A stretch of DNA of 49,217 nucleotides, from contig NZ_CXSU01000012.1 of assembly GCF_001403795.1 (NCBI RefSeq), forward strand, positions 384,831-434,047, given 5' to 3'. Source of the stretch: Jannaschia donghaensis. GTDB taxonomy: Bacteria > Pseudomonadota > Alphaproteobacteria > Rhodobacterales > Rhodobacteraceae. This document shows, in pieces, positions 1-49,217 of the stretch (positions are counted from its first letter, which is position 1; every line of letters starts with the position of its first letter). Made by a program: the position numbers and the translations under genes. Under the pieces are notes generated by a model. The model was not told where the DNA came from. It saw nothing but the letters and a program-made list of their open reading frames with translations, and searched no databases.

Positions 1-347
1 ACGACATGGAAAGCTGGCTGACCGACCTGGACGTCGGCGACGACGCCATCAATGCCTATTTCGTCACCATCGACCCCGAGCGGGACACGCCGGAATTCCT
101 CAGGGACTATCTGGAGCCGCAATCGGATCGCATCACAGGCATCACCGGGGCGCCCGACGATGTCTGGGCGATGGCACGGTCGTGGCGCGTCTACTGGCAG
201 AAGCGGCCCCTGGGGGAAGGGGATTACACGATGGACCATTATGCTTCTACCTTCGTGCTGAATGCCGATGGGGCGGTTGCCAGCCTGATTGCCTACGGCG
301 AAGACCCCGAAAGCGCCAAGGCCAAGATCCGCGACGTTCTGGGCTGA
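1..347 (+). CDS. SCO family copper chaperone (SCO1/SenC/PrrC), 3' part only
   Basis: The gene enters from the left edge, so the N-terminus, membrane anchor and the CxxxC copper site are outside the window. The visible 114 residues are the C-terminal half of the thioredoxin-like SCO fold. They include DPERDTPEFLRDY and the YTMDHYAST stretch, whose His is the third copper ligand in the family. SCO proteins deliver copper to the CuA site of cytochrome c oxidase or act as periplasmic thiol redox proteins. A 165-base gap with an inverted repeat separates it from ftsW, so it is probably a separate transcript. Family assignment is firm; the exact role is inferred. Confidence 0.9.
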   Translation, partial: DMESWLTDLDVGDDAINAYFVTIDPERDTPEFLRDYLEPQSDRITGITGAPDDVWAMARSWRVYWQKRPLGEGDYTMDHYASTFVLNADGAVASLIAYGEDPESAKAKIRDVLG

Positions 348-349
348 TC

Positions 350-399
350 GGTCCGCGCGCCTGGTGGTCCGCGCTGGCCGTCGTCGTCGCGCGCGGACC
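350..399. repeat. 11-bp inverted repeat after the SCO gene, possible terminator
   Basis: GGTCCGCGCGC at 350-360 is perfectly complementary to GCGCGCGGACC at 389-399. The spacer carries a second copy of GGTCCGCGC at 366-374 that could pair with the same right arm. No U-tract follows, so it is not a textbook intrinsic terminator. Its place three bases after the SCO stop suggests transcript end or 3' protection (inference). Confidence 0.5.
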
Positions 400-432
400 C
401 AATCGCGACCGGCCGAAGGGGAAGACACTGGC

Positions 433-446
433 GCGATTCGAATCGC
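433..446. promoter_or_regulatory. 14-bp palindrome with two abutting GANTC sites upstream of ftsW
   Basis: GCGATTCGAATCGC is a perfect palindrome made of GATTC (435-439) directly joined to GAATC (440-444). GANTC is the CcrM adenine-methylation site of Alphaproteobacteria and the recognition element of GcrA. It lies 66 bases before the ftsW start codon. A possible -10 (TAGACT, 452-457) follows, which would put the palindrome in the -35/-10 spacer region. The sites are seen; the regulatory role is inferred. Confidence 0.5.
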
Positions 447-512
447 TGCGCTAGACTGCTGCCATCAGACCCGGAAAACCGGGCGGGCAGTAAAACAGAC
501 ACAGGCGGTCCC

Positions 513-1682
513 ATGACTGAAATCGCGCACGGCGCGGTCGTCGTCCTTCCGGGCGAGGCTATCGTATCCCGTTGGTGGCGAACGATCGACAAGGGCGTGC
601 TGGGCGCGCTCGTCCTTCTGTTCGCGGTCGGGTTGCTGCTGGGCTTTGCGGCCAGCGTCCCACTGGCGGAACGCAATGGCCTGCCGCCTTTTCACTATGT
701 CTATCGTCAGGCGATCTTTGGCTCCATGGCGTTTGCCGTGATGCTGGGCGTGTCGATGATGTCGCCCAACATGGTCCGCCGGCTTGGCGTAATCGGCTTT
801 TTCGGGGCCGCCGCGGCGGTGATGCTGCTGCCGGCCCTGGGAACAGATTTCGGCAAAGGCGCGGTGCGCTGGTATTCGCTGGGCTTCGCCAGCGTCCAGC
901 CGTCGGAATTCCTCAAGCCGGTGTTCATCATCCTGACCGCGTGGCTCATGGCGTCCGGGGCCGAACCCGGCGGGCCGCCGGGCAAGACCATCAGCTTTGC
1001 GGTGCTGGTCCTCATCGTGGCCTTCCTGGCCCTGCAACCGGACTTCGGGCAAGCGATGCTGACCGTGGTCGCATGGTCCGCCGTCTATTTCGTGGCCGGT
1101 GCCCCCATCGCCATCCTGACCGGCGTCGTCGCGGCCGTGGGGGCGGTGGGCGTCATCTCCTACAACAATTCCGAACACTTTGCGCGACGCATCGACGGCT
1201 TCCTGTCGCCGGAGGTCGATCCGCGGACGCAGATGGGATATGCCATCGACGCCATTCGCGAGGGCGGCTTCTTCGGGGTCGGCGTCAACGAGGGTAAGGT
1301 GAAATGGATTCTGCCCGACGCGCATACCGATTTCATCATCGCCGTCGCCGCCGAAGAATACGGGCTGATCATGGTTCTTTTCATCGTCTGCCTGTTCGGC
1401 TTCATTGCCGCGCGCTGCCTGATGCGCCTGTGCAGCGAGCGTGATACCTTCATCCGGCTGGCGGGCACCGGCCTGACGGTGCTGCTGGCCAGCCAGGCAT
1501 TCATCAACCTTGGCGTTGCGGTACGTCTGTTGCCGGCGAAGGGCATGACCCTGCCGTTCGTCAGCTATGGCGGCTCCTCGCTCATCGCGATGGGGGCCTT
1601 GACGGGGATGCTACTGTGCTTCACCCGCACCCGACCGCAGGCCGAAATCGGGGACCACCTGCTGTCGAACGGATACCGCTGA
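513..1682 (+). CDS. ftsW: Peptidoglycan glycosyltransferase FtsW (divisome SEDS protein)
   Basis: A SEDS-family polytopic inner-membrane protein of 389 residues that polymerises lipid II into septal glycan with its partner PBP FtsI. Many hydrophobic segments begin near residue 28. Family-conserved stretches are VQPSEFLKP (about 128-136) and [10 protein letters not shown] near residue 350. The start is preceded by AGGCGG at 503-508, only 4 bases away. It is the first gene of this half of the dcw cluster, 10 bases before murG. The gene before it is a SCO gene rather than murD, so the cluster is split here. Confidence 0.97.
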
Positions 1683-1692
1683 GGAGCCGCAC

Positions 1693-2787
1693 ATGGCCGC
1701 GCCGCTGATCGTCATCGCCGCCGGGGGCACCGGGGGGCACATGTTCCCCGCGCAGTCGCTGGCCGAGGAAATGCTGAACCGTGGCTGGCGCGTGAAACTT
1801 TCGACGGACGATCGCGGGGCCCGCTATGCCGGGGCGTTCCCCGACGATGTCGAGGTCGAGGTGGTACCCGCCGCGACCTTCGCGCGCGGCGGGCTTGGGG
1901 CGAAACTGGGCGTCGCGCCCAAACTGGCCGGCGGGGTCTTCCGCGCGCTGCGGGGTTTCCGCCGCGACCGGCCGCAGATCGTCGCGGGCTTCGGCGGTTA
2001 TCCGGCGATCCCGGCGATGGCGGCGGCGGTTCTGATGAAGCTGCCGCGCATCATCCACGAACAAAATGGCGTGCTGGGCCGCGTGAACCGCATCTTCGCC
2101 ACACGCGTCGATGCCTTTGCCTGCGGCATCTGGCCCACGGACCTGCCCGAGGGCGTGGAGGGTCAGCACACCGGCAATCCGGTGCGCGCCGCGATCCTGG
2201 CGCGTGCCGGATCGCCGTATATCCCGCCCGGCGATTACCCCATGAATGTCCTCGTCATCGGCGGCAGCCAGGGCGCGCGCATCCTGTCGGACGAAGTTCC
2301 CGCCGCACTTGCCGCCCTTGACCACGAACTGCGGCGGCACCTGCGCGTCGCCCATCAGGCCCGGCCCGAAGACGTCGAGCGTGTCACCGCCTTCTACGGT
2401 GAGCGTGGCATCGATGCCGACGTCCAGCCCTTCTTCGACGATGTTCCCAACCGCATGGCCGACGCGCAGCTGGTCATTTGCCGCGCTGGCGCATCGACCG
2501 TTGCCGACCTCAGCGTGATCGGTCGCCCGGCGATCCTGATCCCCTATGCCGCCGCCGCCGGGGATCACCAGACCGCCAATGCCCACGGACTGTCGGAGGC
2601 GGGGGCCGCGATCCTGCTGCCCGAACGCAAGGTGACGCAGGAAACGCTGACCGATCAGATCGATCTGATCCTGACAAACCCCGACGGTGCGCTGCAGATG
2701 CACCGCGCGGCCCTGTCGGTCGCCGTGCCCGATGCGGCCACGCGGCTGGCCGATCTGGCCGAATACATTGCGAGCAAGGACATATGA
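1693..2787 (+). CDS. murG: MurG, UDP-GlcNAc transferase making lipid II
   Basis: A 364-residue GT28 glycosyltransferase that moves GlcNAc from UDP-GlcNAc onto lipid I at the cytoplasmic membrane face. The N-terminal glycine-rich loop [10 protein letters not shown] (about 11-20) and the second-domain loop GGSQGAR near 190 are clear, as is CRAGAST near 262, in the region that binds the nucleotide sugar. GAGGAG lies just upstream of the ATG. Its stop overlaps the murC start in an ATGA junction, which argues for coupled translation with the next enzyme. Confidence 0.98.
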
Positions 2788-4184
2788 ACGCGACCAAACT
2801 CCCCAATGCCATGGGCCCGATCCACTTCGTCGGAATCGGGGGCATCGGCATGTCCGGCATCGCCGAGGTGCTGCTCTCCAACGGTTTGACGGTTCAGGGA
2901 TCGGACCTGAAGGCGTCGGCCATCACCGACCGGCTGGTCGAGAAGGGCGCGACGATCTTCGTCGGCCAAAAGGCCGAGAACCTGAAGGATGCGGAGGTCG
3001 TCGTCATCTCCTCGGCGATCAAGCCGGGCAACGCCGAATTGGACGCCGCGCGCGCGAATGGCCTGCCCGTGGTTCGGCGGGCGGAAATGCTGGCCGAATT
3101 GATGCGGCTGAAGTCCAATGTCGCCGTCGCGGGCACCCACGGCAAGACCACCACCACCACGATGGTCGCGGCCCTTCTGGACGCAGGCGAACTGGACCCG
3201 ACGGTCATCAACGGCGGCATCATCCACGCCTACGGCTCCAACGCGCGCCAAGGCGACGGGGAGTGGATGGTGGTCGAGGCGGACGAGAGTGACGGCACCT
3301 TCAACCGCCTGCCGGCCACCATCGCCATCGTCACCAACATCGACCCCGAGCATATGGAGCATTGGGGCAGTATCGAGAATCTGCGCCAGGGCTTCACCGA
3401 CTTCGTGTCGGGCATTCCGTTCTACGGCCTGGCCATCTGCTGCACCGACCATCCCGAAGTCCGCGCCTTGGTGGGCCGCATCACCGACCGCCGCATCGTG
3501 ACCTTCGGCTTCAACGCGCAGGCCGATGTGCGCGCGGTGAACCTGCACTACAAGGCGGGCGTGGCGCATTTCGATATCCAGCTTCAGGCCGAGGATGCGG
3601 TGATCGAAGGGTGCGCCCTGCCGATGCCGGGCGATCACAACGTGTCGAATGCATTGTCCGCCGTCGCCGTCGCGCGGGAACTGGGCGTGCCCAAGGATGT
3701 GATCCGCGACGGGCTGGCCGCGTTCGGCGGCGTCAACCGGCGCTTTACCCGGGTTGGGACATGGAACGGCGTGCCCATCATCGACGACTACGGCCACCAC
3801 CCGGTCGAGATCGCCGCCGTCCTGAAGGCCGCGCGCCAGTCTATCGGCGACACGGGCCGGGTCATCGCGGTCCATCAGCCGCACCGCTATTCGCGCCTCC
3901 AGTCCCTGTTCGACGACTTCTGCGGGTGTTTTGCGGATGCCGACGTGGTGGGCATCGCCGATATCTATGCCGCCGGCGAAGACCCCATTCCGGGGGCCGG
4001 GCGCGACGATCTGGTCGCAGGTCTGATCCGCACCGGCCATCGACACGCCCGCGCCGTGACGGACGAGGACGATCTGGAGCGCTTGGTCCGGGAGCAGGCC
4101 CGTGACGGCGACATCGTCGTCTGTTTGGGGGCCGGAACGATTTCCGCCTGGGCCAACGCCTTGCCGGATCGCCTGAACGGCTGA
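2784..4184 (+). CDS. murC: MurC, UDP-N-acetylmuramate--L-alanine ligase
   Basis: A Mur ligase of 466 residues that adds the first amino acid, L-alanine, to UDP-MurNAc. The N-terminal UDP-binding domain begins with [11 protein letters not shown]. The central ATPase P-loop GTHGKTTTT starts at about residue 117. The C-terminal ligase domain holds DDYGHHPVE. The ATG at 2784 sits in an ATGA overlap with murG and gives the family's standard N-terminus. A longer upstream reading in the same frame lies inside murG and is not credible. Confidence 0.98.
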
Positions 4185-4206
4185 TCGCGTCATAAGAAGG
4201 ACAGGC

Positions 4207-4446
4207 ATGGCATTCATCGCACTTTGCCTTTGGGTCGTGGTGGCCTGGCTGTTGCAGGTCGTTCTGACGGCGAAGCAGAGCTGGCCGGCTGCCTATGGGC
4301 TGATCGTTCTGGGCGTGCCCATCGTTATCTGGCTGACGTGGTCGGGGGGATGGGTCTGGGGCACTGTCGGGGCGGCGGTGATGCTGCTGGTGCTGCGGTG
4401 GCCGGTGATCTATCTGGGGCGCTGGATCCGAGGGAAACTGCAATGA
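4207..4446 (+). CDS. DUF2484 family small membrane protein between murC and murB
   Basis: A 79-residue protein that is mostly membrane: hydrophobic segments at about residues 3-20, 28-45 and 48-68, ending in a basic tail (RWIRGKLQ). It matches the DUF2484 family, known to me from the same murC-murB position in other Rhodobacterales; the function is unknown. AAGGA precedes the ATG. It follows murC after 22 bases and its stop overlaps the murB start (ATGA), so it is co-transcribed and translationally coupled with peptidoglycan genes. A role in envelope synthesis or in membrane placement of Mur enzymes is only a guess. Confidence 0.85.
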
Positions 4447-5393
4447 ACCTGCCCGACGTGCGCGGCACGCTGACCGAAGACCGGAGCCTTGCCGAGTTGA
4501 CGTGGCTGCGCGTGGGTGGGCCGGCGGATGCGCTGTTTCAGCCCGCAGACCGGGACGATCTGTGCGATTTCCTGCGCGATCTGCCAAGCGATATTCCGGT
4601 CTTTCCCATGGGCGTTGGATCGAACCTGATCGTGCGCGACGGCGGGCTGCGCGCTGTGGTGATCCGTCTGGGGCGCGGGTTCAACGGGATCGAGGTCGAC
4701 GGCGACCGCATCCATGCCGGGGCCGCCGCGCTGGACGCGCATGTGGCGCGCAAGGCCGCCGCTGCGGCCCGCGATCTGACGTTCCTGAGGACCATCCCCG
4801 GCTCCATCGGCGGTGCGGTGAAGATGAATGCCGGCTGCTATGGCAGCTATACCGCCGATCACCTGATCGAGGTGGAGGCGGTCACGCGCGACGGTAAGGT
4901 CGTCACGATCCCCGCCGCCGACCTTCACTTTGTCTACCGCAGCAGCGCCGTTCCCGACGGCACCATCGTGACGCGCGCGACGTTTCACGCCGACCCGGGC
5001 GATCCGGCGGAATTGGAGGCGCGCATGGCCGACCAACTGGCCAAGCGCGACGCGACGCAGCCCACCAAGGATCGCAGTGCCGGCAGCACCTTCCGCAATC
5101 CGGCTGGCTTCAGTTCTACGGGGCGGGCGGACGACACCCATGACCTGAAGGCCTGGAAGGTGATCGACGACGCGGGCATGCGCGGGGCCACGCGGGGCGG
5201 GGCGATCATGTCGCCCAAACACTCCAATTTCCTTGTCAACGCCGGAGGGGCCACGGCCGCCGATCTGGAAGGATTGGGCGAAGAGGTTCGGAAAAAGGTT
5301 TTCGACAGCAGTGGATTGACGTTAGAGTGGGAAATCATGCGGGTCGGAGAACCCGGTGTGACCCCGAAAGGCCCGTCAGAGGCTGGGGACTAA
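4443..5393 (+). CDS. murB: MurB, UDP-N-acetylenolpyruvoylglucosamine reductase
   Basis: A 316-residue FAD enzyme that reduces UDP-GlcNAc-enolpyruvate to UDP-MurNAc with NADPH. FAD-binding motifs are [15 protein letters not shown] and [16 protein letters not shown]. The proton-donor serine is in AGSTFRNP and the catalytic glutamate in LEWEI near the C-terminus. The ATG at 4443 overlaps the DUF2484 stop. It is the short MurB form common in Alphaproteobacteria. A 48-base gap leads to ddl. Confidence 0.97.
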
Positions 5394-5441
5394 CGAAGGC
5401 TGGGGCGACACGACCCCGGCACGAGGCGCAGGATATCGGGT

Positions 5442-6356
5442 ATGTCGGGCAGGACACCCCTAAATGTTGCCGTCCTTATGGGCGGCCAATCGGCGGAGCG
5501 TGAGGTTTCCCTCTCGACCGGTCGCGGCTGCGCGGACGCGCTGCGCGGCGAAGGTTTCGACGTGACCGAAGTGGATGCGGGCCCCGATCTGGTGGCGCGC
5601 CTGCAACAGATCGCCCCCGATGTCGTCTTCAACGCGCTGCATGGCCGGTGGGGCGAAGACGGCTGTGTCCAGGGCCTGCTGGAATGGATGCGGCTGCCCT
5701 ATACCCATTCCGGGGTGCAGGCATCGGCCAACGCGATGGACAAGGCGCGCACCAAGGAGGTGTACCGCGCCGCCGGATTGCCGGTCGTGGAAAGTCGCAT
5801 CGTGGCCAAGTCCGATGCGATGGCCGACCACATTCTGCCCGTTCCTTATGTCGTGAAGCCAAACAACGAAGGCTCTTCCGTCGGTATCCACATCGTGACC
5901 GAAGGGTCGAATGGCCCGCCACAGTTGGCCGACACGATGCCTGCGACGGTCATGGTCGAAACCTATGCGCCGGGGCGGGAACTGACCTGTACCGTGCTGG
6001 GCGACCGTACGCTGGCCGTCACCGAAATTCATATGGATGGCTGGTACGACTACGATGCGAAATACGCGCCCGGTGGCAGCACGCATACCGTTCCTGCCGA
6101 TCTGCCGCCTGACATCACCGCCGCCTGCCAAGCGTTTGCCCGGCGCGCGCACGAAGCCCTGGGGTGTCGATCGATCAGCCGCACCGATTTCCGCTGGGAT
6201 GACACCCGCGGTCTGGACGGATTGATCCTGTTGGAGACGAACACACAGCCGGGCATGACGCCGACCTCGTTGACGCCCGAACAGGCGGACCACGCGGGGC
6301 TGAGCTTTGGTCAGCTGTGTGCGCGTCTGGTGGAGGATGCGTCATGCGATCGCTGA
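5442..6356 (+). CDS. ddl: D-alanine--D-alanine ligase
   Basis: An ATP-grasp enzyme of 304 residues that makes the D-Ala-D-Ala dipeptide used by MurF. Visible motifs: [16 protein letters not shown] (substrate loop, about 11-26), HGRWGEDG near 67, the ATP-binding [14 protein letters not shown] near 137, and the metal-binding [15 protein letters not shown] close to the C-terminus. The last motif reads ETNTQPGMT, where ENTxPGMT is usual, so the Asn and Gly are kept. The stop lies 13 bases inside the ftsQ reading frame, so the two are coupled. Confidence 0.97.
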
Positions 6357-7255
6357 AATCCGCCACCGGGGCCAAGACCCGCGCCGTCGACCCGGCACCG
6401 ACCCGGTGGCAGTACCGAATGCAGCGTCTGTGGCTGACGCCGCTGTTCCGCGCGATGATCCGAACCGGCATACCCAGCTTCGGCTTCGTGATCCTGTTCA
6501 CTTGGTACATCAACGACGAGGCGCGGATCACCGCCATATCCGACTGGTATCAGGGCACGGTCAGCGCGGTGCAGGACCGGCCGGAATTCATGGTCGCGTT
6601 GCTGCGCATCGAAGGGGCTAGCGCCGAGTTGCAGGACGATATTCAGGAGGCGCTGCCCATCGACCTGCCGCTGTCGCAATTCAAGCTGGACATGGACGGG
6701 CTGCGCAAGCAGCTGATCGACCTGGACCCGGTTCTGGACGCCGAAGTGCGCGTCAAGGCCGGTGGCGTCCTGTTGCTCAAGGTGACCGAACGCACCCCGG
6801 CCGTCGCATGGAAGACCGACGGCGGGATCGAAGTTCTGGACGCGACGGGCCACCGGGTCGCCACACTTCACAATCTGGAAACCGCAGGCGCGCTGCCTTT
6901 GATCGCGGGCGAGGGGGCCGACACCGTCGTTCCCGAAGCGCTGACCCTGATCGCCGCCGCGCGGCCCATCGTCGACCGTCTGGTGGGACTAACCCGCGTG
7001 GGCAATCGACGCTGGGACGTCGTCCTGACCGACGATCAGGTCATCGCCTTGCCCGAAGCGTCGCCTGTCGCCGCCCTGGACCGGGCGCTTGCCATGCATG
7101 CCGCCAAGGACGTGCTGTCGCGCGACGTGCGCGTCGTGGATCTGCGCATTTCCGACCGGCCCGTTCTGCGGCTCACGCCCGAAGCGCGGTCGGAGCTGAA
7201 GGGTCTTCAGGATCTGGAACGTCTATCACTCGATCACTCGGAAGGGGACCAATGA
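6344..7255 (+). CDS. ftsQ: Cell division protein FtsQ
   Basis: A 303-residue bitopic division protein. A basic cytoplasmic N-tail of about 38 residues is followed by one transmembrane segment (about 40-58, [12 protein letters not shown]) and then a periplasmic POTRA-type region around residues 80-150 ([14 protein letters not shown] onward). FtsQ links FtsL/FtsB to the divisome. The ATG at 6344, after GGAGG within the ddl end, overlaps ddl by 13 bases. An upstream ATG at 6317 would lengthen the tail by 9 residues but lacks a good ribosome binding site. Ends in an ATGA overlap with ftsA. Confidence 0.95.
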
Positions 7256-8580
7256 GCCGTCTGTTCCACGCGCAGCGCGCCATGCGCCGCAAACGCCAAG
7301 CCGCGCTTCAACGCGGGGTCGTCGCCATCCTGGACGTCGGCACCTACAAGACGGCCTGCCTCGTTTTGCGGTTCGAGGAAAATACACCGCAGGGTGAGGG
7401 CGTGGGCCACATGGCCGGGCAGTCGAATTTCCGCGTCATCGGCGCGACCACGACCCGGTCGCGCGGCATCCGCAATGGCGAAGTGGACGCGATGCCCGAA
7501 ACCGAACGCGCCATTCGCACGGCCGTTCAGGGCGCGCAGAAGATGGCCAACGTGCGCGTCGATCACGTCATCGCCTGTTTCTCGGGCGGGCGTCCGACGT
7601 CCTGGCCCCTTTCGGGCGAAGTCATGCTGGAGGCCGGACCCTGTTCCGTTCACGATGTCGGTCGCGTGCTGTCGTCGATCGACGCGCCCGATATCGGCGC
7701 GGGGCGCGAGGTCTTGCACGCACAACCCGTCAATTTCGGCATCGACCACCGCACCACGCTGCGCGATCCGCGGGGGCAGACCGGGGAAATGCTGCGGGCC
7801 GACATGCATCTTCTGTCGGTCGACGCCCACGCGATCGAGAATTTGCTGACCTGCATCCACCGCTGCGATCTGGAACTCGCCGGTCTCTCCTCCGCGCCCT
7901 ATGCCGCCGCGACGTCGGCCCTGGTCGAGGATGAAAAGGAACTGGGGGCCGCCTGCATCGACATGGGCGCGGGCACGACCGGTATTTCCATCTTCATGCG
8001 CAAGCACATGGTCTTTGCCGACACCGTACCGTTCGGCGGCGCAAATGTGACGTCCGACATCAGCCAGGGCCTGCGTATTCCCGCGACCATGGCCGAGATG
8101 ATCAAGTGCCGCTATGGCGGGGTGCACGCCACCGGAATGGACGACCGGGAGCTTATCGCGCTCGATTCCGACACGGGCGACTGGCACCACGATCGTCGGT
8201 CCGTCACGCGAACCGAACTCATCGGCATCATCCGGCCACGTGTCGAGGAAATCCTGGAAGACGCCCGCGCGCGTCTTGATGCGGCCGGGTTCGGTGATCT
8301 GCCGTCGCAGCGCATTGTGCTGACCGGCGGTGCATCGCAGATCCCAGGTCTGGATCAACTGGCCGGTCGCATCCTTGGCAATCAGGTTCGTCTGGGTCGA
8401 CCGCTGCGTGTCCATGGCCTGCCCGAAGCGGCCAAGGGCCCGGCCTTTGCCGCCTGCGTCGGGCTTTGCATGCAAGGGGCCGAGCCGCAGGACGAGTTCT
8501 GGGATTTCGAGGCCACTCCGGAGCGGACGTCGGGTCGGTCGATCCGCCGCGCGATGCGGTGGTTCAAGGACAATTGGTAG
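7252..8580 (+). CDS. ftsA: Cell division protein FtsA, actin-like membrane tether of FtsZ
   Basis: A 442-residue actin-fold ATPase that anchors FtsZ to the membrane. Phosphate-1 loop AILDVGTYKTACLV near residue 25, the phosphate-2 loop IDMGAGTTGISIF near 240, and the adenosine loop LTGGASQIPGLD near 360. The C-terminus (SIRRAMRWFKDNW) is a short amphipathic helix of the kind FtsA uses to bind membrane. The ATG sits in an ATGA overlap with ftsQ. A 157-base gap separates it from ftsZ, so ftsZ probably has its own promoter as well. Confidence 0.97.
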   Translation: MSRLFHAQRAMRRKRQAALQRGVVAILDVGTYKTACLVLRFEENTPQGEGVGHMAGQSNFRVIGATTTRSRGIRNGEVDAMPETERAIRTAVQGAQKMANVRVDHVIACFSGGRPTSWPLSGEVMLEAGPCSVHDVGRVLSSIDAPDIGAGREVLHAQPVNFGIDHRTTLRDPRGQTGEMLRADMHLLSVDAHAIENLLTCIHRCDLELAGLSSAPYAAATSALVEDEKELGAACIDMGAGTTGISIFMRKHMVFADTVPFGGANVTSDISQGLRIPATMAEMIKCRYGGVHATGMDDRELIALDSDTGDWHHDRRSVTRTELIGIIRPRVEEILEDARARLDAAGFGDLPSQRIVLTGGASQIPGLDQLAGRILGNQVRLGRPLRVHGLPEAAKGPAFAACVGLCMQGAEPQDEFWDFEATPERTSGRSIRRAMRWFKDNW

Positions 8581-8626
8581 AGCATTTCGGCAGGTTGCCG
8601 CATTTTTGCCGCAATTCGCCACCTGC

Positions 8627-8771
8627 GATTCGTTTTTTGGGTGACGCGCGGAATCAAAGGCGTTACCTTGGGGATAACAACGCGAAAAATCGCGGCACAT
8701 GGCCTGAGGCGGGCCGAAACTACAGGTGGACAGAGCTATGACATTGAATCTCACCATGCCCGGTACGACTC
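8627..8771. promoter_or_regulatory. Cluster of four GANTC sites spanning the ftsZ upstream region and start
   Basis: GATTC at 8627-8631, GAATC at 8651-8655, GAATC at 8746-8750 and GACTC at 8767-8771. At about 65% GC a GANTC is expected roughly once per 300 bases, so four in 145 bases is dense. In Caulobacter, ftsZ transcription depends on CcrM methylation of GANTC sites. The sites are seen; regulation here is inferred by analogy. Confidence 0.45.
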
Positions 8772-10312
8772 CGGAAGTTGATCTGCGTCCGCGCATCACC
8801 GTTTTCGGTGTCGGCGGGGCAGGCGGCAATGCCGTCAACAATATGATCCAGAAGGATCTCGAAGGCGTCGAATTCGTCGTCGCCAACACCGACGCGCAAG
8901 CCTTGGCGCAGAATTCCGCGCCGGCCCGCATCCAGTTGGGCGCGCGCGTCACCGAAGGGCTGGGGGCCGGGGCGCGTCCGCAGGTCGGTGCCTCCGCCGC
9001 CGAGGAGACAATCGAGGAGATCGTCGATCGTCTGGCCGGCGCGCACATGTGCTTCATCACCGCCGGCATGGGCGGCGGCACCGGCACGGGTGCTGCCCCG
9101 ATCATCGCACAGGCCGCGCGCGAGCTGGGCATCCTGACCGTCGGCGTCGTCACCAAGCCCTTCCAGTTCGAAGGCTCCAAGCGCATGCGTCAGGCCGAGG
9201 AGGGCGTCGAGGCCCTGCAAAAGGTCGTCGACACGCTGATCATCATTCCCAACCAGAACCTGTTCCGCCTGGCCAACGAGAAGACGACCTTCACCGAGGC
9301 GTTCTCCATGGCCGACGACGTGCTCTACCAGGGCGTCAAGGGCGTGACCGACCTGATGGTCCGTCCGGGCATGATCAACCTCGACTTCGCCGACGTTCGG
9401 TCGGTCATGGACGAGATGGGCAAGGCCATGATGGGCACCGGCGAGGCCGAGGGCGAAGATCGCGCTGTCGAAGCCGCCGAGAAGGCCATCGCCAACCCGC
9501 TTCTGGACGAGCTGAGCCTGTCGGGTGCCAAAGGTGTTCTGATCAACATCACCGGCGGTCACGATTTGACCCTGTTCGAAATGGACGAAGCCGCCAACCG
9601 CATCCGCAAGGAAGTGGACGAGGATGCGAACATCATCGTCGGCTCCACCCTCGATCCGGCCATGGAAGGTGTCATGCGGGTTTCCGTTGTCGCGACGGGC
9701 ATCGATGCCACCGCATCGACCGCCGCCGACCCGATGCCCCGCCGTCGCATGTCGTCCGAGCCGGTCGCCCGGGTCGAGGCTCCGGCCCCCGCCGCAGCCG
9801 TCGCAGCCCCGGTCGCGGCCGAGATCGTGGCCGAGGCCCCGGCCGAGCCTGCGACGCCGAATTTCTTCGACGCCGTAGATCAGCATGACGTGGAAGAGGC
9901 GGAGGCAGCCGACAATTTCTTCGGTCGGGACCCGTCGGACAACCTGCCGCCCCCCGCCTATGCACCCGCACCGGCCCCGGCTTCCGTCGCCGCCGCCGAG
10001 GCTCCGCAGGCCGCATTCACCGCGCCCCGCGCCGGCACCGGCCCGTCGCCCGAGGCGATGGACCGTCTGCGTGCCGCCGTTAGCAAAGGGGAGCGTAGCG
10101 TCGCCCATGATGTCCACCGCGCCCCGCCCGCCGGCGAGGGTCGCTTTGGCATCGGTTCGCTGATCAACCGGATGACCGGCACCGCCGCCGATACCCCGGT
10201 TCAGCGCCCCGCAAGCGCGCCGCTGACCGCGCCGGCCTCCGAAGCGCACGCCGCCCCCGAGGAGGATGAGCGCATCGAAATTCCGGCGTTCCTGCGCCGT
10301 CAGGCCAACTGA
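8738..10312 (+). CDS. ftsZ: Cell division protein FtsZ with long C-terminal linker
   Basis: The tubulin-like GTPase that builds the Z-ring, 524 residues. The GTPase core includes [14 protein letters not shown] near residue 24, the tubulin signature [11 protein letters not shown] near 110 and the synergy region ending about residue 320. A linker of nearly 190 residues follows, rich in Ala, Pro and Glu, longer than in E. coli but usual for Alphaproteobacteria. The end is the conserved FtsA/ZipA-binding peptide [16 protein letters not shown] at 8724-8730, 7 bases away, fixes the ATG at 8738 rather than an in-frame ATG 12 bases earlier. Confidence 0.98.
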
Positions 10313-10340
10313 CGATTGGCACCAGATCTTCGGATCGATC

Positions 10341-10369
10341 AATGGCGGCCCTTTGGGGTCGCCATTTTT
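10341..10369 (+). terminator. Rho-independent terminator after ftsZ
   Basis: AATGGCG (10341-10347) pairs with CGCCATT (10360-10366). Inside it CCC pairs with GGG around a short T loop, and a run of five Ts ends at 10369. It lies 28 bases after the ftsZ stop and should end or attenuate the dcw transcript before lpxC. Confidence 0.8.
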
Positions 10370-10647
10370 CGTGGACGCAAAGGTTAATTTTTTCGCCTGT
10401 TATGTTCACACTTGCGTCCACCTCCCAAATTATACGAGCGGCAGACAGTCGCCTAACAATCTGATAGAATTGAAAATAACCATGATGGGTACGGTCTCGG
10501 CAGATTTCCGCGCACCCCAGGCATGCCCCTGTTTCAAGCCGTAACAGGCGTTGAATTGCAGGGACACGCACACTCCCCTAGCTGACACTCGAGCACAACA
10601 AGGTCCCACAAGGGGCTGGTAAATCGCAGTAACGACTGGGTGTAACC
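10370..10647 (+). promoter_or_regulatory. Long AT-richer leader region before lpxC with a candidate promoter
   Basis: This is most of the 335-base ftsZ-lpxC gap and is clearly more AT-rich than its surroundings. TTCACA (10405-10410) and ATTATA (10429-10434) are 18 bases apart and resemble a sigma-70 promoter reading towards lpxC. A CCTGTT/AACAGG hairpin (10528-10548) lies in the resulting leader. No gene of convincing quality is present. The promoter is a guess from spacing and base composition. Confidence 0.35.
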
Positions 10648-11562
10648 ATGCAGACCACGATCAAGGACATCGTCCGTTTCGAAGGCACCGGCTTACACGC
10701 CGGGCGGCCTGCGCGTCTGACCGTTCACCCCGCCCCCGCCCATCACGGCATCTGTTTCCGCCGGACGGATCTGGATGGCGACACCATGATTGCGGCCCGC
10801 CATGACCGGGTCGAGACGTCGCCGCTTTGCACGCTTTTGGTGAATGACGCTGGCGTTTCCGTGTCGACGGTCGAACACATCATGGCCGCCTTGGCGGGAT
10901 GCGGGATCCACAATGCGATCCTGGAAATCGACGGACCCGAGGTGCCGATCCTCGATGGATCCGCTGCCGGGTTCGTGCGCGCGTTTCTCGCCACCGGGGT
11001 GCGCCGCCTGTCGGCCCCGGTCCATGCGATCGAGGTATTGCGCCGCGTCCACGTCACCGACGGCCAGGCTTCGGCCACGCTGACCCCCGCCGAAGAGCTT
11101 GAAATCGACTTTTCCATCGACTTCGCGGACGCCGCCATTGGCCGTCAGCGCAAGGTTCTGCGCCTGTCGAACGGAACTTTCGTGCGCGAGTTGTGCGACA
11201 GCCGTACCTTCTGTCGACAGTCGGACGTCGATGCGATGCACGCCGCCGGCAAGGCGCTTGGCGGCTCGCTCGCCAACGCCGTCGTGGTCGACGGATCGCG
11301 CGTCGTGAACCCCGAGGGGTTCCGTCACACCGACGAGGCCGTGCGCCACAAGATGCTCGACGCCCTGGGCGATCTAGCGCTTGCCGGTGCGCCGATTCTT
11401 GGCCGTTACACCGGTGTACGCGCGGGCCACGCGATGACGAACAAGGTTCTGCACGCGCTCTTCGCCGATCCGCTTGCGTACCGCATCCGCACCCTCGCCC
11501 CCGAGGAATGCGGTGTCCTGCCGGGTGCAGGGTTGGAGCGGGACGTCTTCGCCCATCTGTGA
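10648..11562 (+). CDS. lpxC: LpxC, UDP-3-O-acyl-N-acetylglucosamine deacetylase
   Basis: The zinc deacetylase that commits UDP-GlcNAc derivatives to lipid A, 304 residues. Zinc and catalytic motifs: STVEHIMAALAG (His near 79), RHKMLDALGDLALAG (His and Asp near 234-238), and RAGHAMTNKVLHALFAD (His near 260). SRTFC near residue 188 lies in the second-domain region typical of the family. It closes the classical dcw order after ftsZ but sits behind a terminator and a 335-base gap, so it is likely separately controlled, as expected for a dose-sensitive enzyme. Confidence 0.97.
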   Translation: MQTTIKDIVRFEGTGLHAGRPARLTVHPAPAHHGICFRRTDLDGDTMIAARHDRVETSPLCTLLVNDAGVSVSTVEHIMAALAGCGIHNAILEIDGPEVPILDGSAAGFVRAFLATGVRRLSAPVHAIEVLRRVHVTDGQASATLTPAEELEIDFSIDFADAAIGRQRKVLRLSNGTFVRELCDSRTFCRQSDVDAMHAAGKALGGSLANAVVVDGSRVVNPEGFRHTDEAVRHKMLDALGDLALAGAPILGRYTGVRAGHAMTNKVLHALFADPLAYRIRTLAPEECGVLPGAGLERDVFAHL

Positions 11563-11656
11563 CATTGTTTTCGACGGCCCGGCGCTTCACAGCATCCCGT
11601 TGCTGGACTATGGTGCGCCGAGGTGCTGTCAGGGCACGGGGCAGGGAAAGACGCGC

Positions 11657-12496
11657 ATGACGGATCGGCAACCCCTTCGCATCGGTAAACCGCTGTTCGC
11701 CATGGTCCTTTGCACGACGCTCGTGGCCTGTGGTGGCAGCGATGAGCTGGCCCTCGAAGACACCTCTCCCGAAGCGATCTTCACGCAGGCGGAGCTGGAG
11801 TTGGCCCGCGGCGATCCCGACGATGCCGCCGCTCTCTTCGCCGAGATCGAGCGTCTGTATCCCTATTCCGATTTCGCCAAGCGCGGCCTCATCATGCAGG
11901 CGTTTTCCTATCACAAGGATCAGGACTACGAGAATGCACGTGCTGCCGCCCAGCGGTTCATCGACTTCTATCCCGCAGACGAAGACGCGGCCTACGCGCA
12001 ATATCTTCTGGCGCTCTCGTATTACGATCAGATCGACCAGGTCGGCCGCGACCAAGGGCTGACCTTTCAGGCGTTGCAATCGCTGCGGACCGTCATCGAA
12101 CGCTATCCCGACAGCGAATATGCCCGGTCCTCGATCCTCAAGTTCGACCTCGCTTTCGATCACCTTGCCGCCAAGGAGATGGAGATCGGGCGCTACTACC
12201 TCAAGCGGGAACATTATCCGGCCGCGATCAACCGCTTCCGTGCCGTCGTGGAGGAGTTTCAGACCACCAGCCACACGCCCGAGGCGCTGTTGCGGCTGGT
12301 GGAGGCATATCTCTCGCTTGGCCTGACGGACGAGGCGCAGACGGCTGGTGCGATCCTGGGGTACAACTTCCAGGGCTCGCCGTTCTATGACGATGCCTTC
12401 CGGCAATTGACGGGGCAGGGCCTGTCGCCCGAAGCCCGTGGCAGCGGTTGGTTGACCGACGTCTATCGCCGGACCATCCAGGGTCGCTGGCTCTGA
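11657..12496 (+). CDS. bamD: BamD, outer-membrane assembly lipoprotein
   Basis: A 279-residue lipoprotein of the beta-barrel assembly (BAM) complex. The signal peptide ends in the lipobox L-V-A-C at residues 22-25, so the mature protein begins at Cys25 and is lipid-anchored at the inner face of the outer membrane. The remainder is TPR-like, beginning with ARGDPDDAAALFAEIERLYPYS and repeated helices with YP and DEA patterns. The ATG at 11657 gives a normal lipoprotein signal. An upstream in-frame ATG overlaps lpxC and is unlikely. Confidence 0.95.
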   Translation: MTDRQPLRIGKPLFAMVLCTTLVACGGSDELALEDTSPEAIFTQAELELARGDPDDAAALFAEIERLYPYSDFAKRGLIMQAFSYHKDQDYENARAAAQRFIDFYPADEDAAYAQYLLALSYYDQIDQVGRDQGLTFQALQSLRTVIERYPDSEYARSSILKFDLAFDHLAAKEMEIGRYYLKREHYPAAINRFRAVVEEFQTTSHTPEALLRLVEAYLSLGLTDEAQTAGAILGYNFQGSPFYDDAFRQLTGQGLSPEARGSGWLTDVYRRTIQGRWL

Positions 12497-12552
12497 CGTG
12501 CGGGGCCGTGCGCGGCCTCGCCAACTCCCTTTGCCTGCGTTAATTGATCGTC

Positions 12553-14205
12553 ATGCTCCGCAGTCTAGAAATCCGCGACCTTCTTATCATTGATCACCTC
12601 GCGCTCGACTTCCGCGCGGGGCTCAATGTGCTGACCGGGGAAACCGGCGCGGGCAAGTCGATCCTCCTCGACAGTCTGGGCTTCGTGCTGGGCTGGCGCG
12701 GACGGGCCGAACTGGTCCGGCAGGGGGCCGATCAGGGCGAGGTTTCCGCAAGTTTCGATCTGCCGGAAGGCCATGCCGCCCGCGCCGTTCTGGCCGACCA
12801 TCACATCGCGTCCGAAGATGGAGAGCTTCTGCTACGCCGCATCAACACGCGCGACGGACGCAAGACAGCCTGGGTCAACGGCACCCGCGTCACCGGAGAG
12901 GTGCTGCGCGCGCTGTCCGACACCCTGCTTGAGTTGCACGGGCAGCACGACGACCGCGGCCTTCTGGATGTGCGCGGCCACGGTGCCCTGCTCGACGCCT
13001 TCGCCGGGTCGGATTTACGTGCAGTCGCAACGGCTTGGTCGAAACTGAGCCTTGCGCGCCGGACGCTCCGACTGGCCGAGTCCAAGCGCGACGAGGCCAA
13101 GGCGGAAGAGGATTTCCTGCGCCACGCGGTCGGTGAATTCGATGTCCTGCGGCCCGAGGCGGGGGAGGAGGCCGATCTGGACACCCGCCGCCGCCTGATG
13201 CAAGGGGCCGAAAAGATCCGGGGCGACGTGGGCAAGGCGCTGCATGCCATCGGGCCCAAAGGGGCCGAGGGCCAGATGATCGATGCGACCCGCTGGTTGG
13301 AGGACGCGACCGACACCGTTGCCGAAACGCTGACCCCCGCCATCGACGCGCTCAACCGCGCCATGATCGAGCTGAGCGAGGCGCAGGCGGGAGTCGAGTC
13401 TTGCCTGGATGCCTTGGCCTTTGATCCGTCAGAGTTGGAGGATGCGGAAGAGCGGTTATTCGCGATCCGTGCGATGGCCCGCAAGCACGGGGTACAACCT
13501 GATGACCTGCCCGCTTTTGCCGCCGATCTGCGCGCCCGACTGGACTTGCTGGACGCATCCGAAGGAACGTTGCCGAAGCTGGAGGCCGAGGCCGAGGCGG
13601 CGCAAACCGCCTATGACACTGCCGCCGCGGCGCTGACCGCCAAACGCACAAAGGCGGCGAAGGCGCTGGACATCGCGATGTCCGCCGAACTCGCGCCGCT
13701 GAAAATGGACCGTGCCAAGTTCACCACGAACGTCACCCCCGGCACGCCCGGCCCGGACGGCGCAGACGAGGTTGCATTCGAGGTGGCGACCAACCCCGGT
13801 GCCCCATCGGGGCCGCTCAACAAGATTGCGTCGGGCGGTGAGCTTAGTCGGTTCCTGCTGGCGCTCAAGGTCTGCCTGACCGGCGGCGACCGCTCCCTCA
13901 CGCTCATCTTCGACGAGATCGACCGCGGCGTTGGCGGGGCCACCGCAGATGCCGTCGGTCGCCGCCTCAAGGCGCTGGCCGATGGCGGGCAAGTCCTCGT
14001 CGTCACGCACTCGCCACAGGTCGCGGCCCTTGGAGCTCATCACTGGCGCGTGGAAAAGAGTGTGAAAAAGGACATCACCCTATCGACCGTGACACCGGTG
14101 TCCGAAGCCGACCGCTTGGATGAAATCGCCCGGATGCTGGCCGGCGACACGATCACCGACGCGGCGCGCGGGGCGGCGCAGGCGTTGCTGGATGCGGCGG
14201 CCTGA
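12553..14205 (+). CDS. recN: DNA repair protein RecN (SMC-like ATPase)
   Basis: A 550-residue SMC-family ATPase acting in double-strand break repair. Walker A GETGAGKS at about 29-36, a central region predicted coiled-coil with many Ala, Glu and Lys, ABC signature IASGGELSRFLLALK near 425, and Walker B LTLIFDEIDRGVGG. The N-terminus MLRSLEIRDLL is the family's standard one. A TTG nine bases upstream in frame is less likely. I see no GTTC-N7-GTTC SOS box in the 56 bases before it. Confidence 0.97.
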   Translation: MLRSLEIRDLLIIDHLALDFRAGLNVLTGETGAGKSILLDSLGFVLGWRGRAELVRQGADQGEVSASFDLPEGHAARAVLADHHIASEDGELLLRRINTRDGRKTAWVNGTRVTGEVLRALSDTLLELHGQHDDRGLLDVRGHGALLDAFAGSDLRAVATAWSKLSLARRTLRLAESKRDEAKAEEDFLRHAVGEFDVLRPEAGEEADLDTRRRLMQGAEKIRGDVGKALHAIGPKGAEGQMIDATRWLEDATDTVAETLTPAIDALNRAMIELSEAQAGVESCLDALAFDPSELEDAEERLFAIRAMARKHGVQPDDLPAFAADLRARLDLLDASEGTLPKLEAEAEAAQTAYDTAAAALTAKRTKAAKALDIAMSAELAPLKMDRAKFTTNVTPGTPGPDGADEVAFEVATNPGAPSGPLNKIASGGELSRFLLALKVCLTGGDRSLTLIFDEIDRGVGGATADAVGRRLKALADGGQVLVVTHSPQVAALGAHHWRVEKSVKKDITLSTVTPVSEADRLDEIARMLAGDTITDAARGAAQALLDAAA

Positions 14206-14270
14206 CGGGTCATCGAGGGCGAAATCCAACTGCCCGGGCCACACGGTTCAGAGCAAATTCGACGCGTGCT

Positions 14271-15659
14271 TCAAAGCAGCCAGAGCGCGGCCAGCCCCAG
14301 AAACGCGAAGAAGCCGACCACGTCCGTCACCGTCGTCACGAAGGCACCGGAGGCGAGTGCGGGATCGACACCGACTTTTTCAAGCACCACGGGGATGCCC
14401 ACACCGGCGAGCCCCGCGACGCCCAGGTTGATGACCATCGCAACGCCGATAACCGCTCCCAGCATCGGGTTGCCGAACCAGATCACGCCGACGATGCCCA
14501 TCACGATGGCGAACGCCACGCCGTTGATAAGCCCGGCCATGACTTCGCGTCGGATGACGCGCCAGACATTTGCGCCTGTCAGGTCGCGGGTGGCCAAGGC
14601 CCGCACCGCCACCGTCAACGACTGCGTCCCCGCATTGCCACCCATCGACGCCACGATCGGCATCAGGACGGCCAGCGCGACGATCTCGGTGATGACGGCG
14701 TCGAATTGCGCGATGACGAGCGACGCCAGGATCGAGGTGACGAGGTTGACCCCAAGCCACGGAAATCGCCGCCGGACGGTGCCCAGCGTGCGGTCCGACA
14801 GCGATCCTTCGCTGTCCACACCGGCAAGGCGCAGGATGTCTTCCTCCGCTTCTTCGTCCAGCACGCTCATCGCGTCGTCGATGGTGATCACGCCCAACAA
14901 GCGGTCGTCTTCGTCGACCACGGCGGCTGAAATCAGGTGGTACTGGTTGAAGGCATAAGCGACCTCCGCCTCCGGGTCCGTAGCCTCGAAGGTGCGGAAG
15001 CTGTCTTCTTCAATATCGGCCAGTGGCATGTCGCGCGGCGACGACAGGATCTTGCCAAGCGTCACGTGACCGACGGGCCGCATCCGCGGGTCGGTCAGGA
15101 TGACGTGATAAAACTGCTCGGGCAATTCCTCGGCGGTGCGCAGATGGTCGATGGCCTGCCCGACCGTCCAGAACGACGGGGCAATCACTACTTCCCGCTG
15201 CATCAGGCGTCCGGCGGAATATTCGGGGAATGTCAGCGCCTGTTCGACGGCGACACGGTCCGCATCGTCCAATGCGCCAAGGATCACACCGGCCTGACTC
15301 TGATCGTCCAGGTTTTCGATCAGGTCGACGACATCGTCGGTGTCTAACTCCCGAACGGCTTCGGCGACATCCTCGGCCGGAAGGGACGACAGCAGTTCCT
15401 CGCGCAGGCCTTCGTCAAGTTCGGACAGGATCTCGCCGTCGATGTTGCCGGACCACAGCTCGACGAGGGTCAGACGCTGAAATTCGGTGATCTGCTCGAT
15501 CAGGTCGGCGATGTCGGCGCCGTGCAGCGGCTCCAAAAGGTCGTCGAGGGCCATTCGATCGCGCGCGTCGATGGCCTTCTGGACCAGACGCAGGCGCGGT
15601 TGGTCCAGCTCGATGTCGTCTTCGTAATCGTCGTTCTCGACCTGATCGACCTCTGTCAT
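14271..15659 (-). CDS. mgtE: MgtE-type magnesium transporter
   Basis: A 462-residue Mg2+ channel. An acidic N-terminal superhelical MgtE_N domain (from about residue 35, LLEPLHGADIADLIEQ) is followed by a CBS pair (about 140-260) that senses cytosolic Mg2+. A five-helix membrane domain begins near residue 290 (FPWLGVNLVTSILASLVIAQFD), and MPIVASMGGNAGTQS is the pore signature. The first 25 residues are unusually Asp/Glu-rich. It converges on recN with 65 bases between the stops and is divergent from guaD. I do not see an M-box riboswitch in the short upstream gap. Confidence 0.96.
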   Translation of the reverse strand: MTEVDQVENDDYEDDIELDQPRLRLVQKAIDARDRMALDDLLEPLHGADIADLIEQITEFQRLTLVELWSGNIDGEILSELDEGLREELLSSLPAEDVAEAVRELDTDDVVDLIENLDDQSQAGVILGALDDADRVAVEQALTFPEYSAGRLMQREVVIAPSFWTVGQAIDHLRTAEELPEQFYHVILTDPRMRPVGHVTLGKILSSPRDMPLADIEEDSFRTFEATDPEAEVAYAFNQYHLISAAVVDEDDRLLGVITIDDAMSVLDEEAEEDILRLAGVDSEGSLSDRTLGTVRRRFPWLGVNLVTSILASLVIAQFDAVITEIVALAVLMPIVASMGGNAGTQSLTVAVRALATRDLTGANVWRVIRREVMAGLINGVAFAIVMGIVGVIWFGNPMLGAVIGVAMVINLGVAGLAGVGIPVVLEKVGVDPALASGAFVTTVTDVVGFFAFLGLAALWLL

Positions 15660-15743
15660 GGAGCATCCCCTTGTTCCGGCCCAGATAGCGCGCGCAGCGA
15701 CCAAGGGGTAGCGGCGATTTCGGTGCCGCGCTAAGGCAATGCG

Positions 15744-17021
15744 ATGACGACGCTCCTGCTCGGCCAGACGCTGGCTTTCACCGCCGACCCGTTCCAGACC
15801 GATCCGGCTGGTGCAGTCCGGCATCAAACGCACGGCGCGGTCGCCGTCGACGACGGACGCATCACGGACGTCGGCCCGGCCGACGATCTGCGCCGGGCGC
15901 ATCCGCAGGCCCAAGTGATCGACCACGGTGCAAACCTGATCCTGCCGGGTTTCGTGGACGCGCACGTGCATTATCCGCAGACGGCGATCATTGCGTCCTG
16001 GGGTAAGCGGCTGATCGACTGGCTCAACACCTATACCTTCCCCGAGGAGGCGCGGTTCTCCGACCCGGCCCACGCCGCCGCGACGGCGGAGACTTATCTC
16101 GACCTGGCGCTTGCCCATGGCACGACATCGATGTGCAGTTTCGCCACCATCCATCCCGCCAGCGTCGATGCCATATTCACGGCCGGGACCGCGCGGGGCA
16201 TGGCCGTCTGGGCGGGCAAGACCTGCATGGACCGCAATGCGCCCGGTGATCTGCGCGATACCGCGCAATCGGCCTATGACGACAGCAAGGCCCTGCTGGA
16301 CAGGTGGCACGGCGCAGGGCGCGCCCGATATGTCGTCACGCCGCGGTTCGCGCCCACGTCTTCGCCGGACCAGCTTTCGGCCCTGGGCGCGCTCTGGTCG
16401 GAGAACCCCGACTGCCTGATGCAGACCCATCTGAGCGAGCAGACCGACGAGATCGCCTGGGTGCGGGATCTATTTCCCGAGGCCCGCGATTACCTCGACG
16501 TCTACGAGACCCACGGGTTGATGGGCGAACGTGGCCTATATGGTCATTCGATCCATCTGACGGAGCGGGAAAGGGCGCGCTTGCGGGACGTGAACGCCGC
16601 CGTCGTGCACTGCCCAACATCCAACACCTTCATCGGGTCCGGCCTGTTCGACATGGACCTTGCCAGAATGCTTCGCACCGGACTTGCCACCGATACCGGG
16701 GGCGGCAGCAGCTTTTCGATGCTGCGGACAATGGCCGCTGCCTACGAAGTGGCGCAGCTTCGGGGGCAGGCGCTGCATCCCGCGCAACTCCTCTACCTTG
16801 CGACCGAAGGATCTGCCCGCGCGCTGCATGCGACCGACATCGGGCGTTTGGCATCTGGTGCGATGGCAGACATCGTCGTCCTCGACCTCGCCTCGACCCC
16901 GGCCATCGCGCAACGTCACGCGCGCGCCGACACCCTGTGGGAAGCGGTGTTTCCGACGATCATGATGGGGGACGATCGCGCCGTGGCCCAGACCTACGTG
17001 GCGGGTCGCGCGATGTTATGA
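15744..17021 (+). CDS. guaD: Guanine deaminase
   Basis: An amidohydrolase of 425 residues that converts guanine to xanthine in purine salvage or catabolism. The metal-binding PGFVDAHVHYPQ (about 70-81) is the guanine deaminase form of the HxH motif. Later ligands are in MQTHLSEQ, YGHSIHLT and LATDTGGGSSFSM, and VHCPTSN is a family hallmark. It ends 32 bases from the convergent small secreted-protein gene, with a perfect hairpin between. Purine metabolism is shared with purB nearby, but they are on opposite strands. Confidence 0.95.
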   Translation: MTTLLLGQTLAFTADPFQTDPAGAVRHQTHGAVAVDDGRITDVGPADDLRRAHPQAQVIDHGANLILPGFVDAHVHYPQTAIIASWGKRLIDWLNTYTFPEEARFSDPAHAAATAETYLDLALAHGTTSMCSFATIHPASVDAIFTAGTARGMAVWAGKTCMDRNAPGDLRDTAQSAYDDSKALLDRWHGAGRARYVVTPRFAPTSSPDQLSALGALWSENPDCLMQTHLSEQTDEIAWVRDLFPEARDYLDVYETHGLMGERGLYGHSIHLTERERARLRDVNAAVVHCPTSNTFIGSGLFDMDLARMLRTGLATDTGGGSSFSMLRTMAAAYEVAQLRGQALHPAQLLYLATEGSARALHATDIGRLASGAMADIVVLDLASTPAIAQRHARADTLWEAVFPTIMMGDDRAVAQTYVAGRAML

Positions 17022-17022
17022 C

Positions 17023-17045
17023 GGGTGGGCACGTCATGCCCACCC
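17023..17045. terminator. Perfect hairpin between convergent guaD and the 58-residue secreted protein
   Basis: GGGTGGGCA (17023-17031) and TGCCCACCC (17037-17045) form a 9-bp perfect stem with a 5-base loop, two bases after the guaD stop. The following bases, TGTTC, are only weakly U-rich. It could serve as a bidirectional terminator for both converging genes. Confidence 0.6.
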
Positions 17046-17053
17046 TGTTCGTA

Positions 17054-17230
17054 TCAGCTGGTGCTTGCCACGATGCAGGAATTGCTTTCCGCGTCGAATG
17101 TGGTGCCCGGCGCGCAGGACATCGTCACACGCTCCTTGCCGAAGCCGCATTCGTAGGCTTGCGCCAATCCGGGAGCGGCCACCATCACGGCGGCAATCAG
17201 CAGCTTGTTGATCTTTCCGTTGATCTTCAT
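17054..17230 (-). CDS. Small secreted protein, 58 residues, three cysteines
   Basis: The start at 17230 follows the strong site GACAGGAGA with 7 bases between AGGAG and ATG. Residues 1-22 form a signal peptide ending LAQA, leaving a mature chain of about 36 residues with Cys in ECGFG, MSCAPG and NSCIV. The spacing C-x(n)-C-APGTTFDAESNSC resembles the tail of small chitin-binding (peritrophin-like) modules, but that is only similarity of pattern. Similar short proteins beside purB are, as I recall, sometimes mislabelled adenylosuccinate lyase. Its N-terminus, MKINGKINK, contains two Ile-Asn pairs, like the repeat peptide encoded just upstream. Function unknown. Confidence 0.75.
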   Translation of the reverse strand: MKINGKINKLLIAAVMVAAPGLAQAYECGFGKERVTMSCAPGTTFDAESNSCIVASTS

Positions 17231-17267
17231 CGCGTCTCTCCTGTCAATCAAGTGACGTAAGGTTAGC

Positions 17268-17284
17268 CCGATCCGTCGGATCGG
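17268..17284. repeat. Perfect 7-bp hairpin between the two small minus-strand genes
   Basis: CCGATCC and GGATCGG pair around a three-base loop. It lies between the stop of the Ile-Asn repeat gene and the ribosome binding site of the 58-residue gene. No T-run follows on either strand, so it is more likely an attenuator or processing structure than a full terminator (inference). Confidence 0.45.
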
Positions 17285-17323
17285 CAAAACGCCAAACGGT
17301 CGCAGGTGATCCACGCGCCGGGA

Positions 17324-17401
17324 TCAGTTGATCCGGTTGATGCCGTTGATACGATTGATCTGGTTGATGCGGTTGATCTTGTTGATACGGTTGATGGTCA
17401 T
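17324..17401 (-). CDS. 25-residue peptide made of eight Ile-Asn-X repeats
   Basis: The ORF has an ATG at 17399-17401 and a TGA at 17324-17326. It is preceded by GACAGGAGA (17409-17417), with 8 bases between AGGAG and the ATG. The product is Met-Thr followed by eight Ile-Asn pairs, the seven spacers being R, K, R, Q, R, G, R. Arg recurs exactly every six residues (5, 11, 17, 23) from three different codons (CGT, CGC, CGT, CGG), while Ile is always ATC and Asn is AAC except once. Net charge is about +5, with no signal peptide or Cys. I do not recognise the family. It could be a translated peptide or a DNA/RNA repeat that happens to be open; the ribosome binding site and varied Arg codons favour a peptide. 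Confidence 0.65.
   Translation of the reverse strand: MTINRINKINRINQINRINGINRIN
17327..17398. repeat. Eight tandem 9-bp units, GTTGATnnn on the plus strand
   Basis: GTTGAT recurs every nine bases eight times (once as ATTGAT) with a variable third triplet. It is the DNA form of the Ile-Asn-X repeat. GTTGATCTT also occurs in the first codons of the neighbouring 58-codon gene, once as the antisense of AAG ATC AAC. Confidence 0.9.
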
Positions 17402-17433
17402 TTTGACATCTCCTGTCGGGTTGCAGTGATGTG

Positions 17434-17461
17434 ACGCTAGCCGCGCGAGCAAATTTCGCAA
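17434..17461 (-). promoter_or_regulatory. Candidate promoter for the Ile-Asn repeat gene
   Basis: On the minus strand TTGCGA (17461-17456) and TAGCGT (17439-17434) are 16 bases apart, and would place transcription start about 26 bases before the repeat gene. The area further upstream is AT-rich. This is a weak match of spacing and hexamers only. Confidence 0.25.
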
Positions 17462-17552
17462 AACGAGATATGCTTAAAATGCGAACGATCGCGCCGCTTC
17501 AGCCCCTCCCGATCGGCAGACAGCTCTCGATCATCATAGCCCGACTGTCGGG

Positions 17553-18860
17553 TCAGACGTCGCCGAACACGCGGGCAAAGATCGTATCGACATGCTTGGT
17601 GTGATACCCCATGTCGAACTTTTCCTCGATGCCGGCGACGCCGAGGGCCGCGACCACGTCCTTGTCGGCAAGCAGTTCCTCGCGGAAATCCGACCGCTCC
17701 TCCCAAACCTTCAGGGCGTTGCGCTGCACCATCGCATAGGCATCCTCGCGGCTGACACCGGCTTGCGTCAGCGCCAGAAGGACGCGCTGCGACATGACCA
17801 GGCCCGGAAATTTGTTCATATTATCGAGCATGTTGTCGGGGAAGATAAGCATCTTGTCGACGACGCCCGTCAACCGCGCCAAGGCGAAGTCCAGCGCGAT
17901 ACAGGTATCCGGCCCGATGTTGCGCTCCACCGACGAATGGCTGATGTCACGCTCGTGCCAAAGGGTCACGTTCTCCATCGCCGGCACCACCGCCATCCGC
18001 ACCAAACGCGCCAGGCCGGTCAGGTTTTCGGTCAGGACCGGGTTCTTCTTGTGCGGCATGGCCGAGGAGCCCTTTTGCCCCATCGCGAAAAATTCGGCCC
18101 CCTCCAGCACTTCGGTACGCTGCATGTGCCGAATTTCCGTGGCCACGTTTTCGATCGAACTGCCCACCACGCCCAGTGCGGCGAAGAAGGCGGCGTGCCG
18201 GTCGCGCGGAATGACCTGGGTGGAGATCGGCTCGGGGGACAGGCCCAGTTTTTCGCAGACATGCTCCTCCACCGCCGGATCGACATTGGCGAAGGTGCCG
18301 ACAGCCCCTGAAATCGCGCCCGTTGCGATCTCCGCTCTGGCGGTCTTGAGACGTCGCAGGTTGCGATCCATTTCTGCATAGAAGCGCGCGAAGGTCAGCC
18401 CCATCGTCGTCGGCTCCGCGTGGATGCCGTGACTGCGCCCGACGCGCAGCGTGTCCTTATGCTCCAGCGCGCGCCGCTTGAGGGCCGCCAGCAGGGCTTC
18501 GACATCGGCGATCAGGATATCCGCAGACCGGACAAGCTGGACGTTGAAACAAGTGTCCAGAACGTCCGACGACGTCATGCCCTGATGCACGAACCGCGCT
18601 TCGTCTGCCCCCACATGCTCGGCCAGGTGGGTCAGAAAGGCGATGACGTCGTGCTTGGTGACGGCCTCGATCTCGTCGATGCGGTCGACGTCGAATTCGA
18701 CGTTTTTGGCTTTCCACACGGCCTCGGCGTTTTCGCGTGGGATGACGCCTAGGTCGGCCATCGCATCGCAGGCATGGGCCTCGATCTCGTACCAGATGCG
18801 GAACTTGGTCTGCGGGGACCAGATCGAAACCATCTCGGGGCGGGAATAGCGGGGGATCAT
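17553..18860 (-). CDS. purB: Adenylosuccinate lyase
   Basis: A 435-residue fumarase/aspartase superfamily lyase acting twice in purine synthesis (SAICAR to AICAR, adenylosuccinate to AMP). N-terminus MIPRYSRPEMVSIWS is the standard one. TSSDVLDTC near residue 90 and the signature GSSAMPHKKNP near 265 carry the catalytic Ser and substrate-binding residues. AGAGGA lies about 8 bases before the ATG at 18860, which rules out the in-frame ATG nine bases earlier because that would touch the site. It is divergent from the DUF6314 gene and followed by 151 bases and then the repeat-peptide gene. Confidence 0.97.
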   Translation of the reverse strand: MIPRYSRPEMVSIWSPQTKFRIWYEIEAHACDAMADLGVIPRENAEAVWKAKNVEFDVDRIDEIEAVTKHDVIAFLTHLAEHVGADEARFVHQGMTSSDVLDTCFNVQLVRSADILIADVEALLAALKRRALEHKDTLRVGRSHGIHAEPTTMGLTFARFYAEMDRNLRRLKTARAEIATGAISGAVGTFANVDPAVEEHVCEKLGLSPEPISTQVIPRDRHAAFFAALGVVGSSIENVATEIRHMQRTEVLEGAEFFAMGQKGSSAMPHKKNPVLTENLTGLARLVRMAVVPAMENVTLWHERDISHSSVERNIGPDTCIALDFALARLTGVVDKMLIFPDNMLDNMNKFPGLVMSQRVLLALTQAGVSREDAYAMVQRNALKVWEERSDFREELLADKDVVAALGVAGIEEKFDMGYHTKHVDTIFARVFGDV

Positions 18861-18932
18861 GCGAGGCATCCTCTGGCAGCGACGTCGCCAGCGTCATAGG
18901 CTGCGCGGCATCGACCCGCAAGGAACGCCGCC

Positions 18933-19337
18933 ATGACCCCCGCCGACCGCCTGTCCGCCCTGATCGGCGCGTGGCGCACACAGCGTGTGATACGTCATGT
19001 CATCGGACCGACCGCCCGGTTCGACGGCATCAGCCGCTGGTCGCCCGACGGCGCGGGTCTGCGGTGCGTCGAAACCGGCACCCTTGTGCAGGACGGCACG
19101 ACGTTCGAAGCACGGCGCGAGACGGTCTGGCAGGCGTCGCCCGATGGGCTGGCGGTCACCTTTGCCGACGGTCGCCCGTTCCACGTCGTGCGCGGTCCGA
19201 CGGCGCATCACGATTGCCCGCCCGATACGTATCTGTTGCACTACGATTGGGAGAATTGGCCGCGTTGGACGGTGCGCTGGCGTGTGACGGGACCGCGCAA
19301 GGACTACCGCGCGCTTACCCGATACCGGCCCGTCTGA
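18933..19337 (+). CDS. DUF6314 family protein
   Basis: A soluble protein of 134 residues without signal or membrane segments. The pattern LIGAWRTQRVIRH at the start, FADGRPFHVV near 88, HHDCPPDTYLLHY near 100 and the terminal VTGPRKDYRALTRY match the DUF6314 family, a lipocalin-like small beta-barrel family of unknown function. The conserved His and Cys in HHDC and the invariant GPRKDY suggest a ligand pocket. It is divergent from purB with 72 bases between and ends only 3 bases from the convergent cysteine-rich secreted protein. Confidence 0.8.
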   Translation: MTPADRLSALIGAWRTQRVIRHVIGPTARFDGISRWSPDGAGLRCVETGTLVQDGTTFEARRETVWQASPDGLAVTFADGRPFHVVRGPTAHHDCPPDTYLLHYDWENWPRWTVRWRVTGPRKDYRALTRYRPV

Positions 19338-19340
19338 TCC

Positions 19341-19565
19341 TCAGCCGGTCAGGCAATCGTTGCCGGTGTCGCGCCAGATCGGCACGTTCAGCGACATGTC
19401 GCAGCGGGCCATGAACTCCCGCCCGTTGATCGACAGACAGGTCTGCTGCCCCATCTCAACCCGGGCTCCGGTGCTGTCGGTGCAGTAGCACTCGACGGTC
19501 TTCGACTGCGCCAGACCCATCGCGGGAAGAGCAGCGAGACACAGGAAAACAGCGATTTTCTTCAT
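19341..19565 (-). CDS. Small cysteine-rich secreted protein, 74 residues
   Basis: AGGAGGGAACG precedes the ATG at 19565. Residues 1-19 are a signal peptide ending GLAQ. The mature part, about 55 residues, has five Cys: ECYC, QTC, ARC and NDC. The patterns [14 protein letters not shown] and [11 protein letters not shown] look like a conserved Rhodobacterales periplasmic family that I recognise only as hypothetical. An odd number of mature Cys leaves one free for metal, redox or dimer formation. It is divergent from prfA. Confidence 0.75.
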
Positions 19566-19642
19566 CGTTCCCTCCTTCGTTCCAGCATCTTAGCAGCTTG
19601 TGCGGCCTTGACCTAATGACGTCTGCCCCGCATGACCGCGCC

Positions 19643-20698
19643 ATGATCCCGTCTGACCGCCTTGACCAGATCCTTGCGCGTTTCGAATATCTCGAAGCGC
19701 GCCTGAACGACGGGCCCGATCCGTCCGAAATTGCGGCCCTGACGCGCGAATATTCCGACGCCAGGCAGGTTGCCGAACAGGTCCGGGATTACCGCGCGCT
19801 GGAGCGTCAGGCGGCGGAGGCGCGGGCGCTGCTGTCGGATCCGGAAATGGCGGAATTGGCGCGAATGGAATTGCCGGACTTGGATGCCGCTATTCAGGCG
19901 GCGCAGGCGGCCCTTCAAATCGCGCTGCTGCCGCGCGACGCCGCGGATGCGAAACCCGCGATCCTGGAAATCCGGCCCGGCACGGGCGGGGACGAGGCCG
20001 CGCTTTTTGCCGCCGACCTCGAGAATATGTACCGCCGCTATGCAGAAACGCGTGGCTGGCGGATGGAAGTGGTCGAACGGCAGGACACCGATCTGGGCGG
20101 CATCAAAGAACTGGTCGCCCGCATCGAAGGGGAAAACGTCTTCGCGCGTCTGAAATTCGAAAGCGGCGTGCACCGGGTGCAGCGCGTGCCGTCGACCGAA
20201 TCCGGCGGGCGCATCCACACCTCCGCCGCGACCGTCGCCGTCTTGCCCGAGGCCGAGGAGGTCGACGTGGACATCCCGGCCACGGATATCCGCATCGACA
20301 CCATGCGAGCGTCCGGGGCGGGCGGGCAGCACGTCAACACCACCGATTCTGCCGTCCGCATCACGCATCTTCCCACCGGCATCATCGTCGTCTCGGCCGA
20401 GAAGTCGCAGCACCGCAACCGCGAGATTGCGATGAACGTCCTGCGCGCCCGACTTTACGACGCGCAACGGGCCGCGATCGACGCCGAACGCTCGGACGCG
20501 CGGCGCGCGCAGGTCGGGTCGGGCGACCGGTCCGAACGGATCCGGACCTACAATTTCCCGCAAGGTCGCATGACCGATCACCGCATCAACCTGACGCTTT
20601 ATAAGTTGGACGCAGTGATGAACGGCGATCTGGACGAAGTGATCGACGCCCTGACCGCAGACCTTCAGGCGCAGCTTCTGGCCGAGATGGGGGTGTGA
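19643..20698 (+). CDS. prfA: Peptide chain release factor 1
   Basis: A 351-residue class I release factor that reads UAA and UAG. The GGQ motif that triggers peptidyl-tRNA hydrolysis is in [19 protein letters not shown] near residue 225. The N-terminal helical PCRF domain precedes it, and the codon-recognition loop region lies near residues 180-190 ([14 protein letters not shown]). The ATG at 19643 gives the normal MIPSDRLDQ start. The stop overlaps the GTG of prmC, which methylates this protein. Confidence 0.97.
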
Positions 20699-21501
20699 AG
20701 ACGCGCGATGCAATGGACGACGCCGGCCGTCGGTTAAGTTTGGCGGGCGTTCCTGACCCCCTTCGCGATGTCTCGGCCCTTCTGGACGCGGCGGGGGCCG
20801 GGTCTCTGGACGAGCTGCCCCCTGATGTTGCCGCCCGGTTCGAGCGGTTGGTTCAGCGGCGGGTGCGTCGCGAACCGGTGTCTCATCTGACTGGTCGGCG
20901 CGCGTTCTGGATGCACGATTTCATCGTTACGCCCGACGTGCTCGACCCGCGCCCCGACACCGAAACACTGGTCGAGGCGGCGCTGTCCGCCCCATTTGAG
21001 ACGGTCCTCGATCTGGGCACCGGATCGGGCTGCATTTTGCTGTCGCTCCTCTATGAGCGGCCACGGTCGCGGGGAACGGGCACCGACATCTCGGACGACG
21101 CCCTCGCCATTGCCCGGCGAAATTCGGACGTCGTGGGGGTCGCCGACCGCGTGATCTTTCTGCAATCGGATTGGCTGGCCGACGTGACCGGCATGTTCGA
21201 TCTCATCGTCTCCAACCCCCCCTATATATCGACCGCCGAGATGGCCGACCTGTCGCCCGAAGTCCTGCATGAGCCGCGTCTCGCGCTGACCCCAGGCGGG
21301 GATGGGCTGGATGCCTATCGCACAATTGCCCGTACCGCCCCGCCACATCTGATGCCCGGTGGCCGCCTGATGGTGGAGATCGGCGCGGCCCAGGCCGAGG
21401 CCGTTAGCGGTCTTCTTGCGGATGTCGGCCTGCGAAATCTGCGGGTCATTCCCGACATCAACGGCAAAAGTCGTGTCGTTTCCGGCGAAAAGCCGCATTG
21501 A
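20695..21501 (+). CDS. prmC: PrmC, glutamine methyltransferase of release factors
   Basis: A SAM-dependent enzyme of 268 residues that methylates the Gln of the GGQ motif in PrfA and PrfB. The SAM-binding motif [13 protein letters not shown] is near residue 102 and the catalytic NPPY near 178. A GTG at 20695 overlaps the prfA stop (GTGA); an ATG at 20713 is the alternative and would drop six residues. Pairing with prfA is the standard operon and joins enzyme and substrate. Confidence 0.95.
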
Positions 21502-21671
21502 ACCGACGAATCCTCTTGTCAGCGGGGTCAGCCCGACCCATAACGTCCTCAGCATCTACGGTTGACATGTCGAGGACGTGGCCCGGATGCGAAGCCCGAC
21601 CAATCCGGACCCCCTCGACCCGCGACACACGTGGGCAGGGTCCACGGCAAAGATCAGCGGAAACCCCACGC

Positions 21672-22382
21672 ATGAGAAGCAGCAAGTCCCGTTCGCGGAA
21701 CAAGAACCGTAATCGCAGCAATCAGGGTGGCGGCAATATCGTCAACCGCGTCTTCGACAGCTCCGGCCCCGAAGGCAAGGTGCGTGGCACGCCCGCCCAG
21801 ATCATCGAAAAATACAATCAGCTTGCCCGCGACGCACAGTTGTCCGGTGACCGTGTGGCCGTAGAGAATTTCCAGCAGCACTCGGAGCATTACACCCGGA
21901 TGCTGGCCGCCGCGCAGAAGGAACTCGACGCGCGCCAGCAGCAGAACAACCAGCAGCAGAACAACCAACAGGGTGGCAACCCGCAGGGCGGCAACCAGCA
22001 GGGTGGCAATCAGCAGGGCAACGCCAACCAGGGCGGCGGTCAGCAAGGGGGCCCCCAGAACGGCGCTCAGCAAAATGACCAGAACGCTCCGCAGGGTGGC
22101 AACAGGCGTCGCAACTCCGGCGGTGGCGAAAATCGTCGACCTGACCCGTCCGAGCAGCCGCAGCCGCGCGACGAAGCTCCGCAAGTCGATGTGATCGACG
22201 CGCCGGCGGCTGACAGCGGTCCCGTGGACACGCCCGAAACCACGGAGCCGAAGGCCGAAAAACCCAAGCGCACCCGGACGCGCAAGAAGGCCCCGGCCAA
22301 GCCGGAAGCCGAGAAGACGGCCGGAGAGAGCGGCGAATTGCCCGCCTTCATCGACCCGGCGGAACCCGCCGCCGAGGGCTGA
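21672..22382 (+). CDS. DUF4167 protein with Gln/Asn/Gly-rich repeats
   Basis: A 236-residue protein. Residues 1-20 are basic (RSSKSRSRNKNRNRS). The DUF4167 core (about 25-85) contains VRGTPAQIIEKYNQLARDA and VAVENFQQHSEHYTRML, the family hallmark. Residues about 85-145 are a low-complexity tract of Q, N and G with QGGN units. The C-terminal third is acidic, then has a basic KRTRTRKKAPAKP block. The family is widespread in Alphaproteobacteria; I know no firm function, and RNA or ribosome binding is a guess from the basic and low-complexity parts. It ends at a strong terminator. The 170-base gap before it shows no clear promoter. Confidence 0.85.
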   Translation: MRSSKSRSRNKNRNRSNQGGGNIVNRVFDSSGPEGKVRGTPAQIIEKYNQLARDAQLSGDRVAVENFQQHSEHYTRMLAAAQKELDARQQQNNQQQNNQQGGNPQGGNQQGGNQQGNANQGGGQQGGPQNGAQQNDQNAPQGGNRRRNSGGGENRRPDPSEQPQPRDEAPQVDVIDAPAADSGPVDTPETTEPKAEKPKRTRTRKKAPAKPEAEKTAGESGELPAFIDPAEPAAEG

Positions 22383-22400
22383 CGTCCATACCAGACCTGC

Positions 22401-22428
22401 AAAGCCCGGACCAACGTCCGGGCTTTTT
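22401..22428. terminator. Rho-independent terminator between DUF4167 and rsmA
   Basis: AAAGCCCGGAC (22401-22411) and GTCCGGGCTTT (22416-22426) form an 11-bp stem with a four-base loop, followed by Ts to 22428. It ends the plus-strand transcript 19 bases after the DUF4167 stop and, since the genes converge, probably also the minus-strand lpt-rsmA operon. Confidence 0.9.
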
Positions 22429-22440
22429 CATGTCTGGACG

Positions 22441-23283
22441 TCAGCCTTTCGCCACTTCGCGCGCAAAAGCGCACCACCCTTCCAATGGGACCTGTTCCGC
22501 CCGGTCGGTCGGCGCGATGCCGGCGGCGACCAATCGGTCTTCCAGATCCGGAACCAGTCCTTTCAGCGCCGCACGCAACATCTTGCGCCGCTGGTTGAAC
22601 CCCTTCGCCACCACCCGCTCCAGAACGTCGGCCCGTGCCGCGAACCGGGGTGCGGGCAGGGCCGTCAGATGCACTACGGCCGAATGTACCTTCGGCGGCG
22701 GGCTGAAGGCTTCGGGGGGCAGGGTCATCGCAATCCGCGTGTCGCACCGCCACTGCGCCAGGATCGCCAGCCGTCCGTAGGCCTTGGACCCCGGGGCCGC
22801 CACGATCCTCTCGGCCACTTCTTTCTGGAACATCAACGTCAGGCTGTCCCACGGCGGGGGCCAGGACGCGGGCGTCAGCCAGCGCACCAGCAGCTCCGTC
22901 CCGACGTTGTAGGGCAGGTTCGACACCACTCGCCACGGCGCCGTCAGATGCGCGCCGACATCCATGTCCAGCGCATCGCCATTCACCACTTCAAGCTGAC
23001 CCGGATAGGCCGCCGCGATTTCCGCTAGCGCCGGCAGACAGCGCGCATCCTTTTCGATGGCCAGCACCTTGCCCGCGCCTTCGGCCAGCAATCCGCGCGT
23101 TAATCCACCGGGCCCCGGCCCGACCTCCAGCACCTGCGCGCCGGCCAGCTTGCCACCGGTCCGCGCGATCCGCGCCGTCAGGTTCAAATCCAGCAGAAAG
23201 TTCTGACCCATGGATTTCTTGGCCCGCAGGTCGTGCGCCGCGATCACGTCGCGCAGGGGGGGCAGGTCGTCGATGCGGCTCAT
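22441..23283 (-). CDS. rsmA: RsmA/KsgA, 16S rRNA dimethyladenosine transferase
   Basis: A 280-residue methyltransferase that dimethylates A1518 and A1519 of 16S rRNA, a late check on 30S assembly. Motifs: MGQNFLLD near residue 25, SAM-binding [15 protein letters not shown] near 48, and the catalytic [12 protein letters not shown] near 118. The ATG overlaps the pdxA stop (ATGA). It is the last gene of the lptF-to-rsmA operon, matching the well-known surA-pdxA-ksgA order. Confidence 0.97.
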
Positions 23284-24278
23284 TCGACGTGCCCGCTTTG
23301 ACCGGACGCGATCCGGCGCTGCCCCATGTCCCACGCCATCCGGATCGCCGCGACGATCGACGTCGGATCGGCCAGGCCGCGCCCGGCGATGTCGAAGGCC
23401 GTGCCGTGATCGGGGGATGTCCGAATGAAGGGCAGGCCCAGCGTCACGTTGACGCCACCCGCAAAATCGATGGTCTTGATCGGGATCAGCGCCTGATCGT
23501 GATACATCGCGACGGCGGCGTCGTATCCGGCGCGCGCGCCCGCGTGGAACATCGTGTCGGCGGGCAGCGGCCCGAAACAGCCCAGATCCGGGGCCAGTCG
23601 GGCGATCAGCGCGTCGATCCACTCGACTTCCTGACGGCCCATGGTGCCACCTTCGCCGGCGTGGGGGTTCAGGCCCGCGACCGCGATACGGGGCGCGTCG
23701 ATCCCGAAATCGCGGCGCAGGCCGGCGTGGGTCACGCGCAGGCAGGTTTCCAAGGCTTCGGGTGTCAATTCTGCGGGCACCCGGTCGATTGCGATGTGGA
23801 TGGTCGCGGGCACCACGCGCAGCTCCGCGCAGGCCAGCATCATCACGACGTCGACCCCGCCGGCCAATGCGGCCAGATATTCGGTGTGACCGGGATGGGG
23901 GAAGTCGGCACCGTCTTTCAGGGCCTTCTTGTGGATCGGGGCCGTCACGACGCCCGAAGCCGCCCCCGACTGCGCCAGATCGACGGCCCGTGCGATGGCC
24001 GAGATCACGCCCGCCGCCTGCGCCGGATCGGGACGGGCGGGCACGGCAGGACCGGGAATGTCGTGGGGCAACACGCACAGCGCATCTGCCGTTGCCGCAT
24101 CCGGCGTGTCGATGGTTCGGATGGTGACACCGTGGCCGGCAAAATGGTCGGGGTTGCCCAGTACGAAGAACGGAATATCCGCAATCAGGGCGCGCGCTTT
24201 CGCCACGACCTCCGGTCCGACGCCCGCCGGTTCCCCGCAGGTGATGGCCAGCGGGGGCCTATTGGGTGATGATGGCAT
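23280..24278 (-). CDS. pdxA: PdxA, 4-hydroxythreonine-4-phosphate dehydrogenase
   Basis: A 332-residue NAD- and metal-dependent enzyme of pyridoxal phosphate synthesis. Motifs: [13 protein letters not shown] at the N-terminus, [16 protein letters not shown] (metal His), NPHAGEGG and the C-terminal [13 protein letters not shown] with a further metal His. The ATG at 24278 lies 20 bases inside surA and gives the standard start length. Further upstream in-frame ATGs lie deeper in surA and are less likely. Confidence 0.95.
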
Positions 24279-25458
24279 CGGCGCGCAGTTCTTCGAGATA
24301 GCCCTCGGCATAGCTGCCCAGGCGTTCATTCAGGATTTGCTGACCAAGGGCTTGGAACGCCTCCTCTGACGGCTCCGCAACGCGGTCGCACATCATGACG
24401 AACCGCAGGAAGCCGTTCCGCGTCAGCAGGGTCGAGGCTTCGCCCTCATCCAGCTTTGCAAGCTCCTGGCGCAGGTCGCCCGGAATATCCGAAATAGGGG
24501 TGATGACGCGGGTCAGGGTGCCTTCAGGCGCGCCGCGGGCGACGCCGTAGAGGTCGTCGCAAACGTCCACGCGGTCGCGCAACTGGGCCGCCGCGCTCAG
24601 CGCCTCGGGTGTCCGGCCGCCGGGGATCAGGTATTCGGCGTAGTCGATGGAGAGAGTCTCCGGTGTGCTGGACCCGCTTTCGTCCAGATCCCGCAAGAGA
24701 AACAGCCCGACGAAGGAGCCGAGGTTCACCGGGTCCGACACTTCGCCGGGGGCCAATGTCAGAACCTGACTGGCGATCGCTGGCGACAATTCAGCCAATG
24801 GAAGATAGTCCAGACGCCCGCCCGCGCGCGCGGTGCGCGACCTGGAATAGGTGCGTGCCGCCCGCTCGAAGGCGGCCTGACCGACGACGGTGTCCGACAG
24901 ACGCTGCGCCAGGGCCTGAACCTCAGCCTGGGTTTCAGGCGTGATCGGAATCGCGATCTCGGACAGCAGGACACGGACGCTGCCGGGACCGCGGGCCAAG
25001 GCGCGCTCTACCTCGGATGGAGCGGGGCGGGCGCGGGGGCCGAAACGCTGCTGAACCAGCGTGCGCCAATAGATGCCGTTGCGGATGAAATCGCGGAAAG
25101 TTTCGGGGGCGACGCCACTTTGTTCGAGGGCCGCGATGAAGGCGTCGGGCGTCAGGTTCGCGCGGCTGGCGAATTCGACCATGCCTTCGTCCAGTTGATC
25201 GGGCGTGATTTCGATGCCGGCGGCGCGGGCGGCCTGCACCTGCAGCGTCTCGTTGATCATGGTCGCCTTCGCGCCCTCGAAATCGGCATTGGGTGCGCGC
25301 AGCAGGGTATAGAACTGCGCCCGTTGCAGAACCTGGAAATTCGTCACCGCCTCGCCGTTGACGGTGGCCGCGGCGGCGAAGGGTTGCTGCGCCCGCGCCG
25401 GATCGCCCGTCGTCGCAAGCGCCAGCAGCACCGCCAGAATCGTCAGAAATCTCGTCAT
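24259..25458 (-). CDS. surA: SurA-type periplasmic peptidyl-prolyl isomerase/chaperone
   Basis: 399 residues, with a signal peptide ending near residue 24 (ATTGDPARAQ), a SurA N-terminal helical domain (AATVNGEAVTNFQ onward) and a parvulin-type PPIase region around residues 170-265. It chaperones outer-membrane proteins such as LptD to the BAM complex. It sits between lptD and pdxA as in E. coli. The start at 25458 has GAGAGAG about 6 bases upstream. An ATG at 25473 forms an ATGA overlap with lptD and would add five residues; the sequence alone does not settle this. Confidence 0.9.
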   Translation of the reverse strand: MTRFLTILAVLLALATTGDPARAQQPFAAAATVNGEAVTNFQVLQRAQFYTLLRAPNADFEGAKATMINETLQVQAARAAGIEITPDQLDEGMVEFASRANLTPDAFIAALEQSGVAPETFRDFIRNGIYWRTLVQQRFGPRARPAPSEVERALARGPGSVRVLLSEIAIPITPETQAEVQALAQRLSDTVVGQAAFERAARTYSRSRTARAGGRLDYLPLAELSPAIASQVLTLAPGEVSDPVNLGSFVGLFLLRDLDESGSSTPETLSIDYAEYLIPGGRTPEALSAAAQLRDRVDVCDDLYGVARGAPEGTLTRVITPISDIPGDLRQELAKLDEGEASTLLTRNGFLRFVMMCDRVAEPSEEAFQALGQQILNERLGSYAEGYLEELRADAIITQ

Positions 25459-25469
25459 TGCCCGCTCTC

Positions 25470-27602
25470 TCATATTCCGCAGCGTCGCCGCCGTTTTCCC
25501 CGGTCGTCCGCGCCGAACCCGGCCAGTTCCACGCCCAGCCCAAAGCTTGTGGACGTCTGCAATGTCGTGGTGGAGGTGAAGCGCCGCTCCACGTCGAAGT
25601 CCACGGTGACGCAATCCGACCGATAGGTCAGGCCGAGACCAGCACTGCTGGCGTCGTCGGTCACGAAGTCATATCGCCAGTTCACCCGCCCCGTCCAGTC
25701 GCCGCCAAGGTCGCGCGCCGCATCCAATGCCCATTCCGACGTGTCGATGGGCCGGCCGGCCCCTTCGTCCGCTTCCAACCAGATGTAGCCCGTCTCCAGG
25801 CTGTGTCCCTCACCGGTCCAGCGAATGACCGTTTCGGAGCGAGAGAAATCCAGCTCGTCGGATATCAATGATCGCTGCATGAGCAGGAATCGATCGCCGA
25901 AGCTGGCGTTCGCGGCGATCAGCCAATCCGATGCGGAGCCGTCTAGGCCGGTGCCGGGGCGGAACTGATCGATGTCGTTGTCACGCCAAACCCGTCCGAC
26001 CGTGGCCCCGACGTTCCAGCCCGATGGGTCGTAGCGCGTATAGCTCAGGCCGACATTCAGGCGATTGCCCAGCTCCCGCTGATCGCGCCCGGCGAAGCGA
26101 GAGGCGGCGAACAGATTGCCTTCGTCGAACTCCGGCGTCTGGCTGTCCTCGTTCGGGGTGGATCGCCGTTCGCCGGGCGCGAAGATCAACTGGGCCACCG
26201 GCTCGATCACGTGGCGCACGCCATTCGCCCCATCGCGTGCCAGCGGCAGCCGAACTTCCAGCCCGCCATAGGGAACGGCACGGGCGAAGGTGTCGTCGGG
26301 AAAGTCGGGGTCTTGGCGCACGTTGTAGGCATCGACGTGCAGGCCGGCAATTCCCGTCCAGACCAATCCGGCGGGTGTGATCCGCATGCGCCGCCAATCC
26401 ACTGCGGCCGAAGTGCGAAGGACATCGCGGGCTGAATTGAGCGGCAGGCCCGACGGAACCTCGTCCGCGTTCCGCCAACGGGAATGGGCCTGCAAGGTCC
26501 AGACCAACTGACCCCCGAAAACGGGACCGGGCACGCGCCTTTGGCGTTCGATGGTGACGACGGGGGTGGGCAGGAACCGATTGCGTTCGCCGTCGCGCAG
26601 GGTGTTGAACGCGATGATCTCGGCCAAAAAACGATCTTCGCGGTCGATCTTGGTGATGGCCAGACGACTGTCCAGACGATCCTTTTCCTCGACATCGTAG
26701 TTGAGAAGATAGTCGTCGTCGCTGGTCAGCTCCAGGTCGAAATCCAGCCGGTAGTCACGGGGCAGGGCGAAGGAGCCGTCGGCGAACAGATATCCCCGCA
26801 GCTCGTCGGGCCTTATCTCGTCGCTTGAAACCGCGCCCTCCACGTTGATCCGGCCGGTGTCGAAGGCCTGGCGGTAGCGGAAGCCCAGGCTGCGGGTTTC
26901 GGTGTTGGTCACGAAGGGGGTCAGCGTCAGATCCCGCGACGGCCCGAGCGTGATGAAGTACGGAATGGCGATGCCCGTTCCCAGCAGATCGTCGCTGCTG
27001 ATATCCGGTGCCAGAAATCCCGTCGCGCGTTCCAGGGTCGGGTCGGGCAGGCGCAGGCGGGGGAACCACGCCACGGGCACGCCCGCCACCTCGAAGCGTG
27101 CGCCCTCGAAATAAAGCTGCTGCGCTTCGCGGTCATGTACGATCCGGCGCGCCCTTATCTGCCAAAGCGGCACCGGGTTTGCGGCGCAGACCTCGCAGGA
27201 CGACGCGACGGTCTGGTACAATTGGGTATAACGGCCTTCCGCGCCCGTCGCGATCTCGGTCGCGGCGATCTGCAGGCGTTCGTCCAGGACCAGTCGCGCG
27301 CCCTGCAGGACCGAATTGCGCAGGTCGGGCGATAGTGACGCAAAGTCGGCCACGAGGATCTGGTCCGGCCCGTCCAGCAGGGTCAGCGGGCCTTCTACCA
27401 GAACGCGATCTTCCCCGCGCAGATACGTCACGCGTCGCGCCCGCAAGATGCGACCGTCCGAAAAGATCTCCACGTTGCCCGAGGCAACCAGCTGGCCCTG
27501 ATCGAAGTCGATCCGATCGGCCACCAGCGTCGCCGGTGCTTGCTGCGCCAGGGCGGGCAGGGCGATCAACCAGACCAGAAGCGCCGCGATCAGCCGCATC
27601 AT
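25470..27602 (-). CDS. lptD: LptD, LPS-assembly outer-membrane protein
   Basis: A 710-residue LPS translocon. The signal peptide ends ALAQQ (about 20). The N-terminal OstA jellyroll domain follows (ADRIDFDQGQLVASGNVEIF), then the large C-terminal beta-barrel. Four Cys are visible in the mature chain: two in SSCEVCAANP (about 134-137), one in SDCVTVD near 680 and one in the final RRRCGI. That is the number and rough layout needed for the long-range disulfides of E. coli LptD, though the first pair is shifted inward. The ATG overlaps the lptG stop. Confidence 0.95.
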   Translation of the reverse strand: MMRLIAALLVWLIALPALAQQAPATLVADRIDFDQGQLVASGNVEIFSDGRILRARRVTYLRGEDRVLVEGPLTLLDGPDQILVADFASLSPDLRNSVLQGARLVLDERLQIAATEIATGAEGRYTQLYQTVASSCEVCAANPVPLWQIRARRIVHDREAQQLYFEGARFEVAGVPVAWFPRLRLPDPTLERATGFLAPDISSDDLLGTGIAIPYFITLGPSRDLTLTPFVTNTETRSLGFRYRQAFDTGRINVEGAVSSDEIRPDELRGYLFADGSFALPRDYRLDFDLELTSDDDYLLNYDVEEKDRLDSRLAITKIDREDRFLAEIIAFNTLRDGERNRFLPTPVVTIERQRRVPGPVFGGQLVWTLQAHSRWRNADEVPSGLPLNSARDVLRTSAAVDWRRMRITPAGLVWTGIAGLHVDAYNVRQDPDFPDDTFARAVPYGGLEVRLPLARDGANGVRHVIEPVAQLIFAPGERRSTPNEDSQTPEFDEGNLFAASRFAGRDQRELGNRLNVGLSYTRYDPSGWNVGATVGRVWRDNDIDQFRPGTGLDGSASDWLIAANASFGDRFLLMQRSLISDELDFSRSETVIRWTGEGHSLETGYIWLEADEGAGRPIDTSEWALDAARDLGGDWTGRVNWRYDFVTDDASSAGLGLTYRSDCVTVDFDVERRFTSTTTLQTSTSFGLGVELAGFGADDRGKRRRRCGI

Positions 27603-28696
27603 CCATCTTCCTTGTGCAGGATCATCGCCGACGCCAGCAGGATGGCGGCGATCGGCGGCGACCAGGCGGCCAACGCCACCGGAAGTTGTCCATTTTCACC
27701 CAGCACCTGCGCGAAGTTGCGCAAGAAGAACACTCCGAACCCAAGCAGCAATGCCGTCAGGACCAAAAGGCCCGAACCACCCGCCCGCGTATGGCGCATG
27801 GAGAACGCGGCCCCGATTAGCACCATCGCGGCCAGCATCAGCGGTGTGGCCAGCTCCATTTGCAACCAGATGCGGTGCGTCAGCCCCGAAAACCCGGCGG
27901 TGTTCAGTTGTTTGATGAAGCCGGGCAGCTGGAAAATCGGGATCGACGACGGCACGCCGAAACTGTCGCGGATCTGGTTTTGCGTCAGGGTCGATGGGAT
28001 GGTCGCCACCGGCACCGACTTGGCATCCCGCTCCGGGTTCTCGGATGTGCCCAGGGGCCACATCTTCGCGTCCTCCAGCAGCCACTCCCCGGTGTCCAGT
28101 TCGGCCCGGGCCGCCTCGATCCGTTCGACCGGCGAGCCGTTTGCATCGAAGGCGAGGAACGTCGCCTCGAACAGGATCGTCCCATCCAGGGAGGAGCGTT
28201 CGGCGCGGATCACCGTCTGTCCCGATCCGTCGCCCTGGCGCAGCCAGACGCCTTCCTCGCTAACCGAAAGGACGCTGCTGACGCCGGTCTTCCAGCCCGC
28301 GACCTCCCGCTCGTAAGCGGCCTGCGTTGCCGCGACGATTGGATTCACGATCAGCAGGCACGCCACCCCCAGAAGGACCGCGGCGACGACCGGGGCCATC
28401 GCGGCAACCAGAGCGGAGCGGCCTGACGCGCGGATGACGACCATTTCGGATGACCGTGCCAGCGACAGGAACAACGCCAGCGTCGACAGGATCACGATCA
28501 GCGGCAAGATCTGATAGAGCGCCGCCGGCAAGTTCAGCGCCGCCAGCTTGAGCCCGTCGGCCACGCCCGCCCCATCGTCGCCGAGCGACCGCAATTGCTC
28601 CATCAGGTCAATCGGCAGCAGCAGTCCGGTGAAGACGAGGGAGACGATGAAGACCAGCCACAAAAACCGGCGCGCCAGGTAGAGCGACAGGATCAT
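27599..28696 (-). CDS. lptG: LptG, LPS export permease
   Basis: A 365-residue YjgP/YjgQ-family permease of the LptB2FG ABC exporter, which pulls LPS from the inner membrane to the LptA bridge. Three N-terminal transmembrane helices (about 10-30, 50-80, 95-120), a periplasmic jellyroll (about 125-260) and three C-terminal helices. MILSLYLARRFLWL and SSEMVVIRASGRS (coupling helix to LptB) are family features. The start at 28696 overlaps the lptF stop (ATGA). Confidence 0.95.
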   Translation of the reverse strand: MILSLYLARRFLWLVFIVSLVFTGLLLPIDLMEQLRSLGDDGAGVADGLKLAALNLPAALYQILPLIVILSTLALFLSLARSSEMVVIRASGRSALVAAMAPVVAAVLLGVACLLIVNPIVAATQAAYEREVAGWKTGVSSVLSVSEEGVWLRQGDGSGQTVIRAERSSLDGTILFEATFLAFDANGSPVERIEAARAELDTGEWLLEDAKMWPLGTSENPERDAKSVPVATIPSTLTQNQIRDSFGVPSSIPIFQLPGFIKQLNTAGFSGLTHRIWLQMELATPLMLAAMVLIGAAFSMRHTRAGGSGLLVLTALLLGFGVFFLRNFAQVLGENGQLPVALAAWSPPIAAILLASAMILHKEDG

Positions 28697-29826
28697 GCGA
28701 TCGTCCCCCGGCGCAGCGGCTTCGGCCCGACCGTATCTCGCCAGACCAGAAATAGTCCCAGCATCAGTGTCAGCAGGCCGGGCGCATATGTCGTCCACCA
28801 AAGCATCGTGTCGTCACGCGCGGCGTTCTCGGCGATGTTCGCCATCATCTTGAGCATGACCGCGGCGATCACGGCCCCCAGAATCTGACGCCAGAGGCCA
28901 AGTCGCGAATAACCGCCCAGCATCAGGAACCCCAAGGCCATCAGCGGCAGCGCAAAGGCGAACAGCGCCTCCGCAAACCGGGCGTGACCTTCGAACATCA
29001 GTTTGGCGGCGCTTTCACCCGTAAGCGCCTGCGTTTCGGCATCCGCCCGCAGCAGCGTTGCGGTCGACAATTCCCGCGGGTCGGGGCGGCGGGTGCCCGA
29101 CGATCCGGCCAGACCGGCCAGGTCATAGGCGAAGTCGTCGAAAGTCGTCGTCACCAGGCTTCGGTCCGCCGTCTGAAGCGTCTGGGCCATGCCGTCGAAC
29201 ATCACAAGACGGGTGCCGCCACCCCCCTCGGGGTCTGTGCGCACCAGGATCGCACGTTCTGCTGTATAGGACGTTCGGGTCGTCTCGCTGCGCCGGTCCT
29301 GAAGGAACAGGCCCAGCAGTTCGCCTTGCGGCGTGATATCGCGCACATAGACCGTCACACCGGTGCCCGGATGCAGGAATTCGCCTGCCTTGAGCAGTCG
29401 CCCCGTCACGTCGCGCGATAACTCCGCCGACCGCTCGGCCAGCGCGGTCCGCGATGCGGGCACCAGGACGTGGCCCAGCACGCTGATCATCACGCCCACG
29501 ACAAGGCCGAACATCAAGATGGGTCGCGCCAGCCGCCAGGGCGACAGGCCGGTGGTTTGCGCCACGACCATCTCGCTGTCGCCCGAAAAGCGGTTAATTC
29601 CGTACAGCGTCGCCACAAGCGCCGAGACGGGCAGCACGGCATAGATCACGTTGGGCAGCGCCAGGGCCGTGAACTCCAGAAAGGTGAGCACGTTCGACCC
29701 GCCGGCGATCAGCGTGTCGAAAAGACCGATCGCCCGGTTCACCCAGTAGACGGCCACGAGGACAAGGCTGAAGAAGCCGAAATAAATCAGCAATTGCCCC
29801 GCGAGGTATCGGTCGAAAAGTGCCAA
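28693..29826 (-). CDS. lptF: LptF, LPS export permease, TTG start
   Basis: A 377-residue partner of LptG with the same six-helix plus jellyroll layout. The N-terminal FDRYLAGQLLIYFGFFSLVLVAVYW is typical. The coupling motif is GDSEMVVAQTTGLSPWRL near residue 88. No ATG gives the family's start; TTG at 29826 does, preceded by GAGGGGGACGC. An upstream in-frame ATG would add 61 residues overlapping pepA and is rejected. It is the first gene of the six-gene operon and diverges from pepA over 173 bases. Confidence 0.92.
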   Translation of the reverse strand: MALFDRYLAGQLLIYFGFFSLVLVAVYWVNRAIGLFDTLIAGGSNVLTFLEFTALALPNVIYAVLPVSALVATLYGINRFSGDSEMVVAQTTGLSPWRLARPILMFGLVVGVMISVLGHVLVPASRTALAERSAELSRDVTGRLLKAGEFLHPGTGVTVYVRDITPQGELLGLFLQDRRSETTRTSYTAERAILVRTDPEGGGGTRLVMFDGMAQTLQTADRSLVTTTFDDFAYDLAGLAGSSGTRRPDPRELSTATLLRADAETQALTGESAAKLMFEGHARFAEALFAFALPLMALGFLMLGGYSRLGLWRQILGAVIAAVMLKMMANIAENAARDDTMLWWTTYAPGLLTLMLGLFLVWRDTVGPKPLRRGTIA

Positions 29827-29999
29827 GCGTCCCCCTCGGAAGCCGTCCGTCCCTTTCCTAGCCGGGTTGCGCGGCGCATCAAAGCCCGGATCGTGCCCCG
29901 TCCGTGAAAACCGCGGACTCCATCCCATGCGGCGTGTCGGCTGGATTGTCCCAAGGGGGGCGTCTAGGGTCCGCCCGAACCGCAGATCAGGAGTATCCC

Positions 30000-31502
30000 A
30001 TGACCGCACCCGCCTCCGTCAGCTTCGTCGCCACCGATCTTGACGCATTGTCCACGTTCGAAGGCGTCATCGCCTGTTTCGTCGCCACCGACGGTGCCAT
30101 GGGTGCCGAGGCGCGGCGGCTGAACCGGCTGTCCAAGGGGGCCGTCAAGCGCGCCGTCGAAAGCCCCGCCTTCGATAAACTGGGTGCGGGCGAGGTGCTG
30201 GACCTCGGGTTTCCCAACGGCATGGCCGCCACGACCATCGTCATCGCCAAGCTGGACCGCCGCCCGAACATGATGAAGGCAATGGGCGCGGGCGCGGCCT
30301 TTGCGAAACTGCGCGGCTCTCGCGGTTTGCTGATCCTGGGCGGGACGCTGCGCCGCCTGTCGGACGCGGTGCTGGGCGCTGCCCTGCGTGGATACGATTT
30401 CTCGGACCACAAGACGGGCGATGAAAAGCCATCCGTCGCCGACATCACCGTGATGACCGCCAAGCCCGAGGAGGCGGAGGCCGCCTTTGCCGACGCCCGC
30501 GCACAGGCCGAGGGCGTGTTCCTGACCCGCGATCTGGTCAACGAGCCGTCGAACGTGTTGACCACCACCGAATTCGCCAATCGGCTGGAGGCGATGACGG
30601 ACCTGGGCCTCAAGGTCGAGGTGCTGGACGAAGAGGAGTTGGAGAAGCTCGGCATGCGCACGCTGCTGGCCGTGGGGCAGGGGTCGGAATCCCCCTCCAA
30701 GGTCGTCGTGATGCAGTGGGACGGCGGTGGGTCCGAAGCGCCCTTCGCGCTGATCGGCAAGGGCGTGGTGTTCGACACCGGCGGCATTTCCCTCAAGCCA
30801 GCCGCGGGCATGGAGGACATGACGATGGACATGGGCGGTGCCGGCACCGTCGCCGGCGTCATGCACACCATCGCAAGGCGCAAAGCCAAGGCGAACGTCG
30901 TCGCGCTAGTCGGCCTGGTGGAGAATATGCCCGACGGCAAGGCCACCCGCCCCGGCGATGTGGTGCGGTCGATGAAGGGCGATACGGTCGAGATCATCAA
31001 TACCGACGCCGAGGGCCGCCTCGTACTGTGCGACGTAATGTGGTACGCGCAAGACCGGTTCAAGCCCGCCGCGATGGTCGACCTTGCCACCCTGACGGGG
31101 GCCATCGTCGTCGGTCTGGGCCACGAGAATGCGGGTGTTTTCTCCAACGACGATGCGCTCTGCGATGCCTTTCTGAAATCCGCCAAGGCCGAAGGCGAAG
31201 GTGCGTGGCGGATGCCGTTGGGGGACGCCTACGACAAGCTTCTGAAATCTCGCGTGGCGGATATGAAGAACATCGGCGGCCGGCCGGGCGGGTCGATTAC
31301 GGCGGCGCAGTTCCTGCTGCGGTTCGTCAAGGATGATACGCCTTGGATCCACCTCGATATCGCGGGCGTCGCTTCGGTGTCCGGCGGCACGGCGATTGCA
31401 CCGGCGGGGGCGACGGGTTGGGGTGTCCGGGCGCTCGACCGATTGATCCGGGATCGGTACGAGGTCGATCTGGATGCGGCGGCGGATGCGCCGAACGCCT
31501 GA
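30000..31502 (+). CDS. pepA: Leucyl aminopeptidase (M17 family)
   Basis: A 500-residue cytosolic aminopeptidase with two metal ions. The C-terminal catalytic domain contains GKGVVFDTGGISLKPAAGM near residue 255, DMGGAGTV near 278, and the signature NTDAEGRLVL near 337. AGGAG lies 7 bases before the ATG. E. coli PepA is also a DNA-binding recombination cofactor; nothing here shows that role. Its TGATG junction with holC matches the usual pepA-holC pair. Confidence 0.96.
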   Translation: MTAPASVSFVATDLDALSTFEGVIACFVATDGAMGAEARRLNRLSKGAVKRAVESPAFDKLGAGEVLDLGFPNGMAATTIVIAKLDRRPNMMKAMGAGAAFAKLRGSRGLLILGGTLRRLSDAVLGAALRGYDFSDHKTGDEKPSVADITVMTAKPEEAEAAFADARAQAEGVFLTRDLVNEPSNVLTTTEFANRLEAMTDLGLKVEVLDEEELEKLGMRTLLAVGQGSESPSKVVVMQWDGGGSEAPFALIGKGVVFDTGGISLKPAAGMEDMTMDMGGAGTVAGVMHTIARRKAKANVVALVGLVENMPDGKATRPGDVVRSMKGDTVEIINTDAEGRLVLCDVMWYAQDRFKPAAMVDLATLTGAIVVGLGHENAGVFSNDDALCDAFLKSAKAEGEGAWRMPLGDAYDKLLKSRVADMKNIGGRPGGSITAAQFLLRFVKDDTPWIHLDIAGVASVSGGTAIAPAGATGWGVRALDRLIRDRYEVDLDAAADAPNA

Positions 31503-31960
31503 TGGGCGAGGCCTATTTCTACCACCTGACGCGCACCGCACCCGACGTCACACTCGCCACGCTGCTGACTCGCTGCCTGGCGCAGTCGTGGCGCGTGGCG
31601 GTGCGCGGCGGCGACGCCGGGCGGCTGGAATGGCTGGATGATCGGTTGTGGCAGGGCGACGGCTTCCTGCCCCATGGTATCGCGGACGGGAACCATGACG
31701 CGCGACAGCCCATCTTGCTGACCACCGGCCCGGCGGAAGATCGCGATTGTCTGATGGCGCTGGACGGGGCCGATGTGGCCCCCGACGAAGTCACGAAGAT
31801 GACGCGGACCTGCATCCTGTTCGACGGCACCGATGGCGAAGCGGTGTCTCGGGCACGGGCGCAATGGAAGGCGCTGACGGACGCCGGATGCGGTGCGCGG
31901 TACTGGTCGGAAGAAGGCGGCAAGTGGGAGGAGAAAGCATCGAAGAACGTGGAGGGCTGA
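31502..31960 (+). CDS. holC: DNA polymerase III chi subunit
   Basis: A 152-residue HolC homologue, which links the clamp-loader complex to single-stranded DNA-binding protein. It starts MGEAYFYHLTRTAPDVTLATLL, with the family core LLTRCLAQSWRVAVR and LDDRLWQGDGFLPHG. The ATG shares one base with the pepA stop. The C-terminus is charged (KWEEKASKNVEG). It ends 26 bases from the convergent protease gene. Confidence 0.92.
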   Translation: MGEAYFYHLTRTAPDVTLATLLTRCLAQSWRVAVRGGDAGRLEWLDDRLWQGDGFLPHGIADGNHDARQPILLTTGPAEDRDCLMALDGADVAPDEVTKMTRTCILFDGTDGEAVSRARAQWKALTDAGCGARYWSEEGGKWEEKASKNVEG

Positions 31961-31986
31961 CCAACAGCGCCCGCCGCTCGATGTCC

Positions 31987-32574
31987 TTACCGGATCAGTC
32001 GCAGCGTATCATTCTCGATCTCGATCTTCCCGAAGCCGCCAAGATACGACATGCCCAGCAGCGATATCCCCAACTCCCCATCGCCGACGATGGCGCGCAC
32101 GTCTCGGTCCACCGTCTCCCCCACCTGAACTTCGTCGAGGAACACCTGAGCGGTGCGGATCGTGCCATTCGCCGTCTGTGCCCGGCCCATATAGGCCAGA
32201 TCGCGCAGGTCGACGCCGACGGCGCGCGCATCGTCCGCCGAAAGCACGATATCAGACGCCCCCGTGTCGACCACGAAATCCACCAACTCCCCGTTGATGC
32301 GCAGCGTCATGTAATAATGTCCGTCGAAGCGACGCGGCACTTCGATCACCATGCCGTCTTGCCCGCCGACATACGTCTGCGTGGGTAACAGGGTTTGCTG
32401 GATCCGGTCCCAGTTGCCGAACGCCAGCGCGACGCCGAGGAAAATCAGAAACCAGATCGCCCCCTGCTGGAAAACCTGACCGACGCGGTGCCGGTTGGAG
32501 ATCAGGAATCCACCCCCGATCACCAGAAGGAACAGGCCGAGGTAGATGAGGCGTGCGGTGTTGTCATCGGTCAT
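31987..32574 (-). CDS. Membrane-anchored retropepsin-like aspartic protease
   Basis: A 195-residue protein of the TIGR02281 clan AA family. Two membrane segments (about 8-24 and 38-54) precede a single retropepsin-type domain with the active-site triad VVDTGASDIVLS near residue 103 and a second hydrophobic-Gly block, LGISLLGMSYL, near 168. One aspartate per chain implies dimer formation. The substrate is unknown; an envelope location is inferred from the anchors. It follows marC by 28 bases on the same strand. Confidence 0.88.
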   Translation of the reverse strand: MTDDNTARLIYLGLFLLVIGGGFLISNRHRVGQVFQQGAIWFLIFLGVALAFGNWDRIQQTLLPTQTYVGGQDGMVIEVPRRFDGHYYMTLRINGELVDFVVDTGASDIVLSADDARAVGVDLRDLAYMGRAQTANGTIRTAQVFLDEVQVGETVDRDVRAIVGDGELGISLLGMSYLGGFGKIEIENDTLRLIR

Positions 32575-32602
32575 GCCCCATACCTAGGGGCGATGGCCCG
32601 CG

Positions 32603-33211
32603 TTACCAACCGGGCAAATCGCTGAGCCCGTCGAGGACGAATTGCACCGACAGCGCCGCCAGCAACATGCCCAGCAGGCGCGTCACCACGTTGATGCCGG
32701 TATGCCCCAGCAGTTTTTCCATGGGTGTCGCCAGCAGGAAGAACGCGAAGACAACGGCGATCACCATCAGCATCACGCCGATGGCCTGCGCCGATCCGAT
32801 CGCACTTGCCTCGTCGGTCAGCAGGATCATCGTCGCGATGGCTCCCGGACCCGCGATCAGCGGCAGGGCAAAAGGGAAGACTGACGGATCGGTCGTCGGC
32901 TCCTCCGCGCGGCCCTCCCGCTTGGGCTGGCGCCGCTCGAACAACATCTCCAATGCCGTCAGGAACAGCAGCAGGCCGCCGGCGATCCGGAAGGCCGGCA
33001 TGGAAATGCCGAGGAAGGTCAGGATGGAATCGCCCAGCAGGGCGAAGGCGATCAGGATGCCCGCGGCGATCACGCAGGCCCGAACCGCGATGGCCCGCCG
33101 CGCGCGCATCGTCATACCGGCGGTCATCGCCACGAAGATCGGGGCAAGGCCGATCGGGTCGATCACCACGAAGAGCGCGGTAAAGGCGGTGATGGCTTCG
33201 GTCAGTGTCAT
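32603..33211 (-). CDS. MarC family integral membrane protein
   Basis: A 202-residue membrane protein with about six hydrophobic helices. Family features are FVVIDPIGLAPIFVAMTAGM at the start and FPFALPLIAGPGAIATMILL near residue 110. MarC proteins resemble transporters, but the substrate is not established, and the old link with multiple antibiotic resistance is not supported. It lies 30 bases after the ABC-F gene on the same strand, so co-transcription is likely. Confidence 0.92.
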   Translation of the reverse strand: MTLTEAITAFTALFVVIDPIGLAPIFVAMTAGMTMRARRAIAVRACVIAAGILIAFALLGDSILTFLGISMPAFRIAGGLLLFLTALEMLFERRQPKREGRAEEPTTDPSVFPFALPLIAGPGAIATMILLTDEASAIGSAQAIGVMLMVIAVVFAFFLLATPMEKLLGHTGINVVTRLLGMLLAALSVQFVLDGLSDLPGW

Positions 33212-33241
33212 TGGAGGGTCATACCCGTCGCCGATCGCGGT

Positions 33242-35098
33242 TCAAACGCTCTTCTCTGCCTTTTCGAGCGTTTCCAGCGCCGTCATCCACAGCGCTTCGG
33301 CCCGGTCGGACGCCTGCATGACCTCTGCGTATTTCTTGTTCCATGTTTCTAACTCGCCTTGGCGACCGTCTTCGTAAAGGCTTGGGTCAGCCAGTTTCTT
33401 GGCCAGCTTGTCGCGCATCTCCTCGATCTTGCGAACGCGTGCTTCGCCCTTCTTGGCCTCCGACCGCAGTTCGGACAGCTTTGCGTGGCTGACGGGCTTG
33501 GGCTTTTCCTTTTCGCGTCCGGCCTTTGCGGGCTTTTCCTCCCCTTGAAGGAGCAGCTTGCGATAACTTTCGAGATCGCCGTCATACGGGCCGACAGTAC
33601 CCCCCTTGACCAGCCAAAGGCGGTCCGCGACCAGGCTCAACAGGTGCATGTCGTGGCTGACCAGCACCACGGCACCGGTGTAGGCTGTCAGCGCCTCCAC
33701 CAGCGCCTCCCGGCTTTCGATGTCGAGGTGGTTCGTCGGCTCGTCCAGGATCAACATGTGCGGCGCGTCGAGCGTCGCCAGAAGCAGCGACAGCCGTGCC
33801 TTTTGGCCGCCCGACAGTTTCGCGACGACGGTATCGGCCTGATCCACGCCAAGGCCGAACCCGGCCAGGCGGGCACGGTGCCGTGGGGGCGTTTCCAACG
33901 GGCGTTCGCGGCGAATATGGTCCAGCGGCGTCTCGTCGACGAAAAGTTCGTCCACCTGATGCTGTGCGAAGTAGCCTATCCTCAACTTCTTCGACGCGAT
34001 GCGCCGCCCGTCGATCGTGTTAAGTCTGTCCGACAAGAGTTTGGACAGCGTGGATTTTCCTTCACCGTTCCGCCCCAGCAAGGCAATCCGGTCGTCTTGG
34101 TCGATCCGAACATTCAGACGCCCCAGCACCGGCGTTCCGTCGTAGCCGGTCGAGGCCGCGTCCAGCCGCAGGATCGGCGGCGACATCTCTTCGGGTTGCG
34201 GAAAGGTAAAGACGGTGCGCGCGGCATCTTCGGGCGCGCGGATCGTCTCCATCTTTTCCAGCATCTTGACCCGGCTTTGCGCCTGCTTGGCCTTGCTGGC
34301 CTTGGCTTTGAAGCGGTCGACGAAACTTTGCAAATGCGCGCGTCTGGCGTCCTGCTTGGCGGCCTCGGCGGCCTGACCCGCCCGTTTTTCGGCGCGCGCC
34401 CGGACGAACTGGTCATACGTCCCGGTGTAATAGGTCAGGCCCTTGTTTTCGAGATGCAGAATCCCGCCGACCGCCCGGTTCAGCAGGCCACGGTCGTGAC
34501 TGATAATGATGACCGTATGGGGATATTTGGCCAGATAGCTTTCAAGCCAGAGCGCGCCTTCGAGGTCGAGATAGTTCGTCGGCTCGTCCAGCAGGAGCAG
34601 ATCGGGCTGTGCAAAAAGCACCCCGGCCAGCGCCACCCGCATCCGCCAGCCGCCGGAATAATCCGAACAGGGACGTTGTTGTTCGTGAACTTCGAAGCCC
34701 AGACCCCGCAAGATGCTGGACGCCCGCGCCTCGCCGGACCAGGCGTCGATGTCCTGCAGCCGCGCCTGTACTTCGGCGATGCGGGTGGGGTCGGTTGCGG
34801 TCTCGGCCTCCGCCATCAGGGCGGCGCGTTCCTCGTCCGCATCAAGGACGGTCTGCAAGACGCTGATATCGCTTGATGGAACTTCTTGCGCCACGCCGCC
34901 GATCCGGGCGCGACTGGGCAGGGAAATATCGCCCGCGTCCAGCACGAGCTGACTGCGGATCAGGCGGAAGAGCGTGGTCTTGCCGGTGCCGTTGCGCCCG
35001 ACGAGGCCCACCTTGTGGCCCTCGGGGATGCTGGCGCTGGCCCCTTCGAACAGGGGACGGCCCGCGACGGAATAGTTGAGGTCTGTGATCTGAAGCAT
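33242..35098 (-). CDS. ABC-F ATPase (Uup/YheS-like translation factor)
   Basis: 618 residues with two ABC domains and no membrane segment. First domain: Walker A GRNGTGKT near 36 and signature SGGWRMR near 147. Second domain: Walker A GRNGEGKS near 344 and signature LSGGQKAR. The linker (about 230-300) is rich in Lys, Arg and Ala as in the P-site tRNA interaction motif. A charged C-terminal coiled coil (about 530-618) resembles the Uup DNA- or RNA-binding tail. ABC-F proteins act on ribosomes. Which subfamily it belongs to cannot be fixed by eye. Confidence 0.93.
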
Positions 35099-35200
35099 GG
35101 GGGTGCCATGCAGGCCCGCGCGTGCGGCGTCAACACCCGGTTTCCTTTGGTCCGCACCCCTGCTAGTGGCGCGGCAAATCACATCCGAACGGAGACCGAC

Positions 35201-35623
<423 letters not shown>

Positions 35624-35645
35624 TCCCGGTCTGATCTATTTCAGG

Positions 35646-35674
35646 GGGGCGTCCTGCGGGACGCCCCGTTGTTT
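35646..35674 (+). terminator. Rho-independent terminator after ndk
   Basis: GGGGCGTCC (35646-35654) pairs with GGACGCCCC (35659-35667) around a four-base loop, followed by GTTGTTTT. It lies 22 bases after the ndk stop. Confidence 0.88.
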
Positions 35675-35722
35675 TGCGCGGGCGTTATTGCCATGCGCCG
35701 CCGGCGGGCGTAGCCCGAGGCC

Positions 35723-37099
35723 ATGTCCGAACCCCTGTCCCTTCACCTCAGGCGCACGCTGATCCTGGGTTTGCCGCTGGTTGGCAGTCAGGTCGGGCAG
35801 GTGATGATCGGGCTGACCGATACCCTGATGCTGGGCCGCTACTCGGTCGAGGCATTGGCCGCGTCGACCATCTGTCATTCGGCCTTTTTCACATTGTTCG
35901 TTCTTGGCAGCGGTTTTGCCGTCGCCTGCATGCCCATGGCTGCCAGCGCGCTGGGCCAGAACGACGAGACGCAGGTTCGCCGCGTGGCGCGGATGGGCCT
36001 GTGGCTGTCGCTGTTGACGGGCCTTGTGATGATGCCGCTGTTCTTCTGGTCCGGTCCGATCCTGCTGGCGCTTGGCCAGACGGCCGAGGTTGCGGCGGGC
36101 GGGCAGGACTATCTGCGCATCGCGGGGTGGGGCATGGTGCCGGCCCTTCTTCTGGCGACGTTCCGCAGTCATCTTTCGGCGTTGGAGCGGACGCGCATCG
36201 TGTTCTGGGCCACCTTGCTGGCGGCGGGACTGAACGTCGTCGTCAACTGGCTTTTGATCTTCGGCAACCTGGGCTTTCCCGAACTTGGCTTGCGCGGGGC
36301 CGCGGTTGCGTCATTGGGCGTGCAGATCCTGTCGGCGGCGGTGCTGGCGGTCTATGCGACGCGCGGATCGGACATGGCACGGTTCGAGCTGTTTCGGAAC
36401 CTGCACCGCCCGGATTGGCCGATCTTCGCCGACATCGCGCGGATGGGCCTGCCCATCGGCCTGACCCATGTGTCGGAATCGGCGCTGTTCGCAACTTCGG
36501 CCGTGATGATGGGCTGGATCGGTACGGTCGCGCTGGGCGCGCATGGCATCGCCATCGGTGTCGCGGCGCTGACGTTCATGATCCACATGGGCCTGTCGCA
36601 AGCGGCGACCGTGCGAGTCGGCCGGGCCTGGGGGCAGGGCGATGGACCGGCCCTGCGGCGCGCGGCCCTGGCGGCAGCGATCCTGTCGGGGATCATGGTG
36701 GCCGCGTCGATGGTCCTTTATCTGGGCTTTGGCGATTGGATCGTTGGCCTGTTCCTGGACGCCAGCGACCCGGAGGCCCCCGCGATCCTTGCCCTTGGCG
36801 TGACCCTGCTGATGCTGGCGGCGCTGTTTCAACTGGTGGATGCGGGGCAGGTCATGGCGCTCGGCTTTTTGCGCGGGGTGCAGGACACGCGGGTGCCGAT
36901 GATCTACGCAATCCTGTCCTATTGGGTCGTCGGCATTCCCATCAGCTATGTGCTGGGGTTCACCTTCGATCTGGGACCGCAGGGCATCTGGCTTGGGCTG
37001 GTCGCGGGACTTCTGACCGCGACAGCGGCGCTGATGACGCGGTTCGTGCGGATGACCGCGCCCGTCCGGTCGGACCCCGCCGCTACATCGAGAAGCTGA
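35723..37099 (+). CDS. MATE family efflux transporter
   Basis: A 458-residue multidrug and toxin extrusion protein with about twelve hydrophobic helices in two halves. It starts LILGLPLVGSQVGQVMIGLTDTLMLGRYS, with GLPIGLTHVSESALFA opening the second half near residue 238, as in NorM-type members. It exports cationic compounds by Na+ or H+ antiport; the substrate here is unknown. Its 3' end overlaps the convergent Fe-S carrier gene by 17 bases. Confidence 0.94.
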   Translation: MSEPLSLHLRRTLILGLPLVGSQVGQVMIGLTDTLMLGRYSVEALAASTICHSAFFTLFVLGSGFAVACMPMAASALGQNDETQVRRVARMGLWLSLLTGLVMMPLFFWSGPILLALGQTAEVAAGGQDYLRIAGWGMVPALLLATFRSHLSALERTRIVFWATLLAAGLNVVVNWLLIFGNLGFPELGLRGAAVASLGVQILSAAVLAVYATRGSDMARFELFRNLHRPDWPIFADIARMGLPIGLTHVSESALFATSAVMMGWIGTVALGAHGIAIGVAALTFMIHMGLSQAATVRVGRAWGQGDGPALRRAALAAAILSGIMVAASMVLYLGFGDWIVGLFLDASDPEAPAILALGVTLLMLAALFQLVDAGQVMALGFLRGVQDTRVPMIYAILSYWVVGIPISYVLGFTFDLGPQGIWLGLVAGLLTATAALMTRFVRMTAPVRSDPAATSRS

Positions 37100-37412
37100 C
37101 GCCGCAGCCGCAACTGCTGGAGGCGTTGGGGTTCTCGATCGTGAACCGCGCGCCGATCAGCTCTTCGGTGAAGTCGATGGTTGCCCCGCCCAAAAACGGC
37201 AGCGACACTTCGTCGACGACCACCTTTTCGCCCGCGCCTTCCAGCACGGTGTCGCCGTCGGCCACATCGTCGAGGTCGATCTGATACTGAAATCCAGAAC
37301 ACCCGCCCCCTTCGACGGCGACGCGCAGGGCCTTGCCCTGATCGGACGCGCCGATCTCGGACAGACGCTCGAAGGCGCGGGGGGTCACGCGGGGGGGAAG
37401 AGCAAGGTCCAT
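37083..37412 (-). CDS. A-type iron-sulfur cluster carrier (HesB/IscA/ErpA family)
   Basis: A 109-residue protein that carries Fe-S clusters to target enzymes. The three conserved Cys are in GGGCSGFQY and in the terminal SSCGCGVSF. PPRVTPRAFERLSEIG is the typical start. An ATG at 37433 has a fair AGGA site and would add seven residues, so the start is uncertain. It stands alone rather than in an isc or suf operon and is divergent from dgt (73 bases). It is likely ErpA-like, but IscA and SufA cannot be told apart by eye. Confidence 0.92.
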   Translation of the reverse strand: MDLALPPRVTPRAFERLSEIGASDQGKALRVAVEGGGCSGFQYQIDLDDVADGDTVLEGAGEKVVVDEVSLPFLGGATIDFTEELIGARFTIENPNASSSCGCGVSFSM

Positions 37413-37485
37413 GGTCGCCTCGGGGCTGTGCATCTGGGTCGTCCTAGATATATGGGGGCCGAGCGCGCATTCCAAGTGAGCAGAT

Positions 37486-38622
37486 ATGGCCGTCCCCTTC
37501 GCCAGCGATCCCGCCCGCACCCGCGGACGCCTGTTCCCCGAGGAGGAGAGCCGCCACCGCTCCCCGTTTCAGCGTGATCGCGACCGGATCATCCACGCCA
37601 GCGCGTTCCGGCGGCTCAAGCACAAGACGCAGGTCTTCATCGAGCATGAGGGCGATTATTTTCGCACCCGCCTGACCCATTCGATCGAAGTGGCGCAGGT
37701 TGCCCGCACGATCGCGCAATACATCGGCCTGAACATGGAGCTGACCGAGGCCGTGGCCCTGGCCCACGACCTTGGCCACACGCCCTTCGGCCACACCGGG
37801 GAGGAGGCGCTGGACCGGCTGATGGCCCCATACGGCGGGTTCGACCACAACGCGCAGGCCCTGCGGATCGTCACCCGGCTGGAGCGGCATTACGCGGAGT
37901 TCGATGGTCTTAACCTCACCTGGGAAACCCTTGAAGGTATTGCGAAACACAATGGGCCAGTGCTGGCCCCTGTGCCCTATGCCCTGGCGCAATACGATGC
38001 GCAGCACGATCTGGAACTGCACACCCACGCAAGTGCGGAGGCGCAGGTGGCGGCCCTGTCGGACGACATCGCCTACAACAACCACGACCTGCACGACGGG
38101 CTGCGCGCGGAGCTGTTCTCGACCGATGAGTTGGCCGAGCTGCCGATCCTGAACGATTGCTTTGCCCGTGTGGACGCGAAGTATCCGGGGCTGAATTACT
38201 ACCGGCGCCGGCACGAGGCGCTGCGCCGGTTCTTTGGTGTGCTGGTGGAGGATGTGATCGACGTGACCGAACGCAACCTTGCCGATCTGGCCCCCGAAAG
38301 CGCGGGCGACGTGCGCGCCGCCGGACGGATGATGGTGCAGTTTTCGCCCGCGCTCTGGTCCGACCTCAAGGTGATCCGCGCGTTCCTGTTCGAGCGGATG
38401 TACCGCGCCCCCGCCGTGGTCGAGATGCGCGCGCAGGTCACGCAGGTGGTCGACGATCTCTTCCCGTTCTTCATGGCGAATACGGACGAATTGCCGAAGC
38501 AATGGCGCAAGGACGTGGAGGAGGCGGCGGGCGAGACGGAGTTGGCCCGCATTGTCTCCGATTACATCGCTGGCATGACGGACCGCTTCGCGATCCAAAG
38601 CCACGAGCGTCTGATCGGCTAG
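37486..38622 (+). CDS. dgt: Deoxyguanosinetriphosphate triphosphohydrolase-like protein
   Basis: A 378-residue HD-domain enzyme that hydrolyses dNTPs to nucleosides and triphosphate. The first metal His is in TRLTHSIEVAQ near residue 65; the HD pair is in LAHDLGHTPFGHTGEE near 95. A further Asp is in ALSDDIAYNNHDLHDG near 192. At this length it is the shorter class usual in Alphaproteobacteria, annotated as dGTPase-like protein. No strong ribosome binding site is visible at this ATG. Confidence 0.94.
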   Translation: MAVPFASDPARTRGRLFPEEESRHRSPFQRDRDRIIHASAFRRLKHKTQVFIEHEGDYFRTRLTHSIEVAQVARTIAQYIGLNMELTEAVALAHDLGHTPFGHTGEEALDRLMAPYGGFDHNAQALRIVTRLERHYAEFDGLNLTWETLEGIAKHNGPVLAPVPYALAQYDAQHDLELHTHASAEAQVAALSDDIAYNNHDLHDGLRAELFSTDELAELPILNDCFARVDAKYPGLNYYRRRHEALRRFFGVLVEDVIDVTERNLADLAPESAGDVRAAGRMMVQFSPALWSDLKVIRAFLFERMYRAPAVVEMRAQVTQVVDDLFPFFMANTDELPKQWRKDVEEAAGETELARIVSDYIAGMTDRFAIQSHERLIG

Positions 38623-38939
38623 CGCGGCGATCGTCCTTCGGCGATAGATCGCGGGGGCCGGGGTCAGATAAGAGGTGTTGCCGGTCAAACGCGAAGGCGC
38701 TCCGCCTTAGGTGAATCCAATCACGCAAAACGGGAGGCCCCGGGGCGCGCTGCCACCGCAGGCCCATCCCGACAGGGCTGCAGACATCAGGAGGAGGGTG
38801 ACGCGCAGGGTCGGATCCTTTGGGGTGGTCGGGGTCGTGATTGCAGATCGCGGCGCTGTGTCAAACGCGACGCGTTGCGTTGATCACGGCGCGGGCCTTG
38901 GATAGGGGTGCGGCAACCCTGATTTTCCGGATCGCCCAG
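38623..38939. other. 317-base gap between dgt and argS, no supported gene
   Basis: Holds a small hairpin (AAGGCG/CGCCTT, 38694-38708) without a T-run, one GANTC (38713-38717) and an AAGGA-preceded minus-strand stretch with a hydrophobic, Cys-containing reading that lacks a normal start codon. No RNA gene or convincing promoter is seen. Confidence 0.6.
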
Positions 38940-40682
38940 ATGAACCTCTTTTCCGATATCCGTGCCCTGACCGTCGATGCCCTGGCCGACATGGCCCGCG
39001 ACGGGATAATCCCCCAGGGGCTGTCGACCGACGCCGTTTCGGTGGAGCCGCCGCGCGACCCGGCCCATGGCGACATGGCGACGAACGCCGCGATGGTGTT
39101 GGCCAAGCCCGCGAAGATGAAACCCCGCGACATCGCCGAGGCGCTGGCCGAACGACTTCTGGCCGATCCGCGCGTGGCGGTCGCTGATGTGGCCGGGCCG
39201 GGGTTCCTGAACATCCGGCTGGACGGCGCGGTCTGGACGGGTGTGGTCCGGACGGTGCTGGAAACCGGCGTCGATTTCGGGCGCTCGGACATGGGGCAGG
39301 GACGCAAGGTCAACGTCGAATATGTCTCCGCCAACCCGACGGGGCCACTGCACGTCGGCCACACGCGCGGCGCGGTGTTCGGCGACGCATTGGCCAGCCT
39401 GCTGGATTTCGCGGGCCATGCGGTGACGCGGGAATATTACATTAACGACGGCGGCGCGCAGGTCGATGTGCTGGCCCGGTCGGTGTACCTTCGGTATCTG
39501 GAGGCGCATGGGCAAGACGTCGATTTCCCGGATGGGACCTATCCCGGTGACTACCTCAAACCTGTGGGCGAAGCGCTTCGGGCGAAAGTCGGGGACGACT
39601 ACCTCGGCAAGGGGGAGCAGTATTGGTTGGAGGACGTCCGCAATTTCTCGACCGATGCGATGATGGACCTGATCCGGGCCGATCTGAAGATGCTCGGGGT
39701 CGAGATGGACGTCTTTTCGTCGGAGAAGGCGCTCTATGGCACGGGGCAGATCGAAGGGGCGATCCAATCGCTCAAGGACAAGGGCCTGATCTATCGCGGC
39801 ACGCTGGAGCCGCCAAAGGGCAAGTTGCCCGACGATTGGGAGGCGCGGGAGCAGACGTTGTTCCGCTCTACCGACTACGGCGACGACGTGGATCGGCCGA
39901 TCCAGAAATCGGATGGCGGCTGGACGTATTTCGCCCCCGATATCGCCTATCATTTCGACAAGGTGAATCGCGGGTTCGATGCGCTGATCGACGTCTTCGG
40001 CGCGGATCACGGCGGCTATGTCAAACGGATGAAGGCGGCCGTCGCCGCATTGTCCGACAACGCCGTCCCGCTGGACATCAAGCTGACGCAGCTGGTCAAG
40101 CTGACGCGCGGCGGGGAGCAGCTCAAGATGTCCAAGCGCGCGGGGACGTTCGTGACCCTGGCGGATGTCGTCGAGATGGTCGGCCGCGACGTGACCCGAT
40201 TCGTCATGCTGACCCGCAAGAACGATGCCCCGCTGGACTTCGACGTCGACAAGGTGCTGGAGCAATCGAAGGACAATCCGGTCTTTTACGTGCAATATGC
40301 CCATGCGCGCGTGTGTTCTGTCCTGCGCAAGGCTGTGGATCATGGCATCAATGTGTCCGACGCCGATCTGGCAGCGGCCGACCTGTCACATCTGAGCCAC
40401 GCCTCGGAGCAGGCGCTGGCGGCCAAGGTCGCCGAATGGCCGAGGCTTGTCGAGATTGCGGCACGCACGCACGAGCCGCACCGCGTGGCCTTCTATCTAT
40501 ATGATCTGGCCTCTGCGCTGCATGCGCATTGGAACCGGGGGAACGACGATCCGTCGCTTCGATTCATTCAGGACGACGTCGAGACAAGTTCCGCCAAGAT
40601 CGCGCTTGCGCGGTCTGTCGCGATTGTAATCGCGGCGGGTTTGCGTATCCTTGGGGTCGAACCCGCCGAAGAGATGCGCTGA
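38940..40682 (+). CDS. argS: Arginyl-tRNA synthetase
   Basis: A 580-residue class I synthetase. An N-terminal Add1 domain is followed by [18 protein letters not shown] near residue 128 with the HIGH-type HVGH, and by the KMSKS-type KMSKRAGTF near 398. A C-terminal DALR anticodon-binding domain covers the last 120 residues. The start at 38940 yields [15 protein letters not shown], the usual N-terminus; an in-frame ATG 99 bases earlier is unlikely. Confidence 0.97.
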
Positions 40683-40814
40683 GAGTCGGAAACGACCGAA
40701 AGGCGCCCGCGCGGGTCCGAGCAGAGACGGGCAGTGGGGACCAACCCCGCGTCCATTCAGTGGCAGTGTATCGATCGTGGGGCTTCGCCGTCCCGCGCAT
40801 TGGAGGGCAGGCAT

Positions 40815-41837
40815 ATGGCGGATCTCGATTATTACGGTGCGGACTACGGTGCCGAACAGCCGTCGCGTTTTCTGGACGCCGCACGCAACTTCGGCTTTGC
40901 GAATTGGGCGGGGGCCATCACCTCGCTGGGTCTGACCGCCGGTCTGGCTGCCTGGGCCATCGACATGACCGTGCGCGACGTCTCCGGCGTGCCGGTGATT
41001 GTCGCTCTGGAAGGGCCGATGCGCGAAGCGCCCAGCGATCCGGGCGGCACCGTCGCGCCGTTCCAGGGCCTGGCCCTGTCCGACATCACGTCGGGCGGTC
41101 CGGCTGCGCCCGCCCCCGATCAAATCGTCCTGGCCCCGCCGCCCGTGTCGCTTGACGCGCCGGCCCTGGCCGAACGGATCGCGACCGCAGGCGAGGAAGT
41201 CATCACCCGGCAGGCCGAAGCCGATCCGCAGGTCGCGGATGCCCCCGCCCTTCGCGAGAGCATCCAGATGGCCCTGTCCGAAGCCGTCGAAGACGAAATG
41301 ATCGTCGGGGCCAGCGCACCCGCGTCGCAGCCGGTCGCCGCCACGCCGGTGTCGGCGGACCCGGGCGCCCCCGAAGCCGCGGTTGCGGCCGTCGTTCCCG
41401 TGACCGAGCCTGGCGTCGCACGCTCCGTCCGGCCAAGTGCCCGCCCCGCGGCGCCCCGGCGCGTGGTCGCCCAGGCACCCGCTACGCTGCCAACCGAAGC
41501 CCCCGCGCAGGTCGCGGGCACGCAGGTCGCCTCGCTCGATGCGACGATCCCGTCGGCCCGTGACGCCGATGCCGCGGCCCTGACGCCCGGCACGCGGGTC
41601 GTGCAGCTGGGGGCCTACGACAGCGAATCCGCGGCGCGCGGCGAATGGGACCGGATGGAGTCCAAATTCCGCGACTACATGCACGGCAAGGAACGTCTGG
41701 TGCAGAAGGCGCAGTCCGGCGGGCGCGACTTCTGGCGCCTGCGCGTCGTCGGGTTCGAGGACGGCGACGCCGCGCGGCGCTTCTGTGCCGAGCTTCTGGC
41801 CAAGGATGCGGCCTGCATCCCGCTCACCATCCGCTGA
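40815..41837 (+). CDS. SPOR domain protein, single-pass inner membrane
   Basis: 340 residues. A short N-terminal cytoplasmic part is followed by one transmembrane segment (about 33-52). A long Ala/Pro/Glu-rich spacer of about 200 residues leads to a C-terminal SPOR domain (VVQLGAYDSESAARGEW near 258, to the end). SPOR domains bind glycan strands stripped of peptides at the septum. Placement between argS and nagZ, a peptidoglycan-recycling gene, fits. GGAGG lies about 8 bases before the ATG. A role in division or septal cell-wall work is inferred. Confidence 0.9.
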   Translation: MADLDYYGADYGAEQPSRFLDAARNFGFANWAGAITSLGLTAGLAAWAIDMTVRDVSGVPVIVALEGPMREAPSDPGGTVAPFQGLALSDITSGGPAAPAPDQIVLAPPPVSLDAPALAERIATAGEEVITRQAEADPQVADAPALRESIQMALSEAVEDEMIVGASAPASQPVAATPVSADPGAPEAAVAAVVPVTEPGVARSVRPSARPAAPRRVVAQAPATLPTEAPAQVAGTQVASLDATIPSARDADAAALTPGTRVVQLGAYDSESAARGEWDRMESKFRDYMHGKERLVQKAQSGGRDFWRLRVVGFEDGDAARRFCAELLAKDAACIPLTIR

Positions 41838-41840
41838 TCC

Positions 41841-42824
41841 ATGGCCGGGGCCTTCATCTTCGGGTGCGAGGGCCCCGATCTGACCGACCGGGAGGCCGCG
41901 TTCTTCCGCGATGCGGATCCCTGGGGCTTCATTCTTTTCGCCCGTAACATCGACACGCCGGACCGTTTGCGCGCGCTGACGACGGCCCTGCGGGACAGTG
42001 TCGGGCGAAATGCGCCCATTCTGATCGATCAGGAAGGCGGGCGGGTTCAGCGCATGGGCCCCCCGTTCTGGACCCGCTGGCCACGACCGCTGACGCAGAT
42101 GAGCCGGGCGTCGAACCCGGACCGCGCGATGTTTCTGCGCGCCACGCTGATCGCAAGGGAATTGCGCGACGTCGGCATCGACGTGAATTGCACACCGACT
42201 GCCGACATCGCGCACGAAGATACCCACCCGTTCCTTCTGTCGCGTCTCTACGGTGACAGTGTCGAGACGGTGGCCGCCCGCGCGCGCGCCAACGCAGAAG
42301 GCTGCCTGCAGGGCGGTGTCCTGCCCGTGATGAAGCACATTCCAGGCCACGGGCGTGGCACGGTCGATAGCCATCTTGGCCTGCCGCGCGTGATGACGGA
42401 CCTGGCCGAATTGCGCCAGACGGATTTCGAGGTGTTCCGGCAATTGGCCGATCTTCCGCTGGGGATGTCGGCGCACGTGGTCTATTCCGCAATTGACGAC
42501 GCGCCCGGCACCATCTCGGCGGCTGTCATGGCCGAGGTCCGGGGGACGATCGGTTTCGACGGCCTGCTGATGACCGATGATATTTCCATGGGCGCGCTTC
42601 CCGGCGACATGGCCGCGCGTTGCGCCGGCGCGATCGGCGCGGGATGCGACGTGATCCTGCATTGCAACGGTGAGTGGGACGATATGCAGACGGTCGCCGC
42701 CTGCACCCCGCGTTTGTCGGACGCGGCACGAACGCGGGCCGACCGGGCGCTTGCGATGCGCGCCGCGCCGGTTGAACTTGACATCGAAGCGGCCCGCGCG
42801 GAACTTGACGCCCTCAATTCCTGA
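41841..42824 (+). CDS. nagZ: NagZ, beta-N-acetylhexosaminidase
   Basis: A GH3 enzyme of 327 residues that removes GlcNAc from anhydro-muropeptides during cell-wall recycling. The family motif KHIPGHGRGTVDSH near residue 168 carries the general acid/base His, LIDQEGGRVQR near 61 is part of the sugar site, and the nucleophile Asp lies in LLMTDDISMGAL near 246. It follows the SPOR gene by 3 bases and precedes scpA by 9. Confidence 0.96.
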   Translation: MAGAFIFGCEGPDLTDREAAFFRDADPWGFILFARNIDTPDRLRALTTALRDSVGRNAPILIDQEGGRVQRMGPPFWTRWPRPLTQMSRASNPDRAMFLRATLIARELRDVGIDVNCTPTADIAHEDTHPFLLSRLYGDSVETVAARARANAEGCLQGGVLPVMKHIPGHGRGTVDSHLGLPRVMTDLAELRQTDFEVFRQLADLPLGMSAHVVYSAIDDAPGTISAAVMAEVRGTIGFDGLLMTDDISMGALPGDMAARCAGAIGAGCDVILHCNGEWDDMQTVAACTPRLSDAARTRADRALAMRAAPVELDIEAARAELDALNS

Positions 42825-42833
42825 GGGGCGATC

Positions 42834-43631
42834 TTGACCGAAGACTTCATCGAAGGACCGGCGCGCGACCCGGACCCGGACGCTGTCGCCGCGCGTCTGG
42901 CGGCCGAAGCGCTGATCGTGGACGTGGACGGATTCGAAGGGCCGCTGGATGTCCTTCTGATGCTGGCGCGCACGCAGAAGGTCGATCTGCGCACCATTTC
43001 GGTGCTGCAGCTGGCCCGGCAATACCTCGTCTTCGTCGAAAGAGCGCGGGAGCTGCGGTTGGAACTGGCCGCCGACTACCTCGTGATGGCGGCTTGGTTG
43101 GCGTTCCTGAAATCTCGTCTGCTGCTGCCTCCCGACCCAGAGGAGGAGGGGCCGAGCGCCGAGGATCTGGCCGCGCACCTTGCTTTCCAGCTGGAGCGTC
43201 TGGAGGGCATGCGCAAAGCGGCCGCGCGGTTGATGGCGCGCGACCAATTGGGCCGCGACGTTTTCGCCCGCGGGGAGCCGGAGGGACTGGAGCGGTCGCG
43301 CAAGGTTGTCTGGACCGCGACCTTGCTGGACCTGATGCAAGGCTATGCCCGCCTGCGCACGCGTGACGATTTCCGCCCCTTCGTCATGGACCGGAAGGAC
43401 GTCTTCACCATGGAGGCTGCGTTGGAGCGTTTGCGCCCGCTTATCGGCGCTGTCGGCGAATGGACCGATCTGACGGCGTTTCTGCCCGATGGATGGGCTG
43501 GGGATCCGGCGCGTCGACGGTCGGCCACCGCGTCCACCTTTGCGGCCACCCTGGAGCTGGCGAAGACCGGCGTGCTGGAGTTGCACCAGACCGATACCTT
43601 CGGTCCGATCCGCATCCGGGGCCGCGCATGA
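42834..43631 (+). CDS. scpA: ScpA, segregation and condensation protein A, TTG start
   Basis: The kleisin subunit of the SMC-ScpA-ScpB condensin, 265 residues. DGFEGPLDVLLMLARTQKVDL near residue 35 is the N-terminal SMC-neck binding region. AADYLVMAAWLAFLKSRLLLP near 80 follows, and a winged-helix C-terminal part binds the SMC head. The TTG start at 42834 is supported by GAGGGG 6 bases upstream; no ATG precedes the conserved region. Overlaps scpB by ATGA. Confidence 0.94.
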   Translation: MTEDFIEGPARDPDPDAVAARLAAEALIVDVDGFEGPLDVLLMLARTQKVDLRTISVLQLARQYLVFVERARELRLELAADYLVMAAWLAFLKSRLLLPPDPEEEGPSAEDLAAHLAFQLERLEGMRKAAARLMARDQLGRDVFARGEPEGLERSRKVVWTATLLDLMQGYARLRTRDDFRPFVMDRKDVFTMEAALERLRPLIGAVGEWTDLTAFLPDGWAGDPARRRSATASTFAATLELAKTGVLELHQTDTFGPIRIRGRA

Positions 43632-44278
43632 CCGACCCAATCGCCAGCGATACCCTTTTCGAGGCTCCGCCCCTGGCCGAGCAGGAGCGCATGGTCGAGG
43701 CCGTCCTCTTTGCCTCCGCGGCACCCGTTACCATTGGGGAGTTGCACGCCAGATTGCCGCACGGCTGCGACGCGCCGGCGGCGTTGGAGCAATTGGCGAA
43801 ACGCTACGACGGGCGGGGGGTTCGATTGGTGAAGGTGGGCGACGCCTGGGCGATCCGGACGGCGGCCGACCTGGCCTTCCTGATGACGCGGGAGACGGTG
43901 GAAACCCGCAAGTTGAGCCGTGCTGCGATCGAGACGCTGGCCATCGTCGCCTATCACCAGCCCGCCACGCGCGCGGAAATCGAGGAGATCCGCGGCGTTT
44001 CGGTCAGCAAGGGCACGATCGAGCAATTGCTGGATCTGGATTGGATCAAACTGGGCCAGCGCCGCCAGACACCGGGACGGCCCGTCACCTTCGTGGTCAC
44101 ACGGGCATTCATGGATCACTTCGGCCTCGCCTCGCCCCGCGATCTGCCGGGTCTGAAGGAGCTGCGCGCCGCGGGTCTTCTGGAAAGCACCCCGCCGCCG
44201 GACGAGTTGCCCGCGCGCGAAGACGACGATCAGACCGACGATATGTTCGAACGAGCCCCCCCGGAGGAGGAACACTGA
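43628..44278 (+). CDS. scpB: ScpB, segregation and condensation protein B
   Basis: 216 residues, two winged-helix domains that dimerise and stabilise ScpA on SMC. MVEAVLFASAAPVTIGELHARL near residue 22 and LSRAAIETLAIVAYHQPATRAEIEEIRGVS near 97 are the family signatures. The C-terminal 25 residues are acidic and probably disordered. The ATG overlaps the scpA stop. AGGAGG near its 3' end serves the next 41-codon gene. Confidence 0.95.
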   Translation: MTDPIASDTLFEAPPLAEQERMVEAVLFASAAPVTIGELHARLPHGCDAPAALEQLAKRYDGRGVRLVKVGDAWAIRTAADLAFLMTRETVETRKLSRAAIETLAIVAYHQPATRAEIEEIRGVSVSKGTIEQLLDLDWIKLGQRRQTPGRPVTFVVTRAFMDHFGLASPRDLPGLKELRAAGLLESTPPPDELPAREDDDQTDDMFERAPPEEEH

Positions 44279-44279
44279 C

Positions 44280-44405
44280 ATGCTCCAGATGATATTGAGA
44301 CGCGCGATCTTTGCCGTTCTGGGCAAGGTGGCCGGCGGCAAGACGTCCCCCAACCTGCGCAAGGCGAACCGGATCGCGCGACTGGCGAAGCGGCTGGGCC
44401 GCTAG
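44280..44405 (+). CDS. Small basic protein, 41 residues, after scpB
   Basis: The ATG lies one base after the scpB stop, with a perfect AGGAGG at 44265-44270, 9 bases upstream. Residues 3-18 are hydrophobic (MILRRAIFAVLGKVA) and the rest is strongly basic (NLRKANRIARLAKRLGR). It reads as an amphipathic or membrane-associated peptide with a nucleic-acid- or lipid-binding tail. Its TAG overlaps the TAG of the convergent TVP38 gene in a shared CTAG. I do not know the family. The ribosome binding site and operon position make it a likely real gene. Confidence 0.7.
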   Translation: MLQMILRRAIFAVLGKVAGGKTSPNLRKANRIARLAKRLGR

Positions 44406-45118
44406 GGGTCGCCCGCGTCCGGTTTGTACAATCCGGCGCGCTGCATCTCCTTCGTGGCGATGCGACCCAGCCAAATGACGAAGCTTCCGAATGCCAGCAG
44501 CCCCCCGGCCGCCAGCACGATCTGTGTGCGGTCCGAACTGACCGATGCCAGGCCGCCCATCTCTCCAATCCAGACCATGGCGAGCGTGCCGGGGGCCAGA
44601 CCGACCAGCGTGGCCGCGAAATAGGGCCACGGTCGGATCTCGGTCAGGCCCAGCAGCCAGTTCTGTGCCGTAAAAGGCAGGATCGGCGTCAGCCGCAGCA
44701 GCGCGACGAAGACGAAGCCGTTTTCGGTGATGGCGCGATCGGCGGCGCGCACCTTCGGCCCGTCGATCCGCCGCATCATCGGCCCGCGCAGCCAATGGCG
44801 TGCGATGTAGTATGGCGCGATGGCCCCCAGAAGGCTGCCCAGCATCGACAGCGGATAGCCCCACCAGCCGAACGCCAGCCCGCCGACGACCGACATCGCG
44901 GCGGCGGGCAGGGGCAGGATAACGACCACGACATAGACGGCGATGAAGACGAATGCCCCCAGGGGTCCATGCGATTGAACCCAATCGCGCAGGATCGGCA
45001 CCCAATCGGCCCATGGCAGCAGCCACATCGCAAAGGCGATCACGACCAGCAGAACCGGCCAAAGCCAGATGTGCCAGGCTTTCAGCGCCGGATCGGTGGG
45101 GGCAGAAGGGACGGTCAT
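44402..45118 (-). CDS. TVP38/TMEM64 (DedA-like) membrane protein
   Basis: A 238-residue inner-membrane protein of the VTT domain family with about five or six helices. The core is LPLPAAAMSVVGGLAFGWWGYPLSM near residue 70 and LLRLTPILPFTAQNWLLGLTEI near 145, with the Arg and Pro characteristic of the re-entrant loops. Relatives in the wider superfamily move lipids such as undecaprenyl phosphate or phosphatidylethanolamine; the substrate here is unknown. A GTG at 45130 could add four residues. Confidence 0.9.
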   Translation of the reverse strand: MTVPSAPTDPALKAWHIWLWPVLLVVIAFAMWLLPWADWVPILRDWVQSHGPLGAFVFIAVYVVVVILPLPAAAMSVVGGLAFGWWGYPLSMLGSLLGAIAPYYIARHWLRGPMMRRIDGPKVRAADRAITENGFVFVALLRLTPILPFTAQNWLLGLTEIRPWPYFAATLVGLAPGTLAMVWIGEMGGLASVSSDRTQIVLAAGGLLAFGSFVIWLGRIATKEMQRAGLYKPDAGDP

Positions 45119-45166
45119 GCCTGTCCGCACGTAGGGCCTGGCGCGGGGACGGGCAAGATCACGCGG

Positions 45167-45670
45167 TCACGCCCCCCGCGCGGCGATCCAGCGCATGAGC
45201 GCCGCGGGATCGGGGGGCAGCGCCGTGGCCGTGTCGCCGGTGAAGGCGTGCAGCGCGGGCAGGTTCAACGGATTGACCCCGACCAGCACGTCGGCCCCCG
45301 CCTCCAGCGCGGCGGCGATCACCGGGCGAAAACCGCGGCCGCCCGCCTCCTGCTTGCCGAACTTGTTGACGATCAGAAGGTCCACGCCGTCGACCAGCCG
45401 TGCCTGCGCCGCGGCCACGGCGGTCTCCAGCCCTGCGGCATCCAGGCGACAGCCCCGCGCTTCGCGGCCCAGAGCTTGGCTGATGCGGATGACCGGCCCG
45501 TCGGGCAGGACGATGGCATCCATGTCGCACCGCGCGCAGCCGGGTCGGTCGGAGTTGATCTGGACAATCCCCGCCAGGCGCAAACCGGCCTCGCGCGCCC
45601 GCGCGGCGATGTCGTAGAGCAGCGGGTCGAGTTCGCCTCGGCCCTCGGTCATCGTATAGGCGAGGCGCAT
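45167..45670 (-). CDS. DUF2478 domain protein
   Basis: A 167-residue soluble protein. It starts MRLAYTMTEGRGELD, then has CARCDMDAIVLPDG near 60 with a CxxC pair, and DLLIVNKFGKQEAGGRGF near 105. The last block is the DUF2478 hallmark and recalls NTPase domains of the THEP1/MobB type, although the first P-loop is degenerate here. In other bacteria the family is often near molybdate genes; here it is divergent from the pxpBCA operon over 73 bases. Function unknown. Confidence 0.8.
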   Translation of the reverse strand: MRLAYTMTEGRGELDPLLYDIAARAREAGLRLAGIVQINSDRPGCARCDMDAIVLPDGPVIRISQALGREARGCRLDAAGLETAVAAAQARLVDGVDLLIVNKFGKQEAGGRGFRPVIAAALEAGADVLVGVNPLNLPALHAFTGDTATALPPDPAALMRWIAARGA

Positions 45671-45743
45671 GACCGCTTCGTTCCACGGCGAACCGGACGG
45701 CGCAAGGCTTGACGATCGTCGCGTGGCGGGCAACCCATGATCG

Positions 45744-46466
45744 ATGGAAGAGGTTTTCCCCCGGATCGAGCCTTTGGGCGAGGCGGCGCTTCTGGTGCGG
45801 TTCACGCCGCATCTGGATGATGCCGCGAACCGGGCCTGCGTGGCGTTCCGCGCCGCATTGGAGGCGCAGCCGATCGCGGGCGTGGTCGAAACCGCCTCCT
45901 CGCTGGGATCGGTCCTGGTCCGTCACGACGGCCGCGACGTGGAAGCTGACCTGGGCCACGCGCTTGCCGCGCGGGACTGGGCCGATGTTCCCCCGCCGGC
46001 CCGCCGGCTCTGGTCTATTCCCTGCAGCTACGGCGGCGAAGATGGCCCGCAATTGCCGGAGTCCGCAGCCTTGGCGGGGATGTCAGAGGTCGCGGCGGTA
46101 TCGGCCTTGGCCACGGCCCGCGTGCGTGTCTTGGCGTTGGGGTTCGCCCCGGGGATGCCGTACCTTGGTATCCTGCCCGATGCCTGGGATCTGCCGCGCC
46201 AGACCGATTTGACGCCGAAGGTGCCTGAGGGCGCCCTGGTCGTGGCGGTGCGGCAGCTGGTTTTGTTCGGGACCGAGGCACCGACGGGCTGGCGGCAGGT
46301 CGGGCGCACAGCATTCGGCTGTTTCGAGCCGTCGCGGGCCCGTCCCATCGCCCTGTCGCCCGGTGACGAGGTGACATTCCCGAGCGTCTCGCCATCGGAG
46401 CTGAGAGAGCTGGCAGAGGCTGATCCCGAACGCCACGGCGGCGCGATATGGGAAAGCCTGCCGTGA
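45744..46466 (+). CDS. pxpB: 5-oxoprolinase subunit B (KipI family)
   Basis: A 240-residue KipI/allophanate-hydrolase-like protein. With PxpA and PxpC it cleaves 5-oxoproline (pyroglutamate), a spontaneous product of glutamine and glutamate, to glutamate at the cost of ATP. Family motifs are LGEAALLVRF at the start, LALGFAPGMPYLGIL near residue 131 and the GWRQVGRT region near 190. The stop overlaps the GTG of pxpC. Confidence 0.93.
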   Translation: MEEVFPRIEPLGEAALLVRFTPHLDDAANRACVAFRAALEAQPIAGVVETASSLGSVLVRHDGRDVEADLGHALAARDWADVPPPARRLWSIPCSYGGEDGPQLPESAALAGMSEVAAVSALATARVRVLALGFAPGMPYLGILPDAWDLPRQTDLTPKVPEGALVVAVRQLVLFGTEAPTGWRQVGRTAFGCFEPSRARPIALSPGDEVTFPSVSPSELRELAEADPERHGGAIWESLP

Positions 46467-47434
46467 TCGAAGTTCTGACGTGCGGCCCGATGGTCACGAT
46501 CCAGGACGGAGGCCGCCCCGGCCATCTGAGCCAGGGGCTGGCCCGTGGCGGTGCCGCGGACCGGCGCGCGCTGAAGGAGGCCACCGCCTTGCTGGGGGAT
46601 GCAGGTGCAGGCATCGAGACGCCGGGCTCGCCCTTGCGGCTGCGCTGCGACGGGGCCGTGACGATTTCCCTGACCGGCGCGCCCATGAAAGCCACCGTGG
46701 GCGACCGCGTGCTTGCCTGGAACACCTCTCAACACCTGACGGCTGGCGATATACTTGACCTGCGACCGACCGGGACGGGGGTCTATTCCTACGTCCATGT
46801 CGCGGGCGGCTTCCTGACCGAGGCGGTGATGGGCAGCCGCGCCGCGCATCTGATCGCCAATATCGGAGCCCCACTGCAAGCCGGCGATGTGCTGCCCTGC
46901 AACGCCTCGACCGGCGGCGCACGGAGGGTCGAGGCTCACGCGCGGTGGGGTGGGGGGGAATTGCGCTTGGTGCGGACGCCCCAAACGCGCCTGTTCCCGC
47001 CAGCCGTTCTTGACCGGTTTCTTACCACCCGGTTCATCCGTGATGTCCGGGGCAACCGGCAAGGCGTAAAGCTGTCGATGGCGGGCGCAGGCTTTGCCAC
47101 GGACGGGCAATTGAACCTGCTTTCGGATTTCATTCTGCCCGGCGACGTGCAGATGACCGGCGACGGCATTCCCTATATCCTGGGTCCCGAATGCCAGACG
47201 ACGGGCGGTTATCCCCGCATCGGCACGGTCATCGAGGCGGATCTGCCGCGCGCGATGCAGGCCGTCCCGGGCGCGGTCCTGACCTTCCGCTTCGTCACAC
47301 CGGCCGAGGCGCGGGCGGCGCGTCCAGGCAAACCGGCGGTCACGCCGCTGATCCGCGATCCGGGCGATATGCCGGACCTGCTGGCGCAGCAACTTATCGG
47401 TGGGGTCGTTTCCGCCACAGGGGAGGAGACGTGA
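46463..47434 (+). CDS. pxpC: 5-oxoprolinase subunit C (KipA family)
   Basis: 323 residues, biotin-dependent carboxyltransferase-like (AHS2) fold. PMVTIQDGGRPGHLSQGL near residue 9 and MRPT-type strand blocks continue to GPECQTTGGYPRIGTVI near 240, the family core. The GTG at 46463 forms a GTGA overlap with pxpB and gives the usual short N-terminus; an ATG at 46448 would add five residues. The stop and the pxpA start share one base (TGATG). Confidence 0.92.
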   Translation: MIEVLTCGPMVTIQDGGRPGHLSQGLARGGAADRRALKEATALLGDAGAGIETPGSPLRLRCDGAVTISLTGAPMKATVGDRVLAWNTSQHLTAGDILDLRPTGTGVYSYVHVAGGFLTEAVMGSRAAHLIANIGAPLQAGDVLPCNASTGGARRVEAHARWGGGELRLVRTPQTRLFPPAVLDRFLTTRFIRDVRGNRQGVKLSMAGAGFATDGQLNLLSDFILPGDVQMTGDGIPYILGPECQTTGGYPRIGTVIEADLPRAMQAVPGAVLTFRFVTPAEARAARPGKPAVTPLIRDPGDMPDLLAQQLIGGVVSATGEET

Positions 47435-48201
47435 TGCGCGTCGATCTGAATGCGGACATGGGCGAGGGGTTCGGCGACTGGTCGATGGGCGACGATGAGG
47501 CCCTTCTGGATATCGTGACTTCGGCCAACGTGGCCTGCGGCGCACATGCGGGCGATTGGGACGTGATGGCGCGCACGATGACACGCGCGCGGGACCGGGG
47601 CGTCGGCATCGGCGCGCATCCCGGTTTTCCCGATCTTCAGGGCTTCGGGCGTCGGCGCATGGCGATGCCGTCCGCATCCGTCGCGAACCTGGTCATTTGG
47701 CAGTTCGGCGCGGCGCGGGGAATGGCGGCATCGCTGGGGACGAAGGTCCGGCATTTCAAACTGCACGGCGCGCTTGCCAACATGGCATCCGAGGATGTCG
47801 CACTGGCGGCTGCGGCTTACAAGGCCGCGTTGCGTGTCGACCCGGAGGTGATCCTGCTGGTGCTGGCCGGCACCGCACAGGAGGCGGCGGCGACCGAATT
47901 GGGCGCACGGTGGGCCGGGGAGATCTTCGCCGACCGCGGATACAATGACGACGCCACGCTGGTCGCGCGCGGTCAGCCGGGGGCCATGGTCCACGACCCG
48001 CAGGAGGCGGCGGCGCGGATGGTCGAATTCGTGAAGGGCGGCGCCATCGTTGCCAATTCCGGCCGGGCGATCCCGGCGGCCTGCGATTCCATTTGCCTGC
48101 ATGGCGACGGGCCCGAGGCGGTCGGCATCGCCCGCGCGGTGCGGACGGCGTTGGAGGCGGCAAACGTCACGCTCACCCCGATGGTTGGGCGCGGGCGCTA
48201 G
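47434..48201 (+). CDS. pxpA: 5-oxoprolinase subunit A (LamB/YcsF family)
   Basis: A 255-residue LamB/YcsF protein. It begins VDLNADMGEGFGDW and has SANVACGAHAGD near 30, VGIGAHPGFPDLQGFGRR near 55 and HFKLHGALAN near 107, all family signatures with Asp, His and Glu residues lining a likely metal or substrate site. GGAGGAG lies just upstream of the ATG. It completes the operon order pxpB-pxpC-pxpA and ends four bases from the convergent sseB-like gene. Confidence 0.95.
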   Translation: MRVDLNADMGEGFGDWSMGDDEALLDIVTSANVACGAHAGDWDVMARTMTRARDRGVGIGAHPGFPDLQGFGRRRMAMPSASVANLVIWQFGAARGMAASLGTKVRHFKLHGALANMASEDVALAAAAYKAALRVDPEVILLVLAGTAQEAAATELGARWAGEIFADRGYNDDATLVARGQPGAMVHDPQEAAARMVEFVKGGAIVANSGRAIPAACDSICLHGDGPEAVGIARAVRTALEAANVTLTPMVGRGR

Positions 48202-48205
48202 GGTC

Positions 48206-48970
48206 TCATTTCAGGCGAGGCGGGGCGTCCGGGTCACGCACGGGTCCGCTGGCCTGGGGCTGCGGCATGTCGATACGCAATCCGTGCCGGGCCAATGTCG
48301 CGGCAAGCGGCTGCTGCGCGCGTAGGAAGGTGACGTCGATTTGACCGGCGTCCAGCCCGGAAAAGACCAGCGCTTCGGAAACGGCGCGGGCCAGGTCGGT
48401 CTCTGCGCCTGGGATCGTGTCGACGAACCCCAGGATGTGTCCCTTCGCCCCCCCCGCATAGCTTACCCCCGCCAGGTACCCGGTGCGCGCCAGACCCACA
48501 GCCAGCCCGAGCTTGGTGTCGAGTGCCGTCAGCAAGGCCTCCGGCAACTGGCCGGGGGAGGTGACTTCCTCGATCTTCTGCTCGGCTTCTTCGGGCGCGT
48601 GGGCCAGCGTGTCAGACAGCCAGACCATCGCCGCCGGCTCCAGCAGTTGCGCAGACGGTGCGTCGTCGAGGTTGAGGCCAAGGCCCAGCCCTTCGGAGGC
48701 CAGCATCGCCGCCAACCGTCGCCCCGACAGCGTGGCCGCGTCGGCCGGCCCCGCAAAGGCCGTCAACCGGTCCGGCAGATCGAAGGCGAGGGCGTAGCGT
48801 GTGCCGTCCACATCGAACAGGCGGGGCGTGACGACATCGCCGTCTTCGGCATCGAGCAGCAAATGCAGTTCTGCCTCGGCCAGCCGTTCGAAGAAGGTCA
48901 GGCGCGCCGCATCCGTGCCGGTCTGCTCGGCGTTGAGATGCGCGTGGTCCAGCGGGGTCGGATCGGTCAT
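48206..48970 (-). CDS. SseB family protein
   Basis: 254 residues, soluble. The N-terminal half (FFERLAEAELHLLLDAEDGDVVTPRLF and YALAFDLPDRLTAFAG) is the SseB N-terminal domain; the C-terminal half (GHILGFVDTIPGAETDLARAV) resembles the SseB C-terminal domain. E. coli SseB is linked to serine sensitivity, but the biochemical role is unknown. The ATG overlaps the stop of the upstream glycosylase-like gene (ATGA), so the two are co-translated. Confidence 0.88.
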   Translation of the reverse strand: MTDPTPLDHAHLNAEQTGTDAARLTFFERLAEAELHLLLDAEDGDVVTPRLFDVDGTRYALAFDLPDRLTAFAGPADAATLSGRRLAAMLASEGLGLGLNLDDAPSAQLLEPAAMVWLSDTLAHAPEEAEQKIEEVTSPGQLPEALLTALDTKLGLAVGLARTGYLAGVSYAGGAKGHILGFVDTIPGAETDLARAVSEALVFSGLDAGQIDVTFLRAQQPLAATLARHGLRIDMPQPQASGPVRDPDAPPRLK

Positions 48971-49217
48971 CGGGCAAGGGCCTCCTGAATTGCGGTGCGC
49001 AGGGCCGGGAGGGTGTCAGTCTCGAACCAAGGGTGGCGTTTGAGCCATGCGGTATTGCGCCACGACGGGTGGGGCAAGCAGAAGACGTCGGGGGCAAGGG
49101 CGCGCCAGTCGCGCACCCGGTCCGTCACGCGGCCCTTGCCCAGATGCCAATCCTGCGCATAGCCGCCGATCAGCAAGGTGACGCGGGGCGGCGTGATATG
49201 GGCCAGCGCCGCGTCGC
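48967..49217 (-). CDS. Uracil-DNA glycosylase family protein, C-terminal part
   Basis: The gene runs off the right edge; only the last 83 residues are seen. LIGGYAQDWHLG and VFCLPHPSWRNTAWLKRHPWFE match the C-terminal part of small UDG-superfamily proteins, with the LPHPSWRN block equivalent to the conserved HPS-type motif that contacts DNA. The N-terminal catalytic motif is outside the window, so activity cannot be judged. Coupled to the SseB-like gene by ATGA. Confidence 0.85.
   Translation of the reverse strand, partial: DAALAHITPPRVTLLIGGYAQDWHLGKGRVTDRVRDWRALAPDVFCLPHPSWRNTAWLKRHPWFETDTLPALRTAIQEALAR

Follow-up and report, generated by a model that had tools for sequence, protein, structure and literature searches.

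Short open reading frames (ORFs) that precede another gene are known from alphaproteobacteria, and two of them offer the closest described systems to the locus reported here. In the parts of the sources drawn on, CutF of Rhodobacter capsulatus is an exported copper sensor that works together with an mRNA stem-loop, which shields the ribosome-binding site of the next gene (PMC9973294); peTrpL of Sinorhizobium meliloti is an attenuator leader peptide that acts on a resistance operon (PMC7298713). A further point of comparison is provided by small proteins from random libraries, which, in the portion of the work cited, proved useful by binding an RNA leader (PMC10065794). Like CutF and peTrpL, as far as these sources describe them, the ORF that we report is short, lies before another gene, and belongs to an alphaproteobacterium.

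The ORF is located on the minus strand at 17324–17401 of the window, by which we mean the whole 49,217-nt stretch of DNA that was analysed. Its 25 codons translate to MTINRINKINRINQINRINGINRIN, followed by a stop: Met-Thr and then eight Ile-Asn pairs with the spacers R, K, R, Q, R, G, and R, which place Arg at residues 5, 11, 17, and 23 (codons CGT, CGC, CGT, and CGG). We refer to it as the IN ORF and to its product as the IN peptide. The Shine–Dalgarno (SD) sequence, GACAGGAGA (17409–17417, minus strand), contains an AGGAG that ends 8 nt 5′ of the ATG. Downstream of Met-Thr, the ORF is coextensive with a tandem array of eight ATCAA[C/T] units (17327–17395, minus strand) that has a 9-bp period and an 18-bp superperiod. 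Tandem Repeats Finder placed the array at 17327–17395 (or 17328–17396) and scored it 75 at the 9-bp period and 89 at the 18- and 27-bp periods; the sole higher score in the window, 95, belonged to a Gln/Gly-rich coding repeat at 21962–22019. A previous reading of this DNA (the sequence-only reading) had described the same series of residues, an Arg every six positions written in three different codons, an 18-base superperiod over a 9-base period, and a well-spaced SD site, all of which agree with the translation and the repeat analysis.

By eye, the IN peptide is basic, with four Arg and one Lys (two Arg and one Lys in the orthologous form described below), and it lacks a hydrophobic stretch or core, Cys, and a signal peptide. 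As the earlier reading had anticipated in assigning it to no known family, the peptide had no match in Pfam (E ≤ 0.1), NCBIfam, or the PDB sequences at the cut-offs applied, a weak test for 25 low-complexity residues. No such repeat was found in a literature search on the exact repeat strings and related topics, the coverage of which left out most subscription journals; the exact strings returned engineering papers only, unrelated by title, and the topics returned general small-protein, leader-peptide, and fungal or plant work.

The gene order on the minus strand is purB, the IN ORF, 93 nt of spacer, and a small gene that we denote SCP, past which a guanine deaminase gene lies on the opposite strand. 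The upstream neighbour, purB, encodes adenylosuccinate lyase (17553–18869, minus strand; TIGR00928, 493.7 bits); a start three codons inside the listed ORF (MIPRYS) was used for it in the 5′-end alignments. SCP (17054–17230, minus strand) encodes a small secreted Cys protein of 58 aa, MKINGKINKLLIAAVMVAAPGLAQAYECGFGKERVTMSCAPGTTFDAESNSCIVASTS, which starts with MKINGKINK, has a signal peptide by eye, and carries a CBM14-like C-terminus. It scored E 6.3e-4 and 20.3 bits against PF01607, under the cut-off of 22.1, and had no NCBIfam match; its counterpart in a second genome of the genus, G019, scored 23.5 bits, above that cut-off. Two other features of the window were noted in passing. A small protein at 19341–19565 (minus strand) has a signal-peptide-like start and several Cys, with no Pfam or NCBIfam match at E ≤ 0.1, and a longer protein at 21498–22382 (plus strand) contains Gln/Asn/Gly-rich coding repeats of 15 and 30 bp at 21935–22045.

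The distribution of the IN ORF was narrow. We found purB in all 20 genomes of the genus set, which includes the window genome (G000), and an ORF with at least three IN pairs within 1,100 bp behind purB in two of them, G000 and G019. The G019 orthologue, MTINKINRINTINRIN behind GGGAGACGTCGCA, likewise occupies the gap between purB and SCP and keeps the SD, ATG, frame, and stop, with five Ile-Asn pairs to the eight of G000. A whole-peptide search of 147 relatives (E ≤ 1) gave matches in 14 genomes, and among the 12 loci inspected, G019 alone was alike. One genome of the same class, G106, outscored G019 in this search (E 1.6e-4 vs. 0.007) and was rejected as an orthologue, its match being an A+T-rich INK array without an ATG, GTG, or TTG start. 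When the 19-residue prefix was searched (E ≤ 0.2), three of 394 family genomes and five of 292 order genomes matched (the genus, family, order, and relatives sets overlap); the four matches other than G000 and G019 (L171 and L223–L225) sit inside longer repeat-rich frames, and no third IN ORF was present among the matches in either set. These counts led us to reject the IN ORF as a general companion of purB in the order. The IN ORF is tied to the downstream secreted-protein gene, not to purB, and is clade-restricted, a view that is better supported but narrower than the earlier one.

How far the two carriers have diverged was assessed from eight syntenic genes (3034 aligned codons; purB and guanine deaminase apart, their labels are our presumption). 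Identity between G000 and G019 was 51.6% at 1532 fourfold sites and 85.6% at residues. An unrooted tree of the eight concatenated genes from six genomes grouped G016, not G019, with G000 (support 100), and a purB tree of the 20 genomes recovered the same grouping more weakly (94/93). G016, which the tree places nearest to G000, carries no IN ORF in its purB–SCP slot. Either the ORF was therefore present before the split and was lost in G016, or it was transferred between G000 and G019. A check for an orthologue with start and ribosome-binding site had been set beforehand as the test that could refute the earlier reading; G019 retains both, and the closest relative lacks the locus.

Within the region, DNA identity between the two carriers was 44/51 in the IN ORF, 74/142 upstream of it, 65/93 in the IN–SCP spacer, and 132/177 in SCP. 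All 13 Ile-Asn pairs of the two genomes are intact, and variation falls in spacer codons and wobble positions. In G000, one of 48 ATCAAC positions (a silent AAT) and 10 of 24 spacer positions depart from the modal base (Fisher 3e-5), and in G019, none of 30 and seven of 15 (Fisher 1.4e-4), where the spacer differences were perhaps partly inherited from a longer (18-bp) first unit and would then not all be independent. Ile is encoded by ATC in 13 of 13 cases and Asn by AAC in 12 of 13, which fits the usage of a few window genes (0.83 and 0.80). At the neutral fourfold rate, the survival of the five aligned Ile-Asn pairs has p ∼ 1e-7, slippage ignored; slippage could re-homogenise the units, which the diverse spacers make less likely. 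In both species the array is bounded by ATG-ACN at its start and by the stop codon at its end. Thus what is expected of a selected small-protein gene, an orthologue with start, frame, and SD and with changes biased towards silent and spacer positions, is seen here, in one orthologue only. The suggestion of the sequence-only reading that selection acts on the peptide gains from an orthologue that, at near-saturated synonymous divergence, keeps every Ile and Asn and shares the array bounds. To judge from these comparisons of sequence, the peptide is likely the unit of selection, and we infer that it is translated.

The adjoining SCP is far more widespread, being present in 173 of 394 family genomes (E ≤ 0.01) and 18 of 20 genus genomes (E ≤ 0.1). 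The proteins are roughly 50–60 residues long and often encoded downstream of purB; at 24 of 29 family loci, SCP was preceded by the end of purB at a distance of 61 to 517 nt. We assembled 86 SCP loci (the family search gave 30, G000 among them; the genus gave another 16, and fetched regions 40), of which 84 were parsed by a script that took the last plausible ATG as the SCP start, too short a call in some (e.g., G010). Just two of the 84 parsed proteins have IN in the signal-peptide start, those of G000 (MKINGKINK) and G019 (MKINRKINT), and the same two loci are the ones with an upstream ORF containing at least two IN. The SCP of G016 starts with MKVNKL.

The 5′ ends of the IN ORF and SCP resemble each other. 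Aligned from −100 to +30, they score 24 in G000 and 42 in G019. Among 93 other SD-led starts (frames of at least 90 codons from the window and five relatives), none attained these values in either comparison, and one of 300 and none of 300 mononucleotide shuffles did, respectively; the shared ATCAAC unit makes part of this score. The 5′ end of the G000 IN ORF gave z 3.9 with its own SCP start and z 4.0 with the SCP start of G004, and a 9-mer identical to GACAGGAGA also precedes SCP in G000. The DNA before the SD did not align beyond chance: 40 of 300 shuffles and 20 of 93 other gene starts were as good in G000, and 109 of 300 and 44 of 93 in G019. The resemblance therefore rests on the SD, the start, and the ATCAAC units.

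A predicted SCP promoter, TTTTG-N14-CGGGCTAACC, lies at 17261–17289 (minus strand). We described it with a two-block motif, ntgTTTTG-N14-CGTGCTACCc, seeded manually and then refined against the upstream regions of 81 other SCP genes; it scored 12.9 in G000 and 14.6 in G019, with 0/500 shuffles doing as well in each. The motif is unusually uniform across the 81 family loci. A promoter-like element with the internal spacing of the SCP promoter, TTTTG-N14-GCGGCTAGCG, is found 5′ of the IN ORF (17435–17463, minus strand), with a score of 5.0 that was matched by nine of 500 mononucleotide shuffles and falls short of the lower quartile of the training promoters (8.4, n = 81). The distance from motif to ATG in G000 is 33 nt for the IN ORF and 30 nt for SCP; the IN ORF motif of G019 has the same gap and lies 35 nt from the ATG (SCP 48), and was not significant (141/500 shuffles). 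A pattern built from both sites occurs in the window at these two places and nowhere else, a count that is circular. A generic sigma-70 scan of 16900–17650 gave no promoter, missing the IN element and the SCP promoter alike.

The gene content of the purB–SCP slot seems to change often. A second SCP-like gene, with the pattern EHPxxVIxDDPxxTCTxGTxWDxEIxGCMPVV, occupies the slot in two distantly related members of the genus, 85 nt upstream of SCP in G016 (L201) and 91 nt upstream in G006 (L212). Used as a query, this gene had some match in 13 of 20 genus genomes (E ≤ 0.1); high scores were restricted to G016 itself and G006 (58% identity), and several of the weak matches were SCP. A tandem SCP-like copy can thus sit in the slot, and by its sequence the IN ORF resembles the 5′ end of one whose start has expanded. 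Other contents were also observed. Beside its second SCP-like gene, the G016 slot has an extra frame, MNTFLERLF..., with hydrophobic stretches; an opposite-strand gene resembling a small membrane protein (...SALWLILGAxIAxL...) fills the gap in G004 and G002 (L036 and L037), and G003 is alike by eye, the longest frame called there by the script being another.

We favour, at about even chances, a lineage-restricted, selected micropeptide gene that came from the SCP start by duplication and expansion of a 9-bp unit; an Ile-Asn peptide gene that is real but young is probable. The duplication that we infer would have copied the SCP 5′ end (SD, start codon, cationic signal-peptide start, and perhaps promoter) upstream, after which the copy would have lost the hydrophobic core and the secreted domain, and a 9-bp ATCAACxxx unit would have expanded within it. 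The product would be a cytoplasmic basic peptide in which selection keeps the Ile-Asn units and the alternate Arg, with copy number (eight or five) and the other spacers left to drift. Against this reading, the two carriers are the only ones and are not neighbours in the tree, so that loss or transfer must be assumed, and the promoter element of the IN ORF matches the motif modestly in G000 and without significance in G019. All molecular action is conjectural. Expressed beside SCP, a multivalent cationic peptide might act in trans, with RNA or membrane as the repetitive anionic partner that it binds. Variable copy number suits avidity for such a partner over a precise stall or fold, and a trans-acting basic peptide is therefore our first guess at a mechanism, a tentative and rather doubtful one. 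An extended strand would put Arg 5, 11, 17, and 23 on one face, and a three-residue helix would put Ile, Asn, and the spacer on three; the sequence-only reading had likewise proposed separate faces in an extended or 3-10-like structure, with possible RNA, membrane, or partner binding. The combined proposal, in which the SCP n-region was duplicated, freed of its hydrophobic core, and amplified into a tripeptide-repeat peptide with Arg at every sixth residue, and in which this peptide would target RNA, membrane, or the export of the parent protein in trans, is improbable.

Because only two genomes carry the IN ORF, it may also be a neutral or nearly neutral 9-bp slippage array near a gene start, open by chance and with a functionless peptide, which we consider unlikely, if a serious contender. 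Its very narrow distribution, absence from G016, and varying copy number would all fit, as would the commonness of such arrays: a scan of genome contigs for ATCAAC 9-bp arrays gave at least 117 stretches, and the arrays among the 80 loci listed included ones at contig ends, in intergenic DNA, and in long frames, of which many were open on the other strand. Among these listed loci, just one of 81 array frames was an SD-led ORF of 60 codons or fewer; in this sample, the array is not rare as DNA and is rare as a bounded, SD-led ORF. Also against a neutral array stand an SD, ATG, and stop retained at 52% fourfold identity, bounds that are exactly start and stop in both species, and variation confined to spacers and wobble positions, the spacers not having been homogenised. 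The one short SD-led frame of the sample, in Streptomyces sp. SID14478 (L057, ∼6728–6868, plus strand), is an ORF of 46 residues, MQDVIEIDEDIVEFDSVDVEN(INN)n, that ends at a stop and is followed by a G+C-rich inverted repeat; with its acidic head and Ile-Asn-Asn repeat, it looks, on sequence, like a peptide-precursor layout.

Two further explanations place the function in cis. The IN ORF could be a leader whose translation on a longer transcript tunes SCP expression: in both genomes it is short, has an SD, and precedes SCP in the same orientation (93 nt away in G000 and 135 nt in G019), and no terminator-like site was seen on its strand in G000. The spacer (17231–17323, minus strand, from IN stop to SCP start) is moderately structured as RNA, with z −1.47 for 17245–17323 and z −1.85 for the G019 counterpart, in which a strong G+C hairpin follows the IN stop; the fold of 17200–17430 is ordinary (z −0.24). 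A strong, family-wide predicted SCP promoter lies inside the spacer, so that SCP mRNA need not contain the IN ORF; in addition, the number of repeats is not constant, and inspection by eye showed no Pro-rich stall motif, which leaves a leader quite improbable. If instead the DNA were the functional element, the GTTGAT repeats would form a tandem series of sites for a protein immediately before the SCP promoter, the IN stop being 34 nt (G000) or 58 nt (G019) from the SCP TTTTG box. The wobble positions of ATCAAC are indeed kept too (25/26), but codon usage alone explains this; moreover, a 9-bp spacing is out of helical phase, the promoter distance differs between the two genomes, and in both an SD-led ATG-ACN and a TGA frame the array, making this reading very improbable. 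Three more candidates were rejected. FNR-type palindromes were discarded since the array has, by eye, direct TTGAT half-sites only, compared with what we take to be the FNR consensus. A structured RNA or riboswitch was discarded since Rfam had no match at the ORF or spacer (its single match, below the gathering score, was inside purB) and the ORF folds no better than shuffles (z 1.14 and −0.76). A RiPP precursor was discarded since a leader region is absent and none of the scanned neighbours (purB, guanine deaminase, SCP, and one small protein) is a modification gene.

If the favoured origin from the SCP start is correct, the locus presents a natural tiny repeat-peptide gene that arose beside its likely parent and was kept by selection. 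With the likely donor gene, an eight-repeat form, a five-repeat form, and a close relative without the gene all in hand, it would make a compact test case for micropeptide origin, of narrow reach until function is shown. Compared with the systems introduced above, in the parts of those sources considered, the IN ORF differs from CutF and peTrpL: it has no signal peptide and no evident stem-loop over the SCP ribosome-binding site, and the downstream gene has its own predicted promoter. The RNA-binding proteins from random libraries, as described in the portion cited, are hydrophobic and laboratory-selected (PMC10065794), whereas the IN peptide is basic, repetitive, and natural. A further likeness is next door: SCP shares the SD, start, and IN units of the IN ORF and, in G000, a similar promoter layout. 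The IN peptide itself falls outside the SCP/CBM14-like proteins, having no hydrophobic core, no Cys, and no Pfam match at E ≤ 0.1, whereas SCP combines a signal peptide (by eye) with a Cys-containing CBM14-like domain.
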